DNA from: Pelobates cultripes
Lineage: Eukaryota; Chordata; Amphibia; Anura; Pelobatidae
Direction of reading: 5' to 3'
NCBI GenBank assembly: GCA_933207985.1
Contig: OW240912.1
Span: forward strand, 362,880,212-362,944,211
DNA length: 64,000 nucleotides
Made by a program: the position numbers and the translations under genes. The notes under the pieces were generated by a model, which saw only the letters and a list, made by a program, of their open reading frames with translations, ran no database searches and had not been told where the DNA came from. Below, piece by piece: positions 1 to 64,000 of the stretch; position 1 is the stretch's first letter; every line of letters starts with the position of its first letter.

Positions 1-1953
1 ATTATAGCCTGTATGCAACCTTATTAAGTTATTCTTTTACTTTCCATTGCATTTTGGCCGTCTCTGAAGAAAAGGCAAACTGTGTTTACTGTGAGTGCTT
101 AGAAATGCTGTTATCAGGGAAATTGAGGCACATTGTGAGACGCTAAAGACACAAACCAAATACACCACAACCTTATTCCATGTCTGATTTGTAAGCTGTA
201 AAAAACGATTGTAGAAAATCTATAAAGCCCTTTTCTCTAATCATATAAACATAACTCCATTAGCTGTTCTCCGGAACAGTTGTTTATACCAGTGCTTTTA
301 TTTGCAGCTGTAATGAATTTAGGATGTGTGTGCATCTTATGGTACTATTAGAAAGCTGTTTGGCCCCCATCTGTTTGGGTTTCCCATAAAGCAGGTACCA
401 ATGGGAATTAATCCTGCCCTGGCGATTAAAAGCACAATCCTGTCCTGCAGACAAAGCAGTCTTACATGCACGCTAATTGCCTATTAAAATATCAACACTG
501 TGCCACTGATGACAACAGCTTTAAAAGTGTTAAATGAAGGAAGAGAAAGTGATGAACGTGTTAGAGAATTAGATAAGCCTAAGATGACTCACAGAGGCCC
601 TGCACGAAAATCTAGTTTAGTTATTTACTTTACAAATATAAATGTTTTTGTATCTGTATGTACATAGGGGTCTTGACTACACCAAGTACATTTATGAGAG
701 ATGCATTGAGTTAATGATGGTTAGGTAACTGATAAGAGCAACACCAGAGAAATCCAATGATTGCTTGTTTTTATCCCACCCAAAATGGTCTGGAAAAAGT
801 TTCGACCAAGGCCCCAACCACAAATTCCCCAATCGGATTGATAGTAATTTGCCAAATTCAGAGCTAAACAATTTTGTTTCATGTTGGCATGGCTAGTAGG
901 GCAATATAACACAGAATAAGAACACAAAACAAAGAAGTTAAGCAGCATTTTTGCTTTTACACATTTGGGTCTTGGCAGCACACTGTATGAGCTTTCCTTC
1001 TGTCTGCAACCCTATAATTTCTGTCTCACTCATATATTTAATCTTTGAAGGGCCATTCAACTAACGTGTATGAAATCAGTAATTGGCACTTACCCAAAAT
1101 GCACCATGCAGCTGCCATCTTGAGACTCTACCAGGCTTCATGTTGCTGCCCTCTCACTTAAACTTTTCACAAACTCTTTGTAAATCCAAGGACTTCCTTT
1201 ACATTGTCAATGGTCAAAAAGTATTGAGTCTATTTCTAATCGAACAAATACAAGCAGTCACTGCAATTTTTTGCTGTTGCAGAGTTCTTTTATTGTGGTT
1301 TTATTGCTGAGAAAGTGAGCATTCTGATGCTCGATTACATTGTCAGGAATACTATACCCTACCACGCAGGTCTCCGGTTAGCAGATAGAGGAAACACATA
1401 TTACTGGACGCGCTTATCAGATAGAGGAAACACATATTACTGGACGCGCTTAACATATAAAAAAGAGAAATTGTAAAAAAAAATTAAAAGACAGCGAAAT
1501 CAGAGGAACGGATAGGGAGACAAATTAAATAACTAGCCAGGTGCAAATTGGATACTTAATGTCCAAGAAACAAGCCAAAGTCAAAACCAGAATGTCAAAG
1601 AATAAATATGAATGCACTAACCAAGAACAAAGACAGAAACCACAATAGGAAAAAGTTTATGAGGCCAAAAACACTTAGATAGTGTTTATCTGAGGTTTTT
1701 GGAGTGACATGGCCAATGATGGAGTAGAAGTGTAGCGGCGCTCCTTGGATTTATTTATGGACATTCTCCATGAGCTAGCTAATGTCCATAACACTGAAGA
1801 AGTCCAGAGCTTCATCTGATCGGGTAGATCTCCTAACATACAAACGCTTGTTTGCTATATTTATAAGTTACAGATTAAAATGTTAATGTGGTGTCAAGCC
1901 TTCTACTCTGCTTATTATACTCATTTGTATGTTTTGTTCCATTTCTAAAAGTA
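1..1953. other. Non-repetitive flank without a gene
   Basis: I see no coding region here; the short open frames have no recognisable domain and no codon structure. The stretch around 250-560 has even base composition and contains homeodomain-like words (TAATCC, TAATTG), so it could be conserved non-coding DNA, but that cannot be judged without a comparison. A small tandem duplication lies at 1382-1452. Confidence 0.5.
1382..1452. repeat. Two-copy 36-bp tandem duplication
   Basis: A 35-bp segment beginning CAGATAGAGGAAACAC occurs at 1382-1416 and again, apparently identical, at 1418-1452. It is a short local duplication with no other features. Confidence 0.85.
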
Positions 1954-2435
1954 TGTGTTACATGATATTGTTTTATTATAATGTACTGTTTCTTTCATGT
2001 TCATCTTAAGTTTGTCTCTTGTGCCACTCTGTAGTTTGCATGCTGCTTCAGGTACTCCCCTCCCCCATTCCTGTTTTAGTGTTTTCTATGCTGTACATTC
2101 ATATTTGACTTGTATCTCTCCTAACCTGTATGGAAGAATCGTTCTTTTACCTGTTGTAACTGCACATTCTACAGATCATACGACGAATAAACATCGCCAG
2201 ATCTTCTTTCATGTGAGCTGTGACTGAGTAAACTATCTGGGAAGGTGATTTGGTATGGATAATCTCATCAGGGCAATGAGTGCCATGTGCTCCTGAAAAA
2301 CACATTCATATTTTTTGCGGCTGGTCCAGAATAGTAAAAGAATGTATCCAGCAGCTTGTACAGATTGCTGTGTCACAGGACAGATCATAGTGAAGGGTAT
2401 TGTAGGAAAAGTCTGCATGCAACCACAGCACAGCT
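1954..2435 (+). repeat. 5' LTR of the BEL/Pao element
   Basis: It begins TGTGTTACATGATATTG and matches 8183-8668 along its whole length with scattered substitutions. Relative to the right copy (TGTCATGTTACATG) it lacks three bases near its start. An AATAAA polyadenylation-like signal lies near 2186. The match between the copies stops around 2435. The short open frames inside are LTR sequence, not genes. Confidence 0.85.
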
Positions 2436-2538
2436 TGTTACAGCCCCACACAGTATACAAACACACTTCACTGCTACAGCCAAACCATTATTTCACTGCT
2501 ACAGCCAAGCCATTACTTCACTGCTACTTCAGGCCATC

Positions 2539-4760
2539 ATGAGTGGAAAAGGCTCAGTATGTGATGAAACACCACAGCATGCACCACATGGAGAAGGCCA
2601 GGATGAGGACCCAGAGCCCAGTGCATTGGCTAAACGCTCTGTGAAACTCACTTGGAAGGTTAAAGAGAACTATGAATCCTTGAGAACTAAACTATCAACC
2701 AGTTTGTAGCAGATTTGGGATAAAATCCTCACCCACGTTGATGTGAGTATAAGCCATAAGGTACTGCAACTAGAGGCCGCCATAAAGCATCTCTCTGCTT
2801 CATATGAACTGTACCAGACTACAAGCAATAAATATAAACCTATTCTGCAAAACGTTAACACTGAGGAATCATTAGAGCAACTTAGCAATGTCCTGTCCAG
2901 CTTCTTAACATGGAAAGAGAAAGCTTTATCCTGCTAGCTAAAGCAAAGGCAGAAGCAAAATTAACACAGCCACAGGACACTGTATCTCACAGATCCTTAT
3001 CCACCAGACATTCTAAAAGTTCCTCTAGATCCCGAAGTTCAAGGCACTCAACGCTTAGTGAACAGCTTATAAATTCCTGTGCCGAAGCAGAGGCTAGCAA
3101 AGTACAGGCTGCATATGCAAAAAAGAGAGCAGACATGGAGGCTGAGGCTGCAGCAATGCAAGCCGAAGCAGCAGCAATGGAAGCTCAGACAGCACGTCAA
3201 AGGGCAGCAATTGAAGCTTTAAAGGAACAGAGCAACTACGAGGCAGCTGCAGCAAAACAAAAGATTTAGGAACAAACTATTGGTGCAGAGGAAAATGCTA
3301 GTGAAAGGGTCAGCATCAAGGCAGATATGGAAGGTCCTTTCGAACGCACTAAGAACTATGTTCTAAACCACAGCAGCGAGCACTTAATTGCCTCCATTCT
3401 TCACAACAACACAAGGACTTCACCACACCACCAGGCAAAAGCTGTTCCAGCAACTTCCTACATGCAAAACCACCCCAGTGCATCGCCCGACTGTCATGAT
3501 GATTCTGCATATGTCACAGAATGGCACACCAATCTGCAAGCAAGTCACCAACCTTCTGCTAATAGTACCGTTCCAGACTTTAACCCAACAACTCAGCTGA
3601 ACGCCCTTGCTGCACCATATCTTTCCACGTCCTTTTACAACAATACCATAAACAACGCAACCCGCAACATTCAACCAGCGACCTCCTACGTAAAGTCAGA
3701 GGCAACTGATACAGCAGAGTTCGGAAAGTATATACTTCGATGAGAGCTCACCCAGTCAGGCCTAGTAAGCTTCGATGACCATCCTGAAAATTACAGAAGC
3801 AAGAAAGCTGCCTTCAAAACTACTATAGGTGATCTTGGTATTACTGCTGCTGAGGAGCTGGATCTGCTGATCAGGTGGCTTGGCCCACAATCTACAGAAC
3901 GTGTCAAGAGCCTCAGGTCAGTCTACATTGACAATCCAACTGCAGGTCTCACCGCTGCATGGGAACGTCTAGAACAGATTTATGGTAGTCCTGAAGCCAT
4001 AAAGAATGCATTGCTCAAACGATTGGAAAATTTCCCAATGATATCCGGTAAGGACAATAAAGAGTTCCAGAGACTCAGTGACCTTCTTCTCAAAGTCCAG
4101 CTTGCCAAAACCAACCCTAAACTACCGGGCCTCAGTTACCTGGACACTGCTCGAGGAGTTAACCCCATCATTTACAAGCTTCCGTATGGCCTACGAGAAA
4201 AGTGGATACAAATTGGGGCAAAATACAAACGGGAAAACAAGGTTTCATTTCCCCCTTTCTCCTACTTCTGCGAATTTGTCAGGAACATTGCTGACACCAA
4301 GAACGATCCTAGTTTTGCATTTGGCGAGTTCAGTACTTCCTCACTGAAAGGTGACAACCTACATCTCAGCTATAGGAACCGTAGAGGTCCCATGTCTGTT
4401 AAGAAGACAGACATTATTCCCACTCCCACCTCAGCTCCCGCCTCAAACAAGAGCGGCAAGATCGAAAACCCAAACCGATCATGTCCTATCCACAAGAAGC
4501 CACATCTCAAAAAATGTATCGGCTTTAGGAAGAAGCCCCTACAAGAACGAAAGGAACTCCTAAAGACCTTTGGGGTATGTTATAGATGCCGTGCTTCCAC
4601 CGATCACTTTGCCAAGGAATGTAAAATACCTATCAAGTGCATAGAGTGCGGTTCCGAGGACCACGTGCAAGCTCTCCATCCACTTGAGGCCAATCCTTCA
4701 CTACCTGCAAACCTTTCTCCCAGGCCAAATCACGACGGGAAGAGTACAGATCAGGTGCCT
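2539..4760 (+). pseudogene. gag: BEL/Pao gag, broken
   Basis: Gag packages the element's RNA. The likely start is the ATG at 2539 (MSGKGSV). A stop occurs at 2707, then the frame shifts near 2910, and further stops occur at 3267 and 3741. The central part is rich in alanine and glutamate (about 3080-3260), consistent with a coiled coil. From about 3760 to 4100 the translation matches the DUF1759-type domain of Pao gag proteins (FDDHPENY, WERLEQIYG). Two zinc knuckles follow at about 4578-4680: CYRCRASTDHFAKEC and CIECGSEDH. The order and spacing are those of BEL/Pao gag. Confidence 0.85.
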
Positions 4761-4819
4761 AATTCCACCGTGATATTTTCCTCATGCACTGAAGCCTGTG
4801 AGGAAGACCACTGTGACAA

Positions 4820-7459
4820 GTCTTGTGCTAAAATATGCCTAGTGAACGTTCACCACAAGGATCAGCCAGAAAAGACTTTAAAGGTGTATGCTATCTTAGA
4901 TGATCAAAGCAATCGATCACTTGCCCGATCCGAACTGTTTGATCTATTTTGCATAAGAGGAGAGGTTCACCCCTACACCCTAAGCACTTGTAGTGGCACT
5001 ACAGAGGCCTTTGGAAGAAGGGCCCATGGACTTATTGTTTCCTCCCTAGGAGATAACTTACAATTACCCTTACCTACACTTGTAGAGTGCAATCAGATAC
5101 CAGCCAACAAAGAAGAAATACCTACACCAGAAGTTGCCTCACCTAAAGTCAATAGCAAGTGAAATCCCACCACTTGACAAAGATGCTAAAATCCTTCTTC
5201 TGCTGGGAAGAGATATTCTAAGGGTCCACGAGGTGCACAGGCAGGTCAGCAGACCCCCAGATGCTCCATTTGCCCAGTACCTGGACTTAGGCTGGGTCAT
5301 CATAGGTAATGTCTGTATAGGCAAAATGAAAGGGCCTACTAACATTTCTTCATTCAAGACAAATGTTTTGCCGAATGGTAGTAATACTCACTTTGAGCCA
5401 TGCCCACATCACTACTGGGTAAAGGAGAAGGTAACTAGCTGCAAGTTGCAACACGGCAACACAAACCTTTCCCACACATACGATGACAGTTTTGGCTCTA
5501 CAGATTTCAATGCAAGCAGTGAAAACAACATGTTAGCTCCTTCAGTAGAAGGCAAAGAATTCCTTAAAGTAATAGACAACGAGTTCTTTCAGGAAGATTC
5601 CAATAATTGGGTGGCACCCCTACCCTTTCGCCTCCCGAGAGAGAAGCTACTGAACAATCTACATCAAGCCATTAAAATGTTCTCTCTGCCAAAGCAATGG
5701 CATTATATTCCCACTGACCTTAATCCTGCTGATTATGGAACAAGAGCTATATACCCAGCAGCTCTCCATGGCTGCTTGTGGCTGTTGCCTCCAAGATTTC
5801 TTCATGAAAACTCCTGCTCAATTTCCACCGACGTTACCTACGAACTGGTACATCCTGATGACGATAAAGAAATCAGGTCTATGAACACCACACTGCATAC
5901 CTCTACTAGTCCAGAACCAAAACTCAATTCACATCGTTTTAAACGTTTTTCAACCTGGTCATCAGCTGTTAGGGCTGTTGCTTATTTGATTCACGTTGCC
6001 CATTGTTTAAAAAGGAGCTTAACATCAGAGTGTCATGGTTGGCATATCTGTACCAACCATCCTACTGCAACGGAAAATGAGCGTGCCGAAAAGGTTATCA
6101 TTCGCTGTGTACAACAATAAGTGTACATGGAAGAATTCCACAGATTCAAAGGTGGAATACCTTTATCAAAGGATAGTTCACTATTTAATCTAAACCCTGT
6201 GGTTGATGACAATCAGTTGCTGCGAGTTGGAGGTCGAATAGAGAAATCTGACCTGTGTGGCAAGGAACAAAACCCTATCATCATACCAGGTCAGCACCAC
6301 ATCGCCACTCTTCTAATCCGGCACCATCATGAACTAATACAACACCAAGGTAGACAATTTACAGAAGGCGCTATCAGGTCAGCCGGCTTGTGGCTTGTTG
6401 GAATGAAAAGATGTGTTTCTTCCCTGCCTCTCAAATGCGTCAAGTGTTGCAAGTTAAGAGGTAGACACCAACTACAACAAATGGCAAGCCTGCCAGCTGA
6501 TCGTTTAAGCACAGATCCATCCTTCACCTATGTTGGAGTTGACGTCTTTGGTCCGTGGACCGTGCTAACTCGAAAGACTTGTGGTGGAGCAGCCAACAGC
6601 AAAAGGTGGGCCGTGTTATTTACTTGTCTCAGCATACGAGCTGTACATATTGAAGTGATTGAGTCAATGGATTCTTCTTGTTTCATCAACGCTTTACGAA
6701 GATTCTTCTCCATCGGAGGACCTGTCAAGCAGCTAAGATCTGACTGTGGTACCAACTTCGTTGGAGCCTGTAAAGAACTTCAACTAGACAATTTCTTAGC
6801 AAACAATGGATGTACTTGGCTGTTTAATCCACCACATTCTTCACATATGGCAGGATCCTGGGAGCGAATGATTGGAATCGCTCAAAGAATTCTCGATTCC
6901 AATACAGGACCGCAAGTCTTCACTATTGACTCATGAGACTTTGAGTACCTTTCTCTCGGAAGTATCCGCCATCATTAATGCAAGGCCTCTGATCCCAGTA
7001 TCTACTGACCCTGATTCTCCAGTGATTCTTACCCCAGCCACACCCCTTACTCAGAAGGTTGGGACTTCCGTGATATCTCCTGCTGAGATCAACCTGAAGG
7101 ATATCTACAGGCGTCAATGGAAACAGGTGCAACACCTAGCCAACGTGTTTTGGCACCGCTGGAGAAAGGAGTACCTGCATATCCTTCAAAGCCATTCCAA
7201 ATGGCAAACACCCAAGCCCAACCTCAAAGTAGGCGACCTTGTTCTTCTGAAAGATAGAGAAGTCTGTCGCAATGAGTGGCCTATGGGTCTCGTAACAAGC
7301 GTAATGCCAAGCGATGATGGAAAGGTTCGGAAGGTTGAGATTAAGATAACCAAAGGAGGTTCCACACAGATTTTCTCACGACCAATCAAAGAATTGGTGA
7401 GTGACTTATGCAAGAGTACCAGGCGGTACGGTGCTATGGCGGGGAGAACGCCACTATAA
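4820..7459 (+). pseudogene. pol: BEL/Pao pol lacking reverse transcriptase
   Basis: It starts with a retropepsin-like domain (DUF1758 type; AILDDQSNRSLA near 4890). After a frameshift near 5140 the frame reads into the first residues of the reverse transcriptase (APLPFRLPRE, about 5610-5640) and then, at about 5690, jumps straight to a region from the end of RNase H (YIPTDLNPADYGTRA). The catalytic part of the polymerase is absent. A stop at 6118 precedes the integrase: a zinc-binding HHCC segment (about 6320-6460), the catalytic aspartates in GVDVFGP (about 6540) and RSDCGTNF (about 6740), and the glutamate in GSWERMI (about 6860). A frameshift near 6900 leads to the DUF5641-like C-terminal domain. 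It cannot make an active enzyme set. Confidence 0.88.
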
Positions 7460-7672
7460 CTGTTAACTTGCCACTGTTGAAGCTCCATGGCTATAAACTG
7501 TAGACTACAGGACTTTAGCCATCTGTTATTAGACTTCATGTTTTATTGTTCATTTACTGAATACCTTCTTTGTTTTGCAGGTATCTCGTATTTATGGTTT
7601 ACACACCAGTATTATTTTCCAATGTTTTCTTCGCTTACAGGTTCAAGTTGGACTTTTAGACATTTGGACTTA

Positions 7673-8069
7673 TCTATATATATATATATATATATATATA
7701 TAACTATGACTGGTACCCTGCACACACACTTGCAAAATTCAAAAAATGCCGGGTGCATAATAGCCATAGCCAAGCAATATAGAATATACCAAAAATAAGG
7801 CTTGCACTCACGGTCTGTGGTAATGTTAAAAATATATTTCTTCTTTATTCCAATATTCTTAAAACATATCTGTAGTCATCAACGTTTCAGCCAACACTCG
7901 TGGCTTTCATCAGGATCAGTTCAAGTTGTATTGAACTGATCCTGATGAAAGTAACGAGTGATGGCTGAAACGTTGATGACTACAGATATGTTTTAAGAAT
8001 ATTGGAATAAAGAAGAAATATATTTTTAACATTACCACAGACCGTGAGTGCAAGCCTTATTTTTGGTAT

Positions 8070-8120
<51 letters not shown>

Positions 8121-8139
8121 ATATATATATATATATATT
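7673..8139. repeat. TA-flanked hairpin element (146-bp arms)
   Basis: Arms at about 7779-7924 and 7931-8076 are near-perfect reverse complements around a loop of about six bases. A TA dinucleotide array lies immediately right of the arms (8075-8139) and another lies about 75 bp to the left (7673-7702). The arms include AACGTTTCAGCC and CTGATCCTGATGAAAG. I find no coding capacity. It lies inside the BEL/Pao element, between integrase and 3' LTR, so it was inserted later. A mariner-like palindromic MITE inserted at TA is the likeliest origin, but the family is not identified. Confidence 0.8.
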
Positions 8140-8182
8140 TATAAATAATAGGCTTTGAAATCTAGAGATTTCAGGCGGGGAG

Positions 8183-8668
8183 TGTCATGTTACATGATAT
8201 TGTGTTATTATAATGTACTGTTTCTTTAATGTTCATCTTACATTTGTCTCCTGTGCCACTCTGTAGTTTGCATGCTGCTTCAGGTACTTCCCTCCCCCTT
8301 TCCCGTTTTAGTGTTTTCTATGCTGTACATTCAAATGTGACTTGTATCTCTCCTAACCTGTATGGAAGAATCGTTCTTTTACCTGTTGTAACTGCACATT
8401 CTACAGAACATATGACGAATAAACATCGCCAGATCTTCTTTCATGTGAGTTGAGACTGAGTAAACTATCTGGGAAGGTGATTTGGTATGGATAATCTCAT
8501 CAGGGCAATGAGTGCCATGTGCTCCTGAAAAACACATTCATAGTCTTTGCAGCCGGTCCAGAATAGTAAAAGAACGTATTCAGCAGCTTGTACAGATTGC
8601 TGTGTCACAGGACAGATCATAGTGAAGGGTATTGTAGGAGAAGTCTGCATACAACCCCAGCACAGCTC
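8183..8668 (+). repeat. 3' LTR of the BEL/Pao element
   Basis: It starts TGTCATGTTACATG, directly after a G-rich polypurine-like tract, and parallels 1954-2435. After about 8667 a partial repeat of an internal LTR stretch (CTCCTGAAAAACACATTC, also at 8521) appears, so the right end has been rearranged. Confidence 0.82.
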
Positions 8669-8843
8669 CTGAAAAACACATTCATAGCCTTTGCAGCCGG
8701 TCTAGAATACATAGGATAACCATCACGCGTCTGGTGTCTAATTCACGCTCCTCCAAGTGCACTTGTAACAATTTGGGTTCTCCTGAGTATAACAAAGATC
8801 TTATTGGATCTATATCACACTTTAACAGGGACGGCATTTTGCC

Positions 8844-9258
8844 CAGGGCCGGCCTGTCCATAGGATGGAGTGGGACAATGGCCCCAGGTGGAACTTTAAC
8901 AGGGGCGGCATTTTGCCGCCCCGAGCCACCTCTGCAGCAGAGACAGCTCTCTAAACCTTGGGGCAGACTAATAAGTCGGATCCTTGGTCAGTGTCCGAGG
9001 ACCCCACATGAGGAGGGGGCCCGGCGGCTTGCCCTGTAAGCCCCCGGGCTCCTCCATCAGTCTGCCTCGAGAGAGCCTCCAGTCTGCAGCTCTGCTGTGT
9101 GCAGAGCGGCAGACCATGTGATGGAAAGCTCGTAAGCTCCCAGATCGTTGGAAGCTCGCGAGAACTTGGTCTGCAGCTCACACCCGGCGGAGCTGCAGAC
9201 CTGTAGAGCCAGCCACTGGACCACCAGGGAATGGGGAGCACTGAAAAACAAGGTATGT
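8844..9258 (+). mobile_element. hAT-like left end with splice-donor-like motif
   Basis: The end CAGGGCCGGCCTGTCC resembles hAT termini and is very like the left end of the confirmed hAT at 58209. A 73-bp stretch containing CGGCATTTTGCC is directly duplicated here (about 8820 and 8893). A GC-rich segment follows up to AAGGTATGT at 9250-9258, a good 5'-splice-site match, and the C-rich minisatellite begins about 40 bp further on. I did not find a matching right end, so the element may be truncated or may extend past the satellites. Confidence 0.55.
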
Positions 9259-9299
9259 ACGTGTGGGGAGGCTGATCACAGCCTACCCTCACCTCACAG

Positions 9300-10765
9300 C
9301 CTGTAACCCCTCTCCCCACTTTCACCCTCACACCCTACCCACCCACTGTCACCCTCACACCTTGCATCCCCCTACTGTCACCTTGTCACTGTCACCCTCA
9401 TACCTGCCCCCCTACTGTCACCCTGTCACCCTCACATTCTGCCCACCACTGTTGTCTTATCACTGTCACCCTCTTACCCTGCCCCCCACTGTCACCCTCA
9501 TACCTTGCCCCCCCCACTGTCACCTTGTCACTGTCACCCTCATACCCTGCCCCAAATGTCACTTTGTCACTGTCATCCTCACACCCTACCCCCACTGTCA
9601 CCTCACACCCCACCCCCACTGTCACCCCACCCCTGCCCCCACTGTCACCACACCCCCAAGATCCCTCCATTGTCACCTTGTCACTGTCGCCTCTATACAC
9701 TGCCCCCACACTGTCACCCTCACACCCCAAGTTCTCCCATTGTCACCCTCATACCTTACACCGTCACTGTCACCCTCATACCCTGTGCCCCCACTATCAC
9801 CCTGTCACTGTCACCCTCATACCCTGTCCCCCCACTGTCACAGTCACAACTTGCCCCCCCCACTGTCACCCTCACACCCTGACCCCACCACACAGCCTGT
9901 CACCAACTTTACCTTCACGTCCTGCCCCTTACCACTGTCACCCTCATACACTGCCCCCCACTGTCACCCTCACACCCTGCCCCCCACTGTAACACTGTCA
10001 CCCTGTCACTCAATGATGCCCCCACTGTCACCCTCATACCCTGCCCTCACCACTGTCACCAGACACCCTGCCCCACCACTACTGTCACCTTCACTCTCAC
10101 CACTGTCACCTCATACCCCTGCCCCCACTGTCATCGTTACCTCTACACCCTGCTCCCCCCACTGTGCCACCTCCTTCTGTCACTGTCACCTCACCCCTGC
10201 CCTGCACTGTCACCCTCACACCTTGCCCTCACCACTTAACACCTCTGCCCCCACTGTCACACACTGTCACTCCTGTCACACCATGCCCCCACTGTCACCC
10301 TCATACCCTGCCCCTCACCACTGTCACCCTCACACCCTGCCCCCACTACTGTCACCTTCACACCCTGCCCCCAATGTCACCCTCACACCCTGCTACCCAC
10401 TGACACCCTCACACCCTGCCTCCCCATTGCCAACCTCACACCCTGCCCCCCACTGTCACCTCCACACACTGCCATCCACTACTGTCACCTCCACACTGCC
10501 AACCTCACATCCTGACCCCATACTGTCATAATCCCATCCTGTGACCCTCACAACCTGCCGCCCACACTGTCACTCTTATATCCTATACCCTAAAATGTCA
10601 CTACCACACTGTCATCCTCACATCCTGCCTCCCACCACCGTCATCCTCACATCCTGTCCTCCACCACTGTCATCCTCACATTCTGCTATCCACCACTGTC
10701 ACCCTCACATTCTGCCCCCACACTGTCACCCTTACATTCTGTCACCCCCACACTGCCCTAGACCG
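9300..10765. repeat. C-rich minisatellite, period about 26 bp
   Basis: It is made of degenerate units such as CTGTCACCCTCACACCCTGC, with lengths of about 24 to 27 bp. The long open frames here, rich in proline, histidine, threonine and leucine, exist because the repeat contains few stop triplets; they are not genes. The array passes directly into the 46-bp satellite near 10760. Confidence 0.93.
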
Positions 10766-12590
10766 GGAATGTAATGGTTAGTGCATACTGAGTTAACCTG
10801 CCCCTAGACCTGGAATGTAATGATTAGTGAGTACTGAGTTATCCTGCCCCTAGACCTGGAATGTAATGATTAGTGAGTACTGAGCTAGCCTGCCCCTAGA
10901 CTTGGAATGTAATGATTAGTGCATACTGAGTTAACCTGCCCCTAGACCTGGAATGTAATGATTAGTGAGTACTGAGTTAACCTGCCCCTAGACCTGGAAT
11001 GTAATGATTAGTGAGTACTGAGCTAACCTGCCCCTAGACCTGGAATGTAATGATTAGAGAGTACTGAGGTAACCTGTCCCTAGACCTATAATATAATGAT
11101 TAGAAAGTACTGAACTAACCTGCCCCTAGACCTGGAATATAATGATTAGATAGTATTGATCTAACCTGCCCCTAAATCTGGAATATAACAATTAGAGAGT
11201 ACTAAACTAACCTGCCTCTAGACCTGAAATGTACTGATTAGAGAGTACTGAGCTAGCCTGCCCCTAGACCTGAAATGTAATAAGAGAATATTGATCTAAC
11301 CCCTCTATCCTCCCCCCCTAGACCTGGAATGTAACGATTAGAGAGTACTACACTAGCCTGACCCTAGACCTATAATATAATGATTAGAGAGTACTGAGCT
11401 AACCTGCTCCTAGACCTGGAATGTAATGATTAGTGAGTACTGAGTTAACCTGCCCCTAGACCTGGAATGTAATGATTAGAGAGTACTGAGCTAGCCTGCC
11501 CCTAGACTTGGAATGTAATGATTAGTGCATACTGAGTTAACCTGCCCCTAGACCTGGAATGTAATGATTAGTGAGTACTGAGCTAACCTGCCCCTAGACC
11601 TGGAATGTAATGATTAGTGAGTACTGAGCTAACCTGCCCCTAGACCTGGAATGTAATGATTAGAGAGTACTGAGGTAACCTGTCCCTAGACCTATAATAT
11701 AATGATTAGAAAGTACTGAACTAACCTGCCCCTAGACCTGGAATATAATGATTAGATAGTATTGATCTAACCTGCCCCTAAATCTGGAATATAACAATTA
11801 GAGAGTACTGAACTAACCTGCCTCTAGACCTGAAATGTACTGATTAGAGAGTACTGAGCTAGCCTGCCCCTAGACCTGAAATGTAATAAGAGAATATTGA
11901 TCTAACCCCCCTATCCTCCCCCCCTAGACCTGGAATGTAACGATTAGAGAGTACTACACTAGCCTGACCCGAGACCTATAATATAATGATTAGAGAGTAC
12001 TGAGCTAACCTGCCCCTAGACCTGGAATATAATTATTAGATAGGATTGATCTAACCTGCCCCTAGACCTATAATATATTGATTAGAGAGTACTGAGCTAA
12101 CCTGCCCCAAGACCTATAATATAATGATTAGAGAGTACTGAGCTAACCTGCCCCTAGACCTGGAATCTAATGATTAGTGAGTACTGAGCTAGCCTGCCCC
12201 TAGACCTGGAATGTAATGATTAGAGAGTACTGAGCTAACCTGCCCCTAGACCTGGAATGTAATGATTAGTGAGTACTGAGCTAGCCTGCCCCTAGACCTG
12301 GAATGTAATGATTAGAGAGTACTGAGCTAACCTGCCCCTAGACCTATAATAAAAAAAAGATTAGAAAGTACTGAGCTAACCTACCCCTAGACCTGGAATA
12401 TAATGATTAGATAGTATTGATCTAACCTGCCCCTAGACCTATAATATAATGATTAGAGAGTACTGAGCTAACCTGCCCCTAGACCTGGAATGTAATGATT
12501 AGTGAGTACTGAGCTAACCTAGACCTGCATTGTTATGATTAAAGAGTACTGAGCTAGCCTGCCCCAAGACCTGGAATGTAACGATTAGAG
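10756..12590. repeat. 46-bp satellite array with higher-order structure
   Basis: The unit contains CCTGCCCCTAGACCTGGAAT then GTAATGATTAGTGAGTACTG. From length and period there are about 40 copies. Distinctive variants recur with a shift of 606 bp: GACTTGG at 10899 and 11505, and TAAGAGAATATTGATC at 11281 and 11887, so a block of roughly 13 units was duplicated. The array is cut at 12590 by a hAT element, and one more partial unit resumes at 17177-17210. Confidence 0.95.
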
Positions 12591-12793
12591 CAGGGTTTCC
12601 CAATTCATTTTTCCCGTGGAACTCCCCTCACCCCCCCAAAAAAACAATTTCACACCGTTGCTTAAATCTTTCAATTAGCATAGCATAATAACAAAGTGCC
12701 AGCGCTATGTGCAAAAGCCTTCTATTGAGGCAATCTATGTATATGTGGAAAAAATAAACAACTTCTCTCTATAGGTAAATGATGTATAAACAA

Positions 12794-14941
12794 TTATTAT
12801 TATTATTATTATTGCCATTTATATAGCGCCAACAGATTCCGTAGCACTTTACAATATTATGAAAGGGGATTTAACTATAAATAGGACAATTAGGACAATT
12901 ACAAATAAACTTACAGGAACAATAGGTTGAAGAGGACCCTGCTCAATTGAGCTTACATTCTATAGGAGGTGGGGTGTAAAACACATTAGGACAGGAATGT
13001 GCAATCAAATAAGGTGGGCTGCCCTTTAGGAGAGGGCAAGAGACGGGTATGTGAGGTAGGGGTTAGTCTTGGAGGCCATAAGCTTTCCTAAAGAGATGGG
13101 TTTTAAGGCACTTCTTAAAAGATGCAAGACTAGGGGAGAGTCGGATGGCGGTAGGCAGGCTATTCCATAGGAAGGGAGCCGCCCGCGAGAAGTCCTGCAA
13201 GCGCGAGTTGGCCGTACGGGTGCGGACAACGGACAGGAGGTGGTCACGGGCAGAGCGGAGAGACCGAGAAGGGACATACCTGTGGATCAGTGAGGAGATA
13301 TAAGAGGGGCTAGAGTTGTTCAGTGCTTTATAGGTGTGAGTTAGTGCCTTGAATTGACTCCTATAGCACACAGGAAGCCAATGTAAGGACTGGCAGAGGG
13401 GTGAGGTGTGAGAGAACCGACTAGAGAGGAAAATCAGTCTAGCAGCAGCATTCATTACAGACTGTAGGGGTGCAGTACGGCTTTTGGGAAGACCAAGCAG
13501 GAGAGGGTTACAATAATCCATGCGTGAAATTATTAGAGCATGGACAAGCTCCTTGGTAGTATCTGGTGCAAGAAAGGGGCGGATGCGGGCTATGTTTTTA
13601 AGATGGAATCTACAGGATTTGGCAACATGCAGGATGTGAGGCTCAAAGGTGAGACCAGAGTCAAGTATGACGCCAAGACAGCGCGCTTGCAAGGATGGGC
13701 TGATGTTGGTACCACAAACTTGAAGGGAGAGCGAGAGAGGAGGATCAGTATTAGGAGGAGGAAAGACAAGGAGCTCAGTTTTTGAGAGATTGAGTTTCAG
13801 AAAGCGGGAGGACATCCAGTCAGAGATGGAAGAAAGGCAAGCAGTGACACGTTGCAGGACAGCAGGGGAGAGGTCCGGGGAGGAGAGATATAGCTGGGTG
13901 TCATCAGCGTACAGGTGGTAGTGGAAACCAAATGAGGTAATAAGTTTGCCAAGAGAGGCAGTATAAAGAGAAAATAGAAGGGGACCAAGGACGGAGCCTT
14001 GGGGGACTCCAACCGAGACAGGGCGAGGGGAGGAGGTATCATTAGAAAAAGAGACACTGAATGAGCGTTGGGAGAGATAAGAGGAAAACCACGAGAGGAC
14101 AGAGTCACAGAGACCAAGCGATTGCAGAGTTTGAAGAAGGAGAGCATGATCAACGGTGTCAAAGGCCGCTGAGAGGTCAAGAAGAATTAGTATGGAGTAG
14201 TGGCCTTTGGATTTAGCTGCGATTAGGTTGTTAGTAACTTTGATAAGGGCAGTCTCTGTAGAGTGGAGAGGGCGGAAGCCAGATTGAAGGGGGTCAAGGA
14301 GAGAGTTGGAATTGAGGAAATGAGACACACGGGTAAAGACGAGTCTTTCCAGAAGCTTTGAGGAAAAAGGGAGCAGGGATATGGGACGGTAGTTAGAGGG
14401 GGTGGACGGGTCAAGGGATGTTTTTTTTAGTATAGGTACTACAGTGGCATGTTTAAGGTCAGCAGGGACGATGCCAGAAGAGAGCGAGCAGTTGAAGATG
14501 TGTGTTAGAGAAGGCACGAGACAAGCGGAGAGAGATCTGATAAGGTGAGACGGGACAGGATCGAGCGGGCAAGTGGTGGGGCGAGAGGAGCAAAGAAGAG
14601 CAGCCACCTCTTGGTCAGTGGCTGGGGAGAATGTCTGAAGGGTAGGAAAGGCATGATCAATGTGTGATTGAGAAACAGAAAGGCAAGGAGGGGAGAATTC
14701 TTTCCTTAGCTTTTCAATTTTGTCAGTGAAGTAACATGCAAAGTTATCAGCAGTAAGGTTGGTTTGGGGTGTGGCCACAGCGGGGCGAAGAAGAGAATTA
14801 AAGGTGTCAAAGAGACGCCTGGGGTTGCGGGAACATGAACTAATGAGAGAGGAAAAATAGGACTGTTTGGCAAGGGCAAGGGCTGCACTGTATGAACACA
14901 GTATGAATCTATAATGGAGAAAGTCTGACTGGGTGCGAGTC
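12794..14941 (-). mobile_element. L2-clade LINE, 5' truncated
   Basis: The element reads on the minus strand. Its 3' end carries an (AAT)n tail, seen as ATT repeats at 12794-12815, next to CACTTTACAATATTATG, typical of amphibian and fish L2-like 3' ends. ACAA at 12790-12793 and 14942-14945 is a short target duplication. The endonuclease region is missing, and a reverse transcriptase frame occupies most of the copy. The insertion point is exact because the second arm of the foldback element preserves the empty site. Confidence 0.88.
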
Positions 14942-14943
14942 AC
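13063..14943 (-). CDS. L2-type LINE reverse transcriptase (open, 5' partial)
   Basis: This 626-codon frame has no stop and encodes the polymerase and C-terminal part of an L2-clade ORF2 protein, which copies LINE RNA into DNA at the target site. Catalytic motifs are visible: [14 protein letters not shown] (aspartate near residue 256), [10 protein letters not shown] (near 312) and YADDTQLY (345-348). The C-terminus ([12 protein letters not shown]) is typical of the clade. The apurinic-type endonuclease that should precede it is missing. The ATG near 14943 falls at the junction with the foldback element, so it is not the natural start. The unbroken frame suggests a young insertion. Confidence 0.85.
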
Positions 14944-15630
14944 AACACCTCTATATCACAGTAAGTTGAATTATACACACAAAAATATATATTAAAAGTT
15001 TGCAAAAGGAGTCTTTTAAGGGTTAATCCTTTGTTGCAGTTGAAATGATAACATCCGTGGATACACTGAAGCACTTGTGTAGGTTATACCTTAAAAGGAT
15101 ACAAAAAAAGGATTTGCATAGTGTAAAACTGCTTTAATAATAAAAAGAGATACCCTTTCCCCCAAATATGGACTCTTACATTAGCAAATGGTGATACTTG
15201 TCTCCAAGATATCACAATCAGGTTTCACAGAATCAGAGGTTGAATAGCCGTTTTACCGTCCACTGGTCCTGATGGTTCAAAACTCCCGCCCGATCTCAGC
15301 GCTGAGGGGGTGGAGTATAGCATACAGGCTGACCATGTCTGTGTGTGGTCGGTTCAAAAGCAGGCTGTCATCATCAAAGCCTCTGCGTCCTGGATACCGT
15401 TGGCACTTCAACCCGTTTCGCCCGTTCTCTCTGGCTTTTTCAAGATAGACTCCTTTTGCCAACTTTTAATATATATTTTTGTGTGTATAATTCAACTTAC
15501 TGTGATATATAGGTGTTGTTTATACATCATTTACCTATAGAGAGAAGTTGTTTATTTTTTCCACATATACATAGATTGCCTCAATAGAAGGCTTTTGCAC
15601 ATAGCGCTGGCACTTTGTTATTATATGTTA

Positions 15631-16070
15631 TTTAGGCAAGATTTTTTAAGGAATTTTATTTTGTGTCTAGCTGCTTGTATATACCATCATTTATCCTATA
15701 TTGTTTATTTACTACGATTGCGCTCTCCTATTTAAATACATTTTTATAGCAGAGCACACTAATTTCTACAGATAGTAAACAGATTGTAGGACTTAGAAGC
15801 AGATGTGCTGCTGTGTGTAGAGTTAGTGTTTGTATATAATTTTAGCATTTTAATACAGCGATGTGTTTGTATGTAATGTTTGCATTTGTGTGCAGTGGTG
15901 TGTTTGGATGTAGTGTTTGATTTTAAATGCAGATGTACATTTGTGTGTAGTATTGGTGTTTGAATATCATTTTGGAGTTAACGTTCAGGGGTGTCTTTTT
16001 ATGTCATGTTTGTGTTTGCAGGAGTGTGTGTTGTGTTGGTGTTTGATTGCTGGGATGTCTGTACATGTAC
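15631..16070. other. hAT interior without a gene
   Basis: AT-rich sequence between the foldback arm and the CA/TG array. It has repeated phrases such as TGTGTGTAGTGTTTG (about 15810-15960) that look like the degenerate start of the neighbouring TG array. I see no coding potential. Confidence 0.5.
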
Positions 16071-16074
16071 TGCC

Positions 16075-16905
16075 ATATACATACACATTAACAAACAGAA
16101 ACACACACAGACACATACACAGCCATATACACACAAACACATACACTCACAGACACACACACTGACACAGATACACACACATTGAGACACAGATACCCAC
16201 ACTGGCACATACAAACACAGATACACACACTTCAACACAGACAAAAACAGGCACATACAAACACAGATACACACCGGTACATGCACACAGAGATACACAC
16301 ACACACACAGATACACACAGTGACACATACACACAGGCATACAGATCCACGCACTGACACACAGATACACACACCTTGACACACAGTGTGTATCTGTGTG
16401 TGTGTGTATCTGTGTGTCTATGTGTGCCTGTGTGTATATCTGTGTATCAAATTGTGTATATCTGTGTGTATGTGCCGGTGTGTATCTGTGTTTGTATGTG
16501 CTGGTGTGGGTCCATGTGTCAAGGTGTGTGTATCTGTGTTTTTATGTTCCAGTGTGAGTATATGTGTTTCAGTTTGTATGTATGTATCTGACTCAAAGAT
16601 ACACACTGGCACATAGTGGCACACATATACACACACTGACATAAACACTGACACACAGATACACATACTGACACACACACTGGCACAATTATACACACAT
16701 TGGCGCACACACACGCTGACAGATACACTGACACACACACAGACAGATACACTGACACAGATACACACTAGCACATACACACACTGACACACACAGACAC
16801 AGATACACAGATATACACACACCTTGACACACAGATACACAAACTGACACATGCACACACAGATACACATACATTGGCAGATACACACACAGATACACAT
16901 ACATA
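16075..16905. repeat. CA/TG microsatellite with strand switches
   Basis: Interrupted CA repeats with ACACAGATACACACAC units run from 16075 to 16380, switch to TG units (16385-16580), then return to CA units (16590-16905). The middle block is inverted relative to its neighbours. Cysteine- and valine-rich open frames on both strands come only from the repeat. Confidence 0.92.
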
Positions 16906-17210
16906 TTACATTTGCTGTTCACTTACCTTTTTCCTTAATGAGGGTGACTTCCTTCAGTGCTACAGGCTGCTGGCTGAGGATGGTGTGCCAGGTGAGCAGC
17001 TGCTCACTCTCAGCTGCTCCCTCTCTCTCCCTTTCAGCCAGTGCACTCTGTCTGGGAGGAAGTGCTGACCGGACCACTGTTTAGCGATACCTATTGGGTG
17101 GTCCTATCACAGTGGAACCCCAATTTTATTCTTGCGGAACCCTAGGGTTTCGCGGAACACCAATTGGAAAATGCTGGGTTAGAGAGTACTGAACTAGCCT
17201 CCCCCTATAC

Positions 17211-18865
17211 CTCTCAGCCCATAGTTATTCCTCAGAATTGACAAAAAAAACAAAAAAAGAACCCAATGCGTTATCATCACTATTAGATCACCTACGTTCT
17301 GCAGTGGTAACACATCAAAGTGGCACAGCTGCAGTTTATTTACCACTGTTAATGGTATTAAGATAAGCTTGAAATAAATGTTCGAAGTCTCATTTCACAT
17401 TTGATTGTAATGTGGATATCAGATTATATTGATAGCATGTTTTTTTCAAGGAGCATTTTAAAATCACAGCCCTGAAACATTTACAACACTTTAAAACTAC
17501 AGGCACGTTATAAACCTCAAAAAACATAAGTAACTTTCCTTTAGGAAAAAAAAATAATATTAGTTTGTCTTCCTTTAAATTCCTATTCCACTGTATACAC
17601 TATATGTGTATAGATTTTGCCTGGTTTTCCATTCCAGATCGGAATGATCTCACTGAATAGAGCATTTGGACAGCTATATAAATCTTTGTAGTGATATAGA
17701 TCTATTTATATGTTTATTTCAACTTCTTATTGCATTGTTAGCACATTTTACTACTGGTAATGCCGTTCTCACCTTTTCCCCTTACATTGCCTAATCTTTG
17801 TTGCTAACTTGGGAAAAGCAAATGGTCTGAAGGTGCCAAAAATACTAAAATTGTAGCCTTGGGGAACCATTCAGTTAATCTCCCTGTAAATCAGTCATTG
17901 AAATCCCAGTAGATATACAATATATACATTAGACATCATGGACACCGGGTCATAGGTAAATTGTCATTAAATTGCTACAATAAAAAAGCAATTCTCTGCC
18001 TATACTGTATGATATAAATTACAAACATATCTATCTATCTATCTATAGAACTCCACTGGCAAACTATCTTTTCCTATTCAAAGTCATTCTCACCCTTATT
18101 AGGACGGGAATAGGGTTTATGAGTGCTAAGAAAATGATAGAAAGATCTGTGCACAAACTTATAAAGGATTTATGGCTTGTTAGATACTCGGGACCTTAGA
18201 TCCCAAATTGCAGATCAATTCATTCCTTGACAGAAAATACAGCTTATCTGGAAAAAAAAATTTCACGATATGATCCATGCTCTTTACTAGCATTGGAAAA
18301 TGCAGTTTTGTAGTTTTGTTGTGTGTAGTTTACAAACGTATTCCAATATTCATCCGTAATATTCACTAAAGTGATGAATGTCTGGAATTCAAAGTACATT
18401 TCAAAAAGGCAAAACAGCCGAACTAGAAGCATTGCTGATTTTTTTTTCTTCTGGTTTGAATGTTTTTGTCTTATATTTAAAATCCACTTTAAATTTCTCA
18501 CTTTAGTGAATAAATCTGCAGGTGTATTTTAAACGCAGAATAGGATTTGATGAATGAGACTCAGGGGGCAGATATTTTTTTTTTAGATGAAATTTAAAGA
18601 AAGTAGTGTGAATCTAGTGTCCTGTTGTTGCACATGTATTATGTGATGGGAGAAACTAGCTGAGTAGCCTAAGCAGAGCAAGTACTGGTCAAGTGATCAG
18701 CCGCTGGCTCTTTGCTTTCTTCTGTTATGCAACAGAAACAGTCACATTCTAATACATTTTTATAACAGTTTAAAAAGTGATCATCGTAATGGAGCTCGGT
18801 ACTCAGTCTGAGTATCTCTGTTAATATCCTTCCTTTCCCAGAAAGACACCTTCAGTGATTAAAGC
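17211..18865. other. AT-rich intergenic stretch
   Basis: No gene or recognisable transposon is seen. A short ATCT run lies at about 18029-18049. The short minus-strand open frame near 18244-18501 has no recognisable domain. Confidence 0.5.
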
Positions 18866-19250
18866 CAGGACCACCATCAGGGGGTGACAACAATGACGTT
18901 TGTCACGGGCCAGGCGGTCCACACATTCCCCATCTCTAGTGGCCGAACTTCCGCCAGTGCACCTGCACCTGGGCCCGCATGCTGATGGGTCCCACGCACT
19001 TAGGGCAACCCACATGGGAATGCTCAGCACTGTGGCCGTGTAATATCACACCGGACCCCATTAAAAATGTCAGTTGCAATTACTGCTTGGAGGAAGTGAC
19101 AGCCGGTAACTTCATCCCAGTTTACTCCGCACAGGAGGGAGGAGAGGCAGAACGGAGCCATAGAGAAGGGAGAGCCAGCTGACTCCCATCATCCCCAGCC
19201 ACCCTCCTATACAAAAAAGGTAAAAAAACAGGGTGGCTGAAAAATGAGCT
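18866..19250 (+). mobile_element. hAT-like left end with donor-like motif
   Basis: The sequence CAGGACCACCATCAGGGGG resembles a hAT terminus. It is followed by a GC-rich segment containing GGAGGAAGTGACAGCC, the phrase CCACCCTCCTATAC, then AAAAGGTAAAAAAAC (about 19215-19229) and a TG array from 19251. A related phrase (CCACCCTCCTG, then CCTACCTTTT) occurs in opposite orientation at about 21627-21650. No right terminus with a target duplication was found. Confidence 0.45.
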
Positions 19251-20025
19251 GCGTGTGTGTGCGTGTGTGTCTGTATGTATGTGTGTGTCTGTATGTGTGT
19301 GTGTCTGTATGTCTGTCTGTCAGTATGTATGTGTGTGTCTGTATGTCTGTCAGTATGTATGCGTGTGTCTGTATGTGTCTGTATTTCTGTCAGTATGTAT
19401 GTGTGTGTCTGTATGTCCGTCAGTACGTATGTGTGTCTTTATGTCTATCTGTATGTCAGTATGTATGTATGTGTCTGGATGTCTACCTGTATGTCAGTAT
19501 GTATGTATGTGTCTGTATGTCTATCTGTATGCGTGTGTCTGTATGCGTGTGTCTGTATGTGTCTGTATTTCTGTCTGTCTGTCACTATGTATGTGTGTGT
19601 CTGTATGTCCGTCAGTATGTGTGTGTGTCTTTAAGTGTTTCTGTATGTATGTGTGTGTGTCTGTATGTATGTCTGTGTATGAGTGTCAGCATCTGTGTGT
19701 GTCAGTGTGGGTATGTGTGTGTAACTGTGCCATTGTGTGTGTCTGCATGTGTATCTGTGTGTGTATTTGTGTGTCTGTGTATCTGTGTATGTATATGTAT
19801 AAGTGTATCAGTGTATACACTGTACACAAATGCATGCCTACATTCAAACAACATCCAAACTGAAATTATGTGTGTATACATATATACGCATACACACACA
19901 CATATACACACAAATTAATACACACATATATATACATATATATGCATACATACATAGATATACATACATATACACACACACTGCATCCACTACACACACA
20001 CACACACACACACAAACTGCATAGT
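19251..20025. repeat. TG then CA/TA microsatellite arrays
   Basis: From 19251 to about 19805 the repeat is TGTGTGTCTGTATGTATG with variants such as CTGTCAGTATG. From 19865 to 20025 it becomes CA and TA rich. The long cysteine-valine open frames over it are artefacts of the repeat. Confidence 0.92.
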
Positions 20026-20116
20026 CACATTCACCGACGATACTCACCTGTCCCAGGGCATCCACGAAGCCCTGGAGGTCAGTCTGCAGCAGTTATAGGC
20101 TTAACATGTAACACAA

Positions 20117-20371
20117 GGGAGCAAAACAGGATAGCGAGCAACAAACCGAAGCACTGAATCCAAAAGAGAGAGTGCCGGTCTGTACTCACAATCCTGTGTA
20201 CCGCCCGGAGACTCCACGGGTCTCCTGGGGCTTAACCCCTATAAAGATAAGAAACACAATGAAAGAGATGCTACAAGTGTCCTACATTGCCACATCCATA
20301 TCCAGGGGATGCAGAGGGTCTCATACTTTGTTTCAAGTTGAGACACTTGTAGCATCTCTTTCGTTGTGTTT
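20117..20371. mobile_element. 255-bp insertion with 17-bp target duplication
   Basis: CTTAACATGTAACACAA occurs at 20100-20116 and again at 20372-20388, exactly flanking the insert. A duplication of this length is typical of LINE-machinery insertions. Inside, AAGAAACACAATGAAAGAG (from about 20249) pairs with its near-perfect complement ending at about 20373, giving arms of about 33 bp around a loop of about 58 bp. I do not recognise the inserted family; there is no clear pol III promoter or A tail. Confidence 0.7.
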
Positions 20372-21081
20372 CTTAACATGTAACACAACTAAAAGGACAG
20401 CAACAAGGGGCTCCAGGCACTATAACCTATTCAATAACACAAAATTATTATACAGGCTACAGTGTCCCTTAAAATAATACTATTAATGTTTTGTTTTATA
20501 TAGCAACACTATATTTGACAACACTGTTCAACAGGTAGATGAACCATAAAAAAATAATTATTACAAATGAGGCAGGCAGAAGGTAGTGCTAACAATCTGT
20601 ATTGATGATCTATAATAACTTTTACTTTAAAACACTGGCAAAAAAAAAAATGCACAGAAACGTGTTAACTACAATTAAAAAATTCATGTTAATTCAGCTG
20701 CATTGGGCTATATTGGTTTATATTTTACAAGTAACTTTTTTAGCTCAAAGCAACTCTTTGTTTTAAGATAACTCTATCTTAGCCACCATCTTTCTTCTGT
20801 CCTCCATCTTCAGCTCCTGATACTTCATCAGGCTCAGCTACACCAACAGCTTATTCTCATTCAGGCAAGAGGATACAACATAGAAACTTATGGAGGATCC
20901 CATGAGATAGAGGATTCCTCCACAGAAGGACCATGTAGAAGCTCTACATTTTGTCAAGTTTTTGTTAACTTGAACATAAAGTCCACTTCGTCTCTTGATA
21001 TGTTTGATATTTGAATTTGAATAAAACTCCAACAGAAGAATTTCATAAAGAATGATGAAAATTTCAGAAGTGACAGATCCA

Positions 21082-21655
21082 CTTTAAAGTATCACTATAG
21101 TGCCGCGCGCATTCTAACAGTCCATAGGAAAGCATTGATGAGTGGCGTTATTGTGAGTGTGGCAGGGGGAGGGGGGGTGACAGTGTGGTGGGGTGACAGT
21201 TACACAGACACACCCGTGCATACACTGACAAACATGCAGATATACAAAAAAAAAACACATTGACACACATGCTGATACACAGACGCATATACACACACTG
21301 ACACACATGCAAATGCAGACACACATGTAGATATACAAACACTTTAGGACAAACATTCAAATACACAGAATGACACTCATACAGATACACAGGGCAAACA
21401 CTGACATACAGATACACATGCAGAAAAGAATACATATATAAAAAAATAGATACACTTACAGACACACACATACAGAGACATACATACACACATACATGCG
21501 AAGACATACATACAGAGACAAACATACATAGCGACACATACATACAGAGACATGCACACACATACATACAGAGACATACACACACATACAGAGACACACA
21601 CACAGAGACACTCAAACATACATTAGCCACCCTCCTGTTTCCTACCTTTTAGATG
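21082..21655. repeat. T2-like TTAAAG end followed by CA array
   Basis: TTAAAGTATCACTATAGTGCC at 21082-21102 resembles the ends of the TTAA-type MITEs seen elsewhere in this window. It leads into G-rich and then CA-rich simple repeats (about 21205-21615), and then TTAGCCACCCTCCTG followed by CCTACCTTTT, a splice-donor-like motif on the minus strand. That right part is the inverted counterpart of 19190-19250. Open frames over the CA array are artefacts. Confidence 0.55.
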
Positions 21656-21929
21656 CAGGAGGGTGACAAGTACAAAGAATAAAATGAAAATCACCTTCTT
21701 AGATCAAAACTCTAGGGAATTCTGAGCAATATTCAAATTCCAAATTTTCCTTATAGTCAAATTTATGGAGGTAATTCCAATGTCAATGGTAAATAGCAAT
21801 AGATTTACAGTGCCTTGAATATGCGACACTTAAAACCAGATGTTGTTAAATGAGCAGAGAAAAACCCATTACATTTAACCTGACAATTGCTGTAAAAAAG
21901 TTTGCATATAATTAATAACTTGAACTTAA

Positions 21930-22285
21930 CAAGTTTAGCAAAATTAAGTTGTTATGGTGCCAGGAGGTCCCTGGTGCTCGTTTACCATTTGGGGTTAAAC
22001 TGTTCATGAATGGTTTAACCTCAAATTCTGTGTTCCAGCGCCTGATAGCTCTCCCGATGGTCCTTCCTCTATCTGAAAACTTAGATAATGGAACACTAGG
22101 GCAGCCACAGGGCTGCTGCTGATTTGGGGCAAACCAACCCCGTTATTTAAGATGTCAAATAGTGGAAGGACAGGAGTCAGAGCGATCTGAGGTTAAACCG
22201 TCTGTGAACAGTTTAAGCCTAAAGGTGAGTCATCGTCAGGGACCTCCTGGCACCATAACAGCTTTATTTTGATGAAGTTTTTATG
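21930..22285. repeat. Inverted-repeat MITE
   Basis: GTTATGGTGCCAGGAGGTCC at 21951-21970 is the reverse complement of GGACCTCCTGGCACCATAAC at 22240-22259. Similarity continues on both sides through GGGGTTAAACTGTTCA and its partner near 22205. The arms are about 100 bp around a centre of about 140 bp. It is non-coding and resembles the interior of the other TTAA-type MITEs here (41292, 60968). Confidence 0.75.
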
Positions 22286-22570
22286 TTGCCCACATTGATC
22301 CTTTAAAGTAGATTGATACAGCTTAACATTGCATGTGTGACTTGATTGAAGAATCTTTTCCTGATGCGCAAGTGGTCTGTCTATAGCAGAAGGCAAGGCC
22401 TCCATACTGTAAAACTGCAGGATATTTGATGACGAGTATTATATTTTTACTTTTGTTTACATGTATTTTTTTACTCTAATTTTAAGGTATTATCTGTATA
22501 ATGCATTACAAAACTAGGGAACCTTGTCAATTTTTGATACGTACACAATAGATACAATGCCTGCTTTATC

Positions 22571-22933
22571 TCATTGAAGTGGTTATAGTGTCTGGAGTCT
22601 TCTGGCACTGTACTTCAATGTTAAACTGTTTTTAACGTTTAATGCCAAACAAGCAACCCCAGCAGCTCATTCCCTCTCTGCTGCTTGGACTAATGAGGAC
22701 ACCTTTTCCTTAGCAACAGTGAGTGACTGTGATTGGATATCAGAGTACCCAGTTCTGGTATGTATCGGTGTGGTAAGAAGGAAGTGTGTAATCCTTGCAT
22801 TAGCCATACCTCCAGGAAGGGCAGGACTCTCGGTGATTAGGAACCCTTATTTATTAATAAACTGCTTGAAAATGGTCTAACAATGAAGGGAGAGACAACA
22901 CAACAACCAATTCAGTGTTATAGTACCTGCAGT
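22571..22933. repeat. T2/Kolobok-like MITE, left end degraded
   Basis: The right end CAGTGTCCTTTTAA (ending 22933) matches the TTAAAGG-type terminus in reverse. The left part, GAAGTGGTTATAGTGTCTGG, is the usual subterminal sequence, but the terminal TTAAAGG is not clear. Non-coding. Confidence 0.55.
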
Positions 22934-23283
22934 GTCCTTTTAAAGCTGCTGTCTGGTTATGTCCTTTGACTACTGGAATGAGAATTTGTGTTAAATCCGA
23001 TTTTATTGAGATCAATATAAGTCACAATTTCCCCACGCAGGGGAAGAAGTGCATGCACAGCATACAGGATGGTAAACATTATCCATTTCTCTCCATCTCA
23101 CTTTATTTTTGTCTTTCTCCAAACACAAACAGTACAGCGGTCACAGAGGATACTGTAAAATATATTCAATATATAGTAGCAGTTAAGGAAAACATGCAAC
23201 AGAGCGTTAGATCCGACATCAACAGAATTTTGTGAGGCATGCATGTCCCTGATATTACTATGTATCCAGAACAATGGTGGTGA

Positions 23284-23960
23284 TCACTCCTCCTTCCTTG
23301 TATTTAGGGTTAATGTATCAGGGAGCCTAGTTCTGTGGTCCAGGAAAGCCTTCCTTATGTAGGGGCCAACGAGTGTTAGATATGTTCCAGTGGTTCGGGG
23401 ATGTGGATTTTGGGGGTTTGAGTCCTGGGTAGAACGGTCCGGGAATAAGATTAAAAAGGTAAAGAATGAAGAAAAAAAAAAAGCAAAGGTAGTAGAGAGA
23501 GAGATGAGTAGTGAGAGGGGGAGATGTGTAGCACCACCCCCAGTCACCGCCCCAGTCCACTGAGCCCTGTGGGCCCCCTCATAATCGTCCTGCCTGGGTG
23601 CTTGTGTTAATTCTCCAGTGGCTCAGGTAGTAGACAGGAGGTTTTACGAAATCGTTAGATAAAACATGGTGCAGCCAGTAAAACCACCGCTGCATGTATT
23701 TTTTTGGGTGAGGATTTTGTATGTGTTTTCTTGAAACCGTGCCAACGTCTGAGTTTTTTGTACATGGGTTATGATCTTGTCCCATTCCGCTTCGGTAAGT
23801 GCTGTGCCAAGATCCTCTTCCCACTGTCTGATACAGAGTGGTTTCAGGATGTATAGGCCTGGTATTAGTGAGGAATAGATCAGGGAGATGGCTTTTGGTG
23901 GTACTGTGTCCTGCATGCAGAAGGACTCAAAGTGCCTTCGGTCTCAGAGTAGGCAAGGTT
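23284..23960 (-). pseudogene. L1/Tx1-type LINE ORF2 C-terminal fragment
   Basis: On the minus strand from about 23950 the translation runs through a serine/phenylalanine stretch to RQWEEDLGTALTEAEWDKI and then RFQENTYKILT. This is the conserved segment after the reverse transcriptase of L1 and Tx1 ORF2 proteins. It ends in a frame-shifted CxxC-like region. Everything upstream, including endonuclease and polymerase, is absent, so this is a short 5'-truncated relic. Confidence 0.72.
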
Positions 23961-24583
23961 TCTGGGGGATCGCTGGAATGAAAATTTAAATATGTAATGG
24001 TTTATACTATTACTGCAATAACAACCTTTGTATGAGTGTGTGTTTTCAAATTAGAAAGCACAGACCAGAGAGTGTAAAGTAGATAGTATTCTCCTGTTAC
24101 TAAAATAAAACACAATACTAAAACATAGTGTGTGAAATAAATTGACCATAGGTCAAGATGAATGACCAGATACGTAGCAAAATAACAAACATATACCAGT
24201 GATGCAAAATCAGATTAAGGATAAACAGTAGAAATAAATAAATAAAACAAATGCAAAATAAAAAAATAAAAACTTGCTCTTGGTAAGAAGTGAATGGTTT
24301 TCTATCCCTTTAGTTATGTTTAGGCATGGACTCCCATGTTATAATCTGCTCCTGAGAGATTTCAGTAAGGAAGTCAGACTCAGCTGCAATTAGTACATAT
24401 ATTATAGAACACACAGTCTATTAGAGACTAACATAAATTGTTGAATCTAGAGTTAAATAATGCATATTCAATGCGGGAAGATGACTCTGTATTCTTGCAC
24501 ACTATTGCCCAACTGCATTAATCTCTCTCCGTCCTTGATGCTGTTTTGTTAATATTTGTTGGCAGAAAAAATACATTTTCATT

Positions 24584-24651
24584 CTGGCTGGCAGGGGATT
24601 ATGGGGCATGTAGTTTAGCACAATCTGGAGTGCAAAGGTTGGACAGCCCTG
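24584..24651 (-). mobile_element. Short hAT-like end fragment
   Basis: Read on the minus strand it begins CAGGGCTGTCCAACCTTTGC and continues with a sequence like the common vertebrate repeat that contains ACTACATGCCCC. Only about 70 bp are recognisable. Confidence 0.5.
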
Positions 24652-26440
24652 GGCTAGAGAGCTATTTTACTATGAAATGTGACTTTTTCATGTTTTCAGC
24701 ATGTACCAAAACCTATAACTTGAGAAGAAGGTGATGCGGTTCTTTTAGATGAAAGTAAAAAAACAAAAAAAAAACCATTAAAAATATCTACTTGTACTTG
24801 GCAGAATGCACATGCTGATAACATAAAGTGGGGCACCTAAGGATTTTGCCAATCAAAATGTCATAGCTATTGTCAGCTTTAACTTAATCTTCTATTAAAA
24901 ACACAATGAAGTATTGTGCACCTTCCTTTCTATTTCACATTATTTCATTTAGATCTGAATGTATCTTCTTCTATGACCTTGCACATTTAAAGAACCTGAG
25001 GAAATGTGTGTGATAGTATTTTCTTTAATACATTTCCACAATCCCCAGTGGAGCTGCTACTGATAAAGCCCCTTTGCTTACAGCTTCCACTCGGTGCTTT
25101 CCACATTCCCATGCAGGTCTCTCAAGCAAGGAAAAGCTAATTGACTCTGTAGAGACTAAGGAAAATCCTCATGAGAGCTTAAGGCTGCTGAGGATTTGTG
25201 ATGCACGAACACCATGACTGCTAGGGCAGTGCTCGGGAGCAAAAGCTGCCTCGTTTATGGATGTGGCTGACTACATTAACTCTCTAAATGAAGACATGAA
25301 TTTTATTAAAGCCTAAGGCACATGAATAGAAGGTTATTGGGTCATAGAAGATTTGAGAAAGATCTTGTTCAGGAATGCTCGCTAAAATGCAAAAATATTA
25401 ACTTGGACAAAAAAACAAAAACAAATGAATGGACGATTATCCTGCTGGGTTTTTAGACTTGATGTCTCTCGATACAATGTGTGTGGTCAGCATTTTCTGA
25501 CCTCTTGAATGGAAATACCCATATGGCAAGAAGACCCCCAAATCAGTTGTACTGCTATATACTTTCATACGTTCTTTAATTTTACCCCATGAGAAATAAA
25601 CTGTGCAATATTTCACTTTACAATGACCGTTTTTGGGTAAATTTTTGTTCTGGGTAGAGCTTTCTATCCAAAGTTGACATTATTTAAAAAAGTTGGGATA
25701 AAAATTTTTAGTTTTTTGCCATTTTGTCAATTCGTTATTTTTAGTTCTATTAAATTGAGTAGCTGTGTTATTCCAGTGATACAGAAAACAAAATAACAGA
25801 ATTGTAGATCGTCGTCGTCCTTAGTTTTTATTGGAGTAGCGGCATTTTGGAAAACACGCTTTTGGGAGTTGCCCCTTTATTATGTTTGATTTTATTTAGA
25901 CACAGTACTGCAATATTTAATTTCATTAGTCTTGTTTTAACGTATCAACATAACAATCATTAATCCTCAGATGTCATTTTGAAAGCTTGTTTATTTTATG
26001 TTTAAAGAAACATGCTCCGCTAAATGAGTTTCTTCAGCCTGACAATGAAAGATTATTTTACTGGAGTTCAGGACAACACACGGCAGTTTTCATTCTGACA
26101 CATGCTTGATTAATTGTTAATTAGAGAAAACCTTGAACTCTGGCTGAGATGCGGGTCTTGAAGAAAGATGTTCCTTGTAGACTGCAAGCTCACTTGAGCA
26201 GAGTTCTACCCATCGTTTGTTTCTGTATGACCAACTCATTGCTTTTTTATCTTGCATGACAGAAAGGAGAAGAGAGGCATAAAGTGTGAAAGATATCTCA
26301 TAAAAGATGTCACAAAGTTCAATAATGTTGGATAACTTAATATAATGTTTTAATATTAAATCTGGTTTACAAATTGTATTATTTTGACATAGGGCAGAGG
26401 ATTTGTCAGGTTACTAAATGGAGGAAGAATACTGATAAGT
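24652..26440. other. Intergenic stretch without recognised features
   Basis: I find no gene and no clear repeat. Two segments, about 24940-25330 and 25990-26170, have balanced composition and short homeodomain-like words (TTAATTG, TTAATTAG), so conserved non-coding sequence is possible but not shown. Confidence 0.45.
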
Positions 26441-26442
26441 TA

Positions 26443-26735
26443 CAGTTGCAAGAAAAAGTATGTGAACCCTTTGGAATGATATGGATTTCTGCACAAATTG
26501 GTCATAAAATGTGATCTGGGTCATTGTCCTGTTGGGTTCACATACTTTTTCCACCTGCACTGTGAATGTTTACATGATGGGTTCAATAAAAACATGGCAA
26601 CATTTCATTCTTTGTGTGTTATTAGTTTAAGCAGACTGTGATTGTCTATTGATGATGATCAGATCACATTTTATGACCAATTTGTGCAGAAATCCATATC
26701 ATTCCAAAGGGTTCACATACTTTTTCTTGCAACTG
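26443..26735. mobile_element. Tc1/mariner-type MITE
   Basis: The termini CAGTTGCAAGAAAAAGTATG and CATACTTTTTCTTGCAACTG are exact reverse complements and are flanked by TA on each side (26441-26442 and 26736-26737), the target duplication of Tc1/mariner elements. The inverted repeats extend for about 75 bp (to TCATAAAATGTGATC and its partner). The middle has no transposase. Confidence 0.93.
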
Positions 26736-26737
26736 TA

Positions 26738-27335
26738 TATGAATTGGATACTTGTGAAACATACCATAGAAATATACAGAAAGGTTTATTTCTGGACATT
26801 AAACTCGTGCATTTCAGCCGTACCACTTTGCCCAAAATTATACAAAAAAATTAGGAAGGCCGAATTTTAGCCATGTGGCGGTTCTGCTTGTCCGAATCTC
26901 CTTAATGAAAAAAGATTTGGGAAAACGAATTAGACTAACCAAAAGTGCAAAAGTGGGTAAATCAGTGTACCGCACAATATACACACAATATAGATATTAT
27001 GTATATATGTTATAGTACATTTAGATTTGTATATTATATACTGATTATTAAATTGTTACTCCAACTATCGTAACCACTTCAGTGATTTGAAGTGGTGAAA
27101 GTGGTAGCAGTATGTATGTGCAGTGTTCCAGCTTGAAAGACTGCTTTCCCCTTCCAGTGTCCCACCTCCCTCTGTTGAAGACAGGTTTTTATTTAAAAAA
27201 AACAAAAAAACAAAAAAAAAACAGCCCTCCATCCAGAAGTCAAAGTGCAAGTTATTTCCAGAACTAAGAGTATACAATCCCACCCCTAGAGTCAGTGATT
27301 GTGTTGTTTTTGTCCATGTTTTCTTTTTGTCACTC
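26738..27335. other. Short intergenic stretch, no feature
   Basis: AT-rich sequence with an A-rich run near 27196-27222. Nothing coding is recognised. Confidence 0.45.
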
Positions 27336-27339
27336 TCAA

Positions 27340-27810
27340 TTAGTGATGTCGCGAACCCGAAATTTTCGGTTCGCGAACGGCGAACGCGAACTTCCGCAAA
27401 TGTTCGCGAACCGGCGAACCGCCCGAAACGCCATTGACTTCAATGGGGAGGCGAATTTTAAAACACACAGGGACTCTTTCTGGCCACAATAGGGATGGAA
27501 AAGTTGTTTCAAGGGGACTAACACCTGGACTGTGGCATGCCGGAGGGGGATCCATGGCAAAACTCCCATGGAAAATTACACAGTTGATACAGAGTCTGGT
27601 TTTAATCCATAAAGGGCAGAAATCACCTAACATTCCTAAATCACAATCAATATGGATTGACACCTGACATATGACATATTGACACCTTGACATATGGATT
27701 GACACCTGTCCTCAGAGCCCCTGATACACACTGACACAGAGCAGAATAGGGACTGGTCCCCCTACATCGGGTCACTTGGCAGATATGGATTGACACCTTG
27801 TTACAAACTG
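27340..27810. repeat. CpG-rich GCGAAC repeat, unclassified
   Basis: It begins TAGTGATGTCGCGAACCCG and continues with several GCGAAC words (27350-27430), then a non-coding body to about 27650. After that come short direct repeats built on GACATATGGATTGACACC (27653-27800). The dense CpG content contrasts with the flanks. I cannot assign it to a transposon class. Confidence 0.5.
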
Positions 27811-27815
27811 CTATT

Positions 27816-29090
27816 TGTAACGGGCCCTTTAAATGGCAAATTGCCCTGTTTCCCTGGGTTGTGGAGAAGCCTCTTTGCCAGCCTCCTCCCGCATGACTAT
27901 GGCCCCTGGGAGATTGTGAAAATGTATGCACTTTTATTTGGTGTGTATGGCCCTTTAAGACTGTCGGTGGGCATATTGGGGCTTATGGACTCTTTATGTG
28001 ACTGGTGCTGGCCCTTTAAACACCTTTTTTGGGACATCAGGAAGATTGGGACACTGCCCCTTTAAGGCCGTGTCCCCAGACTTGTTGGGGACACGGCCCC
28101 TTTAAGACGGTGTCCCCTGTGTCCCCAGACCTGGTGCAAACCCTTTGTGCCTGCCTTGCTATTTCCCACTTGGTTCAGTAAATGGAAATTATTTCAGCTG
28201 CAGAGACTAAGTCCCATTCGGCGATGGGACTTAGTCTTTTTTTCAGCCGTTTTTTTCAGCCTTATTTCAGCTGCAGAGACCAAGTCCCATTCGGCGATGG
28301 GACTTAGTCTTTTTTTCAGCCGTTTTTTTCAGCCTTATTTCAGCTGTAGAGACTAAGTCCCATTCGGCGATGGGACTTAGTCTTTTTTTCAGCCGTTTTT
28401 TTCAGCCTTATTTCAGCTGCAGAGACTAAGTCCCATTCGGCGATGGGACTTAGTCTTTTTTCAGCCGTTTTTTTCAGCCTTATTTCAGCTGCAGAGACTA
28501 AGTCCCATTCGGCGATGGGACTTAGTCTTTTTTTCAGCCGCTTTTTTCAGCCTTATTTCAGCTGCAGAGACTAAGTCCCATTCGGCGATGGGACTTAGTC
28601 TTTTTTTCAGCCGTTTTTTTCAGCCTTATTTCAGCTGCAGAGACTAAGTCCCATTCGGCGATGGGACTTAGTCTTTTTTTCAGCCGTTTTTTCAGCCTTA
28701 TTTCAGCTGCAAAGACTAAGTCCCATTCGGCGATGGGACTTAGTCTTTTTTTCAGCCGTTTTTTTCAGCCTTATTTCAGCTGCAGAGACTAAGTCCCATT
28801 CGCCATGGGACTTAGTCGTTTTTTCAGCCTGAAATAGACCGACCTCACAGCCCAAATCTATGGAACTGTTTTGGGCAGGAAAATGTGCTTGCAGTCGGTC
28901 ATAAAGGGACCTACAGCTAATTTTTTAACCCCTGGATGGATTTGGCTGATTTTTTGGTTATGTTTATGTTTTAAGTGTGCTGATTCCAAATATGTAATTA
29001 TGAAGATGGGATGTGTAGTTTTAAAGTTACAGGGTATGGCTAAAACTGTATTTTTACTGCCTGTGTTTAATTATGTTAATCTCTTCCCAA
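27816..29090 (+). repeat. Gypsy-like LTR fragment with internal array
   Basis: It starts TGTAACGGGCCC. It shares phrases with the solo LTRs at 42980, 46229 and 59945: GACTATGGCCCC near the start, GGAACTGTTTTGGGCA near 28862, AACCCCTGGATGGATTTGGC, and a GTTTAATTATGTTAAT segment near 29065. The second half of the LTR is missing, cut off near 29090 where zinc-finger/U2-like sequence starts. A 73-bp tandem array has expanded inside it (28189-28835). Confidence 0.7.
28189..28835. repeat. 73-bp tandem array, nine copies, each with a hairpin
   Basis: Each unit has TTATTTCAGCTGCAGAG, then GACTAAGTCCCAT, the loop TCGGCG, ATGGGACTTAGTC, and finally two T-rich tracts separated by CAGCC. The 13-bp stem is perfect in eight of nine copies; the second copy has one change (GACCAAG). 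The T tracts vary in length from copy to copy. The last copy has a shortened loop (TCGCC) but keeps the stem. Confidence 0.95.
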
Positions 29091-29130
29091 ACGTCATTTC
29101 GCTCAAAGTGGAGAGAATGTTAAAAAAATA

Positions 29131-29220
29131 TATTTTTGTTCGGAGTGTGAGAAATGCTTTTCAGCCGCTTCTAATCTTAAGCATCATTTGAGGAGCCATA
29201 CATGAGAGAAACCTTATTTG
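29131..29220 (+). pseudogene. C2H2 zinc-finger remnant
   Basis: The translation contains FCSECEKCFSAASNLKHHL followed by RSHT, a stop and EKPYL. This is one canonical C2H2 finger (CX2CX12HX3H) followed by the TGEKPY linker in which the glycine codon has become TGA. A second, more damaged copy lies at about 29898-29975 (EKCFSATNLKHHLEG). Both are directly followed by a U2-like unit. They are too few and broken to be a working gene. Confidence 0.7.
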
Positions 29221-30229
29221 TGGTGTGTTTAGTATTGTTCTGATCAGTTTAATACCTTCCGCGTCTCCTATCAGTGGACGCGTATATGGCAGCCATTTTA
29301 GGAACCGTACACCTGGGACCCGAGCAAGGTCACCTCGTTCAACAGGCGACAACATTTGTCCCTGGAAAACTATCCTGGACATTCTGTACAATTTGTATGG
29401 ATATGGCAGTGATTTCTGTAACAGGAGATCGGAAGACAGCCAGCCATGCTTGCTCGGCCCTCTTAATTCAAATTTGGGGCACTGCGCGGTCAAGCTAATG
29501 TGCCACCAGATAGGAGTGGTGTGTTTAGTATTGTTCTGATCAGTTTAATACCTTCCACGTCTCCTATCAGTGGTCGCGTACACGGCATTGATTTTTGTAA
29601 CAGGGAGATGGAAGAAGAGGCTTGGTCGGTCCTCTTACTGCAAATTTGGGGCACTGCGCGGTCAAGCTAATGTGACACCAGATAGGAGTGGTGTGTTTAG
29701 TACTATTTTTGTCAGTTTAATACCTTCCGCGTCTCCTATCAGTGGTCGTGGTAATAACGGTACTTTCCTTTTGCACAGGGAGGATGGAAGAAGAGGTTTG
29801 GCTCTGTCCCTCTTACTGCAAATTTGGGGCACCGCGTCAAGCCACGTGACACCAGATAGGAGTGGAGTGTTTAGTACCATTTTATCAGTTTAATACCTGT
29901 GTGGAGAAATGCTTTTCAGCCACGAATCTTAAGCATCATTTGGAGGGAGCCACACAGGAGAGGGAAACCTGCTATTTAGTGCGTGTGTTTAGTATTGTTC
30001 TGATCAGTTTAATACCTTCCACGTCTCCTATCAGTGGTCGTGTACACGGCATTGATTTTTGTAACAGGGAGATGGAAGAAGAGGCTTGGTCGGTCCTCTT
30101 AATCCAAATTTGGGGCACTGCGCGGTCAAGCTAATGTGCCACCAGATAGGAGTGGTGTGTTTAGTATTGTTCTGATCAGTTTAATACCTTCCCCGCCTCC
30201 TATCAGTGGTCGTGTACACGGCATTGATT
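29131..30229 (+). repeat. U2 snRNA-like units mixed with zinc-finger remnants
   Basis: Units starting GTGTTTAGTATTGTTCTG occur at 29224, 29521, 29693, 29985 and 30157, with a truncated one at 29867; the regular period is about 172 bp. Inside each, ATCAGTTTAATACC, the Sm-site-like GATTTTTG and CAGGGAGATGGAA follow in the same order and spacing as in vertebrate U2 snRNA. The 5' stem I region of U2 is absent from the repeated units. At 29131-29220 and about 29898-29975 the same array contains translated C2H2 finger sequence. No unit looks like a functional U2 gene: the loop and stem sequences have diverged and no promoter elements are evident. Confidence 0.65.
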
Positions 30230-30329
30230 NNNNNNNNNNNNNNNNNNNNNNNNNNNNNNNNNNNNNNNNNNNNNNNNNNNNNNNNNNNNNNNNNNNNNNN
30301 NNNNNNNNNNNNNNNNNNNNNNNNNNNNN
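30230..30329. other. Assembly gap of 100 N
   Basis: Exactly 100 undetermined bases, a conventional placeholder for a gap of unknown size. It interrupts the U2-like array, so the true copy number is unknown. Immediately after it, ATCGTTTCGCC and ACGGCTTAG weakly resemble the 5' end of U2. Confidence 0.98.
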
Positions 30330-30999
30330 CTAATCGTTTCGCCTTACGGCTTAGCTAGCAAGCCAGTACAAGAACCCTGGGTACAAATAATTGCATCTTT
30401 ATTGTTATTTAAGTATTTCTCCAAAAGATGCTGAAGAATCACCTCTTCCTAGCACCCCGGCTAGAATTGATACACCTTCAAGCAGAGGAGATGTTGCTAG
30501 TCCTGCATCAATCAGATCCTGGACGATCCCACACATTACCACCGACCTAAGGAGGTGACAAATCCCCTTCCCTGCTACAGCAAGGAAAGCAGAGTTATTC
30601 AAACTCCTCCATACATCAACGGACAACACGGAGGCAGGGGAAGGCCCAGCTACATCAACTCAGGTGACACCCAGGCTATGCTAGCCTCACTCATAAACTC
30701 ATGAGCCAAAAATTTTATGACAGACTGGCAATCTCGAGTTGGTCACCACAGCCCTCACAAGGCTGGGCCTCACGTTACTGTACAACCAGCACCAACCGAA
30801 ACACGGTTACCTGATACAATCAATTCTTATGACACACAAGATGTTAACCCTGCACGTATGATCCCAGCACATTGGGGAAGCAAGGCATATATATGTATGA
30901 TGATGTATCTGTGATGCTCAGATTCAGGGATTCCAGGTAAATCGGGAACTGACCATCTCTTGGATGGGTTGGTATTTGGAATATGTAGAGATGTTTATT

Positions 31000-33350
31000 T
31001 GTGCAGGTACCCATACAGAAGGGGTTCTGTCCCAAACAAATGGACGAGCACTCTCAGGCTCCAGGTACCAGCACCTCTGAACTACCAGAGACTATTGATA
31101 TGAGTAGTTGCATTGCATATAGACTGTTGCATATATGTTCAAATGGTTCAGGGCACATGACAAACCATGTGGCCCAATACAACTTACAAATAACGTACTC
31201 ACCATCTGTACACACCAATGTATTTTCAACACTACTGACTCATCACCCTTCCAGACTTGTAGTAGATTTACTAAAGCTCTGGAGCTTCAAAGGGCTCCCA
31301 TACAGGTATCATAAACACATCTTCAAGGAATATAGCATGCCCTCACTTACAGTCAGCACAACAAAACCATTGGCTGAAAACACACTCATAGCCAAGATTT
31401 GCAGAGTGGTCTTCCTATCTCCACCATTTACAGCATGGCACCAAACACACACATTGGTATTGTCACAAGGAATCTTCCCTTAAACAAAGACTAACCATAG
31501 ACTTATTGGCACCACACACCTCCGCTACCCAAAGTCTCAACTCCCTTCTTACTATACAACACCATTGATCTACCTTTACAGCTATCACTCAAGCATGGGT
31601 TAAAGCTTGGTTAAGTAAGACCAATATCATCAACGCAGTAAACAGCTACCATCTACCCTACACACTGGCACTTACATGGCATAAATTGGGCAATCCTTTC
31701 CCTTCTCAACTTTCGAGCTACAGATTAACCTACTATCGATATTCGCAGATACTCTGTGCTGGTTATGATAACATATCCAGAGGCATTACAGTCATACACT
31801 ATCTAGAAGACTTCTTGTTGCTCAAAGAAAGCATATTTTTCAATAGAAGCCTCATGGCAGCTTAGTCTGGTTGACCACTTGGGCGTCCCAGTACCCCATA
31901 AGAAACAGAAGGCGCAGACACTATCATCACATTACTGGGCATATGACTTGAGTCGGCATCCATACAGCAAGTTACCACAAGACAAATAGGGAACATTCTC
32001 AACTAAATCAATCACTACCTCTTGCTTAGTACTTACAACTACAAGGAACTACAATCCCTAACAGGTTCCTTAATTTTGCCATGCCAATCATACCACAAGA
32101 CCACGCTTTCACATCCAGAGTACTTTCCCCTTTTTTCCACACTTCCAACATGACGATCAGAGGAGGTGCCTAGACACCTCAGCAACAGCAGACCTGCACA
32201 TGGGGGGGGATTTCTTAACCACTTGGCATGGTAAAAGCATGTTCCTTCCAGGATTGTCTGACACTTCTCCAACCAGATGGTCAGACGCAGCGTATACCAC
32301 AGGTTTGGCAGCGATCTACCGGAAACAATTGCTTTGGGGCTGTTGGCCATGGCATCCAGGTTTTGATATTTTTCCACCACTTCAGCCCCTTTGGGAGATC
32401 TACCCCATTGTAGCAGCTGCTGTGGCATGGGGTAAATCATGGTCAGGGTCATCAATCCGTTGTTACTCAGACAACTAAGCACATATCATATCATCAACAA
32501 ACGCCACTACTCATCCATAAGTTCATGATGTTTCTGGGGAATTCACTTGGTTGGCCACTTATCACATTTCACTTTCATGTACCAGACGGGGGTATACATC
32601 CCTGCCGACAACTGTCTCATTTATATTCCAGGCATGTTCATCATACGCTTCCTACAGCCGCCCATACAGTCACGTCCACTCTTTCGTTCCAGAGACAAAT
32701 CATGGATTAGACATACTCATGCAGCATAGCATGCACTATCCCACCTAGCACTTTCGTCCCATACTTGTAGAACGCATAACACAGCTTTTCACCTGGCTTA
32801 AAGAATCTCATTGGAACACGACATAGCTCAACCTGTGTCACAAAATTTCTCCTAAGTTTTGCTTATTTTTGCCAATTTAAACTTAAACTATCTCATACAC
32901 CATTAATTATATATTTTACAGGCATTCAACAACACATGATAACCTATGGCCAAAACTACCATAAACTTCATGCTATCATACCAGAAAAGAATATACTCAG
33001 AGGTTTTCAGAAATCCATTCCCCCACGTTCCTCTCAGAGATTACCAATAGCCATCCAACTGTTCATCCTTATCGGACCTATTAGATCTACAACCATTCAA
33101 TTATACTACCAAGTCGTCCATTACCAGCCATGCACATTGCCTTTTATGCCTTTCTCAGGCCAGAGAATCCACTACCATCACCACCACTCAGACAGATCAT
33201 TGTCTTCAACGATCCCACGTACGTAAACACATATATCATTACCTATTGGCTCTACCACATTCCGAAATGAGTCAACATGCACCAACAGTAGAGATAACAT
33301 ACTATCCTACCCACAACAAATGGTGCCCACTTTCGGTCCTAGATTCCTAC
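31000..33350 (+). pseudogene. RT, RNase H and tyrosine recombinase relic
   Basis: These are the coding remains of the DIRS/Ngaro-like element. An open stretch at 31001-31483 covers the region before the reverse transcriptase (including TTKPLAENTLIAK). The polymerase motif HYLEDFL has Glu in place of the first catalytic Asp, which should abolish activity. The RNase H stretch (32200-32480) keeps its first acidic residues. The recombinase segment keeps the AFYAFLRP core, but the frame is broken before the HxxR and Tyr region, which I could not recognise. No function is expected. Confidence 0.65.
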
Positions 33351-33455
33351 CTTCAAAATCCTTTCAGGAATTAAATACTGTAATGCATTTAAGGAAATGT
33401 CTGGTTAATTTGTATATATTTGTTGACTGTATTAAATCTTTGATTATTCATTTTT

Positions 33456-33583
33456 GCCCTCTTTATTTACAGGCCTACCGTATCGTCGGTATCGGCACAC
33501 CACAACCGACTTGCTCCCTTTACACTATCCTAAGCTTATGCTGGATCCTTACTCCATATACGGCTATTTTGCCCCTTACACAA
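33456..33583. repeat. Direct repeat copy 1 (128 bp) of the Ngaro-like element
   Basis: Begins GCCCTCTTTATTTACAGGCC and ends GCCCCTTACACAA. By eye it is identical to 33768-33895. Confidence 0.9.
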
Positions 33584-33767
33584 GTATTAAGGCAGTTTTG
33601 CCTGTATTTGTGGGAGGGGCTTAAATTAATTCACTCCCCTATATAAGGGACACCCCTTACCTGACTCATATCGCTTGAGGTCAGCATCAGAATGACCCTC
33701 CCACCCACTCCTCATTTCAACACTTTCTCTTTTCTTTCCATTTACTTTACTTTCTTACTCCTGGTGG

Positions 33768-33891
33768 GCCCTCTTTATTTACAGGCCTACCGTATCGTCG
33801 GTATCGGCACACCACAACCGACTTGCTCCCTTTACACTATCCTAAGCTTATGCTGGATCCTTACTCCATATACGGCTATTTTGCCCCTTAC

Positions 33892-33895
<4 letters not shown>
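33768..33895. repeat. Direct repeat copy 2 (128 bp)
   Basis: Identical to 33456-33583 as far as I can read. It is followed directly by a TA array (33896-33924). Confidence 0.9.
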
Positions 33896-33926
<31 letters not shown>

Positions 33927-34532
33927 CACACACATATTCACCTGCAGGGGGTGGACAGATCACTTGCAGCATTTTTTCTGAGATGGTATTTGCTAAGAAA
34001 GGTAGTAATATTTTTTTATATATAGATTAAAACTGTGACAGGGAAGGAAAAACTGTGACAGGGAAGAGTTGTGAAGATTAAATGGACAGCAAGAGATGAA
34101 ATTAAGTTTCAAAGATAAGTCGATTGTGGCTTTGACTGGAAATTTGACCAGGCCCCACAATTCCAATGATAACCATTTCTTAAAAGTGTGCATTCAGAAG
34201 AAGGATAATTAACTATTATTATATTATGAGAAAATTAATTTGAGGCATATATAGGTCCTATCCCATAATCAATGTGCATGATATTTATTAACATATTTAC
34301 CAAAGCAAACTCTCAAGCAAATCAGGGCTAAAGTGCTTCATTAGGAACAACAGCAACAATTCCAACAGAATCGTTCTGCTTTAGAACTTTAAATACAATT
34401 GCTTTAGGCTTGCATTGATAAGGATAGCTCATTCATTCATTTGACCAGCTTTGACCCAGGGGAGGAGCAAAGTCCGCTCCATTTCCTGAGGTCAAAGCAA
34501 TTTTCCCACAATTCTAACCTTCCTCCTGCTGC

Positions 34533-35225
34533 AAAGTTATGCACTTCGGGATTAAGAATGAACAAGCAATTTAAACCCTAAATGGTAGTGAACTAGGGAT
34601 AACCACACACAAGAAGGATTTGGGAACTGTTATAGACAACAAATTAGGGAGCAATATGCAATGTCAATCTGCCGTTGCTAAGGCCAGTAAGGTTTTGTCA
34701 TGTATAAATAGGGGCATAAATTCTCGAGATGAAAATATAATTTTGCCTCTTTATAAATCGCTGGTAAAACCACACCTCGAATATGCTGTGCAATTTTGGG
34801 TGCCTGTTTTGGGCGCCAAGATATCATGGCACTAGAAAAAGTGCAGAGACAAGCTACAAAATTGATAAAAGGAATGGAGCATTTTAGTTATGAAGAAAGA
34901 TTAAAAAATGTAAATCTCTTTAGTTTGGAAAAACAGCGCCTGAAAGGGGATATGATAACATTATACAAATATATTCGGGGCCAGTACAAACCATTATCTG
35001 GAAATCTATTCATAAACAGGGCTATACATAGGACAGAAGGTCACACATTTAGGCTGGGAGAAAGGAGATTTCCTCTAAGGCAAAGAAAAGGTTTTTTTAC
35101 AGTAAGAGCTGGAATTCTTTGCCTGAAGAGGTGGTTTTGTCAGAGTCTATACAGATGTTTAAACTGCAATTGGATAAATACTTGCAAAAACATAACATAC
35201 AGGGATATAATTTCTAATTAGTGGG
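34533..35225 (+). pseudogene. CR1 ORF2 C-terminal fragment
   Basis: This encodes the region after the reverse transcriptase of CR1 ORF2, with frames changing near 34835 and again near 35100. The polymerase motifs lie upstream of the truncation and are absent. The closest relative in the window is 55560-56230. Confidence 0.8.
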
Positions 35226-35401
35226 GTAATAGCTGCTTGATCCAAGGAGACATCTGACTGCTATTTTAGGGTCAAGAAGGAATTTTTTCCTAGTTTGTTG
35301 CAAAATTGGAAGCGCTTCAGACTGGGTTTTTTGCCTTATTTTGGATCAACGGCAAAAACATATGTGAGGAAGGCTGAACTTGATGGACGCAAGTCTCTTT
35401 T

Positions 35402-37545
35402 TTTATTCTTTATTTTTGTTGTGCATGGGTTTACAGCAGTGCTTGTATAGCCACAACAGCTTCCACAAGCGCATTATTATTTGAACATAGGTAAGTTATG
35501 CGTTAAAACTTGCACATTTTTACATTTAATGAGTTGTATGAACAAGCTAAGTTAAGTAATCTCCTATATGAGATTTGCATCTAATAGATAGATTGTATGT
35601 GTTAGACAAGTATGCCTAGTTTGATTGGGTGTAGGTTAGCGTTTTGTCTGAGATGGTCTAGGCGCATGAGGAGGAGATTTTGCTTTTCATCATCTTAAGT
35701 TAGGTCAGGCTGAAGAAGCCCTGTGTAGGTGCCATATAGTGATCCCTTGGGGGGGGGGGATTGTCACTTAAGGGTTCGGGAGTATTGTGTATGTTGCTTC
35801 TCTGTGGGTAGGTCACGTTTTGCATCTGACTGAGTAGGCTCTATACTGAGCTGGTTGCCAGGGTGTGTGGTATCAGGGTTGCCTAGTGAGCATCAGGTGA
35901 GTTGGTAGGTCTCGTGCCTGAGGGTTAGTGTATAACTAGTGTAGGGAAGAGAGTGAGGGTGTGGGTATATACGCTCCATTGTGTAGTTCGCCCACTCCTG
36001 AGGGGGGTATTTGTTGGGGATTATGGGGGGTAATCGCCATCTCGGTCGTGTAATTGTCAACCCAAATTCGGGTTTTCATGACTAGCCGTCGTGTAGTTTA
36101 AAAACATAAACTGAAGCATTAATGCTAAACGTTGAACACATTTTAAACAGTAGGGCTTTGTTGGGGTGTTCGGCTGTCTTGTCGAGTTGCGTTTAAGTAT
36201 TTAGTGTTCAGTCCTGCTAAGGCTCCATTTCCCCTGATGTGGCGGCTCTCGGTGTGAATATGGCCGTGTTCACTGGGTCCCAGGCTTTGGATGGTTTGTC
36301 TTGTGTTCTTACGGTCTGGCCTGCTATGCCTAGTGATGCAAGGAAAGAGGGTATATCTGCCCCTGCTTCTAGTGTGTGGACAGTCCCGTTATGCGTAGCA
36401 TATAGCGTTCCAGGGGGGCCCCATCTGTATGTCACCCCAGCTGTTCTGAGTTGGGAAGTGATCGGTGCCAATGATTTGCGCCATTGCAGTGTGGCTCGTG
36501 TGAGGTCCTGGTAGAAGGTTAGAGAGGCGCCTTCAAAGGACAGCGGTGTTTTACCCTTCAGGGCTAGCATAATCTGGGCCTTATCCTGAGAGGTGGCGCA
36601 GCGGAGTATGACGTCTTGCATTTGGCCTGGTTTTGCCGTGGGTGAGCCTGGTAGTCGAAATGTTCCTTCAATGGTTAATTTCCTGGTCACTGGGTGAGGT
36701 AAGATGGTCGCCATCAATCGCCTGGCATAGTGTGGTAGTTCATCTGCGCTAATGTTAGCAGGGACTCCCCTTATCTTAACATGGTTGCGGCGTAGTCTGT
36801 CTTCAAAGGCCGTCAGCCTGAGCGACAAGGCTGATTGGTGCACTTGGAGCTGAGTAACTGTGTCTTTAATTGTGGTCAAGTCAGAGTTAATGCTGCCGAT
36901 GTTTGTTTCAGCTTGTGTTACTCGGCCTGTGACTGCCTGTATGTCTGCTTTTATTTGCTGGAGGTCTGCAGCCCAGACCTTGTGTATGTCTGCCAGCAGT
37001 GCCTTTAAATCAGCTTTGGTAGTGGGAGCTGTGCCATCATAGGGCTCTTGGGATGGGGCCTGATCTGTCTGCAGGGCTTGTGTGATCCCTACCTCATCAC
37101 TCTGCCTCGTGGCTTCAATGTGTGTAGGCTGCAGTACCTCTGTGGAGGGTGTTTTGCCCGGCGCCGGTCGTTGCAGCATGGTGCCAATATCCCTGCACTC
37201 TGCCGCTGTGTGTGGTTTTTGGGACCGACGTCCCATTGCTGGCATTTGATGTGGGGATGAGGTGTCTGGGAGTTGCAGGCTGTGTCCCACTCTGCCGATT
37301 GCGAGTAGGTCATCCAGGCTGTAGGCTGGCGTTGCGCAGTAGGCCCCAGACCTGCGTTTTATTTTTGCCTGTCTGGGCGGCTGGAAGAACGGCATCGACG
37401 GATGCAGGAACTCTCGGTGAGGTAGGTCGGCCGGGTTGCGTCGCCTTATGGGGTAGGATGCCCGCGATTTTCGGTGGGTTTTAGGCGAATTGCGGGGAGC
37501 TGGCTGAGATGGCGTCTACCCTCGTTGGCCGCAAGCTCCGCCCCC
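35402..37545 (-). mobile_element. ORF1-only L1-type element (HAL1-like)
   Basis: CGCAAGTCTCTTTT occurs at 35388-35401 and 37546-37559, a 14-bp target duplication exactly flanking the insert. On the minus strand the element starts with GGGGGGCGGAGCTTGCGGCC, has about 150 bp of 5' UTR, an intact ORF1 (37395-36217), about 800 bp of non-coding 3' sequence and an A-rich tail with AATAAA. No ORF2 is present, although both ends and the target duplication are. This is either a deletion derivative mobilised in trans or a stable ORF1-only lineage. Confidence 0.85.
36217..37395 (-). CDS. L1-type ORF1 protein, intact
   Basis: This 392-residue protein is an L1 ORF1p (Transposase_22-like), an RNA-binding trimeric chaperone that coats LINE RNA. 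After a basic, low-complexity N-terminal 120 residues there is a heptad-rich coiled coil (about 126-200), an RRM-like domain beginning with RRNHVKIRGVP (about 202-300, including FRLPG and DVILRC), and a C-terminal domain (about 300-355, LTFYQDLTRATLQWRK). There is no stop or frameshift. The ATG at 37395 lies about 150 bp from the element's 5' end, a normal position. ORF2 is missing downstream. Confidence 0.88.
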   Translation of the reverse strand: MPFFQPPRQAKIKRRSGAYCATPAYSLDDLLAIGRVGHSLQLPDTSSPHQMPAMGRRSQKPHTAAECRDIGTMLQRPAPGKTPSTEVLQPTHIEATRQSDEVGITQALQTDQAPSQEPYDGTAPTTKADLKALLADIHKVWAADLQQIKADIQAVTGRVTQAETNIGSINSDLTTIKDTVTQLQVHQSALSLRLTAFEDRLRRNHVKIRGVPANISADELPHYARRLMATILPHPVTRKLTIEGTFRLPGSPTAKPGQMQDVILRCATSQDKAQIMLALKGKTPLSFEGASLTFYQDLTRATLQWRKSLAPITSQLRTAGVTYRWGPPGTLYATHNGTVHTLEAGADIPSFLASLGIAGQTVRTQDKPSKAWDPVNTAIFTPRAATSGEMEP

Positions 37546-38842
37546 CGCAAGTCTCTTTTCAGCTATGTAACTATGTACTATATGCTTCATTCAGTGTTCT
37601 AACGCAGACGAAACTACCGAATTTCTTCCTAACAGAATGAGAACAGTTTGTCCATACATGGTAGGACAAAATTCGGGACTTTTAATCGGATCGAAATTTT
37701 ATACGAATGAATGAAACTCTGCTTCTATACGTGCCGCGAGTAGATAGCTCCCTAATTCCCACGCTATCTACTAAAATGCTGAAAGATCTAAATTGGTCTT
37801 TCAGCCAAATTTACTAATACTAAGTAAATATTACTTAGTATTAGTAATAAATCTGCCCCTACTCGCTATATCGCAAGTAGGGGCATGTATACTAAACAGT
37901 GAGCAGCCAGTGGCGCGGCGGGTGGGGATCCTTAAGTTACAATGGGGGGACCTATGGTCCACCCCCTTTGAGCCTCACCTGATTGTTACCTGGAAGGCTC
38001 AAGATTTACCTATCAGAGCATGCTGCGTTAAATCAGAGCAGCTCTGAGTCAAATTGCAGTGTGTGTCAAGGCTTTATAAGCCTTTCCCCGCCCTGCGGAG
38101 CTCAGTCTGTGCAATGCCCTCGCTGAAGATGGATTTTTTTTTTTAGCGTCAGGTTTTTTTTTCTGATTTTTTTCTATTTTGCCCTCAGGTTTTTTTTTTT
38201 TTTATAAATTTGACGGGATTTTGGCTCTCACCATGGATTTTGGCTCTGGATTATGGCTGAAAAAAGACTAATTCTTTTGAAAAATTTCTGGTATTTAGGT
38301 TTATTGGTTCCCCCTCACTATTTTTTGAGGGAGGTGGGTAGGTAGGTATTCATTTAATTTTATTTGGGTGGGTGGGTGACTAGGGCCTTTTTCCCCCCCG
38401 TTAATTATTTTTATAGGTGCCCCAATAAGGGGCACTTTATTAAAGTAGAGACATTTTTTTTTTTTTTTACAACAGTGAGCAGACATGCCCCTACTTACGG
38501 TATAGCGAGTAGGGCCAGATTTATTAATAATACTAAGTAAATATTACTTTAATTCTTTCAGCCTTTTAGTAGATAGCTCTATGATACTGTGGGAATTAGG
38601 GAGCTATCTACTCGCGGCACGAATAGGATTTCAAATGAAATTCCAATCCGAACAAAAGTCCAGAATTTCGTCCTAACACAAATGGACAAACTGTTCTCAT
38701 TCTGTTAGGACGAAATCTGGTAGATTCGCCGGTGTCGACCACTGAATGAAGCAGCAGGAGGAAGATGAGAATTGTGGGAAAATTGCTTTGACCTCAGGAA
38801 ATGGAGCACACTTTGCTCCTCCCCTGGGTCATAGCTGGTCAA

Positions 38843-41291
38843 GCATAGGAAAAATAAATAAGACAAAAGAGTCCCTTTGTCTTATGTTTTAAAGAAAACT
38901 AGAGCAGACAGGAAAAAATGAAGAACAGATCCTGAGAGAGGGAGAGAAGAGGAATCGATTGAGGAAATGTAAGTTCAGCATGACAGTGCCGCTTTAAGGT
39001 TGGATTAAGTATTAGGTTTTAGCAGTTTTGCATTGGGGTTACTAGGTGCGGTCAGGAATTAGGATTACAGATAAGGGTAGGAGCTAGCAGTAATTATTAG
39101 GGTTAGGGCATAGTTGGTCAAGGCTTTTTACCCTATGCAGTCTCACTCAATAAGCACTCATTAAATGAAAACTCCATTACTGTGGCAACATTTTAAGATC
39201 ACTATTATAATGAGTTCTAATAATAAAAAAAAAAAATGTCTCCTCAACAACAGTAAATCAGCATCACTCACCTCGCTGTCTCTGTTGTCAGAGTTTGAGC
39301 ATAAATGGGCAATCAAGATGAAAATGAAGGAAGGCTGTTACGTGAGGCATTTCTCATTGTCATGGAAACAGCTAACATGTTCATCATGGACTAAGTTTCA
39401 AGCAGAAAACATGCAATTATGTAACATTTTCAAATAAAAGTGAATCCGATGGTTTCTGCTTTGATGTCAGGACCAACTCACCAGTGCTGGCAACTATTTC
39501 CATATATGCTTTTAGGATTCCCTTTTTATATATATATATATATTGAACAAATGTGAACTGTAGTGCTGTTTTTGTTTGTTTGTTTTTCAGTTTTTTTTTT
39601 TTTTAAATTGACAAGCAACACCTCCAGTCCCTGTATATAGCAAATTACTAATGCTAATGCTGGCTGAGGTTCTTGAGATTTGCATTCCTTAGCAGATAAA
39701 GAGCCTCAGGTTGTCAAAACATGATCTCCAATTTTAGCCCCTTTGGGTGTCAGATTGGAAATGCAAAAGTATTGTCTGTCCCTCACAACCAAAGGGTTAA
39801 CTGATAAGATAAGTTTTTCGGAGCCTTTTGGATAAGCAACACATTTGCCCACAAAATGTTAAGGCTACTGGAGATGACAGACTGAGCCGAAGTGATGAAG
39901 CAGTAGTAGAACAGAGATAGGGAAGACACAATATCCCCTTGATACAAGTAGACAGCTCTTTAACAAATGTAACGTCCTTTTTCAATTTCACGCCCGTCAT
40001 TGCGATGAGATATATTCTGTGGTAATTACATTCTGATATTGATATGCAGAATTAGTATTCTGCCGTTTTTCTGTACAAATAAATTACAAACATAATTCCA
40101 TGCCATCTCTGTGTTCAACTCTCTCTCACAATTGGGCAGATTCCTTGTGAATAGTGAATGCAGAATGAATTGAAGATTTGTTTGCTAAATTGGTCATTTT
40201 TATGATTCTGGTCATCTCATTATGATCGCAGTTATATATTTATTTGCACTTGTGTACCCAGAAGATGCCCAGATTTACTTGAATAAATAGGAATTTCAAG
40301 AATGAGTTGACCCAGAAACACTAGGAAGTATGGTACTGGTCCAGTAGGCTCCTGTCCTCCAGCATTCTCTGAGTTCACAATGCTAGAGATGTAAACTAAT
40401 AGATATCTCTATTTCTATACTAAAACAACACACTGTCAGAGCTATTCATTACACAGTGCATAGAGGAAGTAAAAGTGAAATTTAGGCAGCTGACTTTGTG
40501 AATGCTTCTAATTTGGCAGATTCGGGCTTAAAGATAAATTAATTTTTGGGGGTAAATTCCTTAAATCACTAAAAAGCTACCTAGAATTTGGTTTTACTGC
40601 ATAGATGGATTGCACTGCAGTTTGAGGAGATAGGACTGAGGAAACCACCCTCCGTACTACTCATGTGGCCACAATGGCAGGCTTTAACTCTTCTACCCAT
40701 ACCAACTTTCATCAACTCTTAAATGGTTTCATCTATTATGATATCGCGATGGGTCAACTTAGCACCTAACCCAGTCCACCCAGGGTCAGATTTACATCAC
40801 AAGCAGTCAAAATAGCATTTGCATTGCTGATATTTTTGCAATACTGGTACCAGCCCCAAATACCAGCTGTTAAAGTACCTGCCAGGTGGCAAAGCTACCA
40901 TACTAGTGATAGCTAATTTGTCCATGCAATTTAGAAGCTCAATTTAACCCTAGTGAAAGTTTCACCTTTGGCTTTATTATCATTTTTTAGAACAGATACA
41001 ATGATATTGTTTACAGTTGGGCAGTTTGTTGATATCTCTAGTACTGTGAAGTCAAAGAAAGCGGGTCAAATTGAAAACTTATTGACAAGTGCCAAGCGTA
41101 TCAAAATGAGCCCCCTACTAGGGTTTAATATGTAATTACTTGAGTACCAACACAGATTTACATGCTCACCTTTGGAGATGATTTTGTAAACAACTGAGAT
41201 ACTGATTGATTTACCTGCGCTTACATGGGGTAACCAACATGCTGGTGAGCCATATATTAAGTTACTTGTGACATCACTTCATGTAATTTTC
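38843..41291. other. Intergenic stretch, possibly conserved in part
   Basis: No gene or clear repeat except short A, T and TA runs (39229, 39528-39542, 39591). The stretch 39600-40110 has the look of non-repetitive regulatory DNA (ATTTGCAT at 39680, GATAAG words), but this is an impression, not evidence. Confidence 0.4.
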
Positions 41292-41521
41292 TTGAAGGAA
41301 CATTCCAAGCATGACCATAACCACTGAATCTCACTGTAGTTGTTATGGTGCTAGGAGTGTCCTAGCACCCTCTCAGATTAAGTAGTCAAACCATTTAAGA
41401 GCAGGTTGACAACTTGCTACTGCATTCACTCTCAGCTAATGGGTGTTGCCCTCTTGACCAGAGTTAGCTTCTGGCACCAGAGGAGGCTGCAGTGGTTATG
41501 GTGCTTGTAGTGTTCTTTTAA
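41292..41521. repeat. T2/Kolobok-like MITE
   Basis: Left end TTGAAGGAACATTCCAAGCA; right end TTGTAGTGTTCTTTTAA. These are imperfect inverted repeats in the TTAAAGG style. The subterminal GTTATGGTGCTAGGAG also occurs in related elements at 21951 and 22571. Non-coding. Confidence 0.75.
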
Positions 41522-41619
41522 ATCCTGCAGAAAAAAAAAATATATGTTAACATAAATATCCTGCTAGACCAATAAGCCCTTTTTTAAAACAATTGTATAG
41601 ATCAGTGGCTCATTTGACA

Positions 41620-41710
41620 TGGTTAAAATTCGACAATTCAGCAATTCGGGATCGGAACTTCGGCAATTCGGGATTTCAGCAATTCAGAACTTCGGCAATT
41701 CGGGACTGTC
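41620..41710. repeat. Short AATTCGG-type tandem motif
   Basis: Variants of CAATTCGGGAT and CAATTCAG recur about every 16-20 bp between 41620 and 41705, just left of a CR1 fragment. Confidence 0.6.
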
Positions 41711-41770
41711 ATCATTCACACAATTTTCCCTCCTTCTCTTGTTTTTCCACTTTTCAGAAATCCGAAGCAC

Positions 41771-42366
41771 ATAGAGCAGCAGGAAATGCTAGCAGAATGT
41801 TCGGTTGTATAGAGAGAGGTATTACAGTACTCGCTTGGAGTATTGTACACAGTACTGGAGACCGTATCTCCAGAAAGATATTGATACTTTAGAGAGAGTT
41901 CAGAGAAGGGCTACTAAACTGGTTCATGGATTGCGGGATAAAACTTACCAGGAAAGGTTAAAGGATCTTAACATGTATAGCTTGGAGGAAAGACGAGACA
42001 GGGGGGATATGATAGAAACATTTAAATACATCAATGGAATCAAAGGGAAAGTAAAGGTGGAGACTATATTTAAAAGAAGAAATACTACCACAACAAGAGG
42101 ACATAGTCTTAAATGAGTGGGGCAAAGGTTTAAAAATAATATCAGGAAGTATTACTTTACTTAGAGGGTAGTGGTTGCATGGAATTGCCTTCCAGCTGAA
42201 GTGGTAGAGGTTAACACAGTAAAGGAGTTTAAGCATGCGTGGGATAGGCATAAGGCTATCCTAGCTATAAGATAAGGCCAGGGACTAATGAAAGTATCTA
42301 GAAAATTGGGCAGACTAGATGGGCCAAATTATCTGCCGTCACATCCTATGTTTATATGTTTCTATA
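41771..42366 (+). mobile_element. CR1 LINE 3' fragment (second family)
   Basis: It matches 44727-45390 from ATAGAGCAGCAGGAAATGC to the end GGGCCAAATTATCTGCCGTC and TTTCTATAA. It carries the post-polymerase coding segment with stops (about 41805-42116: [20 protein letters not shown]) and ends in the ATGTTTCTAT-type tail. It is 5' truncated and has a small deletion near 41840. Confidence 0.87.
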
Positions 42367-42575
42367 ATATATGCTTATTCCAATAAGTTTAACCCATTAA
42401 ACTGTCATAAAGCTAAGAATCACTGGTATAGATAGCAGATATAGATCTACCCTGTTTACATTACACAGTAGTGGTTCAAGTAATATATGCACTGGAGAAA
42501 CAACAAAAGACTGGCATACATGTGCACATCAGGATAATATAGCAGTAATGTACATAATTATCTAGTACACATGCC

Positions 42576-42770
42576 CAGTGGCGGAACGACCGTGGTCGAA
42601 GGGGTCGCAGCTGCGACTGGGCCCCTCACTCCAGGGGTCCTGGCTGTCCTGTGCACCCCTGCGATTGGGGTGCCCACCGGCTAAGCAACGCTGCCCCGGC
42701 CCATGTGGTAGAACTGCCGGGAGCGCATTGAAGAGGCTCGTCAGGTGGCCCATGCTGTTAGAGTTTGGTG
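42576..42770 (+). mobile_element. hAT-like end fragment
   Basis: CAGTGGCGGAACGACC followed by GGGCCCCTCACTCCAGGGG resembles a hAT terminus and subterminal region. I found no right end, and the flanks do not give an 8-bp duplication, so it is probably a fragment. Confidence 0.45.
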
Positions 42771-43252
42771 TGTGTAGTCAGCCACTGTATTACATGCCTT
42801 ACTTTTATCTGTCATTATCCTTTAATACATACTGTTTTACTGATACTGCTGTGTATGGTAGTTATTTACTATGTACTTACGTGGAAAAACCTGTCCGTGG
42901 CCTGGGTGACCAGTCAGGTGGAGGCACTGCCAATTGTATGTACCCCATCTCCATATAGAGGAGTCTCAGGATCCCCTTGTGTGACGAAAGTAACCACATC
43001 ACTGGCTTTTGGAGCGGCCTGCTGGCCAGCCTTTTGCCTTGGGATTATGGGCCCTGCAATATACCTTGCCCAATGCACTTTAAAAGGCTCTGTTCATGTG
43101 AAGTATGTACTTTTGTACTCCAGACAGAGAGATCGACCGTTAGCCCTAATTCTCTGGAACTGTTTTGGGCATGGGATCATGTGCATGGTGGGTCAAAAAG
43201 AGACTTAAACTTTTGAACCCCTGCTCTGATCTGCGTGATTTTTGGACATTAT

Positions 43253-45392
43253 CAGACTGGAGCAATTTAAATGGAGTCCAAGAGAAATGGGATTATTTAA
43301 AAGTCGCACTACTGAAGGCAACAGAAAGTTGCATTAGGCTTGTCAGTAAAAGCAAAAAATTCAAAAAACCACTGAGGTACTCTGCAGATGTGGCCAAAAT
43401 AGTTAAAAACAAAAAGTTAGCATTTAGTAATTATAAAAAAACCTAGAGTGAGGAAGACAAAATGATCTATAAGATTAGGCAGAAAGAGGCTAAGCAAGTT
43501 ATAAGAGCTTCCAAATCACACACAGAAGAGAAAATAGCACAGTCAGTAAAAAAGGGGGACAAAACTTTTTTTAGATACATAAATGAGAAAAGAAAAATAA
43601 AACAAGGATTAGTTAGATTAAAAACAAAAGAAGGAAGGTATGTAGAAGAGGATAAAGGTCTAGCTGACTGCCTCAATGACTATTTTTGTTCTGTATTTAC
43701 AGATGAAAATGAAGGAAAGGGACCTCAGTTGAGAAAAAGGATAAATGAGTCATTTATTACACGTGAGTTTACAGAGGAAGAGGTTCTATTTGAACTGTCA
43801 AAAGTAAAGACAAATAAGTCAATGGGACCTGATGGAATACACCCAAAGCTATTAAAAGAGCTTGGTGGTGTACTAGCAAAACCATTAACAGATTTATTTA
43901 ACCAATCATTGTTAACAGGAGTAGTCCCAGAAGATTGGAAGTTAGCGAATGTTGTGCCCATTTACAAGAAAGGTAATAGGGAGGAGTCGGGCAACTATAG
44001 GTCAGTAAGCCTTACTTCAGTAGTGGGGAAAGTAATAGAAACCATGTTAAAGGATAGGATTGTTGAACATCTAAAAACCCATGGATTTCAAGATCAGAGA
44101 CAACATGGGTTTACTTCAGGGAGATCATGCCAAACTAATCTTATTGATTTTTTTGATTGGGTAACTAAAATTATAGATCAGGGTGGTACAGGAGACATTG
44201 CTTACCTAGATTTCAGTAAGGCGTTTGACACTGTTGCACATAGAAGGATTATCAATAAACAGCAATCTTTAAGTTTGGATTCCATTATTTTTGAATGGGT
44301 AAGGCAGTGGCTGAGTGACAGGCAACAAATGGTTGTAGTTAATGAAATATATTTGAAGCTTGGGCTTGTCACCAGTGGGGTACCTCAGGGATCTGTACTT
44401 GGACCCATTCTCTTTAATATTTTTATTAGTGATATTGCAGAAGGTCTTAATGGTAAGGTATGTCTTTTTGCTGATGATACTAAGATATGTAACAGGGTTG
44501 ATGTTCCAGGAGGGATAAGCCAAATGGCAAATGATTTAGGTAAACTAGAAAAATGGTCAAAATTGTGGCAACTGACATTTAATGTGGATAAGTGCAAGAT
44601 AATGCATCTTGGACGTACAAACCCAAGGGCAGAGTACAGAATATTTGATAGAGTCCTAACCTCAACATATGAGGAAAGGGATTTAGGGGTGATTATTTCT
44701 GATGACTTAAAGGTAGGCAGACAATGTAATAGAGCAGCAGGAAATGCTAGCAGAATGCTTAGTTGTATAGGGAGAGGTATTAGCAGTAGTAGGTATTAGC
44801 AGTAGAAAGAGGGAAGTGCTCATGCCATTGTACAGAACACTGGTGAGACCTCACTTGGAGTATTGTACACAGTACTGGAGACGTATCTTCAGAAGGATAT
44901 TGATACCTTAGAGAGGGTTCAGAGAAGGGCTACTAAACTGGTTCATGGATTGCGGGATAAAACTTACCAGGAAAGGTTAAAGGATCTTAACATGTATAGC
45001 TTGGAGGAAAGACGAGACAGGGGGGGATATGATAGAAACATTTAAATACATAAAGGGAATCAACACAGTAAAGGTGGAGACTATATTTAAAAGAAGAAAA
45101 ACTACCCCAACAAGAGGACATAGTCTTAAATTAGAGGGACAAAGGTTTAAAAATAATATTAGGAAGTATTACTTTACTGAGAGGGTAGTGGATGCATGGA
45201 ATAGCCTTCCAGCTGAAGCGGTAGAGGGTAACACAGTAAAGGAGTTTAAGCATGCGTGGGATAGGCATAAGGCTATCCTAACTATAAGATAAGGCCAGGG
45301 ACTAATGAGAGTATTTAGAAAATTTGGCAGACTAGATGGGCCGAATGGTTCTTATCTGCCGTCACATTCTATGTTTCTATGTTTCTATGTTG
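43253..45392 (+). mobile_element. CR1 LINE, second family, 5' truncated
   Basis: It contains the region before the polymerase, a complete reverse transcriptase, the C-terminal part of ORF2, and the 3' end GCCGAATGGTTCTTATCTGCC followed by repeated TTCTATG units, a typical CR1 terminal microsatellite. It is inserted in the solo LTR, whose sequence resumes near 45391. The 5' limit near 43253 is set by where similarity to other LTR copies stops. Confidence 0.88.
43462..45292 (+). pseudogene. CR1 reverse transcriptase, nearly intact
   Basis: The frame 43462-44799 (445 codons, no stop) covers the reverse transcriptase: AYLDFSKAFDTV (residues 247-258), [10 protein letters not shown] (306-315) and FADDTKI (336-342) are the palm motifs. 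A small duplication or frameshift around 44795-44815 breaks the frame. The C-terminal part continues with further shifts at 44863-45045 and 45029-45292 ([16 protein letters not shown]). A stop at 43444-43446 separates the upstream segment 43165-43446. The endonuclease is missing through 5' truncation. Confidence 0.87.
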
Positions 45393-46228
45393 TGCAACCA
45401 GATCAGTGCTATCCGGGGATGTAAAAATGTTGTGGGAGTATGTTATGTTTTGGGGTACTTATGAGACTTGGTAAAATATGTGTTTTTTATGCTTGGGGAT
45501 AATTACGTTAATACATTATCTACCTTAATTGTATCACAGGCAGAGGGGAGGGATTGTGTGCTGTATGTGGGAGTGTCAGGCATTGTTACATTGTTTCTAT
45601 TGGTTTGTACAATTTATGTCCTGTGCCCCATCAGGTCCAGTGGTTGTTCCTCTGGCCTGAAAAGTTGTATAAAAATCCAACTTGTACCATTAAACTCTCA
45701 GATCATCTTGCACCTTCATGAAGTTTTGGCTCATGTTTGGGGGATTGGAGAACTACACTCTGGGGATTGCTATAATCACTATACTCCCCTGAGTATAATC
45801 ACTAAGCTATTGTAAGAGCAGTTCCTGCTACACTCTCTAGACCAAGAGAGGCCTACCCACTGGAAGCTGGATCCTGGTCTTGGGTCCAGGGTGGGTGGAG
45901 GACGGTGAGACCCCAACCAAGCTGCGGTGGTTCGTGGGGTTTACGGTGGTAATGGTGTTCCAGTGCAGTGCTTATGATGCTCGCAAGTACTACGAAGCAG
46001 CGAATGACGGAGGTACCCGGTCGGGGTGCCAGGCGGTCCGTCACACCTTGTAAAGCAGGAAGAGGTAACCGAGGTTGAGGGTCATGGAGGTGTCAGTGCC
46101 CTGGGACAAAAGTCCATTACATTTGGAGGCACTGCTGAGATGTGTAGGGGTACTTTCAACCAAGTAGTGTTAGACCCATAGCCAATGGTGGCATTTGTAA
46201 CTGCCTGGACCATTTATCAGATAATACC

Positions 46229-47115
46229 TGTGACGAGACCAATCTCGCCACATTGCATTGGAGAAGCCTGGTTGCTCGCCTGCTGCCTTTGGACTATGGC
46301 CCCCTGTTAAAAGACATCTTTTTTTACCCTCAGAAAAGCTTCATTCGTGCTTTTCTGCCTGGGGTTCGGTAGATTTGTTTGAATGTGTTATACCCCAGAT
46401 AGGAATCCCATGGAGCCCATTCGTATGAAACTGACTGTAAAGACTTTGGCTCCATGGCGATTAAACTGTATTCGTGTGGTCTGAGTGCCATTCACCTAAT
46501 AATGTGCACTCAGACCTGAGCTATCTAGGGATATGTTACATGTCTGTGTTTTATGTAATAAATGTTACTTTATGTATTTTAAAGTATAATACTGGTTTTG
46601 TGTCCCCACATGTGTAATGGAGTTTTGCCTTTGTCTTGGGAGATAATTGAGTTACTTCTCAATTATCTCCCAGGGCAGAGGGGAGGAAGCCAGGATGCAT
46701 TGTGGGAATATACTGTGACTGTGTGTCCTATTTGTCTGCTTGTCTGTCCCTTGTCACAGTCTCCCATTTGGTCCCCTAGGGGAGTGTCCACCAGGTGGGA
46801 GACCTGCATAAAAGCTGGGCAGGTAGCCCTCATTAAACAGACCACTGCTTGACCCTCAACACGGAGCCTTGTCTCGTCTTTGGGGGGATTTACTGTATGC
46901 TGCTAAGGACTGATTGCCAGGAGTGTAAGCCGCTTGGGAGCTTTTCCTGTTCGTCTGCTAGCAGCTATTTGGGAGGTTCCAGTTCGGGAGTTGGAGTGCT
47001 ATTTTGTATCCAGTTCATGAGTTTGGTGTTCTGCAGTAGCTGTGCCTGTATCTCTGGAAAGGGGGCCGATCGCCTAAACGGTTTTTACCCCTTGTGTGCA
47101 AAACGGTCCGTTACA
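46229..47115 (+). repeat. Solo LTR (Gypsy-like) with perfect ATACC duplication
   Basis: It begins TGTGACGAGACCAATCTCGC and ends GGTCCGTTACA. ATACC flanks both sides (46224-46228 and 47116-47120). Its 887 bp include a hairpin GGGAGATAATTGAG/CTCAATTATCTCCC (46637-46670), a TATA-like CATAAAAG at 46807 and ATTAAA at 46832, in the order expected for U3 and R. It lies inside the decayed Gypsy-like body. Confidence 0.92.
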
Positions 47116-47249
47116 ATACCTATATACCATGCCCTGATAGAATGCAATGTACCGCCTCATAACCATACCACCTGCTTCATTAGTGAGTTAGACAAGGGGC
47201 TGTAGTAACCATCAGGGATGTGCTGATAGACCGGACAGGAAAGGAATGT

Positions 47250-48640
47250 ATTCTGGTTTACCCCTTACAGACCTCAGAGATTGTTTAAGGACTGCAGGCT
47301 TTCTTTTAAGTGAAGCAACATTACAATCTTGTCTGATTCTATACTACTGGCAAAACAAGCATGAGAGGTTGTCTGAATATGTAACCGAACTACATGTGTT
47401 TTGGGGGAGTTTGATGGATAAAGATTTAGTGTCACCTGAATAAGAACAGGGGGTAGGTGCAGCGCTTCAGTAATCCTTGACAAGATATATGTGGAGAGAA
47501 CCAAAGAAGAAATACTAGTGTAGTATTTAAAACTGTAGTGGTGATAGGTAAAATAAAAGATGTGCACTCACACTTTCCTGGGGCTTCAATACAGCTCCAG
47601 TGTATGTGCCTGGGCGGCATAATCCCCGCCTATGAATCAAGTGCAGAGGTAATTCTTCGACTTATAGGTGTGGTAGGGGGTATTCTCATAAAAAAATTAA
47701 AAAAATAAAGGAGGTTTCATGGCTCCATTACACGTGAGTGTACATTTTATAGTTTTTACCTACCCTTGCTTTATAGCTCTACATACTTCACCATATACGA
47801 TTTTTTGTTTTTGTTTATTTTTTATGAGGAAAAAAAATACCTTGTCAAGGATTACTAAAGCGCTGCACCTTCCCCCCTGTTTTTATCCAGTTTTCTGATT
47901 GGAAAAGAGAGACTCCGTATTGGTGTTCAAGCTGCTTTTGGACTATTATCACTTTCCTTCTGCGCTGAATTTATTTTTGTGTGATAGTGTCACCTGGGCA
48001 AGCCCATGTGAAGTTGACAAAGCAAATATTGCAGGGTATTTGTGACTCTGCAAGCGGGGCTAACCAAAGCAGCTCTAGATTAAATTTTACTTATTACCCA
48101 AGTGAAGGCGATTGAGAGTAAAATATCTCCTCTTGCTACCCTCAACGAAGGGAGAGGAAATGTTTTACATGTGAACAGCCAGGATATTTTGCCCAGGAAT
48201 GCCCCACCTCACGAGAAGAGAATTGGGATGTTCTAGTTGCAGAACCAGAGGAAGCCCGGTCAGTCTCCTTCAAGAAAAGGAAGTAGAAAATGTGAAAAGA
48301 TGTTTGGGGAAAAACTTATAGCTTGCAAGCCAACTCCAGAGTGGGGCCCGGGTCTATAATTTAAATGCTGGTAAATGACCTCCATACTTCAGCACTCTTA
48401 GATACAGGGTCGCAAGAGACTATAATTTACCGGTCATTCTATGATTAGCATCTGAAGTATGTGCACTTACTACCAGCTGAGAATATGCAGCTGTGGGGCA
48501 TGGGTGCTCTCCAAATTACGAGGACTTCCCATTTAAAAGATCAAAGAGCCAGAGGGTCACACCAAGGGCTGACACAGGAACCACCTGATACCAGTGCTAT
48601 GCTCCCAAGATGGAGAGAGTGAGGGAAGAGTTTAATCGCT
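47250..48640 (+). pseudogene. Gypsy-like gag and protease remnants
   Basis: Short open pieces read KHERLSEYVTELHVF (about 47350-47400). Near 48155-48200 there is a zinc-knuckle relic CFTCEQPGYFAQEC, in which the histidine of CX2CX4HX4C is replaced by tyrosine. Near 48385-48410 ALLDTGSQETIIY is a retropepsin active site (DTGS). Frames are broken by many stops and by a tail-repeat-like insertion around 47450-47880. No active protein is expected. Confidence 0.6.
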
Positions 48641-49216
48641 TGTGAGGAAAATAGAAAAGACAGTGCAGGACTGTCACAGTGAAGGAACTAAGGAAGGGGT
48701 TTTAGAATTCACTGACCCTAGTGATGAGTGGTGGATGGTTCAAGAAGACTCCTCTCACCAATTGCCTCCCTCTGCTCCCGTAGACTTCTCTAGATTGCAT
48801 CCAAACAGACCCAGCTTTGTGCGTGGGACTTCAAAGAGAACCTCCCCACCCAAGTGGCAGGAGCTGAAGACTCCCATAGACACCGTGGACTTCCTCAAAC
48901 AGAACTGAGACAGGGTACTAGAGTATGGCAGCCTGCCAGAGTTCTTACTTGTGATCAAGTTGGAGAACCCAGCTATATTCCAATGCCCCAGTAACTCTCG
49001 AAAATTATAAATTTTCTGTAGGCAAATGCAGAAATGATAAATGTTGGAAACCTTCTGTGCTAGAGTAGACAATTCTAGTAGATATTTGATAGTTGGAATG
49101 TGTCTAGTTAGGATTGTTAGTGCAGGATTATGTCTGTGTTTTGTTTTTCCGTATATGTTCTATTTTCAGTTTGCTTCCTGGTCAGACCATGCCAGTGAAG
49201 GGCAAGGATGTTATGT

Positions 49217-49600
49217 GGGGGAGAATGTAACCTCTCACATTTTCCTTCTGCACCACTGGAACTATTGAACAATGGCACCTGACAGGCAGGGGTCACGTGA
49301 CCGATTCATCCAATAGAGGCATCCCTGAGCTAGAACGCTCCAAAACAGAGGGAGACACAGGTGGAGAACAACATGCTGGAGCAGTGAAGGTGTCTGATGT
49401 CTAGCTGTGGAGCTGAGTGAATCCAGTGTGAGCTGCCAGCTGCTCCCTGATCCAGTGATAGAGCTGTGGAGCAGGATCCAGACACAGAAAATGGCTTCCC
49501 GATGGTATGTTCCCCAACTCCCTTATAGAGGAGTCTTAGGATTCCCTTGTAAAGCAGGAAGAGGTAACCAAGGATGAGGATCACAGGGGCAACAGGCCAC
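49217..49600 (+). repeat. Possible 3' LTR of the decayed Gypsy-like element
   Basis: It follows a purine-rich tract and starts TGTAACCTCTCACATT. Its right part (ATAGAGGAGTCTTAGGATTC then CCTTGTAAAGCAGG) matches the flanks of the solo LTR at 42980 (42955-42979 plus 46046-46070), which would then be the 5' LTR. The end is not fixed by a target duplication. Confidence 0.5.
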
Positions 49601-50309
49601 TATAGATAAATATATTAAAATTAAACCAACTGACAACATCTTAAAAGGATGGCTCATGGAGAGTAGATATGTTCTGTGATCAAGCCCCAATGTTTTAAAA
49701 AAAAGTTTTTTCTGTGTTCTGGTTTCCCCCTCTTTTGTGCTGCTGCTTGATTGATTGGAGGAGTGTTTATTAATTGCACCTTTGTGGGATTTGTATCCCC
49801 ATAAAGGCACACTCCTAACTCACTGAGCTTGCTCACATTACTTGGAAGCAGACTCTATTAAGTAGACTCTTTCAAGTAGGAGTTAGAAAACCAGGAGTTG
49901 CTTGGAGTGGTTTGTATACTGTGGAGAGTGGTTTGTATTTTATTTTTGTTTAACCCCTTAAGGATTGAGCCAAATGTACACGTTGTGAACAAAACAAAAT
50001 GTAAACAAAACCTGGCATTTGCGCTACATGTCTGTCCAACCGTAATTCACCTCTTTTATATTAAATGCACCCACCCTTATTATATATCATTTTATTCAGG
50101 GGAAACAGGGCTTTCATTTAATATCAAATATTTAGCTATGAAACATAATTTAATATGGAAAAAAATGGGAGAAAATAAGATTTTTTTTATTTTTTTAGTT
50201 CTACATGACATTTTAACTGTCAATGTCATAATACTGTTTGCTTTTACTCCAATAAAATACACATATTTGTATTCAGCAAAGTCTCACGTGTAAAACAGTG
50301 ATCCCTATG

Positions 50310-51070
50310 TACAGGTTTTATGGCGTTTTGGGAAGTTACAGGGTCAAATATAGCACGTTACATTTGAAATTGAAATTCGCCAGATTGGTTACGTTGCCTT
50401 TGGGACTGTATAGTAGCCCAGGAATGAAATTTACACCCATAATGGCATACCATTTGCAATAGTAGACAACCCAAGGTATTGCAAATGGGTATGTCCAGTC
50501 TTTTTTAGTAGCCATTTGGTCACAAACACTGGCCAAAGTTAGTGTTAGTATTTGTTTGTATGTGAAAAATGCAAAAAACACCAATTTTGGCCAGTGTTTG
50601 TGACTAAGTGGCTACTAAAAAAGACTGGACATACCCCGTTTGCAATACCTTGGGTTGTCTACTATTGCAAATGGTATGCTATCATAGGGGTAATTTTCAT
50701 TCTTGGGCTACTATAGGGTCTCAAAGGCAACGTAACCAATCTGGCTAATTTTAATGTGAAAAAAATGAAACACAAGCCTTATATTTGATGCTGTAACTTT
50801 TGAAAACACCATAAAACCTGTACATGAGTGGTACTGTTGTACTCGGGAGACTTCGCTGAACACAAATATTTGTGTTTCAAAACAGTAAAAAGTACCGCAG
50901 CAATAATATCGTACGTGTAAGTGCTGTTTGTGCGTGAAAAATGCAAAAAACGTCACTTTTACTGGCGATATCATCGTTGTAATACATTTTACTGTTTTGA
51001 AACACTAATATTTGTGTTCAGCGAAGTCTCCCGAGTAGAACAGTAACCCCCATGTACAGGTTTTATGGTG
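50310..51070. repeat. Two overlapping long palindromes
   Basis: The first has arms of about 250 bp centred near 50573: CCCAAGGTATTGCAAA (50471) pairs with TTTGCAATACCTTGGG (50640), and ACCAATCTGGC matches the partner near 50380. The second is centred near 50945: CTCGGGAGACTTCGCTGAAC (50840) pairs with GTTCAGCGAAGTCTCCCGAG (51018). Both outer ends carry the same TGTACAGGTTTTATGG-type sequence. Non-coding. Confidence 0.85.
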
Positions 51071-51159
51071 TCTTGGAAAGTTATAGGGTTAAATATAGTG
51101 CTAGCAAATTAAATTCCCTTTACTTTCGGCATGGGTTGTCAGGTAGGTCCCGATAATTG

Positions 51160-51218
51160 TAATTAATTAAGATACCTAATTATGTAAGAATATTACATAA
51201 ATATATATGTAGAATTAA

Positions 51219-51249
<31 letters not shown>

Positions 51250-51770
51250 TTATTTATTTTTTATGTATATATATGTATATATTTAAAAAAAAATTTTTTA
51301 TTTATATATAGGTGTGTATATATATAGTGATATATACGTATATATTTATGTATATAGATATATATATTATTTCGTTCTACGTGTATTTTGATATAAATAT
51401 ATATATCTATTAATATCACAATACAGTTTGAACGAAATAACACACATCTATATATTTTTTAATTATTTATTTTTAATAATTTTTTAACGTATTTACATAT
51501 TTCATTTTTTTATATTATATATAAATATATATATAACAATAATTATATATATATATTTAATCAGTATCAGTCTACGTGTAATTTGATATTAATATATATA
51601 TAATTATTGTTATATATATATATATATATATTAATAGTAAAATACACCTAGACAGTGTATGTATGTGTATGTATATGTGTGTGTATATATATACTTAGAT
51701 CATATATATGTAATATATATGATCTAAGTATATTATTATTTTTTTTACACTTATTTTAACGTAATTTTAT
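51160..51770. repeat. TA-rich low-complexity region
   Basis: TATATA runs, TGTATA runs and T/A homopolymers. Open frames here are meaningless. Confidence 0.85.
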
Positions 51771-52303
51771 TTTATTTCCAGCCAGCAGGGGGACTACCTG
51801 TCATTACAGGCAGCCTCCCTGCTGGCAATGCAGCAGCCAGCTAACCCGGCCATGTGATTGTGAGGTCCTCGCAAGGACCTCACTCTCACATGGCCGGGGG
51901 GCTGCAGGAGGGAAGATCTGCCGTGGGGGCTCCCACGGGTAAGTAAAGAAAAACTGGAGAGCCGCCTAAAATAGGGCGTAATAGTACGCCTTCCGGTCTG
52001 AAGAGGTTAATCGGTTCAGTTGGTAAAGTTTAAAAAAAAAAAAGTTGTTTTTTTACATTTTTTTTTCTGTGTTCGGTTTTTTCCCCCTCTTTTGTGCTGC
52101 TGCTTGATTGATTGGGGGAGTGTTCATTAATTGCACCTGTGTGGGATTTGTATCCCCATAAAGGCACACCCCTAACTCACATTACTTGAAAGCAGACTCT
52201 ATTAAGTAGACTCTTTCAAGTACGAGTTAGAAAATCAGGAGTTGAAACTAATAAGGGGTTTGAACTAACAAGGTAATTGTTTTATTGTTCTGTATCTGGG
52301 GAA

Positions 52304-53302
52304 ATGAGTGTTAGCAAGATTGGTGGTTTGACTCAAGGCACATCTTGTTGCATGTGTGGATGCCTGGACGTAACCGTCCAGGGTCCATACCTCTGTGACG
52401 GTTGTGTGCGAGTGGCTTCTCTGGAAGCTCAGATTGGAGATCTCGAGAAGCAAATCGCAACTTTAAGGGAGATTGACAATCTTGAGAGGAGTCTGCTGCT
52501 CACTGAGCAGAGTTTAGTGGGGACAGGTAGCGGAGAGGGAGGAGATAAGACAGATGGGGAACAGTCATGTAGCTGGGTGACAATGGGGTGAGGAAGCAGG
52601 GGGGGGAGGGAAGAGAAAAGGGCTAGCTAGTCCTGATTTGGAGCAACCTAGCAGATTTGCCCGTTTGAGTGAAGATGTTGGGAGCATCAGCTCAGGAATA
52701 GCTGTATTAGAGGAAGCTGTTATTTCTAACAGCCGAGGTAACAGCCCTTCTAGTACGGGTGGGGATCAAAATGTAAGGAAGGCAAGACAGCTTGAGGTGG
52801 TAGGGGACTCTATCATTAGGAGAGCAGATAGGGCAATCTGCCGCTCTGATCGGTTCAACCGGACAGTATGCTGTCTCCCGGGTGCTCGGGTCCGGCATGT
52901 TGCTGACAGAGTGGATGGATTATTGGGAGGGGCTGGGGATGACCCAGCGGTCATGGTCCATGTTGGTACCAATGACAAAGTAAGAGGAAGATGGAAGGTC
53001 CTAAAGAATGATTTCTGGGAATTAGGTAGCAAACGTAAGAAAAGGACCTCCAAGGTGGTATTCTCTGAGATATTACCTGTGCCACACGCTACAGTGGAAA
53101 GGCAGCGGGAGATTAGAGAGGGCAATGCGTTGCTTAAGTCTTGGTGCAGGAAGGAGGGTTTTGGGTTTTTTGAGCACTGAGCCGACTTTGCGATTGGGTA
53201 CAACCTTTATAGTAGTGATGGATTGCACCTAAACGGGAGAGGGTCTGCAGTGCTGGGGGATAGGATGGCTAGAAGGTTGGTGGAGATTTTAATCTAGTAG
53301 TA
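52304..53302 (+). pseudogene. CR1 ORF1 with esterase domain, broken
   Basis: The likely start is the ATG at 52304 (MSVSKIGG). The first piece has a cysteine cluster (CCMCGCL, CDGC), like the zinc-finger segment of CR1 ORF1, followed by a short coiled coil. A frameshift near a G run (about 52600) leads to 52638-53180. There a GDSL/SGNH-type esterase is recognisable: VVGDSIIRRAD (block I, catalytic serine) and VHVGTND (block III). A TGA at 53178 replaces what should be a codon, and the last block, SSDGLHLNGRG with the catalytic Asp and His, follows in frame at about 53211-53243. ORF1 ends near 53300. Confidence 0.85.
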
Positions 53303-53448
53303 GGGGGGGAGGGTCATAGCAATCTACAAAATGGAGATAGGACAGAAAGGAGATGGGCTTTAGCACAGTATAAGGTGGGTGGAGACAGGGGAGGGGCAAG
53401 CTCAGAACAGAGAAGCTATGTAATGTTGATAATTCACAAAAAGTACAA

Positions 53449-56230
53449 GTGACTCATGATATTAAATGTATGCTTACTAATTCAAGGAGCCTAAATAACA
53501 AAATGGGGGAACTAGAGGCAGTAGCATACACTAAACAATATGATATAATAGGCATAACTGAAACATGGTGGGATGAGACACATGACTGGGCAGTTAACTT
53601 AAATGGGTACATTTTATTTAGGAAGGATAGGAAAAACAAAAAGGGTGGTTTTTGTATGTCACCCATGATTTAAAGCCAAATCTTAAGCAAGTGGAATGCG
53701 ATGAGGAAAATGTGGAAGCCTTATGGGTAAATATCTGCTTGGGGGAAAAGAAGGGAAACCAACTATTGGTTGAGATATGTTATAAACCACCTAATGTTAA
53801 TATTGATGAGGAACAACAGCTGTTTGAGCAAATTGAGAAAGCTGCAAATCTGGGTAACACTTTAATTATTGGAGATTTAAATACCCGGACATAAATTGGG
53901 AAAGAGGGACTAGTAGCTCAGCAAAGGGAATTAGGTTTTTAAACTTGTTAAATGACACCTTCATGTCACAACTTGTACAAGCACCAACTAGAATGGATGC
54001 TTGTCTGGACCTGGTTTTAACAAACAACATTGATCTTTTGACCATGATTCAAGTAGGTGAGCACTTGGGAAATAGTGATCACAATATAGTGTCCTTTGAA
54101 ATAAACTTAAAAAACCAAAAGCACATGGGGTATACTAAAACATATAATTTTAAAGAGGCCAATTTCAATAAGTTAAGGGCAGCTTTACAATATATTGACT
54201 GGCATAAACTCTTTAGTGAAAAGAACACTGAGGATAAATGGATCATCTTCTAACAAATATTAGAAAGGTACATTTCTCAGTATGTACCATTGGGAAATAA
54301 ATATAAAAGAAACAAATTAAAAACAATGTGGCTTAGTAGAGAAGTAAAACAAGAGATTAAAATAAGAAAAGGGCATTTAAAGCATTTAAATCGGACAAAT
54401 CAGATGCATCTTATAAAAGATATAAGGAAGCAAATAATGCGTGCAAAAAGGCAATTAGATTTGCTAAACTTCAAAATTAAAAAATGATAGGTAAAGAGAG
54501 CAAAACCAACCCCAAAGCATTTTTTAAGTACATAAATTCTAAAAAAAAACAAAAATGAAAGTGTAGGTACACTAAAAACTGAAACGGGTGTGTTAGTTAA
54601 TGAAGACCAGGAAAAGGCAGGAATTTTAAATAACTATTTCTCCTCTGTATATTTTAAGGAAGACCCCATGGCAATAGATGTGCAAATGATTGCTACTAAA
54701 AACTTGCAGAATAATTGTAATTGGTTAACTCAAGACAAGGTGCTGCAGCAACTAAAGAAAGTTAATATAAACAAAGCTCCAGTGCCTGACGGTATCCATC
54801 CACGAGTACTTAAGGAACTAAGTGTAGAAATAAGTGAGCCTCTGTTTTTAATCTTTCCAGATTCTTTTCTTTCAGGAAGTGTTCTGGAGGATTGGAGGAA
54901 GGCACATGTGGTTCCTATATTCAAAAAGGGTTCAAAAGCCTTGCCTGGAAATTATAGACCTGTGAACTTAACTTCTGTGGCTGGGAATTTTTTTTAAAAG
55001 GTTATTAAGGGATAATATTCAAGAATTCCTTGAGAAGAACATGGTTTTCTGCAAAAATCAGCACGGTTTTATGAAGCACAGGTCACGTCAAACTAACTTG
55101 ATTGCGTTCTATGAAGAAGTAAGTAGAAGTATAGATCAGGGTGTTGCAGTGGATGTGATCTATTTGGATTTTGCGAAGGCATTTGATACAGTTCCATACA
55201 ATAGATTAGTGTTCAAACTCAAGGAAATCGGTCTAGATGAAAATGCTTGTTCTTGGGTAGAACATTGGCTTAAAAACAGAATACAAAGAGTTGTCATTAA
55301 TGGTAAATTTTCAAGCTGGACAGAGGTGGCAAGTGGTGTCCCTCAGGGGTCTGTTCTGGGACCCCTTCTATTTAACATGTTTATAAATGATCTTGAAGAC
55401 AGCATTGAAAGTCATGTTTCAGTGTTTGCAGATGACACAAAACTCTGTAAAATAATACAATGTGAGCAAGATATTACTTTGCTGCAGAGGGATTTAGATA
55501 GACTGGGGGACTGGGCACTCAAATGGCAGATGAAATTTAATGTTGAAAAATGCAAAGTTATGCACTTCGGCATAAAGAATACACAAGCAACGTAAACCCT
55601 TAATGGAAGCGAATTAGGGATAACAACACATGAAAAAGAGTTGGTAATTGTTATAGACAACAAACTATGCAACAATATGCAATGTCAATCAGCAGTGGCC
55701 AAGGCCAGGGAGGTATTGTCATGCATTAAAAAGGGCATTCATTCTCGGGACGAGAATATAATTTTGCCTCTTTATAAATCACTGGTAAGACCACATATTG
55801 AATATGCTGTGCAATTATGGGCACCTGTTCTAAAGAAGGATATTATGGCACTAGAAAAAGTGCAGAGGCAGGCTACAAAATTAATAAAAGGAATGGAACA
55901 TATCAGCTATGAAGAAAGTTTAACATATTTAAACCTATTTGGTTTAGAAAAACGTCACCTGAGATGGGATATGATAACATTATACAAATATATTCGGGGC
56001 CAATACAAACCATTGTGTGGAAATCTATTCACAAACCGGACTTTACATAGGACACAAGGTCATGCGTTTAGACTGGAAGCAAGAAGATTTTGTCTAAGGC
56101 AAAGGAAAGTTTTTTTACTGTAAGAACAATAAGGATGTGGAATTCTCTGCCTGAAGAAGTGGTTTTATCAGAGTCCATACAGATGTTCAAACAGCTACTA
56201 GATGCATACTTGCGAAAACAGAATATTCAA
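53449..56230 (+). pseudogene. CR1 ORF2 (endonuclease plus reverse transcriptase), broken
   Basis: The endonuclease begins at 53449 with LTNSRSLNNKMGELEA and IIGITETWWDE (catalytic Glu). The frame shifts near 53650, again near 53890 inside the GDLN...INWE motif, and again before 54290. SDHN (about 54080) is the terminal endonuclease motif. The polymerase covers 54590-55595: [33 protein letters not shown] and FADDTKL. A shift at a T run (about 54990) and another near 55600 separate the C-terminal part (55641-56123, EKVQRQATKLIKGMEH). At least five frame changes make this copy inactive. Confidence 0.9.
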
Positions 56231-56450
56231 GGATATAATCTTTCAATGTAGGGTAATAACTGCTTGATCCAAGGATAAATCTGACTGCCATTCTGGGGTC
56301 AAGAAGGAATTTTTTTCCTAGCTTGTTGCAAAATATCGCTTCAAACTGGGTTTTTTGCCTTCTTATGGATCAACCGCAAAAAAACAAATGTGAGGAAGGC
56401 TGAACTTGATGGACGCAAGTCTCTTTTCAGCTATGTCACTATGTAACTAT

Positions 56451-57618
56451 GTAAATACAAAATGCATCAGACTTCTATATCCGAATGTTGCTATATTGTA
56501 TTCCTGTGTTTTCTTATCATGAAAGCTATGTGTATTTTTTTTTTTTTAAGAAGACTTTAATAAACGTTTGCATTTTCCAAGTACGTTTTATCTAACACTA
56601 AAATGACTGAGTAAGGGGAACGCTGTCTAGTCTAGAGTGTATTCCAAAATGAAAACACTCATAAAGAAAACCGGTCAATAGGAAATTATGATCCGATGAG
56701 ATTAACACAGATAATGCGAACACAACATGGAATATAAATTTTGTAAACATAATAGAAAAGAACTAAATGTGAAATGGGATCTTATATTAATGAAATCATC
56801 CAGCAGGATGAAGATGCACACAAAATTTCACAATAATTACTGTGCCCCCAGTTGGACACAATGCAACTCAGAAAGATTGCTCCACCCAGGAGCAAAGGAA
56901 ATACTCAAGGATTCTTTTAAAATTGCCAGAGAAAAAAAATTAAAGAAAAAAAAATAATAATTTTGTTTCAATACCAACATTAGAGGACTGAATATGACTA
57001 TGTGTAACTGGATTTGTTTATCTAACGTGTCTTGTTTTACGCATTTGTTTTTTAAATTCTACGGACATGCTTCTGTATACATGTGTGAGTATTTATGTAT
57101 GTTTATACAGATATGTTAGCTTATAAGATTGAAGTTCCTTAATAATTCTCTCCTTTATTACAGCTATCTCTTCTACTACCTATTTGGCTGTTTTTTTGCT
57201 CTCCTCATTCATTCAACCTACAAATATGTATGACTGCCTTGACTTGTACCTTTTTTTTCACTGTTTTTTATTTACCTGTTTTTGTTCAAAGTTCTTTAAT
57301 GCAGCTCAAATTTTGACTTACGTGTTTCAGTTTTTACACTGAATTTATTCTCTTGCTGAAATATCATTGGTTAAGAAGAGAAGAAGATATTCCGTGTATC
57401 CCAAAATTCCACTTGACATTGCGAAAGAAGACAAAGTGAAAACAGAACAGCTAATGAGTTGGCAACTCTGGAATTGAAAATATTTCAGATTATGAACCAT
57501 CATCACCAGAGACAGTTATTGTCTCCAAAGGACTATCGTGCTGTACTAGCCAAAATATTCAAACTGAAAACAGAACTGGAGATTTTTTTTTTCTAATTCT
57601 GCTTTTTTTTTTGTCTAA
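56451..57618. other. Intergenic stretch, no recognised feature
   Basis: AT-rich sequence without a gene. It contains several A and T runs. Nothing matches other repeats in the window. Confidence 0.45.
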
Positions 57619-58208
57619 ATGTTAAATCATGGCAGCATTTACTCATGGGTTAGCTCCTCCCCTCACAGCAGAAAGGACAGGAAACAGAACTCTGAAACTG
57701 GTATAAATAGATCCTCCCCCTTCCCATCAGGCAGTCTTTTTTTCCTGACCTTCACAGCAGTTTGGAAGGAGTCTGCTTATGCAGGCCTAGATTTTTTCTT
57801 TTATGCTCACCAGGCAGTATTTTTGTAGCCCTGCCAGGGTTCAGCCTCTAAGCCCTGAAGACCCAGCAATGCACTATTGTGAAAGTGGCTAGCCTGGGTA
57901 CCCCCTCAGGGGGTGAATGTGATCTACTGTTTACATGAAGCCAGGCCAGGGTTCAGCCTCTTATACCTGAAGGGTGTTGATATTTTTACAGATAAAACAA
58001 GGTGCAGAATGATCTTATCACCATAGGCTCTGCCATAAGTACTTCATCACTATCCGAAGAGAAGGTCAGAGAAAGTATGAGGTTGTTTGTTCTCATAAGG
58101 ATAACTGAATATCTTCTGCTATCATGCTTATTATGTGTCTGTTGCCACAATGGATCATGTGCCTCTGGTTACCTCTCTATCATCAATATCCTGCTTATTG
58201 CATATCTC

Positions 58209-59346
58209 CAGGGCCGGCCTTAGGGGTCTGCGAGGTGTGCAGCCGCACAGGGCGCCATGAAGCAGGGGACGGGGCTTACCGTGTGGCAGGGGCGGAGCTA
58301 AAAGTGCTGTGTAACTGCTGCAGGGGAAGCAGGAAGGAGTCCCTGTTTCCCCCAACAACCAGAATCCAGGAGCTGCACTGCCTGTCTGCCTCCACAAGAA
58401 ATAAAGGTAACTATGTGTGATTGTCTGCCTGTGTGTGTTTGACTGTCTGCCTGTGTGTGTGTGTTTGACTGTCTGCCTGTGTGTGTGACTGTCTGCCCTT
58501 TTTTGTGTGTGGGTGTGTAACTGTCTTTGTGTTTGACTGTCTGCATGAGTGTATGATTGTCTGCCTGTGTGTGTGACTGTGTGTGTTTCTGACTGTGTCT
58601 GTGTGTATGACTATGTCTGTGTGTATAACTGTCTGCCTGTGCATGAGACTATCTGCCTGTGTATGTGTGTGCCTGCCTGTGTGTGTGTGTGTGTGTGTAT
58701 GTGTGACTGTCTGGGCAGACTAGATGGGCCGAATGGTTCTTATTTACCATTACATTCTATGTTTCTATGACTGTCTGCCTGTGTGTGAGACTATCTGCCT
58801 GTGTGTGTGTGTGTGTGTGTGTGGCTGTCTGCATGTGTGTTTGTGTGTGGTTGTCTGCCTGTGTGTTTGTGTGTGGCTGTCTGCCTCTGTGTTTGTGTGT
58901 GGCTGTCTGCCTGTGTGTGGCTGTCTGCATGTGTGTTTGTGTGTGGCTATCTGCCTGTGTGTGTGTGCGTGTGTGTTTGTTCGTGGCTGTCTGCCTGTGT
59001 ATTTGTGTGTGGGTGTCTGCGTGTGTGTTTGTATGTGGCTGTCTGCGTGTGTTTGTGTGTGGCTGTCTGCCTGTGTGTTTGTGTGTGGTTCTCTTTGTGT
59101 GTTTTTGTGTGTGGCTGTCTGCCTCTGTGTGTGTGACTGCCTATGTGTGACTGTCTGGGCAGACTAGATGGGCCAAATGGTTCTTATCTGCCATCACATT
59201 CTATGTTTCTACGTCTTTGTGTCCGTGTAGCTGACTGCGTGTGTGTGTGACAGGGTGTGTGGGAAGGGCGAGAAGGGGAGGACGGGAAGGGGGGGCGCTA
59301 TGAAGACTTTTCCCACAGGGCGCCCAAAGGCCTAAGGCCGTCCCTG
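58209..59346 (+). mobile_element. hAT-type element with TG array
   Basis: Terminal repeats are CAGGGCCGGCCTTAGG on the left and, as complement of the right, CAGGGACGGCCTTAGG. CATATCTC at 58201-58208 and 59347-59354 is a perfect 8-bp target duplication. Subterminal GGGCGCCATGAAG and GGGCGCTATGAAG are also paired. No transposase. AAAGGTAAC at 58404, a splice-donor-like motif, lies right before the TG array. Confidence 0.93.
58415..59250. repeat. TG-rich array with two captured CR1 tails
   Basis: Units such as TGTGTGACTGTCTGCCTG fill the hAT interior. At 58711-58768 and 59155-59212 there are near-identical pieces of the CR1 3' end (GGGCAGACTAGATGGGCC, TTCTTAT, ACATTCTATGTTTCTA). Both follow the same GTGACTGTCT. 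Open frames are repeat artefacts. Confidence 0.9.
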
Positions 59347-59944
59347 CATATCTCCTACTTATATTGCACAACAGTCTCTAGTCATTTTGACTCTACTGTT
59401 TGGCATAATCTGTACTATTTACACTATGTTTATCTTTGAATGTGGGTACTGACGTTGTTGACCTACATTGCCTACTTACAGTTTAGTAGTAGCCACAAAT
59501 TTTGCGGTTCGTAACGATATTTTTTTTTAAACTAATCTCTATATGATTCTTCTTGCCTTTGCCTAGTAATGTTATTGGTTTCTACCTCTCCTGTAACTAA
59601 TCATTACTGTATCAATTCATTCACAGTGTGAGGTATGGTTGTCTGAATTTTGCAATATATAGTCATTGTTGCAGTGTTTTAATAACAGACTCTTATTTCT
59701 CTACTAGGCTCTGCCTCTTTCTGACATGCAGATATTGCTTTGTTTCCTTTATCTACAGGCATGGGCGTCCGCAGGAATTTTTCCAGTGGGGGGCATAATT
59801 GTAATGACATCCATGCTTGGCCCCTTTTTGACAGTGTCATGGAGGGGAGGAGCATAGTCATCATCACATAAAGCCAGGGTGAATAGTGTTTTCACAACTA
59901 TGGTGTCAGGAATACATGTTTGTATTCCTGACACTATAGTGTTC

Positions 59945-60951
59945 TGTGAAGAAATTACCCTTTTTATTCATTATTTCTTCATTTTCCATTCGGTAGATGT
60001 AACTACCGAACAAAGACCACCCCCTGGCTCATTAAACCTCAAAGCCTGTTTCAATTAAACCCTCTACGTGTGCGGCCAGCGTTCGTACTACCAAACGCCT
60101 CGTGGCTGAGAAAACCGCGGCCATCTTTTTTCATGCGAACAAAGACAGCGGGACTTGGTCGTCGAGTGTCTGGAACTAAAATAGGACACTCGAGTTCCCG
60201 AACACCGGTCCCAAACACACGAACGCTGGATCTATATGTACCGATTAGCTAGAAGAGCGCAATGGTTGTGCATACGAATGAGGGGAACAATCGCTGCTAG
60301 GAGCCAGGGGGATCCATTCGGTACTTTGTTCGTTTTTCTCCTTTTACTGAAGTGACCGGCAAAACCACTCAACCTTGTGGAACTATTTTGGGCAGCCCAT
60401 TCGCGGTGAACCGGTCACTGAAGACTTCCATAGTTTTTGAGAACCCCTGAACCGATCTGGGTGAAATTTGAATATGTTGGTCAGGGGACATATTATTTGT
60501 GGGGATACCTCATATATAAAGGGGTGTTCCAGATATTGAGGAAAACTGTGATTTTTCTGCCTGGAGATAATCAAGTTATTACTTTATCAGACTTGATTAT
60601 CTCCATGGCTAGGGGAGGGAATTGTATGTTTGTGCTGGGTGTGTTTTATGATTTCACTGTACGTGATTGGTTATACTATGTCCCTCCCTGTGGGATGTCC
60701 CCTTGCATAGGGACTTGCATAAAAGCCTCTGTGTGTTAATTAAAGCCAGTTCATTTTGTACCCTTCTTCTTGACTTCGGCTGATGTTTGGGGATTCGTAT
60801 ACTTTACTAAGGGAATTATCTTGTAAAGCTATTTGTATTTCGTATGGATTTCGTCTATTTCAACTACCAAACGGAGAGCTACATACACTAGGCTCTGGCG
60901 GTTAGGGAGGAAACTACTGAAAGTGGTTTAAATACACTTGGTTTCCTTACA
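59945..60951 (+). repeat. Solo LTR (Gypsy-like) with TGTTC duplication
   Basis: It starts TGTGAAGAAATTACCC and ends GTTTCCTTACA. TGTTC precedes (59940-59944) and follows (60952-60956), a perfect 5-bp target duplication. It shares GGAACTATTTTGGGCAG, GAACCCCTGAACCGATCTG, a GATAATCAAGT/ACTTGATTATC hairpin (60567-60602), a CATAAAAG TATA-like box (60718) and ATTAAA (60740) with the LTRs at 42980 and 46229. Removing it restores a T2-like end, ACTATAGTGTTCCTTTAA. Confidence 0.9.
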
Positions 60952-60967
60952 TGTTCCTTTAAGCAAA

Positions 60968-61200
60968 TTAAAGGAACATTCTGGTCACCATAACAACTTC
61001 ATCTAAATGAAAATGCTATGATGCCAGGAGGCCCCTTAGAGTGCCAGCTGACCATTGTAGCCAATCACTGGCACCTCTACCTAGCAGCCCTCTGGGTTTC
61101 CTGACACTCAGTAAATCAAAGTGAACACATTAACACTGATCTGTTTTTTACCTGGGGAGATGAGAAGGTCCAAAGTTTCCTGCCAGGCCCAGGTACCAAA
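60968..61200. repeat. T2/Kolobok-like MITE left part
   Basis: TTAAAGGAACATTCTGGTCA starts at 60968 and is followed by CCATAACAACTTCATCTAAA, the usual subterminal pattern of this group. A matching right end is not found before the minisatellite, so it may be truncated. It lies five bases from the end of the preceding T2-like copy (CTTTAA at 60957-60962). Confidence 0.65.
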
Positions 61201-61359
61201 GCCTTATGATGTGGTGTCCAGAATGAAGTGGGGGGATCACTTCACTTGTCCTTCCTGCTCCAATCTCATTTTCTTCTCCACACAGTCTTTTTTTTTCTGA
61301 CACTGTCTTCTATTATCCTTGGCTCCTTCTGCTCCTTTACCTTTCTGCTACTTTCTGCT

Positions 61360-63852
61360 CCTTGCAGAACCTTCCTTCTACTTGCTGACCCCTCCTGCTC
61401 CTTGCTGACCCTTTCTGCTCCTTGCTGCCTCTTCCTACTCCTTGCTGACCCCCCTGCCCCTTGCAGACCCTTCCTACTCCTTTCTGACCCCTCATGCTCC
61501 TTGCTGACCCTTACTGCTTCTTGCTGACCCTTACTGCTTCTTGCTGACCCTTACTGCTTCTTGCTGACCCTTTCTGCTCCTTCCAGACCTGTTCTGCTCC
61601 TTGCAGACCCTTCCTACTCCTTGCTGCCTCTTCCTACTCCTTGCTGACCCCTCCTGCCTCTTGCAGACCCTTCCTACTCCTTGCTGACCCCTCCTACTCC
61701 TTGCTGACCCCTCCTACTCCTTGCAGACCCCTCCTACTCCTTGCAGACCCCTCCTACTCCTTGCAGACCCCTTCTGCTCCTTGCTGCCCCTTCCTGCTCC
61801 TTGCAGAACCTTTCTGCTCCTTGCTGCCCCTTCCTACTGCTTGCATACCCTTTCTGCTCCTTGCTGCCCCTTCCTACTCCTTGCTGACCCATCCTGCTCC
61901 TTGCTGACCCATCCTGCTTCTTGCTGACCCTTCCTGCTTCTTGCTGACCCTTCCTGCTTCTTGCTGACCCTTCCTGCTCCTTGCTGACCCTCCTGCTCAT
62001 TTCTGACCCATCCTGCTTCTTGCTGACCCTTCCTGCTCCTTGCTGACCCTTCCTGCTCCTTGCTGACCCTTCCTGCTTCTTGCTGACCCTTCCTGCTTCT
62101 TGCTGACCCTTCCTGCTCCTTGCTGACCCTTCCTGCTCCTTGCAGACCCTTCCTACTCATTGTTGCCTCTTCCTATGCCTTTAAGACCCCTCCTGCCCGT
62201 TGCAGACCCTTTCTACCCCTTGCTGACCCCTCCTGCTCCTTGCTGCCCCTTCCTGCTCCTTGCAGACCCTTTCTGCTCCTTGCTGCCCCTTCCTACTCCT
62301 TGCATACCCTTTCTGCTCCTTGCATACCCTTTCTGCTCCTTGCTGACCCTTCCTACTCCTTGCTGACCCTTCCTGCTACTTGCAGATCCCTCCTACTGCT
62401 TTCTGCCCCTTCCTACTCCTTGCTGACCCTTCCTGCTCCTTGCAGACCCTTTCTTCTCCTTGCTGACCCCTCTTGCTCCTTGCTGACCCTTCCTACTCCT
62501 TGCTGACCGCTCCTGCCCCTTGCAGACCCTTCATACTCCTTCCTGACCCCTCCTGCTCCTTGCAGACCCTTTCTGCTCTTTGCAGACTCTTTCTACACCT
62601 TGCTGACCCCTCCTACCCCTTGCAGACCCTTCCTACTCCTTGCTGCCCCCTCCTGCTCCTTGCAGACCCCTCCCTGCTCCTTGCAGACCCCTCCCTGCTC
62701 CTTGCAGATCCTTCCTACTCCTTGCTGACCATCCTGCTCCTTGCGACCATCCTGCTTCTTGCCTGACCCTTCATAGCTTCTTTGACCCTTCCTGCTCGCC
62801 GCAGACCCTTTCTGCTCCTTACCCGAGACCCTTCCTACTCCTTGTTGCCTCTTCCTGTGCCTTTCTGACCCCCTCCTTGCCGCAGACCCTTTCCTACTCC
62901 TTGCTGACCCCTCCTGCTCCTTGCTCCTTGCAGACTTGTTCGCTCCTTGCTGCCCTTCCTGCTCCCTTGCAGACCCGCTTTCTGCTCGCGCTGACCCCTC
63001 CTGCTCCTTGCTGCTCCTTGCAGACCTGTTCTGCTCCTTGCTGCCCCTTCCTACTCCTTGCATACCCTTTCTACACCTTGCTGACCCCTCCTACCCCTTG
63101 CAGACCCTTCCTACTCCTTGCTGCCCCCTCCTGCTCCTTGCAGACCCCTCCCTGCTCCTTGCAGACCCCTCCCTGCTCCTTGCAGATCCTTCCTACTCCT
63201 TGCTGACCCCTCCTGCCCCTTGGAGACCCTTCCTACTCCTTGCTGACCCTTCCTACTCCTTGCTTACCCATCCTGCTCCTTGCTGACCAATCCTGCTTCT
63301 TGCTGACCCTTCCTGCTCCTTGCAGACCCTTCCTGCTCCTTGCAGACCCTTTCTGCTCCTTGCAGACCCTTCCTACTCCTTGTTGCCTCTTCCTATGCCT
63401 TTCTGACCCCTCCTGCCCCTTGTAGATGCTTTCTACTCCTTGCTGACCCCTCCTGCCCCTTCCTGCCCCTTCCTACTCCTTGCATACCCTTTCTGCTCCT
63501 TGCTGCCCCTTCCTACTCCTTGCTGACCCTTCCTGCTACTTGCAGACCCCTCCTACTCCTTGCTGACCCTTCCTGCTCCTTGCAGACCCTTTCTTCTCCT
63601 TGCTGACCCCTCCTGCTCCTTGCAGACCCTTCATACTCCTTCCTGACCCCTCCTGCTCCTTGCAGACCCCTCCCTGCTCCTTGCAGACCCTTCCTGCTCC
63701 TTGCAGACCCTTCCTGCTCCTTGCTGCCCCTCCCTGCTCCTTGCTGACCCCTCCTGCTCCTTGCTGACCTTTCCTGCTGCTTGCTGCCCCTTCCACTCTT
63801 CCTATTCCTTGCTGATCCCTCCTGCCCCTTGCAGAACCTTTCTGCTCCTTCT
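61360..63852. repeat. 20-bp CT-rich minisatellite with 480-bp duplication
   Basis: Units vary around TTCCTGCTCCTTGCTGACCC. Because 20 is not a multiple of three, all frames on both strands stay open, giving leucine/proline-rich or glutamine/glycine-rich open frames that are not genes. A block near 62588-62729 recurs at 63068-63209, and a distinctive TTGTTGCCTCTTCCTATGCC variant recurs at 62160 and 63380. Within 62730-63000 units are irregular with single-base gains and losses. Confidence 0.94.
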
Positions 63853-64000
63853 ACTTTACCTTCCTGTAGGCTGTCTCCCCCCCATCCCTCACTTACCTGA
63901 TCTGTAGGGGGGGGAGCAAGTGCCCCCCCTGCGGACGCCCATGTCTACAAGTAAGTAGTTCTCAAGGCAAGAGGAAGCCGTGTGAATCGTCTTTGATAAA

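Follow-up and report, generated by a model that had tools for sequence, protein, structure and literature searches.

U2 snRNA-derived tandem units and a zinc-finger gene fragment carried by a probable hAT-like transposon of the frog Pelobates cultripes

In a 64,000-nucleotide stretch of the Pelobates cultripes genome (assembly GCA_933207985.1, contig OW240912.1, positions 362,880,212 to 362,944,211 of the forward strand; hereafter the window), we find six U2-like units arranged head to tail next to a piece of a C2H2 zinc-finger gene (Table 1). They are very probably the work of a frog hAT-like transposon that took up nt 31-142 of U2 together with a piece of a C2H2 exon, amplified the U2 part in tandem and spread recently. 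The original prediction had described at least five tandem 172-bp units fused with zinc-finger remnants at 29131..30229. Six units were found and TRF returns a period of 172 bp, so that the tandem arrangement is borne out, whereas the range turned out to be merely the middle of a larger element starting at 27341.

Table 1. Features of the window copy of the element and, where stated, of two other copies
Feature	Position	Strand	Remarks
Candidate target-site duplication CTCTCAAT	27333-27340	.	8 bases beside left end
Transposon left end	27341-27440	+	TAGTGATGT inverted repeat, then GC-rich subterminal motifs (TTCGCGAACGG...)
Left internal region	27441-28188	+	its 91-bp repeat is tandem in other loci
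73-bp hairpin tandem array, 8.8 copies	28189-28829	+	TRF
Spacer without tandem repeats	28830-29079	+	part of element
C2H2 zinc-finger gene fragment	29080-29229	+	finger 29131-29199; stop codon in linker
U2-like unit A	29221-29516	+	with ~110 bp extra; scored as 29221-29507
U2-like unit B	29517-29688	+	U2 nt 31-142 at 29523-29635
U2-like unit C	29689-29862	+	U2 alignment, shuffle test, own-genome U2 score
U2-like unit D, truncated	29863-29898	+	U2 alignment, shuffle test
Second zinc-finger segment copy, frame-broken	29899-29980	+	duplication, shift ~754 bp
U2-like unit E	29981-30152	+	U2 alignment, shuffle test, own-genome U2 score
U2-like unit F	30153-30229	+	cut by assembly gap
Assembly gap, 100 N	30230-30329	.	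conceals remaining array and right end of window copy
132- to 156-bp tandem arrays near right end	L024 element 2570-3703; L014 element 3064-4159		

The four U2-like strings on which the prediction was built keep the order they have in U2, but are complete and exact only in units B and E (two of six), while A, C, D and F hold variants or parts of them. The additional stretch of unit A (about 105 bp, 29292-29396) has no counterpart in the other units. A local insertion was considered as its origin and dropped, as the same stretch recurs in 20 of 21 loci and is missing only from L027. Elsewhere, the window harbors a 630-aa open non-LTR reverse-transcriptase frame on the minus strand (13063-14955; RVT_1, 131.7 bits), whose best named matches are frog proteins of 60-64% identity, as well as two large satellites detected by TRF, one with 39.6 copies of a 46-bp unit at 10756-12590 and one with 122.2 copies of a 20-bp unit at 61351-63794.

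As judged by sequence comparison, the array units are descendants of U2 snRNA. In blastn, U2 nt 31-142 are matched by units B and E (E 5e-16), and Smith-Waterman alignment to human U2 gave z values of 8.4, 18.2, 12.4, 7.5, 19.5 and 9.0 for units A to F, every unit scoring above all of its 500 dinucleotide shuffles. Outside the array, no 200-bp tile scored above 47, compared with 106 for both B and E. The human sequence serving as this first reference is the one we take to be human U2. Its nt 93-142 agree with the probe, and three of its stretches with the primers, printed in the accessible sections of PMC3019111 and PMC12691288, respectively. The Rfam U2 consensus also aligns, with nt 30 as the starting point in unit D and nt 31 in the other five. 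The decisive reference, however, is L035, a U2 gene (190.8 bits) found in this genome itself; with it, the scores are 122 for B, 100 for C and 118 for E instead of the 106, 81 and 106 obtained with human U2. The aligned bases identical to this gene are 89/111 for B, 113/147 for C and 88/111 for E, corresponding to about 80% for B and E. The gene belongs to a U2 locus at C13:50873366-51423439 (L035-L042) where four copies exceed 180 bits, 46 of 178,253 candidates having been scored, and where many degenerate U2 copies, mostly of 99 to 126 bits, are scattered in either orientation across some 550 kb.

Own-genome and human U2 differ at 11 sites, which we compared in the 70 units scoring at least 90 against U2. 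The own-genome base is carried at U2 positions 72 (67/70), 108 (68/70), 122 (70/70) and 124 (70/70), the human base at position 107 (69/70), and mostly neither of the two at positions 78, 80, 85 and 135. Position 151 is covered by four units, all with the own-genome base, and position 178 by none. That the likeness to U2 arose by chance would agree with the silence of Rfam U2 at E ≤ 10 and with a U2 structure that is not kept, yet z values as high as 19.5, the better fit of the own-genome gene and the bases shared with it leave this explanation a vanishingly small probability; the U2 likeness proposed originally is thus real.

Among the 133 units scored in 20 further loci and the window, two types can be told apart, 122 being of the 172-bp type and 11 of a 271-bp type. 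Of the 48 positions of nt 31-78, 34 are identical to own-genome U2 in the commonest copies of both types, 11 in only one of the two copies and 2 in neither, and a non-U2 base common to both occurs at a single position. The two copies differ from each other at 13 positions, at 11 of which own-genome U2 equals one of them. As U2 bases lost from one type are preserved in the other and vice versa, we consider the types two descendants of one U2 copy, with an ancestor nearer to U2 than either. The comparison with human U2, extended to nt 84, is less clean: 34 columns are alike, in 12 one type equals U2, 9 have a common non-U2 state and 6 are all different, gap columns included.

The original prediction expected the U2 covariance model to give a significant hit. 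Rfam RF00004 found nothing at its gathering score in the window and nothing at E ≤ 10 in 28500-31000 or 29515-29700, while the same tool scored a true U2 at 172.1 bits as positive control. Formally this outcome speaks against the prediction; we read it as the result of lost structure and divergence rather than of non-descent. A covariance model based on three U2 sequences produced weak matches only (best 22.9 bits, E 0.0053), and as an unrelated minus-strand match of 15.4 bits ranks fifth of its eight, these scores lend function no structural support. Stem I is absent from the units, in agreement with the 5' stem having been described as missing. Stem IIa keeps 2-4 of 6 pairs (five units, D lying outside the alignment), stem IIb 5-6 of 7, stem III 6 of 11-13 scorable pairs and stem IV 5-6 of 12 (three scorable units). 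The branch-site-pairing sequence GTAGTA of U2 reads TTAGTA in the units, and no 3' box was found in 29101-30229. With stem I absent, IIa broken and Rfam U2 silent, the units are decayed DNA copies and not snRNA genes.

The translated unit yielded 32 candidates in a protein search, none of them at E ≤ 10, and no match came from pattern scans of viral contigs. The 60-bp tail following the U2 part showed no convincing match to U1, the 3' part of U2, whole U2, U4, U6 or 5S; its best score, with U1, was reached by 26 of 500 shuffles. By eye, this non-U2 tail of the 172-bp unit shares a CAAGCTA-TGTG-CACCAGAT stretch with the 132- to 156-bp arrays of the carrier, the local alignment to the 132-bp array scoring only 34. 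A gypsy-type RNase H sequence adjoins a 271-bp unit in L023; a retrotransposon origin of the tail suggested by this neighbor was rejected, the junction preceding the tail as judged by eye.

The zinc-finger remnant next to the array is genuine. The finger at 29131-29199 scores 26.2 bits with PF00096 (cut-off 25.2) when read with X at the linker stop, and is preceded by a partial finger. The prediction had placed two units directly behind a C2H2 finger with a broken linker, which is accurate for the first, while the second copy is frame-broken and gives no finger match in Pfam. Rather than an open multi-finger exon, the window thus holds one full and one partial finger, with a stop or frameshift in both copies. 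An open zinc-finger frame exists in L024, but its 23.7 bits lie below the PF00096 cut-off. As 29145-29305 matches 29899-30065 at 84%, we take the two zinc-finger/U2 junctions of the window to be copies of one. All 21 loci, with the window counted among them, contain the 76-bp zinc-finger core (29145-29220), and eight of them have two to four zinc-finger matches each.

A search of the 3.09-Gb assembly with unit B returned 596 candidates at first look, and 40 of these were scored. The best 40 places listed, the window included, are full-length, at least 99% identical and distributed over C1 to C10 plus a small scaffold. A purely local satellite was therefore dropped as an explanation, the unit recurring at 99% on ten large contigs within a common element. 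We examined 20 of the 39 places outside the window. The left end at window position 27341 is common to all of them and is followed by the zinc-finger piece, so that the composite repeat of zinc finger and U2 that had been proposed is a genuine dispersed one; since the loci were picked by similarity to unit B, 20/20 is no census. The 73-bp repeat of the left part contains an inverted repeat (GACTAAGTCCCAT...ATGGGACTTAGTC) able to form a hairpin and varies in copy number among loci, with 1 to 6 matches in each of the 20 fetched loci and 11 in the window.

On the right, the window provides no end: 30330-33583 has no match to the 20 loci, and no second CTCTCAAT was found on the plus strand of the window, the partner side being masked by the gap. 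A right end is seen in L013, L014, L023, L024 and L025 and, after extension by 5 kb, also in L022, L031 and L018. The dispersed copies with target duplications that the prediction had suggested looking for could be recovered here, as exact 8-bp duplications stand beside the TAGTGATGT...ACATCACTA ends in five of these eight loci (L014, the outer copy of L023, L024, L025 and L022), at a chance of 1.8e-5 per pair. They are missing at the inner left end of L023 as well as at L013, L018 and L031. Additional blocks are present in L013 and L018 and two right ends in L031; nesting or misassembly is a possible cause of the missing duplications in these three. As assembled, and each including a 100-N gap, the five duplication-bearing copies measure 4,536 (L014), 7,724 (L023), 4,063 (L024), 6,278 (L025) and 10,044 bp (L022), the four shorter ones aligning to L022 in largely colinear blocks, some of which are duplicated or inserted.

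These copies bear on the known ways in which U2 sequence becomes repetitive. A plain U2-derived satellite lying by chance beside a zinc-finger pseudogene would be tandem and derived from U2, as the units are, and the 172-bp head-to-tail array has a precedent in U2_sat of Ciona, described in the accessible part of PMC4640811. An identical left end and zinc-finger piece upstream of the array in 20/20 other loci nevertheless contradict this reading at every locus examined, and it is very unlikely to apply. The same part of PMC4640811 describes U2-targeting retrotransposons as known in many eukaryotes, reports Keno from frogs and mentions Phytophthora U2 genes that were disrupted by Utopia and lack their first 38 bases, so that the units might be U2 fragments left by such elements, that is, downstream U2 flanks from nt 39. 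Here, however, the similarity to U2 sets in at nt 31, behind the zinc finger or the preceding unit. When the window is counted together with the 20 loci, nt 31 is the starting point of 120 out of 148 U2 matches and nt 39 of none, making this origin extremely improbable.

The prediction had also brought up snRNA-headed SINEs, which are dispersed, RNA-copied and have no flanking inverted ends. An RNA copy of this kind, made by a LINE, would account for U2 sequence in dispersed copies, and in both cases snRNA sequence lies within a dispersed repeat. The units, in contrast, begin at U2 nt 31 instead of nt 1 and are tandem inside an element with inverted ends, target duplications and transposase-like frames. 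The SINE lead is not supported, being refuted for the five duplication-bearing copies, 4 to 10 kb long, and very improbable overall.

A DNA transposon is the reading we continue with. The short terminal inverted repeats, TAGTGATGT at both ends, follow a pattern typical of hAT elements. Minus-strand frames with a BED finger are present in the 10-kb copy of L022 (zf-BED, 26.9 bits), where a 406-aa frame weakly matches the Hermes transposase over residues 25-248 (E 0.0011) and contains no Pfam transposase domain. In L023, a 380-aa minus-strand frame has a BED finger of 37.1 bits; a protein search with it found two relatives only, both unnamed. The hAT dimerisation domain of Pfam was not detected in the frames scanned. 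Long matches to the transposase-frame region of L022 occur, among the stretches examined, only in L031 (1,276 bp) and L023 (908 bp). In L014, L024 and L025 the absent middle falls on a 100-N gap, so that internal deletion is only putative there; most of the transposase region is also absent from L013, which is free of gaps but not flanked by a duplication. From the inverted ends, the 8-bp duplications in five of eight loci and the transposase-like frames in some copies, we conclude that the carrier is a hAT-like DNA transposon. It has the duplication length, short inverted ends, BED finger and weak Hermes similarity in common with Hermes-like members of the hAT superfamily and differs from them by its host-derived U2 and zinc-finger pieces and its several tandem arrays. 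The BED-finger frames (L022, L032 and L023:6662-7801, minus strand) are situated between 271-bp U2-like units and 132-bp arrays, and part of the 271-bp unit resembles the BED-frame region (94 bp, ~98-99% in L013, L017, L023 and L028).

In Xstir of Xenopus and miDNA4 of X. tropicalis, too, satellite-like arrays that vary in copy number lie within a class II element; as described in the accessible parts of PMC12628747 and PMC9659126, their repeats are MITE-derived or MITE-captured, whereas here the repeat is partly host snRNA and the carrier a larger hAT-like element. U2_sat of Ciona is likewise a satellite from U2 genes, but a satellite family with occasional YURE insertions and not part of a transposon (PMC4640811, as far as its accessible part goes). 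Tailless snRNA retropseudogenes, covered in the accessible part of PMC5322556, include truncated U2 copies and are as such a possible source of the captured piece, although they are single LINE1-made insertions and not arrays in a DNA transposon. The accessible parts of three frog U2-mapping and satellite studies (PMC10361878, PMC12191414, PMC12619069) mention no U2-derived satellite. An array on a frog DNA transposon is therefore known as such, while its combination with U2 and a zinc-finger scrap in a hAT element was not among the papers listed in the literature searches; Repbase may contain the family.

Over the first 350 bp, copies differ by a median of 0.86% across 210 pairs (maximum 6.3%), and the window copy differs from the others by a median of 0.43%; as resemblance to unit B was the basis of their selection, these values describe the young end of the family. 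The number of scored 172-bp units ranges from 1 to 12 per locus, gaps shortening many of the arrays. In the most likely order of events, a hAT-like element would have acquired U2 nt 31-142 and the piece of a C2H2 zinc-finger exon before the U2 part grew in tandem into the 172-bp and 271-bp arrays, and a recent burst would then have dispersed the copies. The host pieces may have been captured by template switching during gap repair, or through an inserted truncated U2 pseudogene, and shorter copies, presumably lacking the transposase, were probably moved in trans by longer ones.

The U2 arrays would be passengers without RNA function in our reading. It is unlikely that the transposon benefits from its U2 array and zinc-finger piece and retains them for this reason. 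Weakly in favor of this, both pieces were kept through the burst in all 20 fetched copies, which had been selected by their U2 unit. If retained for use, the array may be transcribed into a U2-like RNA with an Sm site that engages or diverts RNA factors of the host; alternatively, it may promote transposase binding or escape from silencing as a subterminal module.

The family illustrates how spliceosomal RNA sequence and pieces of genes can turn into mobile DNA that forms satellites, through capture by a cut-and-paste element, tandem growth inside it and dispersal. Such copies should accordingly not be annotated as U2 genes or snRNA SINEs. The family being young, the growth of its arrays and the capture of gene fragments can be traced from copy to copy.
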